64,000 nucleotides of DNA from Henriciella sp. (GCA_013213825.1 JABSQA010000004.1:1-64000); one strand, 5' to 3'; shown: positions 1-64,000, numbered from the stretch's first letter. Translations and numbers: made by a program. The notes: generated from the letters alone by a model not told the origin.

Positions 1-213
1 CATGCCTAATACTTCTAACTGCCAAACGATGACGAGATCATAGCTTTTCCAGGCGATGCCTTGCTCAAACTTGTCGATGTATCCCGGGTTTGCTGCTTTC
101 TCAGGATCAAAGAAAACAATATCTACTGTTGCCCAGTCTTCTATCTGCTGAACGAAAAAATTTGATGATGCCGTCTTTTTATGCATCTCATGATCGAGGA
201 ATAGAACCCTCAT
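1..213 (-). CDS. Partial protein, probably glycosyltransferase (N-terminus MRVLFLDHEMHKKTASSNFFVQQIEDW...), runs off the window edge
   Basis: Open frame on minus strand from ATG (cat 211-213) to the window edge; ATGA overlap with the stop of the next upstream gene. Confidence 0.55.
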   Translation of the reverse strand, partial: MRVLFLDHEMHKKTASSNFFVQQIEDWATVDIVFFDPEKAANPGYIDKFEQGIAWKSYDLVIVWQLEVLGM

Positions 214-1502
214 GACATCACCTCTTCTCGCGTCGCCTTATTGGAAGTTTTATTTGGCGTAGAGTGCTTCTCATCCAACGCTAGCACATTTGCCAAAGTA
301 CCGAACGACAGACCTTCGAATTCGACAGCGGTGCTTTTTGCTTCATTGTAAAGTTCTGTACGATCCATCATGTAGTAAGCGTGAATTTTGTCGCAAAACT
401 CATCATCATGAGCGCAGTTATGCACGGATGCCAGAGTCTCGCCCAAATCGTGGAAGCCTGTTAAAGAGCTCAGAAGCATGGGGCGCGCCTTTACAATGCC
501 TTCCTGGGTCATTGCGGATCCCCGAAAGCGATATGTCTCAAAGTCATACGGGGCAATCAATAAGTGGCAGCGTTTATACTCTTCGAGCATTCGGTCTGAG
601 GAGAGTATACGAGGCAGCACCTCGATGTTTGGGGCAGCCAGCATTTGCGACATTTCATAGGCATGCCACTTTTCCTCGTTCCAGCCGACTCGCTTTGTGA
701 CGAATTTTACTCTATCGTCCCGATACAACTGTTTGTAACGTGTTGCAATTTTTAAGAGACGCCAGAATCCTTTATCTTCTCTGCCTGCGCCGCCGAGATA
801 GACGACGAATTCGTCGTCATTATTGATGGGTAATGCCTGTTCTTTTAGCGGGAACAACGACCAACTGACCTTCCTGCCAAAGTATTCTGATAAATAATTT
901 GCGTAAAGGCTACTCTCTGCAGACAATTCTATATTCTTTGAATTGGACAATCGTCGCAAATAGTATCGCAGCATTCTCAAAGGTTCAGAGATTGTTTTTG
1001 AGGCATTTTCCATGACTCCAATAAATCGCAGGTGAACCATCGGTGGGGTGTTGTTTTCGAACGCTATTTCTAACGCTTTCAATAGCCCTGCTGCACCGTA
1101 ATAGTCCACGCTCGGATGGAAAATTCGGTCCTCGGCGGAAATTTGGTGCTTGCTAAAGAAATTGAGCCAGTCAGCAATTGCGATGGCTTCTAATTCATCC
1201 GCTGGGAGCGATTTTTTTTCGACGGAAACAAGTTCATCAAGACGGGCTCGTATCTCTCGTTCTTGTTGTACCGATAGGCCCTCGTAATCGGTTAGTGGTA
1301 TAAACTCTTCGTAATAATAGCTGAAAGACGGCTCAAACATTGCCTCGACAGCAGCTCTTTGCGGATAACTAAATGCGCAGCAGGCAACAACGGTGAGGTC
1401 GCGCTCCTCGAAGTAATTCCTGAAGTAGGTCAGTTGATGAGGGTTATGGCCATAGTCAAAACCACAAACCGGATCGACTATAAAACAACGCGATTTTTCC
1501 AT
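210..1502 (-). CDS. Glycosyltransferase-like protein (GT4-type C-terminal half, surface polysaccharide)
   Basis: 430 aa ORF; 'FVVYLGGAGREDKGFWRLLKIA...' and 'HLLIAPYDFETYRFRGSAMTQEGIVKARPML' resemble GT-B C-terminal motifs; next to KDO genes. Confidence 0.55.
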   Translation of the reverse strand: MEKSRCFIVDPVCGFDYGHNPHQLTYFRNYFEERDLTVVACCAFSYPQRAAVEAMFEPSFSYYYEEFIPLTDYEGLSVQQEREIRARLDELVSVEKKSLPADELEAIAIADWLNFFSKHQISAEDRIFHPSVDYYGAAGLLKALEIAFENNTPPMVHLRFIGVMENASKTISEPLRMLRYYLRRLSNSKNIELSAESSLYANYLSEYFGRKVSWSLFPLKEQALPINNDDEFVVYLGGAGREDKGFWRLLKIATRYKQLYRDDRVKFVTKRVGWNEEKWHAYEMSQMLAAPNIEVLPRILSSDRMLEEYKRCHLLIAPYDFETYRFRGSAMTQEGIVKARPMLLSSLTGFHDLGETLASVHNCAHDDEFCDKIHAYYMMDRTELYNEAKSTAVEFEGLSFGTLANVLALDEKHSTPNKTSNKATREEVMS

Positions 1503-1698
1503 AACTCACCTCTCAAACGCAAGCTTTCCAGCCTTCAAGTTGGAAGCGGTCCTTGGCATCGCTGACCTCATTAGTCAACGGTTGTAGGGGAGCGCAACTT
1601 TCTTGCTTTAACGGAAGCTATGCAACAGTCACGCTGATTAAAATTGCAGCACCGATTTATGCGTCAGTGCAATATCCAGATCCCGTTTTCGGGCTACC

Positions 1699-2670
1699 TC
1701 AAACGACGCCAATCGCAAGGCAGTCATGGACATGTATTAACCCGACAGGCTGTTTTTGGTCATTCACGATGAAAAGGGCCGTAATTTTGAACTCGCTCAA
1801 CATGGAAAGTGCCTCGGCGGCTAAGCCGTTTTCAGCGATAGTACGAGGGTTCTCCGTCATCATCTTGCCTGCATTTAGGGCTTCGATTGAGCCTGTTACG
1901 GCGCGCCGAATATCACCATCCGTTATGATTCCAACCAGTCTTTTATCTTGGATTACCCCACAGCACCCAAAGCCACCCTCAGTGATCTTCTCCACAATGT
2001 CGGAAAATTCAGCGTCTGGCGTACAAAGCGGCATTTCTTTGTGGTGCATCAAGTCGGTCACGCGCTTCAAGGCGGCGCCAAGTTTCCCGCCCGGGTGGAA
2101 CGTATGAAAATCACGAGCGCTGAAGCCTTTTTGGCGCAACAAAGCGACCGCCAATGCGTCGCCGAGCGCCAGCATCTGCGTGGTGGACGTGGTCGGCGCC
2201 TTAGTGACACCACACGCTTCTTTGGATTTCGGGACGAGCAGCGTGAAGGTCGATCCTTTTGCGAGGCTCGACTCCGCGCCGGAAGTCATCCCGATCAAGG
2301 GGATATCAAAGCGGCCGCAATAGCCGATAATGTCGCCCAGTTCGGGTGTTTCGCCGGAATTGGATAGAGCGATGACGACGTCATCCTCAGAAATCATCCC
2401 GAGGTCGCCATGGCTCGCCTCACCTGGGTGAACATAGACGGCAGGCGTACCAGTCGACGCAAATGTCGCGGCGATCTTACGAGCAATATGACCCGACTTC
2501 CCCATGCCGGTAACAATCGTGCGTCCCGCTGCGTTCATAATGATCGAAATTGCGCGCTCAAACTGATCGCTCAGATCAGCGCTTTGATCGCGCAGCGCCG
2601 CAATTAGTTCTTCAATACCAGCGCGCTCGGTTTCTAAAACTTCGAGAGCGGTTTCTGTTGGCGTGCTCAT
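1699..2670 (-). CDS. kdsD: Arabinose-5-phosphate isomerase, KpsF/GutQ family (SIS + two CBS domains)
   Basis: 'GRTIVTGMGKSGHIARKIAATFASTGTPAVYVHPGEASHGDLGMI', 'APTTSTTQMLALGDALAVALL', CBS repeats at C-terminus. Confidence 0.9.
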   Translation of the reverse strand: MSTPTETALEVLETERAGIEELIAALRDQSADLSDQFERAISIIMNAAGRTIVTGMGKSGHIARKIAATFASTGTPAVYVHPGEASHGDLGMISEDDVVIALSNSGETPELGDIIGYCGRFDIPLIGMTSGAESSLAKGSTFTLLVPKSKEACGVTKAPTTSTTQMLALGDALAVALLRQKGFSARDFHTFHPGGKLGAALKRVTDLMHHKEMPLCTPDAEFSDIVEKITEGGFGCCGVIQDKRLVGIITDGDIRRAVTGSIEALNAGKMMTENPRTIAENGLAAEALSMLSEFKITALFIVNDQKQPVGLIHVHDCLAIGVV

Positions 2671-2705
2671 TCGGCTCTGTCCTTCATGCATGACTGCATT
2701 TGAGA

Positions 2706-3686
2706 TTAACAATAGCGCTCCCAGCGGGGCAGGAACCAGTCGGCGAACGCGGAAATGCCATCGCTTAAACTGACTTTAGGAGCATAGTCGAGCTCTGCGC
2801 GGGCGCGTTCAATATCGGCCCAGGTGCGCTCTAAGTCACCGCGCTGCATGTCTTCAAATTGTTTTACGGCGTCCATCTTCACACCAGACTCCGTTAGGCG
2901 GATAAGGTCCATGAGCGGTTCTGGTCGATCATTGCCAAGATTGTAAACGCGATGTGGGACGGGCAAAGACAGGCCACTCGCGGGGCGTTCGAGCGCGGCT
3001 ATCGTGCCGTCGACAATATCATTGATATAGGTGAAATCCCGGCTCATTTTGCCGTGATTAAACACTTTGATCGGCTCGCCTTTCAAGATCCGCTCCGCAA
3101 AGATCCAATAGGCCATGTCTGGCCGCCCCCAGGGCCCGTAAACGGTAAAGAAGCGTAGCCCGGTCAGCGACAGGCCGTAAAGTCGGGCATAAGATTGCGA
3201 CATAAGTTCATTGGACTTTTTTGTCGCGCCGTAAAACGAAACCGGATCATCGGTCTGGTCGGTCTCTGCGAAAGGGATTTTCGTGTTGCCGCCATAAACG
3301 GACGACGAGGACGCATAGACCATATTTTCCGTCTCAAGCTCGCGGGCCAGCTCAAGCATCGCAAAATGGCCCTCAAGATTGGCTTCGGTATAGGCAGCCG
3401 GGTTTTGCAAGGAATAGCGGACACCGGCTTGCGCGGCCAAGTGTAGGATTTTTGTCGGTTTCCGCCCGTTCAGGGCCGACTTCATGGTTTCAATCGAGGC
3501 GACGTCCAATTCATGAAACGAAAAGTCTCCTTCACGGCATAAGGAGTCCAGCCGATCACGTTTCAATTGCGGCGCATAATAATGGTTCAAGCTGTCAAAA
3601 CCGATGACGGATTCACCCGATTGCAAAAGGGATTGCGCGACATGGGCGCCGATAAAGCCTGCTACGCCGGTAATGAGGATGGTCAT
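2706..3686 (-). CDS. NAD-dependent epimerase/dehydratase (UDP-glucuronate 4-epimerase-like SDR)
   Basis: 'ITGVAGFIGAHVAQSLL', 'SSSSVYGGNTKIPF', 'YGATKKSNE', 'LRFFTVYGPWGRPDMA'. Confidence 0.88.
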   Translation of the reverse strand: MTILITGVAGFIGAHVAQSLLQSGESVIGFDSLNHYYAPQLKRDRLDSLCREGDFSFHELDVASIETMKSALNGRKPTKILHLAAQAGVRYSLQNPAAYTEANLEGHFAMLELARELETENMVYASSSSVYGGNTKIPFAETDQTDDPVSFYGATKKSNELMSQSYARLYGLSLTGLRFFTVYGPWGRPDMAYWIFAERILKGEPIKVFNHGKMSRDFTYINDIVDGTIAALERPASGLSLPVPHRVYNLGNDRPEPLMDLIRLTESGVKMDAVKQFEDMQRGDLERTWADIERARAELDYAPKVSLSDGISAFADWFLPRWERYC

Positions 3687-3936
3687 GCAATTCCTTCAGG
3701 CCGTGATTCGCTGGCCTCGGTGTTCCGTCACATAGGACTTTTCCGCGCCTGAGAACATATACTGGCTGCTAATTGAAGCCTACTGAAAACAGCGACAGCT
3801 TTGCGAACAGAAACCGATATTTGCCGAAAACGGGTATCGTGGTGCATCTGGCCAAGGTAAAACCCGTCTTGGACTCGTCGACGTCCGCCACTAGGAGCTT
3901 GATCCTGTCTTCGCCAATCTGCCAAAAGGGGCGCAA

Positions 3937-4758
3937 ATGAAAACTCTCATCGTTGTCCCTTCGCGCTATGCGTCGACCCGCTTCCCGCAAAAACCCTTGC
4001 ACACCATTGCCGGACAAACGCTGCTGGCCCGCGTCTCATCGATTGCCCGGATCTGCGCCGAAGCCGATCCCGACGTCTCCTTCATCGTCGCGACCGATCA
4101 TCCAGAGATTGAGGCGCACGCCAAAGAGATCGGGGCGCCGGTGGTCATGACCGATCCAAATTTGCCGTCTGGCACAGACCGCGCCTGGGCGGCCGTGAAT
4201 GCGTTTGCACCAGACACCGAATTTATCGTCAATCTTCAGGGCGACGCCCCCTTCACGCCGCCAAGTTATATCTCAGCAATTATTGAATCCGGGCGGACAA
4301 CCGCGCTCGATGCCGTTACACCGATTGTTCAGATGAGTTGGGCAGACCTGGATGAGCTGCGCGCCCGCAAACAAGAAACGCCATTCTCCGGAACCACCTG
4401 TATCGTCAATGCGCAGGATGAGGCGCTTTGGTTCTCTAAAAATATCCTTCCCGCCATTCGTAAAGAACACAAGCTGCGCGCGGCGGGGGCACTCTCTCCG
4501 GTTTGGCGGCATATTGGCTTGTATGGATTTAAGCGCGGCGCATTGGCGGCTTTCGTTCAGCTGGAAGAAGGTCATTATGAGAGCTTAGAGGGCCTAGAGC
4601 AGTTGCGTTTTCTCGAAAACGGGCTGCGGATCCAAGCCGTAAAAGTGCCCGCGGCACCGAGCGCCATGTGGGGCATTGATACACCACAAGATGCGGACCA
4701 TGCAGAACAGTTGATCGCCAAGCATGGCGAACCACTCGCTGAGTTCACCAATGACTGA
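3937..4758 (+). CDS. kdsB: 3-deoxy-manno-octulosonate cytidylyltransferase
   Basis: 'VVPSRYASTRFPQKPL', 'FIVNLQGDAPF', 'HIGLYGFKRGAL'. Confidence 0.9.
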   Translation: MKTLIVVPSRYASTRFPQKPLHTIAGQTLLARVSSIARICAEADPDVSFIVATDHPEIEAHAKEIGAPVVMTDPNLPSGTDRAWAAVNAFAPDTEFIVNLQGDAPFTPPSYISAIIESGRTTALDAVTPIVQMSWADLDELRARKQETPFSGTTCIVNAQDEALWFSKNILPAIRKEHKLRAAGALSPVWRHIGLYGFKRGALAAFVQLEEGHYESLEGLEQLRFLENGLRIQAVKVPAAPSAMWGIDTPQDADHAEQLIAKHGEPLAEFTND

Positions 4759-5365
4759 CATCTATATCGTTCGCCATGGAAACACATTCGATAAAGGCGA
4801 CACGGTCACCCGCGTCGGCGCGCGAACGGATTTGCCGCTGTCTATGTCTGGACAGGTTCAAGCCGGTCAGTTGGCGGTGCATTTTCGCGAGATTGTTCCT
4901 CAGGGGTTTGGCGCCGCTTTTTGCAGCGAATTGCAACGGACGCGACAAACCGCTCAAGCGATATTGGATGCGTATGAAAAACGGCCCGAGCTGAGTGAAC
5001 TCGAATTTCTGCGTGAGGTGGATTATGGACCCGACGAAAATCAGCCGGAAGATCAAGTCATAGCTCGGATAGGCGAAGCGGCTCTAGAGGCTTGGGATCG
5101 CGATGCGACACCACCGCCAGGATGGGATGTCTCACCGGATGAAATCAAGGTCGAATGGGCGAATTTGCTCAACACGCTCACAGGTCCACGGTCATCAGCG
5201 CCGGTGCTGATCGTCACGTCGAATGGCATCGCCAGGTTCGTGTTAAATGCTGTCATGAGCGTTCGGTGCGAACCCGGGTCGATCAAACTGAAAACAGGCG
5301 CTTACGGTCTGATCCGCACCGAACCGGACGGGGCTACACTTCTAGAATGGAATGTCAGGCCCTAA
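4751..5365 (+). CDS. Histidine phosphatase superfamily protein in KDO cluster (start overlaps kdsB stop by 8 nt)
   Basis: 'IYIVRHGNT' RHG motif; second motif reads 'VTSNGIARF' rather than 'SHG'. Confidence 0.8.
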   Translation: MTDIYIVRHGNTFDKGDTVTRVGARTDLPLSMSGQVQAGQLAVHFREIVPQGFGAAFCSELQRTRQTAQAILDAYEKRPELSELEFLREVDYGPDENQPEDQVIARIGEAALEAWDRDATPPPGWDVSPDEIKVEWANLLNTLTGPRSSAPVLIVTSNGIARFVLNAVMSVRCEPGSIKLKTGAYGLIRTEPDGATLLEWNVRP

Positions 5366-6210
5366 TTGACGATCTCATGAATGGCTTTCAGCTCACGGAG
5401 CAAGGGTTCGGCTGCTGTCAAAGGCAGGCAGCTTGGACCGTCGCACAGGGCTTTGTCCGGATCGATGTGGAACTCCAAGAACACGCCATCGGCACCCGCG
5501 GCGACAGCAGACTTGGCAATCGTGCCCACGCCTTCGCGGCGTCCCCCTGTTGACGCACCGGCCGTACGCGGGTCAGCCCCCGGCAATTGCACTGCGTGGG
5601 TCGCATCAATCGTGACCGGACAGCCAAGTGACTGCATCTGCTGAATGCTCAACATGTCGACCACGAGATTATTATAGCCGAAGCTTGAGCCGCGCTCGCA
5701 CAAGATCAATCGATTTTCGGGAAGGATTTCGCCGACTTTGGAAACGATGTTCTTTGTGTCCCAAGGCGCCATGAATTGCGGTTTCTTGGCATGAATAACT
5801 TTGCCATATTTCTCGACGGCTTTGGCCGTGGCGACGACAAGGTCCGTCTGGCGAACCAGAAAGGCAGGCAATTGCACCAGATCGGCCACCTCGGCCACAG
5901 CATCAGCTTGATGGGGTTCGTGTAAGTCGGTGCAAATCCCGACGCCGAGGTCTTGCTTAATCTCCGCCAGCATCGGGACGCCGGTCTCGAATCCTGGCCC
6001 GCGATAGGATTTGATCGAAGACCGGTTGGCTTTGTCGAAGCTTGCTTTGAAAATGTAAGGCAGGCCAAGCTGCTCACAAATCGCCTTCAGCTCTTTGCCG
6101 ACGGTCAGCGCGAGATCGAGATCTTCCAGAACATTCAGCCCGGCAATCACCGCCAAAGGCTGGCCTGTGCCAATTTTCCAATCGAGGGCGTCTAGACTTA
6201 CCACGCTCAT
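5362..6210 (-). CDS. kdsA: 3-deoxy-8-phosphooctulonate synthase
   Basis: 'FKASFDKANRSSIKSYRGPG', 'QLPAFLVRQTDL', 'CDGPSCLPL'; 'AGLNVLE' has Asn where metal-dependent forms have Cys. Confidence 0.93.
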   Translation of the reverse strand: MSVVSLDALDWKIGTGQPLAVIAGLNVLEDLDLALTVGKELKAICEQLGLPYIFKASFDKANRSSIKSYRGPGFETGVPMLAEIKQDLGVGICTDLHEPHQADAVAEVADLVQLPAFLVRQTDLVVATAKAVEKYGKVIHAKKPQFMAPWDTKNIVSKVGEILPENRLILCERGSSFGYNNLVVDMLSIQQMQSLGCPVTIDATHAVQLPGADPRTAGASTGGRREGVGTIAKSAVAAGADGVFLEFHIDPDKALCDGPSCLPLTAAEPLLRELKAIHEIVN

Positions 6211-6383
6211 TTTTGATCTCGCTTTTAGGTTCCTTCGCGCCGCTCTTAGTCAAACCAGCGGGACTTGGCCAGCCGCGCCGCGCAATCCCAAAATAGAGCG
6301 GTAACATCGATTGACAATTCCCGCCTGTACAAAGTCGCTACGCGTGCTATAGGCCAAAAAAATTCATATAAAGGATCGTTGAT

Positions 6384-7778
6384 ATGTCTCAAGACTATGC
6401 TGTCGCAGACATCAGCCAGGCTGATTTTGGTCGGATGGAAATTGAAATTGCAGAGACCGAAATGCCGGGCCTGATGGCGGCGCGGGCCGAATATGGCGCA
6501 AGCCAACCCTTGAAAGGCGCGCGGATTGCCGGCTCGCTGCACATGACGATCCAGACCGCGGTCCTGATCCAAACCCTCGAAGCGCTCGGCGCGGAAGTGC
6601 GCTGGGCCAGCTGTAATATCTACTCCACGCAGGATCATGCTGCTGCCGCAATCGCTGACGCTGGTACGCCCGTCTTCGCCCATAAAGGCGAAACGCTGGA
6701 TGAGTATTGGCAATTCGCGGACCGCATCTTTGAGTGGCCAAATGGCGAAACCGTCAACCTGATCTTGGACGATGGCGGCGATGCCACCATGTACCTTATC
6801 CTGGGTGAAAAAGCCGAAGCCGATCCATCTGTTCTCGACAATCCTGGGTCTGAGGAAGAAGAGGCACTGTTCCGTCAAATCCGCAAGCGGATGACAGAAA
6901 CACCGGGCTGGTTCTCGCGCATCAAGAATGGCATTCGCGGCGTTTCGGAAGAAACCACAACCGGCGTCAACCGCCTGTATCAATTGGCCAGCAAGAATGA
7001 GCTGCCTTTCCCGGCCATTAACGTCAATGACTCGGTCACCAAGTCGAAATTCGACAATAAGTATGGCTGTAAGGAATCTCTGGTCGATGCGATCCGTCGT
7101 GGCACGGACGTGATGATGGCCGGAAAGACCGCCTTTGTTGCGGGCTATGGCGATGTCGGCAAAGGCTCTGCGGCGTCGCTGTCGGGTTCTGGGGCGCGCG
7201 TCACGGTTTCTGAAGTCGACCCAATCTGCGCTTTGCAGGCCGCTATGGATGGATATGACGTTCAGACCATCGACACGATGGCGCCAAAAGCTGACATCTT
7301 TGTCACCGCGACCGGCAACAAAGACATCCTGACCGTCGACCATATGCGGGCGATGAAGGACATGGCCATCGTTTGTAATATCGGCCACTTCGACAATGAG
7401 ATCCAAGTCGAAGGTCTGCGCAATTTCAAATGGACCAATATCAAACCGCAAGTCGATATGGTCACCTTCCCGGATGGCAAGCGGATCATTCTCTTGTCCG
7501 AAGGCCGTCTGGTGAACCTGGGCAACGCCACTGGTCACCCAAGCTTCGTTATGTCAGCCTCATTCACCAACCAAACGCTGGCCCAGATCGCTCTGCACGA
7601 GAATAAGGGTGAGTATGGCAATGAGGTTTACACATTGCCGAAGCATTTGGACGAGAAAGTTGCGCGTTTGCACCTCGAAAAGCTTGGGGTTGAGCTGACC
7701 AAACTCTCTGATGAGCAGGCCGACTATATCGGCGTGACGACGCAGGGACCATTCAAGCCAGAGCATTACCGCTACTAA
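6384..7778 (+). CDS. ahcY: Adenosylhomocysteinase
   Basis: '[16 protein letters not shown]', '[13 protein letters not shown]', C-terminal '[10 protein letters not shown]'. Confidence 0.97.
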
Positions 7779-7798
7779 TCGGCGAGGGGAGACACGCT

Positions 7799-8980
7799 AT
7801 GCCATTGCAGCATCATGAGTTTACGTCTGAGAGTGTTTCTGAAGGGCATCCAGACAAAGTTTCAGACCAAATCTCTGATGCGGTCGTGGACTTATTCCTA
7901 GGGAAAGACCCGACCGCAAAGGTGGCCGTTGAAACACTGACCACGACCAATCGCGTGGTCCTAGCGGGTGAAGTTCGTACCAATAATGGCGCAGTCGTCA
8001 CCAAAGACGAAATGAACCAAGCTGCCCGCGATGTGGTCAAGGCGATTGGCTATGAGCAGGACGGGTTCCATTGGCAGAACATGGCGGTTGAAAACCATGT
8101 TCATGGTCAATCTGCTGAAATCGCTCAAGGTGTTGAAGCCGGTCAGGGCCTGCACCAAGAAGAAGGCGCCGGCGACCAGGGCATCATGTTTGGCTATGCC
8201 ACGGACGAGACGCCCGAATTGATGCCTGCGACTTTGGTTTACTCGCACCAGATTTTACGCAAGTTGGCTGAACTCCGTCACAATGGCACGCATCCCGAAT
8301 TGGAGCCGGATGCAAAAAGCCAAGTGACGCTGCAATATGATGGCTCACGTCCGGTTGGCGTCAATGCCATCGTGGTCTCGCACCAACACAAAGACTCAGC
8401 GACATTGGAAGAATTGCGGGAAATCATTCGTCCCGTGGTCAAAGATGTGCTGCCCGAGGGCTGGTTCCCTGATGAAGACAAGTTCTACGTCAATCCGACG
8501 GGCCGTTTCGTCATCGGTGGCCCGGACGGAGATGCCGGACTGACAGGCCGTAAGATCATTGTCGATACGTATGGCGGTGCAGCGCCGCATGGCGGCGGCG
8601 CATTTTCCGGTAAAGACCCGTCAAAGGTAGATCGCTCGGCCGCCTATGCGACGCGATACCTGGCGAAGAATGTCGTCGCGGCCGGATTGGCAAAGCGCTG
8701 CAACATCCAGGTCAGCTATGCCATTGGCGTCGCTCAACCGCTCTCACTCTATGTCGACACGTTCGGCACGGGCGAAGTCGGCGAAGACACGATTGCGCGC
8801 AAATTGCGTGAGCTTGTGGATCTGTCGCCTCGCGGGATTCGCAACCATTTGAAGCTGGAAGCACCGATCTACAGCCCGTCCGCATCCTATGGGCATTTTG
8901 GGCGAACACCGACCGATGCAGGGGCCTTCAGTTGGGAAAAAACTGGCTTGGTCAATGAGTTACAGGCCTTGGCCAAGTAA
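7799..8980 (+). CDS. metK: S-adenosylmethionine synthetase
   Basis: '[24 protein letters not shown]', '[29 protein letters not shown]'. Confidence 0.97.
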
Positions 8981-9142
8981 AAATCTATATGTGCCTACAT
9001 TTCAAACACGTCTCATGAAAACTGAGACGTGAGCGCATTGTTTTTGGTTAATATTCAAAATTACTGTTGTCGCCTGAGAGGCGATGTGCATACGTGGCTG
9101 AAAGAATGATCGGGGCCTGACCCCGCTTTGAGGGAGTCATTC

Positions 9143-10146
9143 GTGAGTAGAGTGCAGCCGTTATTTTCCGTGCTGATTGTAAATTACAATGCAGGCGAAT
9201 TGCTTCAGAATGCATTGAATTCATTGAAAAATCAGACATTCAGAGATTTCGAAGTTCTTGTTGTGGACAATCATAGCGAGCGCAATCCGATTGGCGATCT
9301 CGACACAAATGGCATTCCGAATATTCGCGTTTTACGCGAAAAAACGAATCACGGATTCGCAAAGGGGAACAATCTCGCAGCGCAAGAAGCGACTGGAAAA
9401 TGGTTGGCTTTGCTAAATCCCGATGCCACGGCTGACCCCAATTGGCTGGCTGAAATCCACAAGGCGACAGAACGCCACCGCAATTGCCGCGTGTTTGCCT
9501 GCGGCCAAATCAATATGGATGAGCCGGAATTGCTCGACGGCGCGGGTGATGCCTATTTTGCGTTCGGAATTCCTTGGCGTGGAGGGTTTGAGCGACCGAT
9601 CTCGGAACTGCCAAATCGCGACAGCTTATGTTTCAGCCCATGTGGTGCGAGCGCTGTCTATGACCGGCAATTGTTTCTTGAGATTGGCGGATTTGATGAG
9701 CGCTTCTTCTGCTATTGCGAAGATGTCGATCTTGGGATGCGTTTGCAATTGAGCAATGAAAAATGCGTGTTCCTACCGGACGCCATCATTCATCATAAGG
9801 GTAGCGCGACCAGCGGACGGTACAGTCATTTCACAATGTATCATGGGTTCCGCAATCGCACCTGGGCTTACCTGAAAAACATGCCGCTTTCCGTGTTGAT
9901 CTTAACTTTGCCGGGACATCTTGCATTGATGCTTTACATCTATCTTCGCAATATGGGGCATGCCGATCTCAAGGGCATGCGCAAGGGCATGTGGCACGGC
10001 CTGAAGGACGGATGGTCCCTGCGCTGGCAAGATGAGTATACGGTCAAGCCCAACCGCGAAGCGATTTGGAATCTGGTGCGCTCAATGGCGTGGAATCCCG
10101 TGCGTCTATCGCAACGCGGTGTCCATGTCTGGGACTTGCGAACCGC

Positions 10147-10150
<4 letters not shown>
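9143..10150 (+). CDS. Glycosyltransferase family 2 protein
   Basis: 'FSVLIVNYNAGELL', 'LNPDATADPNWL', 'FDERFFCYCEDVDLGMRL'; GTG start with AGGGAG upstream. Confidence 0.85.
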
Positions 10151-11157
<1,007 letters not shown>

Positions 11158-11229
11158 TTACTCAACCCGAGGCGTCTTTGCCCGAGATAGGCTTATCGCT
11201 CAAGGGCCATGCCAGAATTGGGGGTCTAA

Positions 11230-11403
11230 TCAGTCGTGTTTTTTGCCATCATGCTCGGATGACTGGCGGGTCTTGGCCTGCTTATCTTGAGCTTTTTGCG
11301 CCTTGCTTCGCCCGTGCTTGATGCGGTTCTCTTGCGCGCGCTGTTCTTTTTCAGCGCGCGCTTTGGCTTTGCGAAACTTGTTGAGATTGATCGGCTCGAC
11401 CAA
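11230..11403 (-). CDS. DUF4169-like small basic protein, TTG start (not in ORF track)
   Basis: Manual translation: (M)VEPINLNKFRKAKARAEKEQRAQENRIKHGRSKAQKAQDKQAKTRQSSEHDGKKHD*; GGAG upstream. Confidence 0.6.
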   Translation of the reverse strand: MVEPINLNKFRKAKARAEKEQRAQENRIKHGRSKAQKAQDKQAKTRQSSEHDGKKHD

Positions 11404-11405
11404 AC

Positions 11406-11705
11406 CTATTCTCCGCGATGCGCGTTACGCCATTGTTCCATGGCGAGCGAAATCGCAAACGTCTCGCGATATTTCGGGCTGGAGGCTGGACGCGGTGCCT
11501 TGGCCGAGGTCAGCGCCATAATCTCCGCCAGCTTATTGTGCGCAGCACCGGCTTGCCCAGCACCGATATAGGCGTGCAGTTCGACCAGCGCGCTCGACAA
11601 AGGATCCTGGGCACGAATGACGAAATAGGGCTCGTCCTCCGCCAGACGGGGCATGACATCAAATTCAGATGGATTGGCTTTCGAGCCGACAGGGGCGGTG
11701 TTCAT
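11406..11705 (-). CDS. Hypothetical protein
   Basis: 99 aa ORF directly upstream of the DUF4169-like gene, same strand. Confidence 0.5.
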   Translation of the reverse strand: MNTAPVGSKANPSEFDVMPRLAEDEPYFVIRAQDPLSSALVELHAYIGAGQAGAAHNKLAEIMALTSAKAPRPASSPKYRETFAISLAMEQWRNAHRGE

Positions 11706-11771
11706 AGATAAATAGCTTTCTAATTAGCCTAAGTGATTCTCTCGCCCTAATAGCGTGATTTTTCGCACGCG

Positions 11772-12068
11772 TCAGTTCCCATAGAAGAGGCGCGAAAGGG
11801 CCCATTGAAAAACATAATCAATGTTGTGGAAGGATGTAATATACTCACCAAGGTCTGCTTCAGGGATTGCAGCCATGCGATAGGTTAAGACCATCCATGC
11901 TTGATCCTTGTACCGCAAAATCGGTGTCATCGGTGTAATTTCAGGCAGAGCATCTGCGTCGATCAAAGGCGCGACGATCACAAGGCTCGAGGTTTCCAAT
12001 CCTGGATATTGCAGGATGATGACAAAGTTCGTGTTGTCTTTAAGTCGATAGACACCGTACTGTTTCAT
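11772..12068 (-). CDS. ccdB: CcdB-family toxin
   Basis: 98 aa, 'QYGVYRLKD...FVIILQYPGLETSSLVIVAPLIDA...LTYRMAAIPEADLGE...ALSRLFYGN' follows CcdB layout; abuts a CcdA-like gene. Confidence 0.8.
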   Translation of the reverse strand: MKQYGVYRLKDNTNFVIILQYPGLETSSLVIVAPLIDADALPEITPMTPILRYKDQAWMVLTYRMAAIPEADLGEYITSFHNIDYVFQWALSRLFYGN

Positions 12069-12491
12069 TTAAAATGTGCGCAGGCCATCGGACCACAGCC
12101 CATTCTCTTCGATGTCTTTTCGATGAGCTGCGAACGCCTCCTTATTCTCTTCAATCCAAGCTTCAATACGCTTGCGTTTTACCGCTTCGGTTATGGCTTT
12201 GTCGGCAATTGCGTCCGGGTCTAATCCGAGTGCCTTGGCCTGTTCGCGCATCTCATTGTCAAACGGGACGGGATCTTCGCGAACCGCGCCATGGGTGTTA
12301 GCGACAACGCCTAACAGTTCTGCTGCCGTGACTCGGCCACGCGTCATTCGTTCGATCTGATTGGCCATTTCGGGCCGTGGGCGACGCGACCCGTTTTCAT
12401 AGGCCGTGACGGTAGAGATTCCGATCCCAAGCAAGTCGGCGACTTGCGCGACCGTCCAATTTTGTTGTTTGCGCCATGTTCGAAGCTTCAT
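12069..12491 (-). CDS. XRE-family HTH domain fused to CcdA-like antitoxin region
   Basis: N-terminus 'WTVAQVADLLGIGISTVTAYENGSRRPRPEMANQIERMTRG' (XRE); C-terminus 'ITEAVKRKRIEAWIEENKEAFAAHRKDIEENGLWSDGLRTF' (CcdA). Confidence 0.82.
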   Translation of the reverse strand: MKLRTWRKQQNWTVAQVADLLGIGISTVTAYENGSRRPRPEMANQIERMTRGRVTAAELLGVVANTHGAVREDPVPFDNEMREQAKALGLDPDAIADKAITEAVKRKRIEAWIEENKEAFAAHRKDIEENGLWSDGLRTF

Positions 12492-12499
12492 GCTACATG

Positions 12500-12520
12500 C
12501 ATACTACAAAATGTAGTATG
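12500..12520. promoter_or_regulatory. Perfect 9-bp-arm palindrome CATACTACA-AAA-TGTAGTATG upstream of XRE-CcdA/CcdB, likely autoregulatory operator
   Basis: Read directly; extra CTACA half-site at 12493-12497. Confidence 0.7.
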
Positions 12521-12533
12521 CCGCAATCAATTG

Positions 12534-13940
12534 TCACCCCGGACCAATCATCTTCTCTGGCCGCACAATCGCGTCAAAATCATCGGCGGGGATGCCATCG
12601 GCAATCGCTTCTTCACGCAGAGTGGTACCATTCTTGTGCGCCATTTTGGCGATCTTGGCAGCGCGGTCATAGCCGTATTTTTCTTTCAACGGCGTGACCA
12701 GCATGAGCGAATTTTCCAAGCCCTTCTGGATATTGTCCAAGCGCGGCTCGATGCCGACCACGCAATTGTCGGTGAACGATACGGCGGCGTCCGCGAGCAA
12801 GCGGATGGACTGTAGCAAATTGTAGCTCATCATCGGATTGAAGACGTTCAGCTCGAAATGACCTTGGCTGCCAGCAAAGCCAATCGCAGCATTATTGCCG
12901 TGAATATGCGCGCATACTTGCGTCATCGCTTCACATTGGGTCGGGTTCACTTTGCCTGGCATGATCGAAGAGCCCGGCTCATTCTCTGGCAAAGCCAGTT
13001 CGCCCAGGCCAGAGCGCGGGCCAGACCCCAAGAACCGAATGTCATTGGCGATCTTGAAGCAGGACATGGCCGCCGTTGTGATCGCGCCATGGGCAAAAAC
13101 CATGGCGTCATGCGCCGACAGGGCCTCGAACTTATTTGGGGCCGTGACAAAGTTGAGGCCGGTGATTTGTGCGATTTTGTCGGCCACACCTTCAGCGAAC
13201 CCGACAGGTGTCGACAGGCCCGTGCCGACCGCCGTGCCGCCTTGCGCCAGTTCGAGCAGGGCGGGGAGCGATTGTTCAATCCGCTGAATGCCCATTTCGA
13301 CCATTTTCGTATAGCCGGAGAACTCTTGGCCGAGCGTCACAGGCGTCGCGTCTTGGGTATGCGTCCGACCGATCTTGATGATATCCGTCCAGGCTTGGGC
13401 CTTATCGTTCAAGGCATTGTGCAGCTTCTGCAATGCCGGCAAAAGACGATGCGTGATCTCTTCTGCCGCGGCGATGTGCATCGCGGTCGGGAATGTATCG
13501 TTTGAGCTTTGGCTCATATTGCAATGGTCATTGGGGTGAACAGGGCTTTTTGCGCCAATCTCACCGCCTTGGAGCTCAATCGCGCGATTGGCGATCACTT
13601 CATTGGTGTTCATGTTTGACTGCGTGCCGGAACCAGTTTGCCAAACAACAAGGGGGAAGTGCTCGTCCAGCTTGCCTTCAATCACCTCATTTGCGGCGGT
13701 GATAATGGACTCGCCCAGTTTTGCATCGAGTTTGCCGAGCGCCATATTGGTCTCAGCGGCGGCGCGTTTGACAATGCCGAGGGCGCGCACGAGCGGCAGC
13801 GGTTGTTGCTCCCAGCCAATCTTGAAATTGCCTAAAGAGCGCTGTGCCTGAGCGCCCCAATACTTGTTTCCAGGGACTTCGACATTGCCCATCGTGTCGG
13901 ATTCGATCCGGGGGGTGGCGTCGTTTCCAAGTGTGCCCAT
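12534..13940 (-). CDS. fumC: Class II fumarate hydratase
   Basis: '[28 protein letters not shown]', '[19 protein letters not shown]'. Confidence 0.96.
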
Positions 13941-14028
13941 GTCGCTGTCTCCATCCTCGCCGCGCAATTAGAAAGCCGCGAGGTAGCACGCCGCGCCAAA
14001 TGCGCAAGCGACAAGGGTACGCAGGGGG

Positions 14029-14481
14029 CTAGTTTGTAGCGGGTGCGGAGGCTTGTAGCGCTTCAGGGGCAAGCGACCATACCTGAGTCTGACAAATCGG
14101 ACCAATGCAGCCTTTGACCTGCAACCGGCCATCATTCAGACGCTTCAAGCGCGACGCATAGGACTTGTCATTCTCTGGATCATAAATGGTCCCGCCGCGC
14201 CAATCTTTGCGGCGCTTATCAAAGCCTTGCAGCATGAGCAGGCCGAGGACGGGCTCGCCCGCTTGCGTGAGCGCGGTTTCCGGCGTCATGCCGGGTTCCA
14301 TGGCCTCAGGATCGATCCAGGAGACCCGGCCGCAAGGGCTGCCATCCCCGCAATCTTCAATGGTGACCGTCGATGTGCCAGCTTGCGTTAAGAAGGTCCC
14401 AAAGACATCATGGCCATCTTGTGCCTGTGCACTTAACGAAAACAGGGCCGCACTTGCAGCCAATCCCATCCACTTCAACAT
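14029..14481 (-). CDS. DUF2147-like secreted protein
   Basis: Signal peptide; 'DVFGTFLTQAGTSTVTIEDCGDGSPCGRVSW...LMLQGFDKRRKDWRGGTIYDPENDKSY'. Confidence 0.8.
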   Translation of the reverse strand: MLKWMGLAASAALFSLSAQAQDGHDVFGTFLTQAGTSTVTIEDCGDGSPCGRVSWIDPEAMEPGMTPETALTQAGEPVLGLLMLQGFDKRRKDWRGGTIYDPENDKSYASRLKRLNDGRLQVKGCIGPICQTQVWSLAPEALQASAPATN

Positions 14482-14579
14482 CTGTGTCTCCTCGGGTTAT
14501 CCCATCTGACTAAGATTATGACGCGCTGTGACAGATTTTCCACCTTCACAGACATTAATCCTCGTTTACCTTTGTAGAG

Positions 14580-14993
14580 ATGATTCACATGGTGAAACTT
14601 TGCGTAGGGGCCGATGATGCCTCGGACATTGCGCGCTGGCAGGCGCGGCTGATGCAATCCTCGTCATTGCCGTATCACCATACCCGTATGGTGCCGAAGC
14701 GCGGCGGGGAGTTGAGCAATGGCGGTTCGATCTATTGGGTCACCAAAGGCATTATCCTGGTGCGTCAGCGTATTTTGGATGTCAAAGAAATTACTGATCG
14801 TGGCGGTCGCAAAGCCTGCGAATTGGTCTTCGATCCGGAGCTGATCGCTGTCGAGCCGACGCCGAAGCGCGCGTTTCAAGGGTGGCGATATCTGAAGCCA
14901 GAAGACGCGCCGCCAGACCTGAAGCAAGGGTCAGGCACAATCGAAATGCCTGCGAATTTACGCGCTGAATTGCGCGAAGCGATGGTTTGGTAA
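14580..14993 (+). CDS. DUF1489 family protein
   Basis: 'MIHMVKLCVGADDASDIARWQARL...GGSIYWVTKGIILVRQRILDV'. Confidence 0.8.
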   Translation: MIHMVKLCVGADDASDIARWQARLMQSSSLPYHHTRMVPKRGGELSNGGSIYWVTKGIILVRQRILDVKEITDRGGRKACELVFDPELIAVEPTPKRAFQGWRYLKPEDAPPDLKQGSGTIEMPANLRAELREAMVW

Positions 14994-14997
14994 GTCT

Positions 14998-15486
14998 CTA
15001 TCGCAGAGCTTGAAGCGCCATGTCCGCATCTGCAGCGCAAGAATTGGCGGATGTATGCACGCCAACGGCGCGCGCGGGCGCCCGGCGTTGAGCGGCAATG
15101 GCGACAATTTCGGCGTCCGCAAACATCTCCGCCAATCGCCGCAAACTCTCGCGTTGCTCGACTTGGTTTGTCGGCGCTTCAAGTTCGATCAATTGCGTTT
15201 CTGATTCAGAGGCCATGCCGCGGAAAATACAGCCAAGATCACCAGGTCCATTCGAATGATCGATCCAGCGGGCCAAATCCGCCGAGGTTCGGCCGAACCG
15301 GTAAACGTCCAATGCAAATGTGTCGGAAATCTGGGCCGCTTCGCCCATATCGACCGAAGCGATCAGGCTCGACGTTTCCGCCGATAGACGTACCGCTTCG
15401 ACGCCCCATTGGCGGGCAAGCTCGGTGCTCGCTTCCGCGGATAAGGGCGCGGCGATTAAGCATAAGCAGGCCAGAAAACGTTTCAT
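14998..15486 (-). CDS. Hypothetical secreted protein
   Basis: Signal peptide MKRFLACLCLIAAPLSAEAS; conserved frame, no family recognised. Confidence 0.6.
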   Translation of the reverse strand: MKRFLACLCLIAAPLSAEASTELARQWGVEAVRLSAETSSLIASVDMGEAAQISDTFALDVYRFGRTSADLARWIDHSNGPGDLGCIFRGMASESETQLIELEAPTNQVEQRESLRRLAEMFADAEIVAIAAQRRAPARAVGVHTSANSCAADADMALQALR

Positions 15487-15549
15487 GATGGCAGATTTCC
15501 ACTTCAAACTTGCTGATTCTCCAGCAAGCGGCGTGCCATCTCAGAGCGT

Positions 15550-16287
15550 TTACTTTTTCATAAAGGCATTGATCCGGTCATGCATATCGGGCCCGACGCC
15601 TTCATTCTCAGTGATTTCCCACTGTAAACCAGCATCCATCGGATCGGAAGCAGTCGCTTCCAAGAGGCGTTTATTGGCGGCGTGAGAGAAGCTTGAATTG
15701 GCGAGAATGTTTTGCGCAAAGGCGCGCAGTTCGTCTTCAAACTTGGCCTCTTCGAACACAGCTTCGCACAGACCCATTTCCAAGGCAGCATCGGCGCGAA
15801 CGGTTTCTGCGGTGAACATTAATCGTTTCGCTGTGGCTGTGCCGATGCGGCGCGGCAGGCGCTGGCTCATGCCCCAAATCGGGGTCAGCGCCCATTTCGC
15901 ATGCGTGTCCGCGAACTTGGCCGTGTCTGCCGCCAGGATGAAGTCTGCGGCTAAAGCGACTTCCAGGGCGCCCGTATAACAATGGCCATGCACGCCAGCG
16001 ATGACCGGTTTTGGGAGCTTTTCCATCAAACGCAGCGTTTCTGAATGCCAGCCGCGCGAAGGAACGTCTTCGCCTTCAGCAATGTCAGCAAGATCATGAC
16101 CGGCAGAAAAGCATTTGCCGGCGCCTCTTAGGATGACGCATCCAATGGACTCATCCTTACGCAAATCGATCACGTGCTGGCGGAGCTGTTTGAACATGCC
16201 GACCGTCAGTGCATTGAGTTTGTCAGGCCGATTGAGCGTGAGCCAACTCAATCCGTTTTCGTCTTGCCGTGTGACCAGATCGCTCAT
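15550..16287 (-). CDS. Enoyl-CoA hydratase/isomerase family protein
   Basis: 'GCVILRGAGKCFSAGHDLADIAEGE', 'GVHGHCYTGALEVALAADFILA'. Confidence 0.88.
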   Translation of the reverse strand: MSDLVTRQDENGLSWLTLNRPDKLNALTVGMFKQLRQHVIDLRKDESIGCVILRGAGKCFSAGHDLADIAEGEDVPSRGWHSETLRLMEKLPKPVIAGVHGHCYTGALEVALAADFILAADTAKFADTHAKWALTPIWGMSQRLPRRIGTATAKRLMFTAETVRADAALEMGLCEAVFEEAKFEDELRAFAQNILANSSFSHAANKRLLEATASDPMDAGLQWEITENEGVGPDMHDRINAFMKK

Positions 16288-16443
16288 CGTTTCGGTCTCC
16301 CATTTGAATGTCTGTATAGACCAGGAAAGGCCTCTCCCAGTGTTCGCATAGACCCTATTCCAATTCTGGGTCTAGGCTTTCGCGAGGGGAGCTTCTTATG
16401 TATCCGTGGACAAACTTGCGCAGGAACCAAAAAGGAGCGCCCC

Positions 16444-17322
16444 TTGGCTGATAATGAATACACGCCCCCAAAGGTCTGGACCTGGGACCAAGAAAGCGGC
16501 GGCCGCTTTGCCAATATCAATCGACCGATCGCCGGACCGACACATGACAAAGAGCTTAAGGTCGGCAAACATCCCCTTCAGCTATATTCCTTAGCGACTC
16601 CGAACGGCGTTAAAGTCACGATCATGCTCGAAGAGCTGCTGGCGGCTGGTCATTCCGGAGCAGAGTATGATGCTTGGCTGATCAATGTTGGCGAAGGCGA
16701 CCAATTCGGGTCGGGCTATGTTGAGATCAATCCAAACTCCAAAATTCCCGTCATGGCCGATCATACGACCGATCCCGTGACCCGTGTGTTCGAGAGCGCC
16801 TCTATCCTGACCTATCTCTCAGAAAAGTTTGACGGGGCCTTTATGCCGAAAGATCATAAAGGCCGGACGGAAGCGATGAATTGGTTGTTCTGGCAAATGG
16901 GCTCAGCGCCATATCTGGGCGGTGGTTTTGGACACTTCTATGCTTATGCGCCTTATAAGATGGAATATCCGATCAATCGGTTTGCTATGGAAGTGAAACG
17001 CCAAATGGATGTGCTCGATCGCCATCTGGCCGACAATGAATATATGGCGGGCAGTGAGTATTCGATTGCTGATATGGCGATCATGCCCTGGTACGGCTCG
17101 TTGGCCAAAGGCGTCCTTTATGAAGCCGCCGAGTTCCTTTCCGTGCACGAATACAAACATGTGAACCGCTGGACCGATCAATTGATGGACCGGCCTGCGG
17201 TTCAACGTGGGCGGATGGTCAACCGCGTCTGGGGAGAGCTATCGAGCCAGTTGCCTGAGCGCCATGATGCCAGCGACTTTGAGTTGCGCACCATGGACAA
17301 AATTCAGGCGGAAGACAGCTAG
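16444..17322 (+). CDS. yghU: Glutathione S-transferase, YghU-like
   Basis: 'PPKVWTWDQESGGRFANINRPIAGPTHDKELKVGKHPLQLYSLATPNGVKVTIMLEELL'; TTG start preceded by GGAG. Confidence 0.85.
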   Translation: MADNEYTPPKVWTWDQESGGRFANINRPIAGPTHDKELKVGKHPLQLYSLATPNGVKVTIMLEELLAAGHSGAEYDAWLINVGEGDQFGSGYVEINPNSKIPVMADHTTDPVTRVFESASILTYLSEKFDGAFMPKDHKGRTEAMNWLFWQMGSAPYLGGGFGHFYAYAPYKMEYPINRFAMEVKRQMDVLDRHLADNEYMAGSEYSIADMAIMPWYGSLAKGVLYEAAEFLSVHEYKHVNRWTDQLMDRPAVQRGRMVNRVWGELSSQLPERHDASDFELRTMDKIQAEDS

Positions 17323-17325
17323 GAC

Positions 17326-18561
17326 TTAAAGCAGGTCGCCGCCCGCGGCGGCGGCCGTTGTGCCATCCTTCTTATAGGCGCGGATGACATTCTTCCCGGT
17401 TATCCACTTATGAACCTCGTCCGGCCCATCGACTAGGCGTTGCGACCGGATATGTGTATACCAAGCTGCCAGTGGCGTATCGGTGGAATAGCCTAAGGCA
17501 CCGTGCAGCTGGATGGCAGTATCGACGACTTTGTGAACCATGTTGGCGAGGAAGACTTTGGCAATGCCATTCTCTTGGCGGATATCGAGCCCATTCTCTG
17601 CTTTATAAGCGATATGCATAAGCATGAGACGGGCGATGTAGAGCTGGCTCGCACATTCGGCGAGCATGAATTGGACGCCCTGGCGGTCTTCCAAGCCTTT
17701 GCCGAATGTTGAGCGCTGCGTGACATGCGCCGTTGCGAGATCGAGCGCGCGTTGGGCCATGGCAACATTGTGCATGCCGTGTCGGAGCCGCCCATAGGCG
17801 AGGCGATGCTGTCCCATGGCAAAGCCTTGACCTTCGCCGCCGAGCAAATTCTCTTCAGGGACGACCAGATCTTCGATCGCAATCTCACAATGCGCCGCGC
17901 CCATGGCCTCTTGATAGTCGCGATGGATGGCCATGGTCGGGATGTTGCGGATGATCCGATATCCGGGATTCGGGAGTTCTACGATAAAGGTTGAGAATTG
18001 CTGGTGCCTTGGCGCCTCTGGATTGGTCTTGGCCATAACCACAGCAATGTCTGCGACATTGGCGGAAGATGAGTACCATTTCTCGCCATTCAGAACGTAA
18101 TTGCCTTTGCCATCTTTTTCCGCGCGCGTTTGCATGCCGGTCGCATCCGCGCCGGCGGCTTTCTCCGTCATCGAATAGCAAATGCGCTTTTCGCCATTTA
18201 GCAGCGGCTTCAGGAATTTCTCTTTCTGAAAATCCGTGCCGTGCGCCAGCAGTGTGAGCATGGTCGCATCGTCAGGCCCCTGGCTATTCATGGACAGCGC
18301 GCCGAGATGGCTTTGTCCCAATTCCATTTGCACGAGCGCATTGGCGAGCGGGCCAAGCCCCATGCCGCCATGCTCTTTTGGAATGAAAGGCAACCACAGG
18401 CCTTGGCCCCGCGCTTTGGTCCGCAAATCGCTGAGAACCGAGTCTAAAGCTTCACCATTTTGGAGGCGTTTTTCAGCAGGAATGCACTCATCTTGCACCC
18501 ATTGGCGAACGCGTGCGCGGACCTCTTTCGCGTCGTCCGGAATTACAAAATCAATCGCCAT
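17326..18561 (-). CDS. Acyl-CoA dehydrogenase
   Basis: 'AYGRLRHGMHNVAMAQRALDLA', 'QLHGALGYSTDTPLAAWYTHIRSQRLVDGPDEVH'. Confidence 0.9.
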   Translation of the reverse strand: MAIDFVIPDDAKEVRARVRQWVQDECIPAEKRLQNGEALDSVLSDLRTKARGQGLWLPFIPKEHGGMGLGPLANALVQMELGQSHLGALSMNSQGPDDATMLTLLAHGTDFQKEKFLKPLLNGEKRICYSMTEKAAGADATGMQTRAEKDGKGNYVLNGEKWYSSSANVADIAVVMAKTNPEAPRHQQFSTFIVELPNPGYRIIRNIPTMAIHRDYQEAMGAAHCEIAIEDLVVPEENLLGGEGQGFAMGQHRLAYGRLRHGMHNVAMAQRALDLATAHVTQRSTFGKGLEDRQGVQFMLAECASQLYIARLMLMHIAYKAENGLDIRQENGIAKVFLANMVHKVVDTAIQLHGALGYSTDTPLAAWYTHIRSQRLVDGPDEVHKWITGKNVIRAYKKDGTTAAAAGGDLL

Positions 18562-18649
18562 CTTTTCCTCCTGATTGTCTTCTTGGGCGTATAAAACCCA
18601 AAAGGCGCGTGAGAGAAAACCTATACCCCAGCGGAAGCAGCTTTGAACC

Positions 18650-20347
18650 TTAAGGGTCAAACCGGGTGGGAGATTTGCAGACATCGGAGACGATCGTCAG
18701 GTCGGCAAGCGTCACATCGGATTTCAGATATCCCGTAAATCCTGAGCGCGCTGCCGCAGGACCATAAGCTTCGATCAGATTTGGGCTGGCGCGGCCGCGC
18801 AAAGCCACACCGACAATCTGCGCGTCCGCATCGACGATATAGAGGCGTGCGCTTTGGGGTTTCGTGTTGGAGCGAAATTGCCACCCATAGATTCGCACAT
18901 AGCCTGGTTCGTCATCTATGATCTCATAGGATTCTAAATCCCCCGCGCAGCTTCTCTGTGAGGACGTAGTCAGATTTTGGTCGATCGATTCACGGGCATG
19001 CTTGAGTTCGGGTGTGCCGTAGATGCCCAAATTCTCTTGCGCTGCGGCCTGTGCGATGGTCATAGCGCGATCTGTATTTGGATGCACGAGCGCGACCAAT
19101 GTGTCATCCCCGATCCCCATGCCAAGCGCCAAAGCGGCGACCTGCCTTTGGTGTTTAAGGGCATGCATTGGGGTTAAGGCGCGCGCCTGAGAGACCATCA
19201 ATATGCATAGCGCGACAATGGCGGCACCAAAGGACAGATAGGGTGTGCGAGATCCAGAATGATGCCATCGAAGCAGATGTGGTGACGCGATACAAAACAG
19301 CGCCGCCCAGGCCATTAAAACCGGAGTCGTGTATCGGCTACTAAAGGCCGACTCGATGCCAAAGGATACGCGCCCAGCGGCCGTCGCAAAGGCACCAGCG
19401 CCAACAAAGATGATGAAGAGGAGGAGGCCGATGAACACCGGAGTTGCAGGTCGTCGCGATATAGACTGGATGGTGAGCGCGAGTGTGATTGCAGCCAAAC
19501 ACAGGCCCGCAAATGTCGAGGCGTACCGCGCCAAGCTAGACGATCCGGCGATGTAGACCCCAGGATTGCCGAGATAGGTGAAGGCGTAGCGCAGCGCGGC
19601 GATCGGCTGTGCGACAAGCGTCTCCAGTGCAGACCCGTGGGCGGTGGGGGCGCCATAATCGCTTAAGTATAGGCTAGTTGCGACACTCGCGCAGATCACC
19701 ACGATACCGATTTGAATTCGCGGCATCCGCAACAAGACCGCACCGAGAAACATGATCGGAAAGACAAACAGACCATTGGCCATTGTCAGCGGGCTTAATC
19801 CTCCGAGGATCAGCGCCCCCATAAACCAGCGACTCCAAAGCTTGGGATGAAATGCTGCGCGGCTGAGCGATAGAAAGGCGAGAAGGGGGATGAGCTGCGC
19901 TAAGAAAAACTGACTTTGAAACGCCCAAGTGAAATTGACTTTCTGCGCCCAGAGGAACAACCAAGCGCCGAGAATGGCCACCAAAACCCAACGGTCTTGT
20001 CCGGGCTCGTCGGCATTTAGCGACAGCAAACATCGCGTAAAGACCGCCCATATCGCGGCGGCGAACAGATAATTGCAAATGACTAAGAACAGGCTGGTTC
20101 CACCGAACAGGTGATAGTCGATCAGGAATAGTAAGCGCGACAGAACGATGCGATGCTCATTATGTTGCGCGAAGAGGTGTCGGACTGGATCTTCATCAAA
20201 TCGCTGTACGAAATGAAGCGTACCGCCCCACATATCCCAGTAAGGGACTGGGGAGTATCCGATCGCTCCGCCGATCAGGGCCAGTCCAATCAGGTTCGCG
20301 CTCAGGACGAAAATGGCCGCTCTGAGCCAGTGTAAGCGTCGGGACAT
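18650..20347 (-). CDS. Polytopic membrane protein, unknown function (glycosyltransferase-39-like topology)
   Basis: 565 aa with many hydrophobic segments. Confidence 0.65.
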   Translation of the reverse strand: MSRRLHWLRAAIFVLSANLIGLALIGGAIGYSPVPYWDMWGGTLHFVQRFDEDPVRHLFAQHNEHRIVLSRLLFLIDYHLFGGTSLFLVICNYLFAAAIWAVFTRCLLSLNADEPGQDRWVLVAILGAWLFLWAQKVNFTWAFQSQFFLAQLIPLLAFLSLSRAAFHPKLWSRWFMGALILGGLSPLTMANGLFVFPIMFLGAVLLRMPRIQIGIVVICASVATSLYLSDYGAPTAHGSALETLVAQPIAALRYAFTYLGNPGVYIAGSSSLARYASTFAGLCLAAITLALTIQSISRRPATPVFIGLLLFIIFVGAGAFATAAGRVSFGIESAFSSRYTTPVLMAWAALFCIASPHLLRWHHSGSRTPYLSFGAAIVALCILMVSQARALTPMHALKHQRQVAALALGMGIGDDTLVALVHPNTDRAMTIAQAAAQENLGIYGTPELKHARESIDQNLTTSSQRSCAGDLESYEIIDDEPGYVRIYGWQFRSNTKPQSARLYIVDADAQIVGVALRGRASPNLIEAYGPAAARSGFTGYLKSDVTLADLTIVSDVCKSPTRFDP

Positions 20348-20461
20348 CTTACCCTCGGTGCTGGTCCCCTAGCACGCTGTTTTGGGCGTGCCGAACCGGC
20401 CCTGGAAAGTCAAGCTGTTCCGAAGTTTGGTGCCAGATTTGTTGTGAGCTTGACCTTGTCG

Positions 20462-21592
20462 CTAGAGCGCTTGCTCAAATATCCGCTCATAGTCGCCTTG
20501 CTCCGCCGGGCGGGCATTGCCGCGGTGGGCGAGATCGTTCAACGCATATTCAACAATGCCAGGGCCGTCTGACGACTCCACACCAATCGCCGACAGCGTC
20601 GATGGAATGCCAAGATCTTCGTTCAGTTTCGCAACCGCATCGGCAAGGTCCGCATTTGCGCCGAGGCCCATCGCAAAGCGCAGGCGCTCATACTTTTCAG
20701 GGGCAGCCCCTTCATTGAACCGCAACAAGTGCGGCAGGAAAATCGCATTGAGCGTACCGTGGTGGAGCTTCTTCTCTTTCAGACGGCCGGCGGCGTGGCT
20801 CAGCGCATGAACCGATCCCAGGCCCTTGGTGAAGGCCAGCGCGCCTTCATAGCTCGCCATCATCATATTCCAGCGCGCATCCTTGTCAGACCCGTCGGCC
20901 ACCGCGCGCTTAAGCGCGCCGGTTTTGATCGCGCGATTCAGGCCATCATATCCAATACCCTCTGCGGGGGGGTTCGCCGCAGGGGTCAGCACCGCTTCAA
21001 TACAATGCGTGACCGCATCCATACCTGTCGCCGCGGTGAGCAGAGGCGGTAGGCCGAGGGTCAAATCTGGATCGCAAATCGCCGTGGCTGGGATGAGATT
21101 TGGCGATGCGAATGTTTCCTTGCGGCCATTATTCATCGTTGAGATCAATCCGACCGAGACTTCCGAACCGGTGCCTGCAGTCGTGGGGACGGCAATCAAT
21201 GGTGGCAGTTTGCCAATGTGTTTTGCCCCGCCAGAGATCGCGGCATACTTTTCCAAAGGTCCACCATGACTGGCCAGCAAGCCCGCGGCTTTGGTCAAGT
21301 CCATGGCTGATCCGCCACCCAGTGCGACCAGGCCGTCTGCATTCACATCCTTGTAGAGCGCGGCCACTTCAATCGCTTGATCCTCAGTCGGATTGGCGAC
21401 CGTGTCCGCGAACACACCGGCCGGTGCCATGCCGAGATTGTCCAGAACCGTATCCAAAAGACCGACGGCTTTGATACCGGGATCTGTGATCACCAAAGGG
21501 CGGGATACGCCAAATCCAGTCAGGGTCGCGCCAAGCTTTGAGATCGCTCCGTGATCGAAAATACACGTCGTTAGAAAATTGATCACGGGCAT
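20462..21592 (-). CDS. Iron-containing alcohol dehydrogenase
   Basis: 'GGGSAMDLTKAAGLLA', 'AVPTTAGTGSEVS', 'GSVHALSHAAGRLKEKKLHHGTLNAI'. Confidence 0.9.
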   Translation of the reverse strand: MPVINFLTTCIFDHGAISKLGATLTGFGVSRPLVITDPGIKAVGLLDTVLDNLGMAPAGVFADTVANPTEDQAIEVAALYKDVNADGLVALGGGSAMDLTKAAGLLASHGGPLEKYAAISGGAKHIGKLPPLIAVPTTAGTGSEVSVGLISTMNNGRKETFASPNLIPATAICDPDLTLGLPPLLTAATGMDAVTHCIEAVLTPAANPPAEGIGYDGLNRAIKTGALKRAVADGSDKDARWNMMMASYEGALAFTKGLGSVHALSHAAGRLKEKKLHHGTLNAIFLPHLLRFNEGAAPEKYERLRFAMGLGANADLADAVAKLNEDLGIPSTLSAIGVESSDGPGIVEYALNDLAHRGNARPAEQGDYERIFEQAL

Positions 21593-21698
21593 AGCGGGTC
21601 CTCCGGTCTGGCTCTTTGTCTGCGTGCGGCCTAGAAAGCCCAGAGCGTCGATGAGGGCAATCGTTGTCTCCGCGGCAGGAGAGCGCAGAGGATACATT

Positions 21699-22700
21699 AT
21701 GACACCATTTGGAATTGGATTATTAGGCGCGGCGCGGATTACCGACAAAGCCATCGTGCATCCTGTTCATGTGACACCGCAATGCCAACTCACAGCCATT
21801 GCGGCGCGGGACCGCGGCCGTGCAGAGGCCTATGCAGAACGCTATGGCGTGGCCGAGGTGTTTGACTCCTATGCAGACGTCGTCGCCGCGGATCGGGTGG
21901 ATTTGATCTACAATCCTTTGCCGATCAATTTGCACGCTGAATGGACAATCAACGCGTTGAAGGCCGGTAAGCATGTGCTCTGTGAAAAGCCATTCGCGAT
22001 GAATGCTGAAGAGGCACAAGCCATGTTGAGCGCGGCAGAGGCGAGCGGGAAGCGCCTGATCGAAGCTTTTCACTATCGCTATCACCCCGCCTTCGAAATC
22101 TGCCTCGATTGGGTGGAGGCGGATGAGATTGGCGAACTGCGCGAAATCCACGCCGCTTTCGATGTGCACATCAAAGACAATGGAACCGAAATTCGACACC
22201 GAGTCGAAACGGGCGGTGGGGCGATGATGGATCTTGGCTGCTATCCGCTGCACTGGGCGCTCAGCATCACCGGTGAGGCGCCCAACCAGATCGAAGCCAA
22301 GGCTGAGCTGACGCCGGTTGGGGTCGATGAGACTCTACAGGCTAGTTTGAGCTTTCCATCCGGCGTGACAGCGCATCTGTCCACCAGCATGGCCGAAGGG
22401 GCGGCCTTCCGGGCGACCATGAAACTGATCGGATCCAAAGGGGAGATCGAATTCAACAACCCGCTGGCGCCGCATAATGCCTTCAGTCCAGGCTGGTTAA
22501 GAACGGCAGCCGGACGTGAGGCGGAGATCAGCCCGACCAATACTTACACATGGCAATTGGCGGCGGTATTCCGCGCCATTCAATCGGGCGCGCCTTTGCC
22601 AACAGAAGGAGAGATGATCCTGCGTCAGCAGGTCAGTTTGGATGAAATCTATGCTGCTGCTGGGCTAAGGCATTTGCGTTATTTGCAGGACGCGGGTTGA
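21699..22700 (+). CDS. Gfo/Idh/MocA family oxidoreductase
   Basis: 'GIGLLGAARITDKAIV', 'GKHVLCEKPFAMNAEEAQAM', 'FHYRYHPAF'. Confidence 0.9.
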   Translation: MTPFGIGLLGAARITDKAIVHPVHVTPQCQLTAIAARDRGRAEAYAERYGVAEVFDSYADVVAADRVDLIYNPLPINLHAEWTINALKAGKHVLCEKPFAMNAEEAQAMLSAAEASGKRLIEAFHYRYHPAFEICLDWVEADEIGELREIHAAFDVHIKDNGTEIRHRVETGGGAMMDLGCYPLHWALSITGEAPNQIEAKAELTPVGVDETLQASLSFPSGVTAHLSTSMAEGAAFRATMKLIGSKGEIEFNNPLAPHNAFSPGWLRTAAGREAEISPTNTYTWQLAAVFRAIQSGAPLPTEGEMILRQQVSLDEIYAAAGLRHLRYLQDAG

Positions 22701-22734
22701 CATCTTGGTCTCAAATGAGACATATGTGTCTCAT
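22697..22734. promoter_or_regulatory. Promoter/operator of TetR gene: TTGACA at 22697-22702 and overlapping palindromes GTCTCA-AA-TGAGAC and ATGAGACA-TATG-TGTCTCAT
   Basis: Read directly; lies immediately upstream of and into the proposed TetR start codon (22733). Confidence 0.65.
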
Positions 22735-23293
22735 GACGAATTCTATTCGACCTTCGACGCGGGATGCGATTATCGACGCCGCCTTCGCTGTCTTGAGTAA
22801 GGACCCAAGCGCTGCTTTGGCCGATATTGCAGCGCGTGCCGGTGTTGGGCGTGCGACATTGCATCGCCATTTTGCCAGTCGGGATGATTTGGTGCGCACC
22901 TTGGCCAAGATCGCCAATCAGGAAATGGATGAAGCTGTCGAGGCAGCCTGTGTCGACGCGCAGTCTCATTCCGAAGTTGCGCGATTGGCGTTGCAAGCTC
23001 TGATCCCGCTTGGGGATCGATTTGGCTTTCTGGCATTAGAGCCACTTGAAAACGATCCGGAACTTCGCGCTTTTTATGAGCAGGAGCAACGGGAAACGGC
23101 GGACATGGTTGAAGGTGCGAAAGGCGAGGGCTTGCTTGATCCTGCGGTGCCAACGGCGTGGATTGTACAAGCCTATGATCACTTAATTTATGCCGGCTGG
23201 GAAAGCGTCAAAGCGGGGGAAACAACACCAGACCAGGCCGCAGAATTGGCCTGGCGAACCCTCACCCACGGACTCGGGAGGCCAAAATCATGA
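22733..23293 (+). CDS. TetR/AcrR family transcriptional regulator
   Basis: 'TRDAIIDAAFAVLSKDPSAALADIAARAGVGRATLHRHFASRDDLVR'. Confidence 0.88.
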   Translation: MTNSIRPSTRDAIIDAAFAVLSKDPSAALADIAARAGVGRATLHRHFASRDDLVRTLAKIANQEMDEAVEAACVDAQSHSEVARLALQALIPLGDRFGFLALEPLENDPELRAFYEQEQRETADMVEGAKGEGLLDPAVPTAWIVQAYDHLIYAGWESVKAGETTPDQAAELAWRTLTHGLGRPKS

Positions 23294-24180
23294 CCCTGGA
23301 AACGATTGGGCAATTTGCAACTGAATTTGATGATGCAGTCTTTTTGATTGGCTTGGCCATTCTGCTGATTGAGATTGCCAAAGGCCTATTTGGCGGCAGC
23401 TTAAAAGGGCGCGGCCTACTCGACATGGTGGCCAGTGCTTCGACGCAGATTCCGTATCTTTTGGTCGAGATTTTCCTGATGTCATTTGTCTATATTGCCA
23501 TGGTGATGATCGCCGAGAATTTTGTTTCCTGGCAATTGCCGCTGACCTGGTGGACAGTGGCCCTGGCCTTACTCGCATGCGACTTTACCTATTATTGGGA
23601 ACACCGGATGGCGCACGAGATTCGTCTCTTATGGACGCAGCATGCGGTGCACCATTCGTCGCGCAAGATGAATATCTTGATCGCAATTCGGTTCGGACCG
23701 TTTGAGAGTTTTGCCTCAGCCTTGTTCCACATTCCGCTCATCTTCTTGGGTTTCCCTCCGGAGCTCGTGTTCGCTGGCATTATTATTGTGCTGGGTTATC
23801 AGACCTGGATCCATACGGAGCTGATCGGCAAGCTTGGGCCGCTGGAAGCTGTACTCAACACGCCCGCCAATCATCGCGTCCATCATGGCTGTGACGACAA
23901 ATATATCGACAAAAATTATGGTGGCATCCTGATCGTGTGGGATCGATTGTTCGGCACGTATCAGCGTGAGGAAGAGACGCCGCGCTATGGCTTGAAGCGA
24001 GACTATGACAGCGTCAATCCACTCTCCGTCTGGTTTTCTGAATGGCCGTCTTTGTTCGCAGATTTGAAGACCTCGAAAAGCTTCAGCGATAGTTTCATGT
24101 ACATTTTTGGTCGCCCAGGTTGGCAGCCAAAACAGAAAGCGTCGCGCAAAGTGCTTCTCGAACAAGGCCAAAAAGGATAA
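23290..24180 (+). CDS. Sterol desaturase/fatty acid hydroxylase family protein
   Basis: His clusters 'HRMAHEIRLLWTQHAVHHSSRKMN' and 'NHRVHHGCDDKYIDKNYGGILIVWDRLFGTY'. Confidence 0.92.
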   Translation: MTLETIGQFATEFDDAVFLIGLAILLIEIAKGLFGGSLKGRGLLDMVASASTQIPYLLVEIFLMSFVYIAMVMIAENFVSWQLPLTWWTVALALLACDFTYYWEHRMAHEIRLLWTQHAVHHSSRKMNILIAIRFGPFESFASALFHIPLIFLGFPPELVFAGIIIVLGYQTWIHTELIGKLGPLEAVLNTPANHRVHHGCDDKYIDKNYGGILIVWDRLFGTYQREEETPRYGLKRDYDSVNPLSVWFSEWPSLFADLKTSKSFSDSFMYIFGRPGWQPKQKASRKVLLEQGQKG

Positions 24181-24214
24181 GCCCATACTTGGTTCAAAAC
24201 AGTGGGGTGGATCC

Positions 24215-24670
24215 ATGCGCTATGTTTCGATGATTGCAGCCGCCGCAATACTGGTCGGGTGCGAGACCGTGCCAAATGAAGCGCCAGCGCAAAGTGAGAT
24301 TCGCTACATCACGACCGATGCGGCACGCGCCGCAGGCTTCCCCTTCTCGCCTGCGGTGGAAGCCGATGGTTGGGTGTTCTTATCGGGTGCGCTCGGTACG
24401 GTGCCGGGGGGCGGCCTCGCCCCCGGCGGCATTGGTCCCGAAACCCGTCAGACGATGGATAATATCCAAGCCACTCTGGAGTCTCAGGGACTTGGATGGG
24501 ACCGGGTTGTGAAATGCTCGGTCTTCCTCGCAGATATTGCTGAATGGCCGGCTTTTAACGAGATTTACAAGACCTATTTCGACGGCAATTACCCGGCACG
24601 CAGCGCGCTAGGTGCAAGTGGTCTCGCGTTGGGCGCGCGGGTCGAGATTGAGTGTATTGCCAAGCGCTAA
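24215..24670 (+). CDS. RidA-family protein with lipoprotein signal peptide
   Basis: Signal/lipobox 'MRYVSMIAAAAILVGC'; RidA core 'GPETRQTMDNIQATLESQGLGWDRVVKCSVFLADI...YPARSALGASGLALGARVEIECIA'. Confidence 0.85.
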   Translation: MRYVSMIAAAAILVGCETVPNEAPAQSEIRYITTDAARAAGFPFSPAVEADGWVFLSGALGTVPGGGLAPGGIGPETRQTMDNIQATLESQGLGWDRVVKCSVFLADIAEWPAFNEIYKTYFDGNYPARSALGASGLALGARVEIECIAKR

Positions 24671-25332
24671 TGGGCCAGATCACCGAGGTGACCGGTTTTC
24701 ACATAGATGAGACAGCCTTCATCTGACCAAGGATGATGTTGCGAGCCATGCGGGCTGCGCAGCCATGTGCCGGCGGGATAGTCGCCGAATTCATCTTGGA
24801 ACGTGCCCTCGAGGACCAGAATTTCTTCGCCGCCCCAATGCTGATGCGGTCGAAATTTCGTTCCTGGGGCCCAACGCACCAGCGCCGCGCTTTCGGTCCC
24901 GTGGCTATGCAGCGGCAGAACGCTCAAGCCCGGCACCTGACCCGGTAAGAAATCTGCATCCTGAGTCGCAATCACTTTCTGTTCGATATCAGCTTCATCA
25001 AACTGGTGCAGCTTTACAAAAATCGTACAGCCATCCTTGGAATGCGGCGTATGCTTCGAGCCGATGGGATTGCGGACATAGGTTCCGGCTGGATAATCAC
25101 CATGCTCATCTGAAAAGACGCCTTCAAGCACATAAAATTCTTCGCCCCCGCCATGCGTGTGTTCGCTGAAATAAGACTCAGGTGCATAGCGAACGATTGA
25201 CGTGGCACGGGCCACTTCTTCGCCGATGCGGTCCAGCATTTGCCGATCCACGCCGGCCATGGGCGAGGCGATCCAATCGCGGTCTTCGGGGCGTAATACG
25301 ACGCGTTCGGAGAAGTCTGCATTCAGTCTCAT
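24667..25332 (-). CDS. Double-cupin (ChrR-like) domain protein
   Basis: Two related cupin halves, each with '...GGGEEFYVLEGVFSDEHGDYPAGTYVRNP' / 'WGGEEILVLEGTFQDEFGDYPAGTWLRSPHGSQH'. Confidence 0.88.
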   Translation of the reverse strand: MRLNADFSERVVLRPEDRDWIASPMAGVDRQMLDRIGEEVARATSIVRYAPESYFSEHTHGGGEEFYVLEGVFSDEHGDYPAGTYVRNPIGSKHTPHSKDGCTIFVKLHQFDEADIEQKVIATQDADFLPGQVPGLSVLPLHSHGTESAALVRWAPGTKFRPHQHWGGEEILVLEGTFQDEFGDYPAGTWLRSPHGSQHHPWSDEGCLIYVKTGHLGDLAH

Positions 25333-25341
25333 AAAAAGCTC

Positions 25342-25917
25342 CTAATGCGGTTTGTTGGGGGACAGACGCGCGTGCAGGGCGCGTGTGGATTGATCGAACT
25401 GAGTCACGTCTCTACTGGCACGGGCGAGCAGTTGTGCGCCTTCGACTAGCGCTAGCGCGGCGCTCGCTTCTGCTTCAGGAGCGGCGTGTAGAGACATAGA
25501 GCCGTCTGCCTTTGCGCGCTCGAAGAGCTGCTCGAGCCAGTGCAGACTGTCGCGGTGAAATTGGTCAAGATGGTCGAGTATCTCGTTGGACAAATGATCG
25601 CGGCCCGCACTTAATGACACGCACAGACAGACCTGTTCGCCATTGTCCAAAGCGTCCCGATACAAACGCAAATAAGCGCGCAATTGATCGGCTGCTGTGC
25701 CTTCCGCGTCTTTGATGTTTTTCAGTTGGTCGAAGAAGGCTGCATTATAGCGTTCAATCAAAGCGATCCCGAGATCGGCCTTGGTCGGAAAGTGATGATG
25801 GATGCTGGCTTTGCGAATGCCAATCTCACGGGCGAGATCGGCATAAGAAAAGCCATGATAGCCGCGTTGGCGTACGGCCTGCTCAGCGCTTTGCAGAAGA
25901 GATATACGTGTGCTCAT
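25342..25917 (-). CDS. TetR/AcrR family transcriptional regulator
   Basis: 'QAVRQRGYHGFSYADLAREIGIRKASIHHHFPTKADLGIAL'. Confidence 0.88.
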   Translation of the reverse strand: MSTRISLLQSAEQAVRQRGYHGFSYADLAREIGIRKASIHHHFPTKADLGIALIERYNAAFFDQLKNIKDAEGTAADQLRAYLRLYRDALDNGEQVCLCVSLSAGRDHLSNEILDHLDQFHRDSLHWLEQLFERAKADGSMSLHAAPEAEASAALALVEGAQLLARASRDVTQFDQSTRALHARLSPNKPH

Positions 25918-25923
25918 ACCTCC

Positions 25924-25941
25924 CTACCTAGTGATAGGTAG
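25924..25941. promoter_or_regulatory. Probable TetR operator CTACCTA-GTGA-TAGGTAG
   Basis: Perfect 7-bp arms, directly upstream of the TetR start, between divergent genes. Confidence 0.65.
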
Positions 25942-26032
25942 ATTTAAATTCAAGAGGTGTGCCCCATGCTTGACAATTGTCCCTGCCTATCGCCCTTTGC
26001 AGACCAAGAATTCGAGTAGAGGTGACCCCCAA

Positions 26033-27871
26033 GTGACATCCCCCATTCTGACGGTTCAAGATCTGAAAGTTGAATTCGATACGCCTGATGGTGTCGTCAA
26101 TGCCGTTAAAGGCATCAGCTTCGAAGTGGCCGCAGGCGAATGTGTCGGAATTGTCGGCGAGTCCGGCTCCGGGAAAAGCCAAACCGTGCTCGCGGCGATG
26201 GGCTTGTTGGCCGATAATGGGACCGCCTCCGGATCTGTGAAATTCCACGACACCGAAATGCTCACCGCGTCCGCAAAAACGCTGCGCGACATTCGCGGTG
26301 ACTCCATGTCGATGATCTTTCAAAACCCGCTGACCAGCTTGACGCCGCATATGACCGTTGGGGCACAGATGCGCGAAGTGCTGAAATTGCACAAAGGTCT
26401 GAAAGGTGAAGACGCAAACAAAGTCTGCGTCGACTGGTTGGAACATGTGCGTATTCCCGAAGCGCGTCGGCGGATGGATCAGTTTCCACATGACCTTTCA
26501 GGCGGGATGCGCCAGCGTGTGATGGTGGCGATTGCGATGCTCTGCGGACCGAAGCTGTTATTGGCGGACGAACCGACCACCGCTTTGGACGTCACGGTGC
26601 AAGCGCAAGTCCTGGACCTAATGGATGAATTGAAACGCGAAACCGGAACCGGCATCGCTCTAATCACACACGATATGGGCGTTGTGGCGCGCATGTGTGA
26701 TCGCGTCGTGGTGATGCGCCATGGCGAGATTGTTGAGACGGGCGACATCGACCAGATCTTTTACGACCCGCAGCATGAGTATACGAAAATGTTGCTCGAC
26801 GCGGTGCCCCGCATCGATCAGCCCAATCGTCCAGGCCGCCCGAGCTTGGGGCCGCCCCCCGCGGACTCTGTCGAGCCCATTCTGCGGGCAGAAGATTTGA
26901 AAGTGCATTTTCCCATCAATGTCGGCGGCGGTCTGTTCGGCAAAACCAAACCGCTCAAAGCCGTGGATGGCGTCAGCTTTGACCTGAAGCCAGGCGAGAC
27001 GCTAGGCGTTGTTGGCGAAAGCGGGTGCGGGAAAGCGACCCTGGCGCGCGCGGTGCGAAAATTGGTGCCGAACACGTCCGGGACAATTGCTTGGATGGGG
27101 CGCGATATTTCGGGCGCGGATCGCAAAACCATGAACGGTCTGCGTGATGATTTGCAAATCGTTTTCCAGGATCCCATGGCGAGCTTAGATCCGCGCATGA
27201 CCATTGGCACCTCGATTGGCGAGCCGCTCACCGTGCACGCACCCGAGCTCGACAAAACGGCGCGCGAGAAACGGGTAAAAGAGATCATGCCGCGCGTCGG
27301 TCTAGATCCGGCTTTGATCAATTGTTCCCCGCATGATTTGTCGGGCGGTCAGAACCAAAGGGTTGGCATTGCGCGGGCGATGATTTTGGATCCCAAACTC
27401 GTGATATGTGACGAAGCGGTCTCAGCTCTTGATGTATCCGTACAAGCGCAAGTGGTAGACCTATTGATCGAGCTGCAAAAAGAGTTCGATTTGGCGATGA
27501 TCTTTATCAGCCATGACTTGTCAGTCGTTCGCGAAATCTCGCATCGCGTGATGGTGCTCTATCTCGGCAAAGTGGTCGAATTGGCGGGGCGCGAAGAAAT
27601 TTATGAAGATGCCCGTCATCCCTACACGCAGGCTCTCATTGCGGCGGTGCCCAATCCTGATCCGAAACAGGAACGCGCTCGCGAACGGGTGAAACTGCAA
27701 GGCGACTTGCCGAGCCCGCTCGATAGTCGCGCGCCCTTGCGCTTCCTGAAATCCGAAATCATCGATGACCCGGATGCACAGCAATATGCCCCGAAGCTGA
27801 TCGAAATCGCTCCAGGGCATTTGGTGGCTGAACATGACCCGTTTGAGCAATCGGGAGGGTTACGGGCCTAG
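26033..27871 (+). CDS. ABC transporter ATP-binding protein with two fused oligopeptide-type NBDs
   Basis: NBD1 'GESGSGKSQTVLAAMG...LSGGMRQRVMVAIAM...LADEPTTALD'; NBD2 'GESGCGKATLARAV...LSGGQNQRVGIARAM...CDEAVSALD'. Confidence 0.92.
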   Translation: MTSPILTVQDLKVEFDTPDGVVNAVKGISFEVAAGECVGIVGESGSGKSQTVLAAMGLLADNGTASGSVKFHDTEMLTASAKTLRDIRGDSMSMIFQNPLTSLTPHMTVGAQMREVLKLHKGLKGEDANKVCVDWLEHVRIPEARRRMDQFPHDLSGGMRQRVMVAIAMLCGPKLLLADEPTTALDVTVQAQVLDLMDELKRETGTGIALITHDMGVVARMCDRVVVMRHGEIVETGDIDQIFYDPQHEYTKMLLDAVPRIDQPNRPGRPSLGPPPADSVEPILRAEDLKVHFPINVGGGLFGKTKPLKAVDGVSFDLKPGETLGVVGESGCGKATLARAVRKLVPNTSGTIAWMGRDISGADRKTMNGLRDDLQIVFQDPMASLDPRMTIGTSIGEPLTVHAPELDKTAREKRVKEIMPRVGLDPALINCSPHDLSGGQNQRVGIARAMILDPKLVICDEAVSALDVSVQAQVVDLLIELQKEFDLAMIFISHDLSVVREISHRVMVLYLGKVVELAGREEIYEDARHPYTQALIAAVPNPDPKQERARERVKLQGDLPSPLDSRAPLRFLKSEIIDDPDAQQYAPKLIEIAPGHLVAEHDPFEQSGGLRA

Positions 27872-27899
27872 GAGTGGTTCAGCCGATATTCTGGCTGAG

Positions 27900-28487
27900 T
27901 TACTTTGCGCACAACACGTCAGTCAGATTGCGGCGACCTCGATCGGCATAGACCGCACGGCCAAGTCCCATATCGCGGCAGAATTGCGTGGCATTGCCGC
28001 GGCCGACCGGCACCCGGTCACCATAGGCATCCTTTGGTCGTGGGAAGAAGACGGTATGGCGGCCTTCAATCCCTTGATTATGGGCGCGGTGATCTCCGCG
28101 GCCGCGTCGATTATGGCCAGGGTCGCGGCGATGATTGGCGCGGCGCGCGCGTCCGTCCAAGGGACGCATTGAGCTAATATTGTCATTCATGCGCAACGGG
28201 CTGAGATGCGCCGTTGGACCGTCAATGATCACACAGCGGCCGCGGAAATCTGGATCAACACAAACTTCCCAAGCGCCGTTCACATCAATCGAAGAGACCG
28301 TGTCGTTAAAGCCCAGCTCGCGCAAATTATAGATCGGGCCGTCAACGGCCAAAGCCGAACCTCGGAAATCGGGATGTTTGAAAATCACAGCATCGCCACC
28401 GCGAGATCCATACTGCGCGGCGGCGGGGAGGGCGGTGGCCACACAGACTGTGGCAGCGAGTGCGAGGGCTTTTAAGGCGCGGGTCAT
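27900..28487 (-). CDS. Secreted beta/gamma-crystallin-like (peptidase inhibitor I36-type) protein
   Basis: Signal peptide; 'AVIFKHPDFRGSALAVDGPIYNLRELGFNDTVSSIDV' and 'WEVCVDPDFRGRCVIIDGPTAHLSPLRMNDNISSMRPL' repeats. Confidence 0.8.
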   Translation of the reverse strand: MTRALKALALAATVCVATALPAAAQYGSRGGDAVIFKHPDFRGSALAVDGPIYNLRELGFNDTVSSIDVNGAWEVCVDPDFRGRCVIIDGPTAHLSPLRMNDNISSMRPLDGRARRANHRRDPGHNRRGRGDHRAHNQGIEGRHTVFFPRPKDAYGDRVPVGRGNATQFCRDMGLGRAVYADRGRRNLTDVLCAK

Positions 28488-28574
28488 ATTGCAGGTCCTT
28501 GTATCTATCTTGATACCGACCTTATCGAGGCGTTTCTGAACCCGCCTGGACAGAGATTTTCAGCTTGCGTTCAG

Positions 28575-28889
28575 CTATTCTGCGGCGCGCATAAGCCCTT
28601 GCATGCGATCAATCCAAATCAACCAAGCTTTGCGCCCGGCGTCGGTTAGATGCACCCGAGTTTGGGGGCGACGTCCGACGAAGCGCTTTTCTTGGCGGAC
28701 ATAACCCGCATCCTCAAGCTTGCGTAAGTGGGTCGATAGATTGCCATCCGTGGCCCCGACCTTGTCTTTCAACTCGCCAAAGATGGCCGGGCTAACCGTG
28801 GACAAGTAGGCCATGATACCAAGGCGAAGGCGACCATGAATGACGTCATCTATTTGGGCGTGATCAAAGGGATTGGTCTCATTAGACAT
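28575..28889 (-). CDS. Winged-helix transcriptional regulator (HTH_34/MarR-like)
   Basis: 'HGRLRLGIMAYLSTVSPAIFGELKDKVGATDGNLSTHLRKLEDAGYV'. Confidence 0.85.
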   Translation of the reverse strand: MSNETNPFDHAQIDDVIHGRLRLGIMAYLSTVSPAIFGELKDKVGATDGNLSTHLRKLEDAGYVRQEKRFVGRRPQTRVHLTDAGRKAWLIWIDRMQGLMRAAE

Positions 28890-28905
28890 TTGGTACTCCG
28901 CGTTC

Positions 28906-29526
28906 TTAGACGACGCTTTGGGGTTCATTTCGCATTAGGATCAGGCCGGGCAATAGAACCGTGAGAAATGCGCCGAGCGAGGCAACGCCCCAGATCGCGC
29001 TGGTGCCTTCAAACCATATCGCTGCCGCCAGCATCACGAATGCCCCAAATCCAGCATAGGTGAGCGGCTTCGTGTTCGACATGATGCCTGAGGTGATCAG
29101 GCCGGTGCCATAAATGGCAAACACAATCGGCAATGATGTTTCAAATCCGGCGACAGGACCGCTTGTGACGATGGATTTTGCGATCAATGTTCCAAAATAG
29201 GCAAACAGCGCGAAACCGCCCGCCATCCAAACATTCGCTTCTGCCCGATTGCCAACTGAGTTGCTGCCCGGCTTGTTCCTGATTGTGTAAACCAACAAGG
29301 ATTGGCCGATAATACCGATCACTAGGAACGCGCCCCAGACCCAACCATAAGCCGTTTCAGGCCATCCAAACATATTTGTGGTGATTGAATAGTGTAAGAA
29401 ATAGGCTGTCGTCGTTAGCACGCCCCATAATACGAGAAAGCGACCACCGAGTAGCGGCGCCTGTTGGCCAGCTTCGGCTAAGTCACGCACATAAGCCAAA
29501 TCATCTTGCAGGGTTGTGTGGTTCAT
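28906..29526 (-). CDS. Membrane protein, unknown, paired with the winged-helix regulator
   Basis: About six hydrophobic segments; adjacent to regulator on same strand. Confidence 0.7.
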   Translation of the reverse strand: MNHTTLQDDLAYVRDLAEAGQQAPLLGGRFLVLWGVLTTTAYFLHYSITTNMFGWPETAYGWVWGAFLVIGIIGQSLLVYTIRNKPGSNSVGNRAEANVWMAGGFALFAYFGTLIAKSIVTSGPVAGFETSLPIVFAIYGTGLITSGIMSNTKPLTYAGFGAFVMLAAAIWFEGTSAIWGVASLGAFLTVLLPGLILMRNEPQSVV

Positions 29527-29657
29527 CAAAAACTCCAATAACTTTGAAATGCAAAGTACTCTATCTCACAAGAATGTCAAGGCCTCCGATTTTTCTTGGC
29601 CCCGGGCCCCAGCGCGGTACATATGAGACAATCGATAAATCGCCGGAGGATCCCGCT

Positions 29658-31511
29658 ATGCCAGACGCTGCCAGCCAGCCGCCTTTTCGTCCCCTCGCTC
29701 AAAAGCAACCGGACATAGAGTGCACGCGAAAACCGGACGGGACGGTCTATCTCAAGCAGCGGCACCGTCCAGGAGATCGACCACGGTCCGTGCCTCATGC
29801 ATTGGCGGTGCGCGCCGGCATGCACCCGGACCGCGATTGGCTCAAACAGCGCAATCCGCAAACCGATGAATGGGAGTCGATCACCTATGGCGAAGGCTTG
29901 CAGCGGACGCGGGCGCTCGCGCAAGCGTTCTTGGATATGGGGGCTGGTCCCGACGCGCCGGTCATGATCCTCTCCGGCAACTCGATTGAAAGTGCTTTGG
30001 TGATGGTCGCCGCGATGACGATTGGCGCGCCAGCAGCGCCGATTTCGGTGCCTTATTCCTTGATGTCGAGTGACTTTGCCAAGCTGAAGCATTGCTTCAA
30101 CGCAGTGCAGCCAAAGGTGATTTTCGCGGCCGAATTAAAGCCATTCGCGCCGGCTTTGGCGGCCCTCGGCGATCATGGCTGCGGCGTGATCACTGCTGAT
30201 GGCGCCAATGGTGCGACCTCCCTTAACGGCTTGCTCGACACCGCCGTGACGCCTGCGGTCGATGCCGCGCTGGACGCGCTGACCGACGAGTCGATTGGCA
30301 AATACTTGTTCACCTCTGGCTCGACCGGCATGCCGAAACCTGTGCCGACCACGCAAGGCGCCATGTGTTCCATGATTGGCGGCGTCGAGGGACTGCGCGA
30401 CGATGCGCGGGATCCCGAATATGATCCTGACACACCGGACAATGTGCTCGACTGGCTGCCTTGGAATCACATCTCTGGATCGAATGTGAATTTCAATGGC
30501 GCCTTATGGACGGGCGCAACCTTCTGGATTGATGGTGGCAAGCCAACGGCGGCGCTCTTTGGCGAAACCATCCGCAATGTGCTCGATTGCAAACCCTCGA
30601 CGTTCGGGACGGCGCCAATCGCGCTCGCCATGCTGGCAGAAGCGATGGAAGAAAATGATGAATTGCTCCACGCCTTCTTCGCCAATATGCGCTCGATTGG
30701 TTATGGCGGGGCGACCTTATCTGATGATCTATATGACCGGATTCAAAACCTCGCGATCAAAGCGACAGGTCGCCGCGTGCCGATTATCACCATGTATGGC
30801 GCAACAGAGACACAAGGCATTACCGTCGTGCATTGGGAAGTCGAGCGGGTTGGACTGATTGGTCTACCGCTTCCGGGTCTAACGCTGAAATTGGTGCCGA
30901 CTATGGGCAAGCTGGAAGTCCGCGTGAAAGGCGAGACGGTGATGCCAGGCTATCTCAACCTTCCTGAAAAGAATGCCGAAGTGTTTGATGAAGAGGGTTA
31001 TTATTGCCTCGGTGATGCGGCCAAGTTTGTCGATGAGGATGATCCAAATCAAGGGATTATTTTTGACGGACGTGTGGGAGAGGATTTCAAACTTTCCTCC
31101 GGCACTTGGGTCAGCGTTGGGGTGTTGCGCCCAGATGTCGTCGCCGCCTGTTCGCCCTTAGTGTTCGACGCCGTGATCTGTGGTCAGGACAAGAATTTCA
31201 TCGGCGCCATGTTTTGGCCGTCACCTGCCGCCTTTGAGGACTATGTCAAAACCGCAGGCGGTGACCAAATGGCGGCGTTCATGCAATTGAACAAAGACAT
31301 TGCCGCCAAAGTCGCAGCATTCAACGCGGCTGAGCCCGGTTCGTCGCGCCGCATCAAACGGTTCTTGGTGATGACCGAACCACCAAGCATTGATAAGGGT
31401 GAGATCACCGACAAAGGCTATGTAAACCAGCGCATGACGCAAGATTGCCGTGCCGATCTGGTTGCAAGTCTCTTTGTCGACTCGCCGCCGCCCAATGTGG
31501 TGCAACTTTAA
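29658..31511 (+). CDS. Feruloyl-CoA synthase-like AMP-dependent synthetase
   Basis: 'KYLFTSGSTGMPKPV', 'GYGGATLSDDLYDRIQNLA', 'TEPPSIDKGEITDKGYVNQR'. Confidence 0.87.
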   Translation: MPDAASQPPFRPLAQKQPDIECTRKPDGTVYLKQRHRPGDRPRSVPHALAVRAGMHPDRDWLKQRNPQTDEWESITYGEGLQRTRALAQAFLDMGAGPDAPVMILSGNSIESALVMVAAMTIGAPAAPISVPYSLMSSDFAKLKHCFNAVQPKVIFAAELKPFAPALAALGDHGCGVITADGANGATSLNGLLDTAVTPAVDAALDALTDESIGKYLFTSGSTGMPKPVPTTQGAMCSMIGGVEGLRDDARDPEYDPDTPDNVLDWLPWNHISGSNVNFNGALWTGATFWIDGGKPTAALFGETIRNVLDCKPSTFGTAPIALAMLAEAMEENDELLHAFFANMRSIGYGGATLSDDLYDRIQNLAIKATGRRVPIITMYGATETQGITVVHWEVERVGLIGLPLPGLTLKLVPTMGKLEVRVKGETVMPGYLNLPEKNAEVFDEEGYYCLGDAAKFVDEDDPNQGIIFDGRVGEDFKLSSGTWVSVGVLRPDVVAACSPLVFDAVICGQDKNFIGAMFWPSPAAFEDYVKTAGGDQMAAFMQLNKDIAAKVAAFNAAEPGSSRRIKRFLVMTEPPSIDKGEITDKGYVNQRMTQDCRADLVASLFVDSPPPNVVQL

Positions 31512-31519
31512 GGAAAAGA

Positions 31520-32422
31520 ATGTCAGCGCCCCAAGACTCGCAAACCGGTTTGAAGCTCGGCTTGATCTCGATCGGGGTGGTGATGTTGGCGTTTTGCGGC
31601 CTCTTCCTGTTCGGGCCGGCGCCGACTAAGCCCGTGATTGCACAAGATCAATCTACGACATCAACGCGCCTGCTTGATGTGTTGGAGGATGCGCCTACAC
31701 GAGCTGCTGTCGAAGCTTTGCGGGCCGCGGCGCCTGCAACTTATGCGCAGCTCGATAATATGGCGGTGTTCGCTCTGAACGATGGCGCGACGCCGCAAGA
31801 TCTGTCTTATATCGTCCTACAGGCTTTATTTGGGGAATTGCAGGCGCAAGCGCTCTCCATGCGCTCGGCGCAAAGCGCAGATTATCAGGCCATAATGGCG
31901 GGGCTCGCGGAGGGGCTGCGCCAACTCAAATCGCAGCAAAGTGTTTGGTGTGAGGGGGAACGCATCTCAACCTATCTCGCCCAGGACGATTCAGAATTGG
32001 TGCCATCGCTCTTGGCTGAATTTCCTTATGGGAGTGCGCAATATGATTGGGCCATGGCATGGATGAAGACGATCCTAACCGTTGCCAAGCGTGCTCAAGA
32101 TCGACCGCAACGCTATCAACGTCCAGGCTTTCGCGATGAAACGGTTTTGCAAGAGACCGGCCTCGCTCTGGGTTCGGAACAATGGGCGCTGGGTTTGCAA
32201 ATCTTTGCCTTCGCAAATGCGGAAGGCGTGTCTTACGCCAAGATGCAAGAGGCGGTCTCAAATATAAATGTTTGCGATCTTGGTATCGCCATTGAAACGG
32301 TGTCAGAGCGTTTGCCGACAGATGTTCGCGCGCGTATTTGGGCCGATCTGATGCCCGAAATCATGGTTGGGAACACGCCTTATGTGATGTGGCGCGTGAA
32401 TGACTATTTCTTCATCGGTTAG
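31520..32422 (+). CDS. Hypothetical protein with N-terminal TM anchor
   Basis: 301 codons; TM 'LKLGLISIGVVMLAFCGLFLFG'. Confidence 0.6.
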   Translation: MSAPQDSQTGLKLGLISIGVVMLAFCGLFLFGPAPTKPVIAQDQSTTSTRLLDVLEDAPTRAAVEALRAAAPATYAQLDNMAVFALNDGATPQDLSYIVLQALFGELQAQALSMRSAQSADYQAIMAGLAEGLRQLKSQQSVWCEGERISTYLAQDDSELVPSLLAEFPYGSAQYDWAMAWMKTILTVAKRAQDRPQRYQRPGFRDETVLQETGLALGSEQWALGLQIFAFANAEGVSYAKMQEAVSNINVCDLGIAIETVSERLPTDVRARIWADLMPEIMVGNTPYVMWRVNDYFFIG

Positions 32423-32483
32423 ACGAAGCTTTTTCGAAATTTCTGCCTTTTAATCGCCATGCGATCGATTCTATGCTGTCCTC

Positions 32484-33443
32484 ATGGCTATGGATGACGC
32501 GCTGAAATCATTTATGGACAAGTTCAAGCTGCCGGACTTTTCCAATATGGATTGGAAGGGGTCGACGGACGGATTGCGGCAAAGCTTTTACCGCGCCAGC
32601 CGCTCCGTTGAGCGCGACCTGCCGGATCTCGCGGAACTCTCAAACTTAGTGGTAGATGGGGCGGATGGGCCTCTAAATGCCCGGCTCTATGTGCCTTTGG
32701 CCGCGGGTATCGCACCCGCACCGGCAATCATCTTCTTTCATGGCGGAGGATTTGTCCTGGGCGACATCGATACCCATGATGTGATCTGTCGGCGATTGGC
32801 TGCGAGTTCCCGGTGCCGTGTCCTATCCGTCGACTATCGCCTTGCGCCAGAGCACAGGTTCCCCACAGCCCACCGCGATGCGCTCGCTGCTTGGGAATGG
32901 GCGACTGACCGAAACAATATTCTCGGCTTCGATCCTGACCGGATCGCTGTTGCGGGCGACAGTGCGGGGGGCAATCTATCCGCCTTTATCGCTCAAGAGA
33001 CGGGGCGGACGGGTAGCCTCATGCCGGCCTTCCAGCTGCTGCTGTATCCGCTGGTACAGTTCTTCGATATCCGCGCCAAGCCAATGAGCTTTCAAGAAAG
33101 CGGCTTCTTCATCTCGCCCAATCTGTTCGATTATTTCCGTGACAGCTATGTCGAGCGTGAGACCGACCGCATGGACAAACGCGTCTCGCCTCTATTCGCA
33201 CCCGATGAGGATTTTGCCGGGCTTGCGCCAACCCATATGGTTCTTTGTGGATGGGATCCTTTGAAAGATGAAGGCAAGGCCTATGCGGCCAAACTGGCCG
33301 CGCACGGCGTACCGGTCACAATCAAAGAGCATCCTGGAATGGTGCATGGCTTTATGAATATGACCGCAGTGTCCATGCCCGCGCGCAAGGCAATTGAAGA
33401 AGCAGGCTTAGTGGTTGGAAAAGCGCTTGGGGCGCGGGATTAA
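32484..33443 (+). CDS. Alpha/beta hydrolase, HSL family
   Basis: 'IIFFHGGGFVLGDIDTHD', 'VAGDSAGGNLSAF', 'HPGMVHGF'. Confidence 0.92.
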   Translation: MAMDDALKSFMDKFKLPDFSNMDWKGSTDGLRQSFYRASRSVERDLPDLAELSNLVVDGADGPLNARLYVPLAAGIAPAPAIIFFHGGGFVLGDIDTHDVICRRLAASSRCRVLSVDYRLAPEHRFPTAHRDALAAWEWATDRNNILGFDPDRIAVAGDSAGGNLSAFIAQETGRTGSLMPAFQLLLYPLVQFFDIRAKPMSFQESGFFISPNLFDYFRDSYVERETDRMDKRVSPLFAPDEDFAGLAPTHMVLCGWDPLKDEGKAYAAKLAAHGVPVTIKEHPGMVHGFMNMTAVSMPARKAIEEAGLVVGKALGARD

Positions 33444-33516
33444 ATTCCAGTCGCCACGAGATTGACATATGGTTAAGATACTTCGACGCGATCAGGTAGA
33501 TTAGGGATTGAGGACC

Positions 33517-35778
33517 ATGGCTAGAACGGCAAAATGGGTCAAACGTATCTCGCTCGGTGCGAGTGTTTTGGCACTTCTCGGTGTGGCGGCCTGTGACCGT
33601 CAACAAGAACGTCTAGACCGAGCGGGTGAGCTTGGTGGTGCGGTCCTCGATCAATTAAGCGGTAATGATGTGGGCGGAGAGGCCGATCGTGATAAGTATC
33701 GCTCCGTCTCTGTCGAAGCCCGGGCTTTTTCTGGCAGCATTCTCGAACGCACGGTCGCAGTATCGGAGGATGAAGCGGCGCCGCGTTTTGTCATCGGATC
33801 AATTGTTGCCAAGCCAGCCGCCCTGCCACCTGCGGTCGATATCGCGGCTGTGATGGCGCAGCCTGAAATGTCTTTGGACGTTGTCGTTGATGAGGAATCT
33901 GAAGCCAAGATCATCGTCCCTGATGAAAAAACTCTGGAACAGGCGGTGATCGATCCTGAAGTGATTGACCGCATTGAATTGCCAACGACACAGCGCCGAA
34001 AAATTACGGTCGTCGATCCGGGACAGCGTGGGACGTCTGTCGAACAATCCATCCAAACTGATGACGCGGTTCTTCCGCGCGCGCCGCTGAAAATGACTGT
34101 TCCGCAGAAACGCATTCAGCGCGGCATCGCAACGGAGGATGAGCGCAGGCTGCAAACTCGCTCTTTGGCGATTGTCCGCCCGCCAACCCCAGAAGAACGC
34201 ATGCTTCAATTGCCGCAGCTCAGCCCAAAAGTGGCAGAACGTGCGACCATCCTGCCAACCGCAGCCTTGCAACGCCAATTGGTGGCGGAAGAGCGCATGA
34301 TTGAAACCGCGACCAAGTTCAAAGTCGCCGCCAGTATCCAGCGGTCGCGCTCAGGCCAAATGGTGATTGAAATTGGCTCAGATGCGCTGAGCCCGACCAA
34401 TTTCACCCAAGCGGTCTTGCAACAAGGACGCACGGCGCTGGAGAATGGCGTCGAATGCGATGAAGTCGCTGCGCAAGCGGCTGACGCCAATCCACTGGTC
34501 GCCATGGAATGTGTGATTAGAGATTTACGCCAATCTGGCGAGTTCGAATATGTTGAAAAGGACTGGTTCTATGAGCACCAGATGATCCGTCGTCCGGGCC
34601 CGACAGAGGCGCCGGTGACGATCACACCGAATGATCCACTCTTTGGATTGCAGTGGCATTATAAATCGCAAGGCACCGGGCCTGATCAATCTGAAGGCGG
34701 TGCCGGATTTGTCGATTTTTGGACCGATCAAGACACTCAAGGCTCTTCTGAAGTGGTGGTCGCGGTGGTCGATACCGGCTTGCAAATGAGCCATCCCGAT
34801 ATTGTCGGCTCCAGCAATGTCGCACCGGGCTGGGACATGGTCTCAGATTTAGAAGTTGCCAATGATGGTGATGGCCGCGACAGCGATGCCAATGATCCAG
34901 GTGATCTCTGCCCCGAACGCAACGTCTTTGCAGATACATTCCATGGCACACATGTCTCCGGCATTATTGGTGCCGGATCGACGAATAATGCCGATGGCGT
35001 CGCAGGCGGCGCTTGGAATGTCAAAATTGTGCCTGTCCGCGCCTTGGGCAAATGCGGTGGCAAACTCTCCGACATTAATGACGCCATTCGGTGGGCTGCA
35101 GGGACCATTCCTGAGTTTAATGAAGTCGGTGAAGAAGTCTGGAATGAAAATCCTGCCGATATTATCAATCTGTCGCTCGGCCTGTTCAAGACATGTCCGG
35201 CGTCGATGCAGGACGCGATCAACTCGGTAACTGAGCGCGGCGTGATCGTCGTTGTTGCTGCGGGCAATCGCAGTGTGCCAACCGAGTTTTTTGCGCCAGC
35301 GGGTTGCGATAATGTGATCACCGTTGCCGGCGGCGATGCCCGTGGTCACTTGGCACCCTACTCGAATTATGGCGCGGCCGTTGACGTGCTCGCCCCGGGC
35401 GGAGATTTAACCCGCGACGATAATGGCGATGGCAATCCAGATGGCGTCTTGTCGATGAAGTCGGCTGACAATTGTGAAGACCCGCTGACCGGCGAGTCGG
35501 TTGCGTCGTGCTTTTATGCGTATGAGCAGGGCACCAGCATGGCGACACCGCATGTCGCCGCAGCCTTGGCGCTGATCAAGTCTAAGCGTCCAGATCTGAA
35601 TGGGGAGCAATTGGTGTCTACTCTGCTCACCGGGATTAGCGAGATTCCGGAAAATCAATGCACAGGGCTTTGTTCGCAATTCCCTGGCGCAGTTCCAACC
35701 GCGGATGATCCGGATATCTGTTTGCGGCCATGCGGGTCGGGGTTGCTCAATTTGGCTGACGTAAATTTGCCTGATTGA
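33517..35778 (+). CDS. S8 family serine peptidase (subtilase) with predicted lipoprotein signal
   Basis: Lipobox 'LLGVAAC'; triad motifs 'VVAVVDTGLQMSHPDI', 'FHGTHVSGIIGA', 'GTSMATPHVAAALAL'. Confidence 0.93.
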   Translation: MARTAKWVKRISLGASVLALLGVAACDRQQERLDRAGELGGAVLDQLSGNDVGGEADRDKYRSVSVEARAFSGSILERTVAVSEDEAAPRFVIGSIVAKPAALPPAVDIAAVMAQPEMSLDVVVDEESEAKIIVPDEKTLEQAVIDPEVIDRIELPTTQRRKITVVDPGQRGTSVEQSIQTDDAVLPRAPLKMTVPQKRIQRGIATEDERRLQTRSLAIVRPPTPEERMLQLPQLSPKVAERATILPTAALQRQLVAEERMIETATKFKVAASIQRSRSGQMVIEIGSDALSPTNFTQAVLQQGRTALENGVECDEVAAQAADANPLVAMECVIRDLRQSGEFEYVEKDWFYEHQMIRRPGPTEAPVTITPNDPLFGLQWHYKSQGTGPDQSEGGAGFVDFWTDQDTQGSSEVVVAVVDTGLQMSHPDIVGSSNVAPGWDMVSDLEVANDGDGRDSDANDPGDLCPERNVFADTFHGTHVSGIIGAGSTNNADGVAGGAWNVKIVPVRALGKCGGKLSDINDAIRWAAGTIPEFNEVGEEVWNENPADIINLSLGLFKTCPASMQDAINSVTERGVIVVVAAGNRSVPTEFFAPAGCDNVITVAGGDARGHLAPYSNYGAAVDVLAPGGDLTRDDNGDGNPDGVLSMKSADNCEDPLTGESVASCFYAYEQGTSMATPHVAAALALIKSKRPDLNGEQLVSTLLTGISEIPENQCTGLCSQFPGAVPTADDPDICLRPCGSGLLNLADVNLPD

Positions 35779-35812
35779 GGATTTAGAGGGGCTATCAGGA
35801 AGGGAAAGATCC

Positions 35813-36304
35813 ATGCGACCTGGCCAGAATATCCGGCGCTATCGCGGCCGAAAAACACTCGCGATGCTGACCTGCGCATTCGCCGTCACGGGGTGTATGG
35901 CACTTGGGGATGGCACGAGCAGTCTCGGCTTTATGCCCGCTTGGTCTCAGCCCGCGGCATCACAGCCCGCTATGACCGTGGCTCAAGCGAATTTGGTCAA
36001 TGCGCATGCTGCGACCTTTATTGTGCGTTTCAACAATGAGCCTGAGCTCGAACAAGTGTGTCGGAATTTCCGGCGGGACGAAGCGGGCACGCGCGCCGCA
36101 TACAAAGCTTGGGCGGCGCAACACGCGCCCTTGCGGGGGCTGGAATTGGTTCGCGCCAGCTACTCAGGTGAGTTGATTTTAGGGCTGCCTGCGGATGACC
36201 AATCGGGCCGCTCCGCGCGCGATGTGATCGCGGCGCTCGAAACGCTGGACAATCTCGCTTATGCAGAGATCGACTCGATGGCGAGCACAAGCGAAGGGGA
36301 CTAG
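35813..36304 (+). CDS. Lipoprotein with subtilisin-propeptide/inhibitor-I9-like layout
   Basis: Lipobox 'AFAVTGC'; 'ATFIVRFNNEPELEQVCRNF...ARDVIAALETLDNLAYAEIDSMA' resembles the end of subtilase propeptides; directly follows the subtilase. Confidence 0.5.
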   Translation: MRPGQNIRRYRGRKTLAMLTCAFAVTGCMALGDGTSSLGFMPAWSQPAASQPAMTVAQANLVNAHAATFIVRFNNEPELEQVCRNFRRDEAGTRAAYKAWAAQHAPLRGLELVRASYSGELILGLPADDQSGRSARDVIAALETLDNLAYAEIDSMASTSEGD

Positions 36305-36306
36305 AT

Positions 36307-36954
36307 ATGCGGGCATTGTGGTTGCCAGTAATGGGCGTATTGATGCTGGGGGCATGCGAGCAGCAAATCGAGCCCGCGACGGTTGAGGCTGAGACACCGC
36401 CAACCCTTATCGAAGACGTCGATACGGCGCAGCCAATGACACCTGCCACGCCAGAGGCCGCGGATCCCGTTCTAACCAATGTCGCCCAGACTAAAACCGC
36501 AACCATCGATTGGAACGCCGCGCGCGCCGATTTTGCGGCGCGCGACACGGATGACGACATGATGGCGCAAGTCGCGAGTGGAGGGTCACCCGTGGTGCCC
36601 GTTCTCCTGCCGGAAGAACCGGTTGGCGTCGCATCAGTGGGCGAAGACGCTTTGCAATTCCGGCCGCTCGCGGATGGCTATTTCGCGGTCCAAAAGGGCG
36701 ACGTCTATGACATAATCATTAATGGCACAGATCGATTGGTCGCGCGGCCAGGTGGCGAAGGGGTCGCCGCAGACACGCCGCTTGTCTTCGAAGAAACGAT
36801 GACGGGTGCGCTTGTTTCATTCAGCCGCTATGGCGCGTCATACCTGGTCGAGTTCATGTGCAAAGAGCGACAAGCGGTTATAGATGGCAGCTGCATCGAT
36901 GAGGCTGTCGCTTTGACCGAAGTAGAGAAGCTACTGATTGCGGGGACGCGGTAA
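36307..36954 (+). CDS. Lipoprotein of unknown function
   Basis: Lipobox 'VLMLGAC'; 2 nt after previous stop; TAATG overlap with next gene. Confidence 0.7.
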   Translation: MRALWLPVMGVLMLGACEQQIEPATVEAETPPTLIEDVDTAQPMTPATPEAADPVLTNVAQTKTATIDWNAARADFAARDTDDDMMAQVASGGSPVVPVLLPEEPVGVASVGEDALQFRPLADGYFAVQKGDVYDIIINGTDRLVARPGGEGVAADTPLVFEETMTGALVSFSRYGASYLVEFMCKERQAVIDGSCIDEAVALTEVEKLLIAGTR

Positions 36955-38051
36955 TGATAAAGCATTGGGCAGTGTTTGCGATCTCCACAATGGCTCTGGC
37001 GGCATGCGACATTGTGCGGGTGCCAGGCGGTGATCACGAGAATCAAACTCGTCCGGTGATTCCAGAAGGAGCCCCGGGGCCACCACCACCGACCGTGCCT
37101 GTGACAGACCCTTGGGGTGAAGGCGAAGAGCCAATCGAAGTTCCGGTTAGTCAAGAAGAGCCGGGTCAAGACGAGACCGTCCCAACACATGACGAAGCGC
37201 CTACGGACGATACACCAGATCCGATCGAAGATCCTGCAGGACCGTCTGACACTTTGGATGAGGACCCTATAGACACTGTAGATGTGGCGCCGGATCCTGA
37301 ACCGGCCCCTGAACCGCTGCCGGTCAAGTTCGAGTATTATGCACCAGGAGATTTATTGCCGGGCTCCGGCTTTGGCCGTGTAGATGAGACCATTTACGCG
37401 CCTGAAATGGTCTTCCCGATAAAGTCAGCGCCCACATTCTTGAATTCGCAAGTGTATCGCTTCGGGGGCGGCGTGGGTGGTGATCAATGCGATCCGTCAA
37501 ACTACAGCATGCCATGGCGTGACAATTTTTGTGAGACGCGGACCTCAAATCGAACGACGCCGCTATGCTCGGTGAACAAAGTTCATCAGGGGCAGGACCT
37601 GCGCACGGGTACCGCCGCTGAATGTCTGCAGATGCGTGCTCAGACACCGAGCGAACGCGGATTACACGATGCTGTGGCGGTTGAGGATGGCATCATCCAA
37701 TATATCGGGTCTTATTCGTTAAAGCTGAAAGGCACTGAGACTGGGTTCATCTATTCTTATGTGCATCTCAACATGCGCCGCCTTCAGGTTGAAGAATTGG
37801 ATACAGTCAAAGCTGGCGATGTGATCGGTGTGGTCTCAAATGATTTTGGGGGGACACCAACGACCTATCATTTGCATTTTGAGATCAAGGCGCCGATTGA
37901 AGGCGAGGGGATCGTGCATGTCCCGCCTTATATGTCGCTTGTATCCGCGTATGAAAGACGCGAGGGCGGTATTGGACGGGTGGTCGAAGATGATACAGTC
38001 GAAGTGGCCAGTGCACCTGTCATTATCGACCCGACCTGGCTGATCGATTAG
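36954..38051 (+). CDS. M23 family metallopeptidase, lipoprotein
   Basis: Lipobox 'MALAAC'; 'VHQGQDLRTG' and 'YHLHFEIKAP' metal-binding motifs; Pro/acidic linker. Confidence 0.88.
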   Translation: MIKHWAVFAISTMALAACDIVRVPGGDHENQTRPVIPEGAPGPPPPTVPVTDPWGEGEEPIEVPVSQEEPGQDETVPTHDEAPTDDTPDPIEDPAGPSDTLDEDPIDTVDVAPDPEPAPEPLPVKFEYYAPGDLLPGSGFGRVDETIYAPEMVFPIKSAPTFLNSQVYRFGGGVGGDQCDPSNYSMPWRDNFCETRTSNRTTPLCSVNKVHQGQDLRTGTAAECLQMRAQTPSERGLHDAVAVEDGIIQYIGSYSLKLKGTETGFIYSYVHLNMRRLQVEELDTVKAGDVIGVVSNDFGGTPTTYHLHFEIKAPIEGEGIVHVPPYMSLVSAYERREGGIGRVVEDDTVEVASAPVIIDPTWLID

Positions 38052-38197
38052 CCGTTAACTCTAAGTTTTTCTGCAGAATCCTGAGTAAGATCAGGGCACG
38101 GACTTACTGTTGCCAAACTTTAAAGACTTAATGACTTGTAAACGGCGCAATAATTGCGTTGATGAGTAGGTAACCCCAAGAGTGACGAGCATTCTGA

Positions 38198-39256
38198 TTG
38201 ATGACAGCCGCAGAAAAGCTACCTGTAGAGTATATTGAAACCGACGGCCCTGATGGACCTGTCGTCACTTTGATCGGTGACAATATGTCGGAAGCTTATC
38301 TCGACGATGCAGAACCCAGCCCACTCATGACGGCTATGGGGCGGTTTTGGACACGTATCGTGCGCACGGCCAAATTCGGTTTGGTCCTAGCTTTGGTTGC
38401 GGGCTATCCGGCAATGGTCACGATGAGTCACAAAGTTGATTCAAGCGCTGTGGTTCTGTCGACCGCAACACCTTGGTATTCAAATGACACCGGCACCGCG
38501 ATGACCTTGCTCGGGCGTGAGCTCTCAGTCGCAGGCTGGGCGGGGGATCGGTCTTGGTGGCACCCGCAAGCGCAACTCACGGCACTGCCTGCATGGCAAG
38601 ACGGAATTACGGGTGCGCTATCGGAATATACGGTGCTCGCCGCCAATCATGCCGCTCGGCAACCTGGCGTTCCGGATACGGATTTAATGGCTGCCGCACG
38701 CTTGCTGGCACCGGCTCAAGAAGCAGAAGCAACGCCGCGTCTCAACGCCGCCGCCGAAGCGCTGCAAGCCTATGAAGGCCGACTGTCTCGTGGGCTCGCC
38801 GCCCAACCGACCGGACTCGCTATCTTTCTCGACGAGCTGAATCTGTACCAGTCATGGTCCACAAAAGCACAGTTGCGTCTACGCTCTAGCGCTGACCGCG
38901 CCGAAGGCTGGCCGGCATCGCGCCAAGACATTGAAGCGCTTTACATTGCCCGGGCACATGCCCAGGTCGCGTCGCAAATGATGATGTCATCAATGATCCA
39001 AGAGCCTGAATTGGTGCGCACGCGAGATGCCCGTGAGGCGCGCGATCGTGCAATCTTTGCTTGGCGCCGCGCCGCAACCTTCTCGCCGCTCATCGTTTCT
39101 AGCCAGGCCGGAACAGGCACCATCCTGTCGGATCACCCTGCTGCGATGATGTACTATTTGTCGGAAATCGACACCGCCACCGCCGATTTTGTCGACGCGC
39201 TTGAGAAACAAGACGCGGAAGTGATTTCCGTGGCGGAGACGACGGCGGCTGAGTAA
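38198..39256 (+). CDS. DUF2333-like membrane-anchored protein
   Basis: Single TM; 'STATPWYSNDTGTAMTLLGRELS...GWAGDRSWWHPQAQLTALPAWQDGI'. Confidence 0.65.
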   Translation: MMTAAEKLPVEYIETDGPDGPVVTLIGDNMSEAYLDDAEPSPLMTAMGRFWTRIVRTAKFGLVLALVAGYPAMVTMSHKVDSSAVVLSTATPWYSNDTGTAMTLLGRELSVAGWAGDRSWWHPQAQLTALPAWQDGITGALSEYTVLAANHAARQPGVPDTDLMAAARLLAPAQEAEATPRLNAAAEALQAYEGRLSRGLAAQPTGLAIFLDELNLYQSWSTKAQLRLRSSADRAEGWPASRQDIEALYIARAHAQVASQMMMSSMIQEPELVRTRDAREARDRAIFAWRRAATFSPLIVSSQAGTGTILSDHPAAMMYYLSEIDTATADFVDALEKQDAEVISVAETTAAE

Positions 39257-39341
39257 GCCGCGCCTCAATGCCTTGAATTTCGACCCTGAACGGCACATTT
39301 AAGGCGCTGTACCTGAGCTCGAACCGAAAGACTGCGCGGCC

Positions 39342-39929
39342 ATGTTTATTCAAACAGAACCTACTCCCAATCCGGACACGCTGAAATTCCTGCCCGGTCA
39401 GCCGGTGACTGGGGCGACAGGCCCATATGATTTCGCCGCGATTGAAGAGGCGGGGACCAGCCCCTTGGCGCAAGCTTTGTTCCAAGTCCAAGGCATTACC
39501 CGGGTGTTTCTCGGCAGTGATTTTATCTCGCTCAGCAAAGATCCCGATACGGATTGGAAACGCGTCCGCCCAATGGCTTTGGCCGCGATCATGGATCATT
39601 TCGTAGCCGGGCTTCCGGTTATGGCTACGGATGGCGCGGGCATGGCTGCGCCCGAGGCCGGGGCCTCCGCAGATGATTATGAAGGCGAGACGGCAGAGAT
39701 TGTCGGCGAGATTATCGAACTGATCGAAACCCGCGTCCGGCCCGCCGTGGCCCAGGATGGCGGCGACATCGTGTTTCATGGTTTCGACGATGAGACCGGT
39801 ATTGTGCACTTGGCCATGCGCGGCGCCTGTGCTGGTTGTCCTTCCTCTACGATGACCCTGAAACAAGGCATTGAGAACATGCTCAAAGCCTATGTGCCGG
39901 AAGTCACAGCGGTGGAAGCTGCGCTTTAA
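39342..39929 (+). CDS. NifU family Fe-S scaffold protein (Nfu N-terminal + NifU C-terminal)
   Basis: 'MFIQTEPTPNPDTLKFLPG', 'RGACAGCPSSTMTLKQGIE'. Confidence 0.93.
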   Translation: MFIQTEPTPNPDTLKFLPGQPVTGATGPYDFAAIEEAGTSPLAQALFQVQGITRVFLGSDFISLSKDPDTDWKRVRPMALAAIMDHFVAGLPVMATDGAGMAAPEAGASADDYEGETAEIVGEIIELIETRVRPAVAQDGGDIVFHGFDDETGIVHLAMRGACAGCPSSTMTLKQGIENMLKAYVPEVTAVEAAL

Positions 39930-39979
39930 CACACTACTGAAAACTTGACTTCCGTGCGGCCGATGCGTCAGGCGGCAGC

Positions 39980-40849
39980 ATGAGCGCGAACCTGTTCCCT
40001 ATTGCTCTTTGCCTGTTGTCCGCGGTGACCGTCGCGGCCACGAACCTGTTTGTGAAGCGGGGCGGCGATGTATTGTCGACGCGCATGATTGTCTCTCTGG
40101 CAATGATGCTGAGCGTCGTGCCCTTTGTGCCATTCGTTCCCTTGCCGACGCCGGCGATTTGGGGCGCTCTTGGCATTTCCGTCGTGGTTCACTGGTTTTA
40201 CCAATTTGCCATGATCCGCGCTTTGCATCGCGGCGATCTTTCACTCGTCTTTCCGGTGATGCGGGGTCTGGCCCCGTTGCTCACGGCGATCACGGCGACG
40301 GTCGCGCTGGGCGAAACCCCGAGTCCGTTGGGCTGGTTCGGACTGTTAATGGCGACGGGCGCTTTGATTGTGTTCGCTATGCCTGAAGAGAGAGGCGGCA
40401 AACATCCACCGATCAAACAGGCCGCCTTGTTTTGGGCCATGGTCACCGCCTTAGGCATCGCATTCTACTCTGTCGCCGACGCCAATGGGACACGGCTCGC
40501 CGCAAACACGAAAACCTTATTCACATTCGTGGTCTGGCTGTTCATGCTGGATTGGAGCGGCATTACCACAGCCATGGTCTGGATCCGCCGCGGCAAAGTT
40601 TGGGCGGATGTCGTTCCGCAGATTCGGGATGGCATGATTGGCGGATTTCTCGGTACGATTTCTTATGGTGCCGCCTTGTGGGCGTTTACATTGTCAAATG
40701 CAGCGAACGTCACTGCAATTCGCGAAACCTCTGTCGTTTTTGGCGCAATCTTTGGCGCAGTCTTTTTAAAAGAAGCCTTCGGGCCACGCCGCATTATCGC
40801 CGCCAGCATCCTCGCGCTCGGCCTCGTTCTGCTGGAATTTGCGCCTTAA
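39980..40849 (+). CDS. EamA/DMT family transporter
   Basis: About ten TM segments; 'LRETSVVFGAIFGAVFLKE'-type repeat end. Confidence 0.85.
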   Translation: MSANLFPIALCLLSAVTVAATNLFVKRGGDVLSTRMIVSLAMMLSVVPFVPFVPLPTPAIWGALGISVVVHWFYQFAMIRALHRGDLSLVFPVMRGLAPLLTAITATVALGETPSPLGWFGLLMATGALIVFAMPEERGGKHPPIKQAALFWAMVTALGIAFYSVADANGTRLAANTKTLFTFVVWLFMLDWSGITTAMVWIRRGKVWADVVPQIRDGMIGGFLGTISYGAALWAFTLSNAANVTAIRETSVVFGAIFGAVFLKEAFGPRRIIAASILALGLVLLEFAP

Positions 40850-40884
40850 CTCTGTTTTGGCATACGCGGTGCTAAGAGAGCCTC

Positions 40885-42336
40885 ATGAAGCTCTTGCGCC
40901 ATCTTGCCGGATATCTGCCGGTGAACATTGCCAGCGGCATTGCCGCCTTTGGTGGCGTCTATGTGTTTACGCGTCTCTTAGGGCCAGAAGAGTATGGTCG
41001 CTATGCGCTCATGTTCTCGGTGATGACGCTGGTCCATTTGCTTTCACTCACCGCGGCAGAGTCAGCAGCATTTCGATTTGCCGGGGAAGCTGAAGCGAAA
41101 AACACCCAGCCTGACCATTTCCGAACAACGCTCTCACTGACCTTCCGATCCTTGATCATTGCGGCCATCTTAATGGCGGCATTGACCGTGGCTTTGATGC
41201 AGATGCCCGACTATTTGCAGATCTTGCCTTGGATCGCACTGCTCTTGCCGATCAATTCGATTATCCAAATGGCGCTGGAATCGCATCGCGCAAGTGAACG
41301 CGTGGGGCGCTATGCGCTGATCGCGTCCACGCAAATCTTAGGCGGTTTTGTATTTGGCGCGCTGATCACTTGGCAGACCGGTTTTGGCGCGGCATCGCCC
41401 TTTATTGGCTTGGTCCTAGCGGGACTATTTTGGGCCATCAGTGAAGCGCGTTGGTTGGTCCAGCAGGCCAAAACCGGCGTCACGGATGCCGGACGACGCA
41501 AAGCCTATTTACTGTTTGGCGCGCCGATCGCCGCGGCGCTGGTCTTAGATTTGATCCTGTCAGCGGCCGACAGATTTCTGATCGCGATCTTCCTCGGCGA
41601 GGCAGCGGTCGGTGAGTATGCAGCGGGTTATGGGGTGGCGGACAAATCCGTTCTGCTGATCTGTGCCTGGGCGGCGATGGCCGCAGCGCCACTGGTTATG
41701 GCAGCTTATGAACGCGGCGGGGCGGCGGCCGCGGCAGAAGAGTCGCGCGGGTTGATCCGGACGCTGCTTTTATTGGGGGTTCCGGCAGCGACCGGTTTGG
41801 CCTTGGTCGCGACGCCCTTGTCAGAGGCGCTTATTGGCGAATCTGTCCGCGAAGGCGCGCGGCAGATCATTCCATGGATCGCGTTCGCAGGCCTGCTCAA
41901 CGGGCTGATCATCCATTATTATTCGGAAGTCTTTCAATTGACCCACCGAACCGGGGAACTTGCGCTCCTTATGCTCATTCCCGCCCTCGCAAATATTGGG
42001 CTCAATCTCGCGCTCATCCCGCAATTTGCACTCATGGGCGCCGTCGCAGCGACCCTGATCAGCTATGCACTTGGCCTGGCTGTGCTCGCCGTAAAAGGCC
42101 GCCGACTGATTGCTTTGCCCATGCCGCTCTTGGATCTCGCCAAAGTTGCCATCGCTGCCCTTGCAATGTGGCCCGTAATCGCATTGATCCCGGCTTATGG
42201 CGGTTGGGCAGAACTTGCCCTTAAAATTGCCGCAGGCGGCCTCATATATGTGATCCTAGCCTTCGCGCTTGACGCCGGCGGCGCTCGCGGTTTTGTGAGA
42301 GACTTCCGCGCATCCAAAGGACACGCTTCAGCGTAA
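40885..42336 (+). CDS. Oligosaccharide flippase (MATE/MVF-like) family protein
   Basis: 'GGVYVFTRLLGPEEYGRYALMFSVMTLVHLL', many TM segments. Confidence 0.85.
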   Translation: MKLLRHLAGYLPVNIASGIAAFGGVYVFTRLLGPEEYGRYALMFSVMTLVHLLSLTAAESAAFRFAGEAEAKNTQPDHFRTTLSLTFRSLIIAAILMAALTVALMQMPDYLQILPWIALLLPINSIIQMALESHRASERVGRYALIASTQILGGFVFGALITWQTGFGAASPFIGLVLAGLFWAISEARWLVQQAKTGVTDAGRRKAYLLFGAPIAAALVLDLILSAADRFLIAIFLGEAAVGEYAAGYGVADKSVLLICAWAAMAAAPLVMAAYERGGAAAAAEESRGLIRTLLLLGVPAATGLALVATPLSEALIGESVREGARQIIPWIAFAGLLNGLIIHYYSEVFQLTHRTGELALLMLIPALANIGLNLALIPQFALMGAVAATLISYALGLAVLAVKGRRLIALPMPLLDLAKVAIAALAMWPVIALIPAYGGWAELALKIAAGGLIYVILAFALDAGGARGFVRDFRASKGHASA

Positions 42337-42344
42337 GAGACAGT

Positions 42345-43061
42345 ATGAGCGAACAGAATAACGATCTCGGCACCGCCGCTGACAAGGCCAATCAAATCTG
42401 GGGCGACTTGGTCCCGGTGATTGGGTTCATCCTGGTTTACAATGTCATGCGCCGCGTGACGATCAATGATACTTGGGCGAGCCCCGACACGGCGCTCTAT
42501 TGGGCCACGGGCGTATTGATCATTGCCACCCTATGGGCGGTTTCCAATTATTTGAGACGCGGCGAAGATGTGCCGCTCTTTCTGGTTTTTACCGCGACCA
42601 TTGTCGGGGGATTCGGTTTATTAGGGATCATCCTGCAGGAAAAATCATTCCTTTATATCAAACCGACCATTCAACAGCTTTTCCTTGCTGGGATCATATT
42701 TGGCAGTCTCGCCATCGGCCAGAATGTCTGGCGGGTCATGTTCGATAAAGTGTTCGACCTGCCCGATTTCGCTTGGCGGACATTGGCGATGCGATGGGGG
42801 CTGTTTTTTATCGCAATGGCGGTTTGGAACGAATTTCTCTGGCGCTATTTCGCGCCCGGTTTTGAAGAACCGCTCCGCGTCCTCGGCGCGACCATCGCCC
42901 CTGCCGGCAGTTACGATTTTCTAGGGCTAACCTTTGGCTCTCGCGATGCGGAAGATGTTTGGGCCAATTGGAAGCTCGGAAATATGGTCATTACCTTCAT
43001 ATTTGGCGCGGCGAACGTTCCGTACACCCTGAAACATTTGCGGCAACCCGAGGCGGCTTAG
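42345..43061 (+). CDS. YciB/IspZ-type septation protein A
   Basis: 'QIWGDLVPVIGFILVYNVMRR', 'KPTIQQLFLAGIIFGSL', 'WRTLAMRWGLFFIAMAVWNEFLWR'. Confidence 0.88.
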   Translation: MSEQNNDLGTAADKANQIWGDLVPVIGFILVYNVMRRVTINDTWASPDTALYWATGVLIIATLWAVSNYLRRGEDVPLFLVFTATIVGGFGLLGIILQEKSFLYIKPTIQQLFLAGIIFGSLAIGQNVWRVMFDKVFDLPDFAWRTLAMRWGLFFIAMAVWNEFLWRYFAPGFEEPLRVLGATIAPAGSYDFLGLTFGSRDAEDVWANWKLGNMVITFIFGAANVPYTLKHLRQPEAA

Positions 43062-43594
43062 CGCGTCAGCGCATCGGTTCCGGGCGGATTGGCGAAAGGC
43101 GCGAATACGTGCAAATCTCGCGTCTCTGCATAATGCGTCAGGGCCCAAACCACGGTCGGAAAGGCGAGTTCTGACCATGGAATGTCCTTCCACTCGACCA
43201 GTTTCACCGCTTCGCTTTCTGGACCGACGCCATAATCGCCGAGGAGCCGGGCCCGAAACATGACTTGTACCTGGCCAATGCGCGGCACAGAATAAACCGC
43301 TAAGAGTCGGTCGATCTCGATGTCGGCCAGGGCTTCTTCCTGCGCTTCGCGCTGCGCCGCTTCTTCGACGGATTCCCCAAGCTCCATGAACCCTGCGGGA
43401 AGGGTCCAGAATCCTTTGCGCGGTTCGATGGCACGTTTGCAGAGCAGGATTTTGTCATCCTTCAGGACCACCGATCCCGCGACGATTTTTGGGTTTTGAT
43501 AGTCAATAAAGTCGCAACGCTGGCAAACACGGCGCTCTTTGTCATCGCCTGTGGGGACTTCAAGCGCAAATTCGGGGGTGGCTTTGACTGTCAT
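43058..43594 (-). CDS. NUDIX hydrolase with N-terminal Cys pair
   Basis: 'RVCQRCDFIDYQNPKIVAGSVV'; Nudix box 'GFMELGESVEEAAQREAQEEALADI'. Confidence 0.92.
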   Translation of the reverse strand: MTVKATPEFALEVPTGDDKERRVCQRCDFIDYQNPKIVAGSVVLKDDKILLCKRAIEPRKGFWTLPAGFMELGESVEEAAQREAQEEALADIEIDRLLAVYSVPRIGQVQVMFRARLLGDYGVGPESEAVKLVEWKDIPWSELAFPTVVWALTHYAETRDLHVFAPFANPPGTDALTR

Positions 43595-43699
43595 TTTTCT
43601 GTCAGCCTCTCGCTTTATGGGAGAATTCAATTGATCTGCACACGGTATTTTTGCTTTTAGAGTGTAGAACGGGGATGGGTAGGACCTAAGGCGACGGTG

Positions 43700-44209
43700 A
43701 TGAGCAAGCAAGAGACGAGTACGGAATTTACGCTGGCGCGTTCCGTGACGCATTTACTGCACCGCGCCCAGCAAGCTGCGGTGAATGAGTCTGCGAACGG
43801 GCTGGCGGACAAAGGCCTAACCATTCGCCAATTCGCGGTCCTCGCAGCACTGAATGATGAAGATGGACAAAGTCAGTCCAGCCTTGTCGATGTCACCGGT
43901 ATTGACCGGTCTACTCTGGCCGACATGGTTTCGCGCATGGAGAAAACCGGCTTGGTGAAGCGGGTAAAGTCAGCCGAAGACGCGCGTGCGAAAGCTGTTT
44001 CACTGACGGATGAAGGCCGAACCGCCTTTGAGGGCGCGGCGCCAGAAGTCATGCGCGCCGATGAAATCCTCACCGAGGAATTGCGCAAATCGAGACGTGA
44101 AAGCCTGCTTTTGTCGCTGTCCATCATCTCTGGCGACTATGAGGAAGAGGAAGAAGAGCTTCCAAAGTCGAAGAAGAAAAAGAAGAAAAAGAAAAAGAAG
44201 AAGAAATAG
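43700..44209 (+). CDS. MarR family transcriptional regulator with E6...K12 C-terminal tail
   Basis: 'TIRQFAVLAALNDEDGQSQSSLVDVTGIDRSTLADMVSRMEKTGLVKR'; tail YEEEEEELPKSKKKKKKKKKKKK*. Confidence 0.9.
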   Translation: MSKQETSTEFTLARSVTHLLHRAQQAAVNESANGLADKGLTIRQFAVLAALNDEDGQSQSSLVDVTGIDRSTLADMVSRMEKTGLVKRVKSAEDARAKAVSLTDEGRTAFEGAAPEVMRADEILTEELRKSRRESLLLSLSIISGDYEEEEEELPKSKKKKKKKKKKKK

Positions 44210-44213
44210 GCGC

Positions 44214-44366
44214 TTAGCCCTCGTCTTCTTGCGCTTTCAATCGGTCTAACCGAGCTTTGGCCTGGCGCGCGCGCACCACGGCGTAGAGGCTCAACAAAGC
44301 TGGCACGATCACGCCGATCAGCACAATCGTCCAAATATAAGCGGCATTCTTATCGAACTCGGGCAC
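44214..44366 (-). CDS. ccmD: CcmD-like small membrane protein (not in ORF track)
   Basis: Manual translation from GTG: (M)PEFDKNAAYIWTIVLIGVIVPALLSLYAVVRARQAKARLDRLKAQEDEG*; follows ccmC. Confidence 0.82.
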   Translation of the reverse strand: MPEFDKNAAYIWTIVLIGVIVPALLSLYAVVRARQAKARLDRLKAQEDEG

Positions 44367-44369
44367 GAT

Positions 44370-45131
44370 CTATGCCTCGCTCAATCGCCGCGCGAGAATG
44401 GCATCGGCTTGTTGGCCAAAAATCTCTGCGCGCATCAGCAACATAATCAGACCAGATACGAAGAGGAGTTGGCCGAAAAAGCCAATCATCAAGGGCACGA
44501 GAAAGACTGGATGAATGCCGACATTCTCCGCAGCGGCTTCGCCAAAACGGATCACGCTGGATGGTTGGTGAATGGTCGACTCTTTCCAGAGATCGACTGA
44601 GAATTTGATAATCGGCACATTGATCAATCCCACCATGGCGAGGATGGCGCCTGCGCGGGCCGCTTTTTGCCGCGTATCAAGCGCCGCCCGCAAGGCCATA
44701 TAGCCAATAAACAGGAATAGCAGGACCAAGACGGACATCAATCGGCTGTCATATAGGATCACATTGCGCCAGGCTTTTCCCCAAGTCGGCTCGCCCCAGA
44801 TCGCGCCCGTGGCGAAACAGAGCGCGGTATATCCTGCACCTATTGGCGCGATCGCGCGCGCAGCGACGTCCGCCAGTTCATGTCGCCAAATGAACCAGAC
44901 GAAACTGGCCCCGGCTAAGCCAACGTAAAGGCCCATACACAGCCATGCGCTGGGCACGTGAATGAACATCGCTCTCGCAATGTCTCCACCTTGTGCAGGG
45001 ACGGGGGGAACGACCCAGAGGCCTTGATAGAGGCTCCATGCCGACAGGATCAGGCCGAGCCCAATGGTGATCGGAATGGCGATCTTGGAAAACCCCATAA
45101 AACGGTGCGGATTGGCAAGAATGGACCACAT
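44370..45131 (-). CDS. ccmC: Heme exporter protein CcmC, divergent
   Basis: 'AMFIHVPSAWLCMGLYVG', 'WGEPTWGKAW', 'IHQPSSVIRFG'; position between ccmB and ccmD. Confidence 0.87.
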   Translation of the reverse strand: MWSILANPHRFMGFSKIAIPITIGLGLILSAWSLYQGLWVVPPVPAQGGDIARAMFIHVPSAWLCMGLYVGLAGASFVWFIWRHELADVAARAIAPIGAGYTALCFATGAIWGEPTWGKAWRNVILYDSRLMSVLVLLFLFIGYMALRAALDTRQKAARAGAILAMVGLINVPIIKFSVDLWKESTIHQPSSVIRFGEAAAENVGIHPVFLVPLMIGFFGQLLFVSGLIMLLMRAEIFGQQADAILARRLSEA

Positions 45132-45151
45132 ATTGTCTATCTAATCGCCTA

Positions 45152-45814
45152 TTATTCCGCCGCCAACCGTAAAGCCGCGCCCATCGCAGCAGGTGCGACA
45201 CCAAGTGCAAATAGGCAGGCTGCGCTGAGGAATAGGATAGACGCCCCGTCAAAGCCCTCCGTTAGGCTAAGCGTTCCAAAGATTATTGCGGGGACGAAGA
45301 AAGGGATGGCGATGAGTGCAATCAATAAGCCAGCCCGCGCGACCCCGGCCGCCAAAGCCGCCGCCACGCCGCCCCAAAGAAAAAACGTGAAACCGCCTAT
45401 CCCATAAGCGGCCATGGCCGGAACCATGTCCTCAAACGGCACGCCGAGCAATCGCCCGAGAATGGGCGCCATCAGGATAAGCGGCGCGCCGGAGATCAGC
45501 CAATGCGCGAGGGTTTTAGTCAGCGCGATAAGCGAGATGGAGGCCTCTTCTTGGACCCACAGATCCAGAGCGCCGTCCTGTAAGTCGGCCTGAAACACGC
45601 GCTCCAATGTGACCAATGACGCCAAGGCCAGCGCTAACCACAAAACACCCGGCCCGATCTTGGCAAGCGTTTCCGCCTCGTCGCCCAAAGTGAAGGGGAC
45701 CAGCATGGCGGTGCCGGAAAAGAAACCGATGGGCAGCAATAGGCCCGCCCCAGAGGCCCAGGCCTCGGACAGAGCTTGCCGGAATGCGGAGAAGAGGGGG
45801 GCGGGGTTACTCAT
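45152..45814 (-). CDS. ccmB: Heme exporter protein CcmB
   Basis: 'IGPGVLWLALALASLVTLERVFQADLQDGALD', 'LAHWLISGAPLILMAPILGRLLG'. Confidence 0.9.
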   Translation of the reverse strand: MSNPAPLFSAFRQALSEAWASGAGLLLPIGFFSGTAMLVPFTLGDEAETLAKIGPGVLWLALALASLVTLERVFQADLQDGALDLWVQEEASISLIALTKTLAHWLISGAPLILMAPILGRLLGVPFEDMVPAMAAYGIGGFTFFLWGGVAAALAAGVARAGLLIALIAIPFFVPAIIFGTLSLTEGFDGASILFLSAACLFALGVAPAAMGAALRLAAE

Positions 45815-46265
45815 TCTTCGGTCCCGCGATCCAAATCCCAGCGATGGCGATGGCAGCAAAGAACGCAATCCAAGACCATCCTAAAAAGAGCATCTGGCTG
45901 GTGCCATACATGGACATCACGAGCCAAGCTGTGCCCGCCACGCCAGCGATGATCAGGGCGGCGACCGTCATGCCCATGCGCGCCCCAATATCTCGACTCG
46001 GACGGTCGAGATCGGTAGAGGGGCGCTCGCCCCATGGTCCTGCGTCTGATGTTTGCGTGTCGTCTTCGTATTTTACTCTGGGCCCGCTCGCCAGCACGGC
46101 CCAACACGCCGCAATCCCAAACACAGCGGCAATCAGCGCAACGATGAGTTCAGCGATCCCGCCCGAATAAGCGGCACTCTTGAGCATGCCATATACAATT
46201 GCGCTGCAAACGATGAAGACAAGCACACAAAACGCGGCCTTGAGACTTGATATTTGCCGTTTCAC
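45807..46265 (-). CDS. Unknown four-TM protein inserted between ccmA and ccmB
   Basis: 152 aa; GTGA overlap with ccmA stop and 8-nt overlap with ccmB start. Confidence 0.8.
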   Translation of the reverse strand: MKRQISSLKAAFCVLVFIVCSAIVYGMLKSAAYSGGIAELIVALIAAVFGIAACWAVLASGPRVKYEDDTQTSDAGPWGERPSTDLDRPSRDIGARMGMTVAALIIAGVAGTAWLVMSMYGTSQMLFLGWSWIAFFAAIAIAGIWIAGPKNE

Positions 46266-46837
46266 AGCGCCACCTCGCTGCTCGCTTTAACCGGCGCCGC
46301 ACCGTGAAGAGCCGCGATCACAGCGCCGCCATCGGCCCTGTGCGCTTCAATCATCTCGGCCAAATAGGCCTGCCCATCTGTATCCAAAGCATTGAAGGGC
46401 TCATCCAACAGCCAAAGCTTGCGGGAGACCAGCTTTAGTCGTCCGAGCGCCGTGCGTCGTTTTTGGCCAGCGGAGAGCATGCGGCTCGGCACGTCTGCGG
46501 GGCGGCGCAAGCTCGTCCTCTTCAGAATGTCATCAATATCAGCCTCACTGCCCCAGACCTTCGCCCAGTGCTGTAAATGTGTCCGTGGCGTTTCATGGGC
46601 TTTCAGACCATTTGTGTGGCCAATCCAGTGATGCGACGCCGATCGTTCTATCTCGCCCGCCTGAGGGGGCGAAAGCCCTGCGAGTTGCCGCAGAAGTGTG
46701 GTTATGCCAGTGCCATTAGCGCCGCGCAGCAGAACCAAGTCACCCGCCTTGGCTTCGACCGAGACATCCCGAAACAGCACGCGTTCACCTCGAACCGCGC
46801 CGAGGCTCTGGCCGTGGATGAGCCGGGTGTCGCTCAT
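46262..46837 (-). CDS. ccmA: Heme ABC exporter ATP-binding protein CcmA with altered Walker A
   Basis: '[20 protein letters not shown]', '[17 protein letters not shown]', '[12 protein letters not shown]'. Confidence 0.92.
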
Positions 46838-46984
46838 CTGTTGCGCGCTCCGTATAAGGCTTGGGAAGAGATAGACTTATTGCCGATTTGCTTCCACTCA
46901 CCCGTCACCCTATCTGATACCCGAGACTCAAATATCGCCGCCATAGCGCCGCCCGGTAGAACAATTTTAGAGGAGCGATTGCCC

Positions 46985-49672
46985 ATGCCTTCCCTCGACA
47001 GCTTTAAGGCCCGTAAGACCCTATCCGTAAACGGTAAGGATTATACTTACTACTCCCTGGATGCCGCAGCCGAAAACGGCCTCGGTGATATATCGAGATT
47101 GCCGGCCTCGCTGAAAGTGTTGCTCGAGAATATGCTTCGCAATGAAGATGGCACCACAGTGACCAAGGATGATATCACCGCGTTTAAGACCTGGCTCGAT
47201 AATGGCGGAAACGTCACACAAGAAATCGCCTACCGTCCCGCGCGTGTCTTGATGCAGGATTTTACCGGCGTCCCCGCCGTGGTCGACCTCGCCGCGATGC
47301 GTGATGCGGCTGAAAAACTTGGTGCCGTTGCCGACTCGATCAATCCGCAAGTGCCGGTCGATTTGGTCATTGACCATTCAGTTATGGTGGACAGTTTCGC
47401 CGGACCCGAGAGCTTTCAACGCAATGTCGAAATTGAGTATAAGCGCAATCAAGAACGCTATGAATTTTTGCGTTGGGGAGCTTCGGCGTTTGAGAATTTC
47501 CGCGTCGTCCCACCCGGCACCGGTATCTGTCACCAGGTGAATTTGGAATATCTCGGCCAAACCGTTTGGACCAAAGAAGTGGATGGGGAAACGATTGCTT
47601 ATCCAGACACATGCGTCGGGACCGATTCTCACACGACCATGATCAACGCTTTATCGGTGCTCGGCTGGGGCGTTGGCGGGATCGAAGCCGAAGCCGCAAT
47701 GCTGGGACAGCCGGTCTCCATGCTCATCCCCGAAGTGATTGGGTTTAAGCTCACGGGCAAACTCCCCGAAGGCGCGACAGCGACGGACTTGGTTCTGACG
47801 GTGACGAAGATGATGCGCGATTATGGGGTTGTCGCGAAGTTTACTGAATTCTTTGGACCAGGACTCGCCAATCTGACTTTGGAAGACGAGGCAACTCTGG
47901 CAAATATGTCACCGGAATTCGGATCGACATGTGCTTTCTTCCCGGTCGACCAAGATACGATCACCTATATTACCAATACCGGGCGTGACGCAGAGCGAAT
48001 TGCACTGGTCGAAGCCTATGCCAAGGCCCAAGGCTATTGGCGCCCAGATATGGCGGACCCGGTTTTCACCGATACGATTGAGCTCGATCTTTCGACGGTC
48101 GTGCCAAGCATCTCAGGTCCGAAACGACCACAAGACCAAGTCTTATTGTCTGAAGCAGACACAAAATTTGCTGAGGCCATGGTCAAAGAATTTGGCACCG
48201 CAGCAGACGATCCAACCCGAGTGCAAGTTGACGGCGAAGACTTTTCTGTCACCCATGGCGATGTTTTCATTGCCGCCATCACGTCTTGCACCAATACATC
48301 AAACCCGAGTGTCTTGATCGCTGCGGGCCTGCTCGCGCGGAAGGCTGCAGCGTTGGGGCTTAATCGTAAGCCTTGGGTGAAGACCTCATTCGCGCCAGGC
48401 TCGCAAGTGGTCACGGACTATCTCGACAAAGCCGATTTGACCAAAGATCTGAATGCGCTTGGGTTCAATTTGGTCGGCTATGGCTGCACCACATGTATCG
48501 GTAATTCCGGGCCGCTTCAGCCAGAGATTGCCAAAGCGATTGCCGAAGGCGATCTGGTCTCGTGTTCTGTGCTTTCGGGTAACCGAAACTTTGAAGGCCG
48601 GATTGGGCCCGACATTAAGGCCAATTATCTCGCGTCGCCGCCATTGGTCGTGGCCTATGCGATTGCGGGCTCGCTCAAGATCAACATCACTAAAGACCCT
48701 CTTGGTCAGGATAAGGATGGCAATGACGTCTATCTCAAAGATCTTTGGCCAAGTTCGCACGAGATTTCAGCGATAATGGCCGAATGCGTGACGCCTCAAA
48801 TGTTCGCGGAGCGCTATTCAGATGTCTTCAAAGGTGACCAACAGTGGCGGGACATCGAAGTTTCGGGCGGTCAGACCTATGGTTGGCCAATGGGCTCGAC
48901 CTATGTTCAGAACCCGCCCTATTTCCAAGGCATGTCGCCACACGTCCAAGCGCCTGCAGACATTCACAAAGCGCGGGTCCTGGCGCTTTTTGGAGATTCG
49001 ATCACCACCGATCATATCTCCCCGGCGGGCTCGATCAAAGCGTCCAGTCCGGCGGGCGCCTATTTGCAGAGCAATCAAGTCAGCGTGCTCGACTTCAACT
49101 CCTATGGCTCACGCCGTGGCAATCATGAAGTGATGATGCGCGGTACGTTCGCGAATATTCGGATCAAGAACCAAATGGTTCCAGGCGTTGAAGGCGGTGT
49201 CACGATCCACCATCCAAGCGGTGATCAGATGCCAATCTATGATGCGGCGATGCGGTATATGGATAAGAATGTTCCGCTCGTCGTGTTTGCCGGGACGCTT
49301 TACGGCAACGGCTCGTCGCGCGACTGGGCTGCGAAAGGGACCATTCTGCTCGGCGTGCGCGCAGTGATTGCGGGCTCATTTGAGCGTATTCACCGGTCGA
49401 ATTTGATTGGCATGGGTGTTCTTCCACTCGAGTTCGAAGCCGGCACGAGCTGGGAAACGCTCGGCTTAAAGGGGGATGAAGAGGTGACCATTGAGGGCAT
49501 TAATTCGATCAAGCCGCGCCAAACCGTGGAAGTGAAAATCACCAAGGCTGACGGCTCAACCGTGACCGCGAATACAACCGTACGGATCGATACCGATAAT
49601 GAGCTCGACTATTATCGCAATGGCGGCATCCTCCACTATGTCTTGCGCAATCTCGCCCATGAGGCTGCGTAA
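46985..49672 (+). CDS. acnA: Aconitate hydratase A
   Basis: '[25 protein letters not shown]', '[33 protein letters not shown]', '[13 protein letters not shown]'. Confidence 0.97.
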
Positions 49673-49730
49673 CGCAGTCTTCACGGCGTAGTGAATTCCA
49701 TTCGATCGAAGAAACGGTTATGAGGCACTC

Positions 49731-50381
49731 ATGGTGCGTTTCTTCGCCTTTTTTGCTTTGGCCACTTGGTTGGTTGGCGCCGCTTATGCGGACGCTGAGC
49801 GACCTGTATTGGTTGAGCTCTTTGCCAATCAAAATTGCCCGGCATGCCCCAAAGCGCATCGCACGATGCAGCAAATCAATGCCGAACGCGATGATGTTTT
49901 GATCCTGACATGGACGGTCAATTATTGGGACTATTTAGGCGATCCGGACCCCATGTCCCTGCCAGAGGCGAAGGATCGTCAGATGTCTTATACGGATCGT
50001 CTGAGCCTGCGCGCGCCATATACGCCGCAATCCTTCTATGATGGGGCGAAAGAATGCCCGGGGACGCGCAAGCGAGATATTCGTCGAAACATCTCAAAGC
50101 GCGTTGATCTACGTGACGCGAATGCGCCTTATTTAAACTGGGCGGACAATGCTCTGACCGTGATGGGTAAAAGCGATGCCACGCTTGAAATCACGCTTGT
50201 CGAATACCTGTCCGGCGAGGCGAACACGACGACAATGGTTAACCCTGTCACGCGTGTGGAATCTCTCGGATTGTGGATGGATGATTCCACCCCGATCGCC
50301 ATTGATTGCGAGCAGAATTGCGCGGTCCTTTTGCAGGAACAAGACAATGGCGTCGTTGTTTCTGCGATTGCCATTCAGTAA
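49731..50381 (+). CDS. DUF1223 family thioredoxin-like secreted protein
   Basis: Signal peptide; 'PVLVELFANQNCPACPKAHRTMQQI...DVLILTWTVNYWDYLGDPDP'. Confidence 0.85.
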   Translation: MVRFFAFFALATWLVGAAYADAERPVLVELFANQNCPACPKAHRTMQQINAERDDVLILTWTVNYWDYLGDPDPMSLPEAKDRQMSYTDRLSLRAPYTPQSFYDGAKECPGTRKRDIRRNISKRVDLRDANAPYLNWADNALTVMGKSDATLEITLVEYLSGEANTTTMVNPVTRVESLGLWMDDSTPIAIDCEQNCAVLLQEQDNGVVVSAIAIQ

Positions 50382-50467
50382 AATTTCAACGGATTATTTA
50401 AACCATCCGTAGGGGGCTGATTATAGCTCTTTCTGCGCTGCGTTGTCTTTTTGAGAAAGATCTACGC

Positions 50468-52507
50468 ATGCTACGATCAAGCGCCGCCCCCCTCGCTCTT
50501 TGTATTTTCATGTTTGCGTCCTGCACGGAGAGCGCCGATACGCCTGTGCCGCCGATTGGCGATGATGCGATCGGTGAAGTTGAGTTGGACATTAATGATG
50601 TCACATTGAAAATTGTGTCGTCGCCAGAAGCGGCAGCAACGAAAAGTGCCTACTCTTCGACCTTAGCGACCATTCGCGAAAATCAACCTTGGGACGTCAC
50701 GCTTATCGCTTCGGACGGGCGCGGTGGAACAGTGGCCCTTACTTTAGCGGATGCGGGTAATGGTGATGCGGAAGCTTTTAGTTTCGATACAGAGACCGGC
50801 GCGTTTAAGCTTCTTGAACCGCAAAATTACGAGAAACCCATAGACCACAATCAAGACAATACATTTGAAATGGTCATGGTTGCGCATGAATATCCTGGCC
50901 AACCCAGCATCCCTTTCGAGATTGATATCTCCAATATGGTAGAAGTCTTCGACAATAAAGAAGTCATTCGCTTTGGCGGTGAGACAGCCTTTCGAGGCCT
51001 TGGCCGGAACGCCGCAAATTTGGGGGATATAGATGGTGATGGTCAGCCCGAATTGATGATCGCGGCGCCGGGTCAGCATACGCGAGATCGTGGAGAGTTC
51101 TTTCCGCCCGAAGGATCGGAACATGGGGCGGTCTACATTATTCCTGGCAAGCTCCTCATTGAGGCGGATACGCTAGAAATGCTGGAGAGTGATACGAATG
51201 GCGTGTTAAAGATTGATGGCGTCGAAGGGGACATGCACTTTGGTTATAATTGGACTGTGATTGGGGATCTCGACGAAGACGGCATCAATGATTTCGTCAC
51301 TGCCCGCAACCAAACAGAACTCAACATCATCTCGGGCGCAAGCTTGGCGAGCGTAATGCAAACAGGTGGGATTGTGTCGCTCGATGACATACCGCATGCC
51401 ACCGCGATCACACCTGATAATTACTATGTCGATCCCCTAAGTCTCGGTGCAATGGGCGACATGACCGCGGATGGTTTGCCCGAATTGGCTGTATGTATGC
51501 GCAGAGGCGACAATCGCGTGACCACAGGCTTGCTTCATGCTGCCGTTTTAATCACGGGCGCGCCACTCAAAGAGGCGCTTGAACAGAACAATACGATCAT
51601 TCTGGATGACGTGATCCGCGCGAAACAAGCCGGTGGTTTCTACAGGTCTGCAGTGGGACAGGCATTTTGTGGGCCGCTCGAAACTATGGGCGACGTCAAT
51701 GGCGACGGCCTAAACGACGTGTCCATAAATCTTGTCGACTGGAACGAAAGCGCAGCCATCGTTTTTAGCGGTCAGGACCTGCTCAACAGCCTCAGTTTTG
51801 GAGGCATCCGCAACAGCCGCTGGAATTTCTTGGCGCCTGCTACACATATTGGCTTCTGGGACTCTCAGGTGCCAACGGTCACGAACGACCGGATCATAAC
51901 GCCGTTGGGCGACATAAATTCAGATGGCTTTGACGACTTTGCTTTTGGTTGGCTGTTTTTCCAGGATTCGGATAACCTGGATTTAGATAGCGCCTTCATC
52001 GTTTATGGACATGACACAATTCTCGATCGCGACAGCATCGATAGAAGGATCGATCTCAGATCACTTCAAGCGCAAGGAAATGCGGTGCTTTTAGATGGAC
52101 CTTCGGGGGTCGATAAGCTCACCGCGTTATCGGCACTTTTGCCGCCGGAAGACGGTCAACATAAGGCTTTGGTGATGGCGCGTCTGGGGACATATAATGC
52201 GCCAACGGTTCACACGGTGAGTGCTGATGAATTGCCCACGGGGGGCACGCCAACCCTCTCAGTCCCTGTCGCAGGCGCGGGTTCGATGATTGTTCCAGCA
52301 GGTAATCGCGAAAATCAAAGTCGGGTGATTAGCATCGGCGACCTCAATGATGACGGCTATGGCGACCTGCTCATTGGTCAGGATACAACGCGTTGGCTTG
52401 GCCGCGAGGATGCCGGGCTCGTCTATCTGATTTCCGGTGAGCTGATTTTTGAAGCCCGCGAGCGCGGGGAGACATTCGATCCAGCGGTCGCTTATGCTGA
52501 ACAGTAA
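50468..52507 (+). CDS. Lipoprotein with cadherin-like N-terminal domain and FG-GAP/integrin-alpha-type repeats
   Basis: Lipobox 'MFASC'; repeats GDIDGDGQPE, GDLDEDGIND, GDMTADGLPE, GDVNGDGLND, GDINSDGFDD, GDLNDDGYGD. Confidence 0.85.
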   Translation: MLRSSAAPLALCIFMFASCTESADTPVPPIGDDAIGEVELDINDVTLKIVSSPEAAATKSAYSSTLATIRENQPWDVTLIASDGRGGTVALTLADAGNGDAEAFSFDTETGAFKLLEPQNYEKPIDHNQDNTFEMVMVAHEYPGQPSIPFEIDISNMVEVFDNKEVIRFGGETAFRGLGRNAANLGDIDGDGQPELMIAAPGQHTRDRGEFFPPEGSEHGAVYIIPGKLLIEADTLEMLESDTNGVLKIDGVEGDMHFGYNWTVIGDLDEDGINDFVTARNQTELNIISGASLASVMQTGGIVSLDDIPHATAITPDNYYVDPLSLGAMGDMTADGLPELAVCMRRGDNRVTTGLLHAAVLITGAPLKEALEQNNTIILDDVIRAKQAGGFYRSAVGQAFCGPLETMGDVNGDGLNDVSINLVDWNESAAIVFSGQDLLNSLSFGGIRNSRWNFLAPATHIGFWDSQVPTVTNDRIITPLGDINSDGFDDFAFGWLFFQDSDNLDLDSAFIVYGHDTILDRDSIDRRIDLRSLQAQGNAVLLDGPSGVDKLTALSALLPPEDGQHKALVMARLGTYNAPTVHTVSADELPTGGTPTLSVPVAGAGSMIVPAGNRENQSRVISIGDLNDDGYGDLLIGQDTTRWLGREDAGLVYLISGELIFEARERGETFDPAVAYAEQ

Positions 52508-52515
52508 GTTTGTGT

Positions 52516-53082
52516 TTATCGCTTAGCCAAAGAGTCCCGCTGGTCTTGCATCGCTGCCATTTGCGCGCGCAACATTTCCATCATCTCATCACTTGGAGAT
52601 GTTGCGCGGTCGTCGCGCTTTGACTTTCGCGCCAGTGCGCCAGGGGTAAACATGCGCATCGCATTCTCGAACATGTCCATATTTGCGCGCGCTTGCTTTT
52701 CGAACATGGTGAAAGGATTGGCCGTGCCCATAGCTTTGGTCCAGCGTTCCTGACTTTCGGAAAAGCTATTCATGCTCATCTCAAGCCAAGCGGGTAGAAG
52801 ACTTTGTGATCCCGCGCCATAAAAGCCGATCAGCTTTCGCAAGAAATTCACGGGCAGAGCGCCTTCGCCCTTATTCTCTTTTTCGAAAATGATTTGGGTC
52901 AAAACTTGCCGGGTGAGATCTTCACCGGACTTTGCATCCACGACTTCGAAGTTGACTTCGCGCCGCACAAGATCAGACAGGTGATCGAGCGTAACATATG
53001 AGGATGTAGACGTATCATAGAGACGCCGGTTGGCGTACTTTTTAATAATCACGGTGTCAGATTTGCCGTTCGATTTCGCCAT
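52516..53082 (-). CDS. phaR: Polyhydroxyalkanoate synthesis repressor PhaR
   Basis: 'IIKKYANRRLYDTSTSSYVTLDHLSDLVRREVNFEVVDAKSGEDLTRQVLTQIIFE'. Confidence 0.94.
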   Translation of the reverse strand: MAKSNGKSDTVIIKKYANRRLYDTSTSSYVTLDHLSDLVRREVNFEVVDAKSGEDLTRQVLTQIIFEKENKGEGALPVNFLRKLIGFYGAGSQSLLPAWLEMSMNSFSESQERWTKAMGTANPFTMFEKQARANMDMFENAMRMFTPGALARKSKRDDRATSPSDEMMEMLRAQMAAMQDQRDSLAKR

Positions 53083-53224
53083 GACCTGCCCTTTCTTTTT
53101 TCATCGTCCCGAATTCGTGCTCGTCTCGGTAGCGATATCTGCTACTGTCGACCTTTCGACGAATGTAGGACTGCACGGCCTAGGAGGTTCGTGCTTACAT
53201 CGAATTGAGCAGACGCAGCAAATT

Positions 53225-53242
53225 TTATGCTGCGCAGCATAA
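53225..53242. promoter_or_regulatory. 18-bp perfect palindrome TTATGCTGCGCAGCATAA in phaR-phaB intergenic region, candidate PhaR operator
   Basis: Read directly; 14 nt before phaB ATG; further GCAGCA at about 53215-53220. Confidence 0.65.
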
Positions 53243-53256
53243 CGGGAGAATGGAGC

Positions 53257-53982
53257 ATGTCTAGAACAGCGCTGGTAACCGGAGGGACGCGAGGAATCGG
53301 CCTTGCCATCAGCAACGGTCTTAAGGCTGCAGGCTATACGGTTGCTGCGAATTATGGAGGCAATGAAGAAGCCGCCAAAGCCTGTGAAGCGGCGACCGGA
53401 ATCAAATGCTACAAATTCGATGTTTCAGACTTTGAAGCGGTGGGCGCCGGCATTGCGCAAATTGAGTCCGATCTCGGCGCGATCGATATTGTCGTTAATA
53501 ATGCCGGGATCACCTGGGACGGACCATTCCACAAAATGAGCTATGAGCAATGGCGCAAAGTCATCGCGGTTGATTTGGATTCAGCCTTCAATGTCACGAG
53601 ACAAGTATGGGAAGGCATGCGCGGCCGCGGATTTGGCCGGGTCATCAACATCTCGTCCATTAACGGTCAGAAGGGCCAGTTTGGACAAGTAAACTATTCT
53701 GCGGCTAAGGCGGGCCTGATTGGCTTCAGCAAGGCGCTCGCGCAAGAAGGGGCCAAAAAAGGGATCACGGTGAACACAGTGTGTCCCGGTTACATTGATA
53801 CTGAAATGGTCCGCGCGGTGCCGGAAAATGTTCTCGAGAGCATTATCTCGACCATTCCTGTTGGACGTCTCGGCAAAGCTGAAGAGATTGCCGCGATGTG
53901 CGTCTATTTGGCGAGCGATGATGCCGCTTTCATCACCGGCGCAACAATGACTGTGAATGGCGCGCAATATATTGCGGGCTAG
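53257..53982 (+). CDS. phaB: Acetoacetyl-CoA reductase
   Basis: 'ALVTGGTRGIGLAIS', 'NNAGITWDGPFHKMSYEQW', 'INISSINGQKGQFGQVNYSAAKAGLIGFSKALAQE'. Confidence 0.94.
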   Translation: MSRTALVTGGTRGIGLAISNGLKAAGYTVAANYGGNEEAAKACEAATGIKCYKFDVSDFEAVGAGIAQIESDLGAIDIVVNNAGITWDGPFHKMSYEQWRKVIAVDLDSAFNVTRQVWEGMRGRGFGRVINISSINGQKGQFGQVNYSAAKAGLIGFSKALAQEGAKKGITVNTVCPGYIDTEMVRAVPENVLESIISTIPVGRLGKAEEIAAMCVYLASDDAAFITGATMTVNGAQYIAG

Positions 53983-54746
53983 TTGGTCGTAAGCGTTTGC
54001 AAGTGTAAAGGATGGCGGAGCGTGAGCGTACCCTCTGTGAGCCAGCCGCGCAATTCGACCGACGTGCCATCTGCGATGCCGCAAGCGGAGACAGCATCGC
54101 GGTCAATGCTCAACGTGATGACGGCACCTTGAAGACGTCTTAGGCAGGCCGGCGGGAATCGGCTTGGCTCCGCCGTCACAAAACGCTTGCCAAGCTGCGC
54201 TGTCACAATCACAAATCCACTTTGGTCCTCTTCAATCTCAGCCACGTCGGTCCGCCTATAGTCAGGCAAGGCCCAGAGCCCGAGCCTGTCTTGGCGCGCC
54301 ATCTGTTCAGCGGTCGCGAGCTCTTGCGCACGCGCGGACGTGCTCGGATAGAGACGCAGCCGCGCCCCGCCACGGGCGATCATTTCGCGGTTCAGCCAAA
54401 GTGTGTCGCCTGTGGCGTCGACCGTCACAACATGCGCCAAGGCGCGGTCATATCGATCGCGCGTCACACCCGGATAAAAGAGGCGCACCCGACGCCCCAG
54501 CGCCATGTCTTCGAGCAAACGGGCACTTTCGCCCGCATAAGGCTCAGGCGATCCATCGCGCGCAGACAAAACCGGTGCTGTGATTGAGATCAAACGAACG
54601 CGCTGTCCTGTGTCAAGGATCAGACCATCGCCATCAATAACTTTCGTGACCCGACCGACTTCGCCAGGCTGCATATCTGGCAACGGACTCTTTGGCGCGC
54701 ACGCGGCCACGAACATGCAAAACCCCCAAACACCCCACCGACCCAT
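53979..54746 (-). CDS. Thermonuclease (SNase-like) family lipoprotein with altered active-site motif
   Basis: 'VTKVIDGDGLILDTGQRVRLISITAPV...DRYDRALAHVV...GGARLRLYP'; lipobox 'FVAAC'. Confidence 0.82.
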   Translation of the reverse strand: MGRWGVWGFCMFVAACAPKSPLPDMQPGEVGRVTKVIDGDGLILDTGQRVRLISITAPVLSARDGSPEPYAGESARLLEDMALGRRVRLFYPGVTRDRYDRALAHVVTVDATGDTLWLNREMIARGGARLRLYPSTSARAQELATAEQMARQDRLGLWALPDYRRTDVAEIEEDQSGFVIVTAQLGKRFVTAEPSRFPPACLRRLQGAVITLSIDRDAVSACGIADGTSVELRGWLTEGTLTLRHPLHLQTLTTN

Positions 54747-54792
54747 TCATCCTCTTCAATCTGCTCCCGCAATCGCTTATGCCTCAGTATAC

Positions 54793-54869
54793 GGTCCCGT
54801 AGCTCAGCAGGATAGAGCAACAGATTCCTAATCTGTAGGTCGCGCGTTCGAATCGCGCCGGCATCGCCA
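54793..54869 (+). tRNA. tRNA-Arg(CCT), CCA encoded
   Basis: Cloverleaf by eye: GCTC/GAGC D-stem, ACAGA-TTCCTAA-TCTGT anticodon arm, GCGCG-TTCGAAT-CGCGC T-arm; acceptor has C4-C69 mismatch. Confidence 0.9.
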
Positions 54870-54898
54870 ATTATTTGAGCGTGGATGAGCGTGTATGC

Positions 54899-55417
54899 TC
54901 AAGACGATCCATTCGTGACGTGACAGGATTTCGCGAAATAGGTGAAGGCGTCATCGACTGGGGGGAGATCGATTGCGATCTTGTCGCCGAGCGGTTCTTT
55001 GACGACAAAGTCGGCATTCTTGATCACGGCATTGAAGAGCATGCGCGCGGTTTTCATTTGGCGGTTTTGGATGGTCCGGGTTTCACGAACATGAGTCCAC
55101 ATGACATGCTCGACTTTGCGTCCCTCGATCGCCAGACTGCTGCGGCGGGCTTTGTATCGGATGGACCCGCCATGCGATGTGCGACTTACCATGGGTTCGA
55201 AGATGATAGTCGACTTTAATCCATGCTGGTCGCTGCAGGAAAAGCGCACTTCCGGCGCGTTGGGATCCGTGGTTCGGACAGAGAGAAAAGCGTAATTTTG
55301 ATCGAGTCCGACAGAGCCTCGAACATCGAGTTCCATTTGCCCTGAATAAAGTTTCCATCCATCTGCGAAGGCGCTGGGCGCTAAGCAGATGACAAAGCAA
55401 ATGAAAAATAAGCGCAT
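54899..55417 (-). CDS. Hypothetical secreted protein
   Basis: Signal peptide MRLFFICFVICLAPSAFA; 172 aa. Confidence 0.65.
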   Translation of the reverse strand: MRLFFICFVICLAPSAFADGWKLYSGQMELDVRGSVGLDQNYAFLSVRTTDPNAPEVRFSCSDQHGLKSTIIFEPMVSRTSHGGSIRYKARRSSLAIEGRKVEHVMWTHVRETRTIQNRQMKTARMLFNAVIKNADFVVKEPLGDKIAIDLPPVDDAFTYFAKSCHVTNGSS

Positions 55418-55627
55418 TGATTTGTCCCCGTCTGTTATGCAGGGCCATTAATCATGAGAGTCTCGAATAATACAATATAGATGGCAAAATATTGCGCTCG
55501 CATTTTGGCAGCGCGAGCCAGTCTGGCGGTTACCCCCACCTCGCCCGTGCGCCTGCATTAAACCCCCCTTTACCCAAGCCGGTCATCATCTCCGCATAAA
55601 TATAAGAGCTTGTTTTGGAGATTATGG

Positions 55628-56104
55628 ATGTTGCGTGCAGCTATATTAGCGCTCGCGCTTACCGGTTTGGGCGTGGCCCCAGCCGGAGCGGCGGGCTTGA
55701 CGGCAGTTCAAACAGTTGAAGTGGCGACGGTAAGTGTCGATGCCTCCGGGGCAGAGCAGCTTTCTTTCGCTCCTGCCACCGATGTCGAGCCGGGCGAGCA
55801 AGTTCGGTATCGCTTGGCTTTCACAAATGAAGGCGATGCGCCGGCGGAAGGGGTCAGTTTGGTCATGCCTGTCCCTGGCGAAGTCACTTTATTGGAAGAC
55901 ACGATTGAAGGGGCCGCGAGCGCCGTAATGTTCTCGGCTGATAATGGCGACAGTTTCGCCCTGCGCACAGCCACACTGATCGCGGACGGCGACCGTATGC
56001 GAGTCGCGACGGCGGCTGAGATTACGCACATTAAATGGGATTTTGCCGAACCGGTCGCCGCGGGTGCGTCGGGGGCGATCAGCTTTATGGCGGTGCTGAA
56101 CTAG
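55628..56104 (+). CDS. Secreted DUF11-like repeat-domain protein
   Basis: Signal peptide; 'DVEPGEQVRYRLAFTNEGDAPAEGVSLVMPVPGEVTLLEDT'. Confidence 0.72.
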   Translation: MLRAAILALALTGLGVAPAGAAGLTAVQTVEVATVSVDASGAEQLSFAPATDVEPGEQVRYRLAFTNEGDAPAEGVSLVMPVPGEVTLLEDTIEGAASAVMFSADNGDSFALRTATLIADGDRMRVATAAEITHIKWDFAEPVAAGASGAISFMAVLN

Positions 56105-56126
56105 CGTTTGACGCCGAACTAAAACT

Positions 56127-56156
56127 AAAGCCCCGGACGGACTGTCTGGGGCTTTT
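56127..56156 (+). terminator. Intrinsic terminator, AAAGCCCCGGAC-GGACT-GTCTGGGGCTTTT, probably bidirectional between convergent genes
   Basis: 12-bp stem (one G-U), 5-nt loop, T-run. Confidence 0.85.
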
Positions 56157-56164
56157 GCTTTGGC

Positions 56165-57073
56165 TTAAGCGTAATAGTTCAGCTTCAGTCCTGGTTCAGG
56201 CCAGCGGCATTTGGCCAGCTTCCCTGTGCCGGACAGCGTAACCCAAGCCTCGTTCATGCCATCTTCGCCAAAACAGATATTGGTCACAAAGGGATCAGGG
56301 AAGGCGATATGACTATGATCTCCGTCCGGCGTAATCGTCGTAATGCCACCATTCATAATGGTTGCGACGCAGACATTGCCCGCGGCTGAAACGGCGAGGC
56401 TGTCGAAATATTGTAGACCCGGCATGGTGGCGACGACACGGCCCAAATTGAATGGACTGGCGCGCTCAATCTCGCCTGGCGCGCTGAGGTCGAAGGCCCA
56501 GAGTCGCGCGGTCATTGTGTCCGCCATATAGATCGTCTTTTCATCCGGCGACAGGCCGACACCATTAGGAGACGTATGGTGATGATCCAGCTCAACGGCT
56601 TCCGAGGCGCCATTGGCGAGGAAAAAGAGGCCGCCAAAGTCGCGTTGGCGGGGATAGGTTTTGCCATGGTCGGTGAAATAGAGATTGCCATCCTTATCGA
56701 AGACCAAATCGTTCGGGCCTTTCAGTTGATGGCCTTCAACCGTGTCTAAGACGCGCTCGACTTTCCCGGTCGCGAGGTCAATGCGCTCTATCCGGCCGCC
56801 GGAATAATCGTCTGGACAATGACCAGGGATGAGCAAGCCATCGCGTTGATGAAACTTGAAGCCGCCATTATTGCAGATCCATAGCGCCCCATCCGGCCCG
56901 ATCGCGGCGCCATTGGGCCCACCGCCAGTTTCAGCAATTACTTCTGAGCGGCCATCGCCCCAAATTCTGGTGATGCACCCTTTGGCGATTTCGACCAGGA
57001 TGATCGAGCCATCCTCCATCCAGACGGGACCTTCTGGGAAAGCCAGCCCTTCTGCGACAGTCTCAAATTCCAT
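56165..57073 (-). CDS. SMP-30/gluconolactonase family protein
   Basis: 'AEGLAFPEGPVWMEDGSIILVEI', 'GPNDLVFDKDGNLYFTD', 'SPNGVGLSPDEKTIYMADT'. Confidence 0.92.
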   Translation of the reverse strand: MEFETVAEGLAFPEGPVWMEDGSIILVEIAKGCITRIWGDGRSEVIAETGGGPNGAAIGPDGALWICNNGGFKFHQRDGLLIPGHCPDDYSGGRIERIDLATGKVERVLDTVEGHQLKGPNDLVFDKDGNLYFTDHGKTYPRQRDFGGLFFLANGASEAVELDHHHTSPNGVGLSPDEKTIYMADTMTARLWAFDLSAPGEIERASPFNLGRVVATMPGLQYFDSLAVSAAGNVCVATIMNGGITTITPDGDHSHIAFPDPFVTNICFGEDGMNEAWVTLSGTGKLAKCRWPEPGLKLNYYA

Positions 57074-57132
57074 GCTACATCCTCCGGCCTGTATTTAGCC
57101 AGTGTGCCGCGGGTGTGCGATGTCAGCAAGCG

Positions 57133-57654
57133 TTACGCGAGGCGATCCAGCGTTCGAATGGTGAAGGCGAACTCATTCTTCTCGCTTGCGTCTATATGCT
57201 GTGCTGCGACTTGTTTGAATTCGGTTTCGTCAAAGTCGGGAAAGTAGGCGTCGCCATCTATAGAGGTTTCGACTTCTGTAATGTAAAGTCGGTCGGCCAT
57301 GGGCAGGGCTTCGGCATACACGGCGCTGCCGCCGGTTACGAAAATCTCTGACTTGCCGCTGGCGCGAGCGAGCGACCGTGCCGTTTCGACGGCGGCTAAG
57401 GTTGAGGTGAACACGCGTGCTTGTGTAGCGGCATATTGGGCGTCACGGCTGAGCACGATATTGTCGCGGCCAGGCAGAGGTTGGCGCGGCAAACTCTCCC
57501 AAGTCTTGCGCCCCATAATGACGGGGCAACCTTTCGTGGTGCGCTTAAAGTGTTTGAGGTCGTCTGACAGTCGCCAGGGCAGGTCATTGTCTCGCCCAAT
57601 GACGCCATTTTGTGCTCGGGCGACGATCAAACACAGCTTCACATCTGCACTCAC
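57133..57654 (-). CDS. folA: Dihydrofolate reductase
   Basis: 'NGVIGRDNDLPWRLSDDLKHFKRTTKGCPVIMGRKTWESLPRQPLPGRDNIVLSRD'. Confidence 0.94.
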   Translation of the reverse strand: MSADVKLCLIVARAQNGVIGRDNDLPWRLSDDLKHFKRTTKGCPVIMGRKTWESLPRQPLPGRDNIVLSRDAQYAATQARVFTSTLAAVETARSLARASGKSEIFVTGGSAVYAEALPMADRLYITEVETSIDGDAYFPDFDETEFKQVAAQHIDASEKNEFAFTIRTLDRLA

Positions 57655-57747
57655 AAGCTTCTCCTCAGCGGCACTTGCGCTAGTTGCTGGCCTTAAGCGC
57701 GTTTGCCGCTTAAGAGCAAGCATCAGTTTATGACGATAGGAACATCC

Positions 57748-58494
57748 ATGTTGATCGAGATCTGGGATGCATTTGTTGGCATTTTGACCAATAACCGACC
57801 TGGCTTGTTATTGCCTGTCTTGCTTGGTCTTGTGGTCTCGGTTGCGATTCTGTGGCGCTTGGGCGGACGGCTCTGGGCGATCATTTATGTGATGATGATC
57901 CCGTTCTTGAATTGGTCTTTCGGGGTTGTCCCAAACATCCAATTTGTTGGGCCTTGGGTCGAGACGACAGATACGATGTTCTCACTTATCTTTCCGTCCG
58001 ATGTTCCAAATCCAGCTGGATTGATGCTGCACCCTCTGACGCTGGTCACGGGATTGGTTTTTGTCATTCGCGATTTCGTTCAGCGCGAAATGGGGCAGTG
58101 GGTTTTGCTGGCCATGGCGATGGCGCTGTGTTGGTCCATGTATTACGCTTGGATCGTGATTGTCATCGCCTCGGGCCTGGCCTTTTTCGTCTCCGAATTC
58201 TTCGATTGGCTGCTCTTCACATTCACCAAGATGAAACTGTCCAAGCGGATCCTTTATTCCAGTGCCGTGGCGACACCGATCGATACGACCATATTCCTGT
58301 ACGGCGCGGATCTCGCCAAACAAATGCAATTGGATATGGACCCTGGCAATACGCTTACGCTGGCCAATTGGATTGTCTTTGTGATCGGCAAAATGATTGG
58401 CGCCTTCGTGGTCTCAGACATGATCCGGCGCCGTGAAAATGCCGGCATAACGGATCCATATGAAAACCAACCGGCGCATTCTGCGGCGCTTTAG
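57748..58494 (+). CDS. VUT-family (YhhQ-like) membrane protein
   Basis: 'VIRDFVQREMGQWVLLAMAMAL', 'ASGLAFFVSEFFDWLLFTFTKMKLSKRILYSSAVATPIDTTIFL'. Confidence 0.6.
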   Translation: MLIEIWDAFVGILTNNRPGLLLPVLLGLVVSVAILWRLGGRLWAIIYVMMIPFLNWSFGVVPNIQFVGPWVETTDTMFSLIFPSDVPNPAGLMLHPLTLVTGLVFVIRDFVQREMGQWVLLAMAMALCWSMYYAWIVIVIASGLAFFVSEFFDWLLFTFTKMKLSKRILYSSAVATPIDTTIFLYGADLAKQMQLDMDPGNTLTLANWIVFVIGKMIGAFVVSDMIRRRENAGITDPYENQPAHSAAL

Positions 58495-60077
58495 GCCGGC
58501 GCAAAACTGTCCGCTTGAGCGCGCTGCCAATCCGCAGCGAAATGCGTCGCAGCGGCATCGTCGCGAAGCACGCCAGGGGCGAGCAATTCATAGGCGAGAT
58601 CGGCTGGAACCGCTTTGTCTTCGGTGATGCGGTGAATGATGTGATGGGGCTCCAACTCGGACGGATGCTGGCATCCTGCCGCCCCCACCACTTCCATCAA
58701 AGCGGCAACCGTATTCTTGTGGAAGTGATAGACCCGTTCTGCTTTATCGGCGACGACCAGACCGCGTTGGCGGCCCGGGTCTGAGGTCGCAATACCGGTC
58801 GGGCAAGTATTGTTGTGGCAGTGGAGCGATTGAATACAGCCAAGCGAGAACATAAAGCCTCGGGCGGTGTTGATCCAATCTGCCCCGAGCGCGAGGGAGG
58901 CGGCCATATTGAAGGCTGAGACTTGCTTGCCGCTGGCGGCCAGCTTGATGTCATCTTTCAAACCGCACCCGACCAAAGCGTTGCGGGCAAAGACGAGACC
59001 TTGGCGCAGCGGGGCGCCGACATGATCCAGAAACTCACCGGGTGCCGCGCCAGTGCCGCCCTCAGCACCATCAATCACGATAAAGTCGGCCCGCTGACCG
59101 GTTTCCAGCATGGCTTTGCAAATGGCCAAAAACTCCCAGCGATTGCCGATACAGAGTTTGAACCCAACGGGCTTGCCACCGGAGAGGTCGCGCAGCTGAT
59201 CGATGAAATTGAGCATATCTTTGGGCGTTGAGAAAGCCGTATGGTGCGGTGGCGAATAGCAGGTCTGCCCGACCGGTATGCCGCGGGCTTCAGCAATTTC
59301 TGGGGTCACTTTAGCGCCAGGCAAGACTCCGCCATGGCCAGGCTTGGCGCCTTGGCTGAGTTTGACCTCGATCATTTTGACTTGGTCGAGCTGCGCATTC
59401 TCTTCAAACTGGGCTGGATCAAATCCACCATCTGAGGCGCGGCAACCGAAATAACCTGAGCCGAGCTCCCAGACCAAATCGCCACCCCCCGCGCGGTGAT
59501 AGCGTGAAACGCCGCCTTCGCCGCTATCGTGAAAGAAGCCACCTTTCGCGGCGCCGCGATTTAGGGCTTCGATGGCATGCGCGCCGAGCGAGCCGAAGCT
59601 CATCGCTGAGATGTTTAGCACGCTGGCAGAATAAGGTTTGGCCGTGCCGGGTGCGCCGACTAAAATCCGCGGATTGTCATCCTCTGGATGATTGGCGGCG
59701 ATCGAGTGCGCGAGCCATTCATAAGGCGGGTTCTCAATGTCGAGATGACTGCCAAACGGTTCCACCGATGAGACATTCTTGGCCCGCCGATAAATCATCG
59801 CGCGCTCTTCATGATTGAATGGACGACCTTCGGTCTGACTTTCCACCATATACGAGCGGAAGAATGGCCGCATCGCTTCGGCCAACCACCGCATGCGCCC
59901 CAGAATCGGAAAATTCCGCCACAGCGTGTGCTGGGTTTGGGCAAGATCAAACAAGCCGACAAGCACGAGTCCACCAAACAGCAGGGCGGGGACAATCAGC
60001 CAAGGCGTAGACACCGCTCCGGCAACACTCAGCGCGCACAAAGCGATAATAACAAGAAACGGAATGAATCGGATCAT
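58491..60077 (-). CDS. FMN-binding glutamate synthase family protein
   Basis: 'SFGSLGAHAIEALNRGAAKGGFFHDSGEGGVSRYH', 'GHGGVLPGAKVTPEIAEARGI', 'DGAEGGTGAAP'. Confidence 0.92.
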   Translation of the reverse strand: MIRFIPFLVIIALCALSVAGAVSTPWLIVPALLFGGLVLVGLFDLAQTQHTLWRNFPILGRMRWLAEAMRPFFRSYMVESQTEGRPFNHEERAMIYRRAKNVSSVEPFGSHLDIENPPYEWLAHSIAANHPEDDNPRILVGAPGTAKPYSASVLNISAMSFGSLGAHAIEALNRGAAKGGFFHDSGEGGVSRYHRAGGGDLVWELGSGYFGCRASDGGFDPAQFEENAQLDQVKMIEVKLSQGAKPGHGGVLPGAKVTPEIAEARGIPVGQTCYSPPHHTAFSTPKDMLNFIDQLRDLSGGKPVGFKLCIGNRWEFLAICKAMLETGQRADFIVIDGAEGGTGAAPGEFLDHVGAPLRQGLVFARNALVGCGLKDDIKLAASGKQVSAFNMAASLALGADWINTARGFMFSLGCIQSLHCHNNTCPTGIATSDPGRQRGLVVADKAERVYHFHKNTVAALMEVVGAAGCQHPSELEPHHIIHRITEDKAVPADLAYELLAPGVLRDDAAATHFAADWQRAQADSFAPA

Positions 60078-60096
60078 GCTCTACGGCTTAGAACGC

Positions 60097-60669
60097 TCAA
60101 TCCAAATCTACAACGGCGCGATAGACATGGCCTTCAACGGATTGAAAGATCAGCAAATAGTCAGTCGGTCCGTCCAAAGTCTCAACGGGCCAGATTGCGG
60201 TCCAAGCGGCTTGCATAGCCTGCCAGATTTGGGGGTTGGCGATCAAAGCTTCATCATTGCCGGCGCCGATCCAAGCCATGGGCAGGCCATCATGAACGGG
60301 CCAATCGAATGGATTGTAACTCGCGACCGAAGGTGTGCGCAGCATCAATACATCATGTGTCTCGTCGCTCACCTCCTCTTCCAATTCGATATCTTGCAAA
60401 CTGTAGGAGTCGATCGACCAATCGGGATGTTTGGCCCGCAGCGCCCGCGTTTCCGCATCATCGCGTTGTTTGAGAAACGCCCCAATTCGCCCGGCATGCA
60501 AGCATCGGGCGCATACAGATGGACTTGTGCCCGATGTGTAGATCACACCCTTATAGAGCCAAATGGCGGTTTGGCCGCAGACGTCGCAATCTTCGTCTGA
60601 ACGTTCAAACTGCCCGTGCTTGGCGTCATACGCGCCTGGATAGAATCGAAAAAAGGGGGCGTCCGTCAT
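60097..60669 (-). CDS. CbrC family (UPF0167-like) protein
   Basis: 'FFRFYPGAYDAKHGQFERSDEDCDVCGQTAIWLYKGVIYTSG...VCARCL' and conserved Trp-rich half. Confidence 0.6.
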   Translation of the reverse strand: MTDAPFFRFYPGAYDAKHGQFERSDEDCDVCGQTAIWLYKGVIYTSGTSPSVCARCLHAGRIGAFLKQRDDAETRALRAKHPDWSIDSYSLQDIELEEEVSDETHDVLMLRTPSVASYNPFDWPVHDGLPMAWIGAGNDEALIANPQIWQAMQAAWTAIWPVETLDGPTDYLLIFQSVEGHVYRAVVDLD

Positions 60670-60687
60670 GCGTTCACCCCCTTTAGA

Positions 60688-61824
60688 TCAAAATCCGTTG
60701 AGCTTGGCGTAGCGGTCGCGATGATAACTCGCACCCCCTAAAAGGGCCTCCTGAACGCGGGCGCGTTTCATATAGAGGCCGCTATCATGCGCATCGGTCA
60801 TGCCAATGCCGCCATGGAATTGAACGGTCTCATTTGAGACCAAATGAATGAGCTCAGCGGCACGGGCTTTGGCCAGACTTGCGAGCTCCGCCGTATCATT
60901 GCGATTCTCATCAATGCCAGACAAAGCGGCGCCAATGCAGGACCGGGTCAATTCCAACTCAGTGAACATTTTTGCAGCCCGGTGTTGGAGGCTTTGAAAG
61001 GAGCCAATCAACTGGCCGAATTGTTTCCGGGTTTGCAAATAGTCCAGCGTCATGTCGAACGCGGCTTGAGCACTGCCCAGGGCTTCAGCCGCGAGCGCAA
61101 TTCGACCCCGGTCGAGTGCGGGTTCTAGAATTTCCCAGCCGCCATCAACGGCGCCGATCACTGCGTCTTCTCCGACGGCGACATCTTCAAGATGTAGATG
61201 CGCCGCGCCATGCGAGTCGACCGTGTTTAGAGCCTGGACGGTGAGCCCATTGGTGTCTTTCGGCATAATGAACAGGGACACGCCATGGGCTTGTCCGGCT
61301 TCGCCAAACGTGCGCGCAGCGATGATGAACATGTCCGCGTGGTGGCCGTCGGTGACGAACCGCTTGGCCCCATTTAGCGTATAGCCTTGGCCATTGCGTT
61401 CGGCTTCTGTCGCGATGTTCAGCGGGGCGTGATGTGTGCCTTCATCGACAGCCACGGCAACGGTGACTTCGCCGCTGGCAATCTTCGGCAACCATTCCGC
61501 TTTTTGAGCTTCCGAACCGCCGAGAATGAGGGTGCTGGCGCCGAGTACGGCGGTCTGCAAAAGCGGTGTGGCGGCGATGGTGCGACCTTGGGCTTCCATG
61601 ATCTGGCCCATGGCGACCATGCCGAGGCCGACCCCGTCATACTCTTCGGGCACGAGCACGCCGAAAAAGCCGAGCTCTGCCAATTTGGTGCGCGTGTCTG
61701 CGTCGACGCCATTGGCGTCATTGTCACGAAGCTCCCGCAAGTGCGTTACGGGCAGCTCATCCCGCGCGAAGGCCATGGCCGTGTCGCGCAGCATTTGTTG
61801 GTCTTCAGTCAGAATGAAAGACAT
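60688..61824 (-). CDS. Acyl-CoA dehydrogenase
   Basis: 'TRKQFGQLIGSFQSLQHRAAKMFTELEL', 'QFHGGIGMTDAHDSGLYMKRA'. Confidence 0.92.
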   Translation of the reverse strand: MSFILTEDQQMLRDTAMAFARDELPVTHLRELRDNDANGVDADTRTKLAELGFFGVLVPEEYDGVGLGMVAMGQIMEAQGRTIAATPLLQTAVLGASTLILGGSEAQKAEWLPKIASGEVTVAVAVDEGTHHAPLNIATEAERNGQGYTLNGAKRFVTDGHHADMFIIAARTFGEAGQAHGVSLFIMPKDTNGLTVQALNTVDSHGAAHLHLEDVAVGEDAVIGAVDGGWEILEPALDRGRIALAAEALGSAQAAFDMTLDYLQTRKQFGQLIGSFQSLQHRAAKMFTELELTRSCIGAALSGIDENRNDTAELASLAKARAAELIHLVSNETVQFHGGIGMTDAHDSGLYMKRARVQEALLGGASYHRDRYAKLNGF

Positions 61825-63038
61825 TATTGATGCTCCCGCAGGCCAAGTACGCGTTTGGCGATGACATTGAGATTGATTTCGCTGGTGCCGCCTTCGATGG
61901 AATTACCCTTCGAGCGCAACCAGCCACGGGTGGCCTTTTTGGCGTCTTCCGCAAAGCCGTCACCCGACCAGCCGAGCCCATCTGTGCCCAAGGCTTCGAC
62001 GATGAGTTCGCACTTGTCTTGGTTCATTTTGGCTGCGGCATATTTCATGATCGACGCGGTATGCCCCACTTCCTGACCTGCTTTGGCTTGCTCGGTCGAG
62101 CGCTGCACGGTGAGGCCGAACGCCTTGGCATACATCAGATGATCGGTGATCCGTGCGCGCAAATCGCCATCCGATACGCGGCCGGTTTCGTCGACACCGA
62201 CATGTTGCTTGGCATATTCTTGCGGCGGCAAAATGCCTGAGCCGCCTGTGCCGCCAAAGCCGCCTGCTGAAATGGAGGAACGCTCAAATTGGAGCAAGCG
62301 TTTGGCGATCGTCCAGCCAGCATTCAGCTCACCGACCAATTGCTCTTTCGGCACTTTGACATCGGTGAAGAAGGTTTCACAGAAGGGCGATGAGCCAGAG
62401 ATCAGCTTGATCGGACGCGCTTCAACGCCGTCTGATTGCATATCAAAGACCAAGAAGCTGATGCCGTCATGTTTGACCGTCTTGTCGGTACGAACGAGGC
62501 AGAAAATCCAATCGGCCTGATCGGCATAAGACGTCCAAACCTTCTGGCCATTGATCAACCAATGATCGCCTTTGTCCTCACACTTGGTCTGCAGGCCCGC
62601 CAGATCCGATCCAGCGCCGGGTTCAGAATAGCCTTGGCACCAGCGGGTCTTGCCTTTGACGATATCAGGAATGAACCGCTTCTTTTGCGCGTCATTGCCA
62701 AATTCGAGCAAGGCCGGACCAAACATCCAAAGGCCAAATGAGAATAAGGCCGGACGGGCTTTGATACGCCGCAATTCTTGTTGCAGCACGCGGGCTTGAG
62801 CTTTGCTTAGTCCGCCGCCGCCATACTCTGCGGGCCATTCTGGGGCTGTCCAACCTTTCTCGCCCATACGTTCGAGCCAGATTTTCGAGTCGGGATTTTT
62901 GAACTTCTCTAAGCGTCCCCCCCAAACGATTTCATCGTCACGCATCGGCGTGCGCATACTGGCGGGGCAATTTTCCTCCAGCCAGTCGCGCACTTCGGTG
63001 CGGAAAGCTTCGAGCTCTTCCGGCGCATCAAAGGCCAT
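61824..63038 (-). CDS. Acyl-CoA dehydrogenase
   Basis: 'RWCQGYSEPGAGSDLAGLQTKCE', 'GTSEINLNVIAKRVLGL'; 1-nt overlap with next ACAD. Confidence 0.92.
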   Translation of the reverse strand: MAFDAPEELEAFRTEVRDWLEENCPASMRTPMRDDEIVWGGRLEKFKNPDSKIWLERMGEKGWTAPEWPAEYGGGGLSKAQARVLQQELRRIKARPALFSFGLWMFGPALLEFGNDAQKKRFIPDIVKGKTRWCQGYSEPGAGSDLAGLQTKCEDKGDHWLINGQKVWTSYADQADWIFCLVRTDKTVKHDGISFLVFDMQSDGVEARPIKLISGSSPFCETFFTDVKVPKEQLVGELNAGWTIAKRLLQFERSSISAGGFGGTGGSGILPPQEYAKQHVGVDETGRVSDGDLRARITDHLMYAKAFGLTVQRSTEQAKAGQEVGHTASIMKYAAAKMNQDKCELIVEALGTDGLGWSGDGFAEDAKKATRGWLRSKGNSIEGGTSEINLNVIAKRVLGLREHQ

Positions 63039-63140
63039 AATCAGTCTCCCATGAAGGCGCCCATGCGCCGTGCTGTGTTTACGTCCGCTTCAACATAGCG
63101 AGCACGTAAGGGGATGACCATGTCTGACGCCGGGTTAGAC

Positions 63141-63530
63141 CTAGTCACCAATGGGATAAGCAAACTCTTCCCGTGTGATCTTACCGGCCTGATTGACGTA
63201 ATACGTGCCAATTTCGCGCATTTGGGTTCGTTCACCGGTTTCTTTCTGCGTGACATCAATATCAAAAATCACGCTGAACCGATCGGTTCCGTGCACAAAT
63301 GGGCCTTCAATGCTCAAATTGTGCAATTCATGCGCGCCATACCACCATTCGCCTTTGGCCTTGATGGCGTCGAGACCAACCGCTTCAGCCGAGCCGCCTG
63401 GCATGGCAACAGCTTCGGCCGAAACAGCGTCGGTCGTATAATGATTGTCTTGTAATTCGGTTTCACGCTTCGCTTGGCAAAGATCGATGAGCGTTTGGCC
63501 CAATTGCATTAAGTCTTGCGGTGTCGGCAT
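63141..63530 (-). CDS. SnoaL-like/NTF2 fold protein
   Basis: 'AEAVGLDAIKAKGEWWYGAHELHNLSIEGPFVHGTDRFSVIFDIDVTQKETGERTQMREIGTYYV'. Confidence 0.8.
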   Translation of the reverse strand: MPTPQDLMQLGQTLIDLCQAKRETELQDNHYTTDAVSAEAVAMPGGSAEAVGLDAIKAKGEWWYGAHELHNLSIEGPFVHGTDRFSVIFDIDVTQKETGERTQMREIGTYYVNQAGKITREEFAYPIGD

Positions 63531-63600
63531 GTCAGTCCCTCCTATTTGTTGAAAAAGAACAAAACAAGAACTTATGATCTTCGTCAAGTTAAACTTTTTG

Positions 63601-63831
63601 CTAGAACCGTCCAAACATACTGTTTTCCGGACCGGTCTCGACGCCGACAATGTTGATCAGATGCACCACGATCAAGAAGAGGGCGAAGACGCACCCGACC
63701 ATGATCAATCCCCACGGCCATTGGTGGGGTCGCTGATCAGATTTCCGGACGGTGCCGAGCTTGCCATGCGCAAAGATTCCCAAGGCGATGAAGATGGCGG
63801 CCAGGCTGAGGCTGATAATCCAGTCGAGCAA
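63601..63831 (-). CDS. Small membrane protein
   Basis: 76 aa with two TM segments. Confidence 0.6.
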   Translation of the reverse strand: MLDWIISLSLAAIFIALGIFAHGKLGTVRKSDQRPHQWPWGLIMVGCVFALFLIVVHLINIVGVETGPENSMFGRF

Positions 63832-63849
63832 GGTGTAGTCTCTTCTATC

Positions 63850-64000
63850 TCACTTGGGCGGTGCGGTGTCTTTGCCCAGAAAAACGGGGCTTTCGCAAGC
63901 TCCCAAATGGCGCGATACGCCGCGATCGAATGCAGCGGCCAATATATAGGCCGGGTCAACACGGCAACCCATCTTCGCCATGTCCATACGCCCGGCGCCA
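63850..64000 (-). CDS. Partial CDS, C-terminus '...GAGRMDMAKMGCRVDPAYILAAAFDRGVSRHLGACESPVFLGKDTAPPK*'
   Basis: Open minus-strand frame to window edge. Confidence 0.5.
   Translation of the reverse strand, partial: GAGRMDMAKMGCRVDPAYILAAAFDRGVSRHLGACESPVFLGKDTAPPK

Follow-up and report, generated by a model that had tools for sequence, protein, structure and literature searches.

How bacteria restrain their own wall-cutting enzymes is a long-standing question, and the known answers differ by lineage. A locus of Henriciella sp. raises this question in a particular form: within a stretch of 64,000 nucleotides (GCA_013213825.1, JABSQA010000004.1:1-64000, hereafter the window), positions 33,517 to 38,051 hold in direct succession a lipoprotein subtilase (SUB), a prodomain-like protein (PROP), a lipoprotein without a family name (G3), and an M23 metallopeptidase (M23), and it must be asked whether these genes belong together and what the protease might do to the peptidase. 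All four open reading frames lie on the plus strand and are as tightly spaced as the initial annotation of this DNA had described them, with gaps of 34 nt between SUB and PROP and 2 nt between PROP and G3, and with the TAATG overlap that it had read between the last two genes found at 36952-36956, where G3 and M23 share 1 nt. The features are as follows.

33517..35778, plus strand: SUB, lipoprotein subtilase (S8), 753 aa; PF00082, E 2e-54; orthologues of 44-80% identity in cassette loci
33592..33663, plus strand: SUB lipobox Cys26 and conserved N-terminal helix CDRQQERLDR...; the Cys is invariant, and remnants occur elsewhere
34249..34590, plus strand: SUB cis prodomain-like region, approximately residues 245-358; profile match to PROP
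34627..35646, plus strand: SUB catalytic domain; PF00082 over residues 411-707
34771-34773, 34951-34953, and 35536-35538, plus strand: SUB triad D419, H479, and S674; invariant residues
35813..36304, plus strand: PROP, membrane-anchored stand-alone protein, probably subtilase prodomain-like, 163 aa; AlphaFold2 model, conserved second cassette gene
36005..36286, plus strand: PROP probable I9-type domain, residues 65-158; AlphaFold2, Foldseek, and PF22148 in relatives
36307..36954, plus strand: G3, lipoprotein and probable M23 partner, 215 aa, fold without known match; pairing and fusions with M23
36487..36945, plus strand: G3 conserved domain, residues 61-213, with nearly invariant Cys185 and Cys196; alignments, model without PDB match
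36954..38051, plus strand: M23, lipoprotein metallopeptidase with acidic/Pro-rich linker, 365 aa; PF01551
37323..37988, plus strand: M23 catalytic domain including the WRDNFCExR motif; invariant ligands, PDB matches LasA and LytM
37584-37586, 37596-37598, and 37875-37877, plus strand: M23 ligands H211, D215, and H308; invariant

Searches of the four proteins against Pfam and NCBIfam identified SUB as Peptidase_S8 and M23 as Peptidase_M23 and gave no significant match for PROP and G3, while promoter and terminator scans returned fewer sites than in shuffles. A lipobox had been read in each gene, and this reading stands for SUB, G3, and M23, in which it is recognisable in 52, 51, and 48, respectively, of 54 cassette loci (a collection in which some genomes are counted twice), but not for PROP, in which it is lineage-specific (14 of the 54). 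The lipid anchors conserved in SUB, G3, and M23, together with the lack of any recognisable secretion or immunity gene in the vicinity, speak against the idea that the cassette attacks other bacteria as a predatory or antibacterial unit, a notion that could be entertained because the relatives of M23 include the bacteriolytic LasA and lysostaphin and because the M23 subfamily also occurs in Myxococcota; we regard it as very improbable.

Whether the genes belong together is answered by their distribution in 61 related genomes, 37 of them from the marine family Hyphomonadaceae. The complete four-gene cassette stands at one place in 22 of these 37 (in one further genome SUB lies at the very end of a contig), always in the order SUB-PROP-G3-M23. 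Its flanks are constant within the genus Henriciella, with an AMP-binding enzyme and an esterase upstream and an uncharacterised gene and a NifU-like gene downstream, and they differ in other genera and in a genome from another family; since the flanks vary while the four genes stay together, the cassette is the unit, and because the gene order is kept across many genomes, the four genes are no chance cluster. The search for a conserved neighbourhood, which the initial annotation had recommended, thus returned strict co-occurrence, with no cassette locus that carries SUB and PROP of this clade lacking G3-M23, and so the absence of co-occurrence that it had named as a refutation was not observed. 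A tree of 106 M23 sequences places the 49 cassette members in one clade, within which the sole non-cassette row comes from a contig that begins in M23.

The four genes nevertheless do not appear to be equally old associates, and a deeper unit, which had escaped the initial annotation, lies in the second half of the cassette. The M23 motifs reported for the last gene were borne out by a Peptidase_M23 match (PF01551, 31.6 bits, cut-off 28.7) with invariant HxxxD and HxH zinc ligands, in that H211, D215, and H308, and also H271 and H306, do not vary among aligned relatives. Its PDB matches are LasA and LytM. The enzyme is presumably a peptidoglycan endopeptidase. An assignment to the inactive LytM regulators of the DipM, EnvC, and NlpD type was rejected, as all zinc ligands are kept, and so was one to LmdC, which is bitopic, coiled-coil, and bactofilin-linked, as a lipobox is present and the neighbours are SUB, PROP, and G3, with no bactofilin gene next to M23. 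In 115 of 119 M23 matches obtained with broader profiles, G3 either immediately precedes M23 on its strand or is fused to it in one chain, a count biased by the fact that the members of the G3 profile were mostly found via M23; the remaining four matches begin 5-520 bases from a contig end, so that their upstream side cannot be judged. An independent class-wide search with G3 itself found the pairing with M23 again in all eight further loci inspected. Two single-ORF G3-M23 fusions occur, in Pseudomonas laurylsulfativorans and in an alphaproteobacterium, and overlaps of 1-4 nt between the two genes are seen in most loci. Because of the 115/119 pairing, the two fusions, and these overlaps, there is strong evidence that G3 is the obligate partner of this M23 subfamily. 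The pair is found without SUB and PROP in Caulobacter, Brevundimonas, Maricaulis, Marinicaulis, and further alphaproteobacterial families, and outside the alphaproteobacteria in one Granulosicoccaceae and one Myxococcales (Myxococcota) record, so that G3-M23 is, to judge by this spread, older and wider than the four-gene cassette. G3 itself showed no significant Pfam match among 59 relatives, nothing better than E 0.097 (DotD) against PDB sequences, and, as a model of 36307-36954, nothing better than E 0.15 against PDB folds; weak structural matches of the RseB type were not trusted.

The protease at the head of the cassette is a clear subtilase (185 bits against PF00082, cut-off 21.8), and the intact D/H/S triad ascribed to it corresponds to D419, H479, and S674, which are invariant among aligned relatives. 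It was not accepted as a T7SS mycosin (TIGR03921, 105 bits against an NCBIfam cut-off of 278.75), nor, on score, as IetS, and SUB-like catalytic domains occur in other settings as well, for example in a TIR fusion. The approximately 330 residues before the catalytic domain, which the initial annotation had noted as unassigned, are no longer one blank stretch and can be split into four segments. Residues 26-49 form a lipo-helix and ~58-100 a further block, both of them conserved; a variable linker follows, and then a region resembling a prodomain (~250-358). The last of these ends in SGEFEYVEKD...TPNDPLFxLQWH, which we take to be the usual junction between a prodomain and a mature subtilase. 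Compared with PROP profiles, it gives a local match over the last helix and strand at E 2.5e-4 and 5.8e-4 in the two directions, where unrelated control profiles reach E 0.16 or worse; a global hhalign comparison gave no match, so that only the local C-terminal one holds, and the region searched alone had no Pfam or PDB match. We infer that SUB seems to carry a cis prodomain of its own, in which case PROP would add a second one in trans.

This changes what PROP may be. The structure prediction of 35813-36304 that had been recommended yielded a fold resembling that of subtilase prodomains, the AlphaFold2 model being confident over residues ~65-158 (pLDDT ~95-98 over most of the domain), with the element order beta-alpha-alpha-beta-beta-alpha-beta seen in such prodomains and the ferredoxin-like fold expected of an I9/fervidolysin-type prodomain. 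Foldseek places ProteinT protease first (8c4z chain A, 112 aa, prob 0.94, E 0.017), a chain that we read as the prodomain of that protease; its list also contains fervidolysin and the prodomains of alkaline protease, PC1/3, and PCSK9. Among 33 PROP relatives, 6 match PF22148, the prodomain family of fervidolysin (best E 5.8e-4), PROP of the window itself not being among them. A first PROP alignment, compared with PDB sequences, had subtilisin prosegments as its top two matches, at the weak E-values of 0.15 and 0.33; a wider alignment did not repeat the subtilisin match and gave only matches of the hydrophobic N-terminus and noise against the PDB. Each of these lines is weak by itself; taken together, fold and profiles make PROP very probably a subtilase prodomain-like protein of the I9/fervidolysin type. 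That it might instead be some other ferredoxin-like protein, such as a structural adaptor, is suggested by how common this fold is, by the modest Foldseek E-values, and by stand-alone PROP-like genes that adjoin a Rieske-protein gene with no subtilase beside them; against the prodomain-like matches in Foldseek, PF22148, and the PDB, and the position of the gene directly after a subtilase, we judge this distinctly improbable. The propeptide-like character first attributed to the gene is hence upheld by fold and profiles, but PROP would not be the I9 domain missing from SUB, since SUB appears to have its own. In most relatives PROP starts with a hydrophobic helix that looks uncleaved, follows an HxGGxLG motif, and has no lipobox, and it is thus, as far as these relatives indicate, not a conserved lipoprotein.

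How closely the two halves of the cassette depend on one another can be read from the genomes that have lost it. Thirteen Hyphomonadaceae genomes are without SUB, G3, or M23 of this kind, and in ten of them the two cassette-flanking genes now stand side by side. The gap between these is only ~155 and ~184 bases in two genomes; in seven others it is ~530 bases and encodes a lipoprotein of 67-77 residues homologous to the start of SUB, followed in six of the seven by a 40-residue homologue of the membrane helix at the PROP N-terminus and in the seventh by a similar stretch inside a longer frame. An intermediate, G012, has a 67-residue SUB remnant and a 167-residue PROP that ends before the usual C-terminal tail. 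In a tree of the flanking proteins, the eight remnant genomes (the seven and G012) form one clade (100/100) among cassette-bearing species. To judge by this intermediate and this clade, the catalytic part of SUB, G3, and M23 were lost first and the PROP domain later, in one Henriciella-group clade, an order that fits what is expected if PROP serves SUB and SUB serves G3-M23. The two microproteins left behind, of 68 and 40 residues, have pooled pN/pS values of 0.52 and 0.24, which together with their conserved lengths indicates that they are probably maintained, and a reading of them as pseudogenes was set aside on the same grounds; with pS near 0.6, recent common ancestry alone would be hard put to explain this.

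These losses bear on the possibility that G3-M23 is a partner pair with which SUB and PROP are merely co-transcribed, SUB being a general maturation or quality-control protease of the envelope. G3-M23 is complete in many genomes without SUB and PROP, and SUB-like catalytic domains are met in other contexts, such as the TIR fusion; yet SUB and PROP of this clade never occur without G3-M23 in cassette loci, and the catalytic parts were lost together, so that we think this explanation unlikely. The reading to which we give even chances is that of a switch for peptidoglycan cutting in the cell envelope, in which an envelope protease equipped with a trans-prodomain acts upon a murein endopeptidase gated by G3. 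At its core would stand G3-M23, a metallopeptidase in need of a partner domain supplied just upstream or fused, upstream of which lipid-anchored SUB and membrane-anchored PROP would have been added in Hyphomonadaceae. PROP would most likely bind the active-site face of SUB in trans, as chaperone or inhibitor, and restrain the mature protease; once freed, SUB would cut a neighbour in its own membrane, the likeliest targets being G3 and the acidic/proline-rich linker exposed in M23, in keeping with the processing of M23 by the subtilase that the initial annotation had envisaged. Both this linker and the N-terminal part of G3 vary, and no conserved cleavage motif was seen in them. Cleavage would then change the activity of M23 and with it the cutting of cross-links, with a sign that may be positive, for which the relief of latency in LytM by cutting of a proregion is a precedent (PMC4594094), or negative. 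Counting against the switch are the many genomes in which G3-M23 does without SUB and PROP, which implies that SUB is not generally needed, and the prospect that SUB could share only the operon and serve unrelated substrates.

Should the sign be negative, SUB would degrade or trim M23, G3, or both and thereby limit cross-link cutting, with PROP restraining SUB. This has a precedent in LbcA-CtpA, in which an envelope protease and a lipoprotein partner degrade cross-link hydrolases (PMC6050968), and it fits the same conservation data as the switch; SUB, however, is an S8 enzyme and not a CTP, no LbcA-like protein is present, and activation, too, would be compatible with a protease obligately linked to a single M23, so that negative control in this form seems to us rather unlikely. 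A broader synthesis, which we offer tentatively and at less than even confidence, would hold that G3-M23 is an undescribed, widespread, and obligate two-part murein endopeptidase, that SUB-PROP is a dedicated protease and trans-prodomain switch added to it once, and that the lipid-anchor helix of SUB interacts with the PROP membrane helix in a pair that has its own function, because of which the anchors would survive as two microproteins after the catalytic parts are lost.

The enzymes of the cassette are of known kinds, and the joint inheritance and loss of the four genes is what points to a dedicated switch on cell-wall cutting. From alphaproteobacteria to Myxococcota, G3 would be an obligate M23 partner without a family name, and in a lineage of Hyphomonadaceae a protease and a trans-prodomain would have joined it, to be shed stepwise later. 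Tractable relatives exist for both states, as a Caulobacter vibrioides strain has G3-M23 alone and Hyphomonas species have the full cassette. In the limited open-licence literature, we found no match for a bacterial stand-alone I9 inhibitor and no description of the four genes as a unit, of G3 as an obligate partner, of a membrane-anchored trans-prodomain in bacteria, or of the anchor microproteins.

Stand-alone I9-type inhibitors are known from yeast (Pbi2), fungi (POIA1), and plants (SPI-1). With these, and with fervidolysin N-pro (PF22148), I9, and the subtilisin prosegment, PROP would share a ferredoxin-like fold and a C-terminal tail, so that inhibition in trans is possible in principle, whereas it differs from them in being bacterial, membrane-anchored, and placed beside a subtilase that seemingly keeps its own cis prodomain. 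In LytM of Staphylococcus aureus, a latent M23 form is activated by cleavage of an inhibitory N-terminal proregion (PMC4594094), which belongs to the same chain, whereas the partner domain here is usually a separate protein. DipM, LdpF, and EnvC are catalytically inactive LytM regulators in the envelope of Caulobacterales and other bacteria (PMC10336132), and M23 resembles them as an M23-fold envelope protein but keeps all its zinc ligands. LmdC of Hyphomonas neptunium, a bitopic coiled-coil M23 enzyme with a cytoplasmic bactofilin partner, and LdpA-BacA of Caulobacter join an M23/LytM endopeptidase to an operon partner in the same bacterial order (PMC10945521, PMC6373972), although a lipoprotein M23 and a periplasmic G3 would take the place of the LmdC arrangement here. 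Another parallel is LbcA-CtpA of Pseudomonas aeruginosa, in which a CTP protease with an activating lipoprotein partner degrades peptidoglycan cross-link hydrolases such as MepM (PMC6050968). The cassette was not assigned to that system, its protease being S8 and PROP and G3 having no Pfam family; what the two would have in common, as we propose, is an envelope protease that controls a cross-link hydrolase with the help of a partner, and what sets the Henriciella locus apart is an S8 lipoprotein with a prodomain-like partner, bearing no homology to LbcA-CtpA and encoded in one operon with the hydrolase itself.

At the cassette-less loci L191-L198 of related genomes (G002, G004, G005, G014, G016, G017, and G020), two conserved microproteins lie between the esterase and the downstream gene of unknown function: the first is a lipoprotein of 67-77 aa that is homologous to the N-terminal anchor of the lipoprotein subtilase (SUB), and the second is a 40-aa membrane protein that is homologous to the N-terminal anchor of the prodomain-like protein (PROP). 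Both are what is left once the catalytic cassette was lost. The downstream gene, for which no Pfam match was found in the window copy, keeps its place even at loci without the cassette:

Window 38201-39256, conserved gene without a known function, flanked by the cassette on one side and a NifU-like gene on the other

Stand-alone PROP-like genes adjoin a Rieske iron-sulphur protein gene in L060, L062, L063, and L069 (G018, G019, G020, and G026), with no subtilase close by at these four loci. In L081 and L083 (G044 and G052), a MotA/ExbB-like gene and an OmpA/MotB-like gene stand immediately upstream of the lipoprotein-metallopeptidase pair (G3-M23), an arrangement that suggests a connection with a wall-associated complex driven by protons. 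Elsewhere, L120:5183-9355 is a tandem array ordered G3-G3-M23-G3-M23, and L121 and L123 carry G3-G3-M23.

Records titled Candidatus Sulfopaludibacter and Halieaceae (L089, L109, and L122) hold cassettes that are typical of Hyphomonadaceae, and their titles or bins are therefore probably wrong.

A subtilase domain also occurs in a fusion matched by PADLOC models for TIR effectors:

L176:4775-6505 (contig C9 of G034), TIR domain-subtilase domain fusion, matching PADLOC TIR-effector and subtilase models

Its subtilase domain shares ~47% identity with the catalytic region of the window SUB, and the fusion is possibly a defence effector derived from the same protease lineage.
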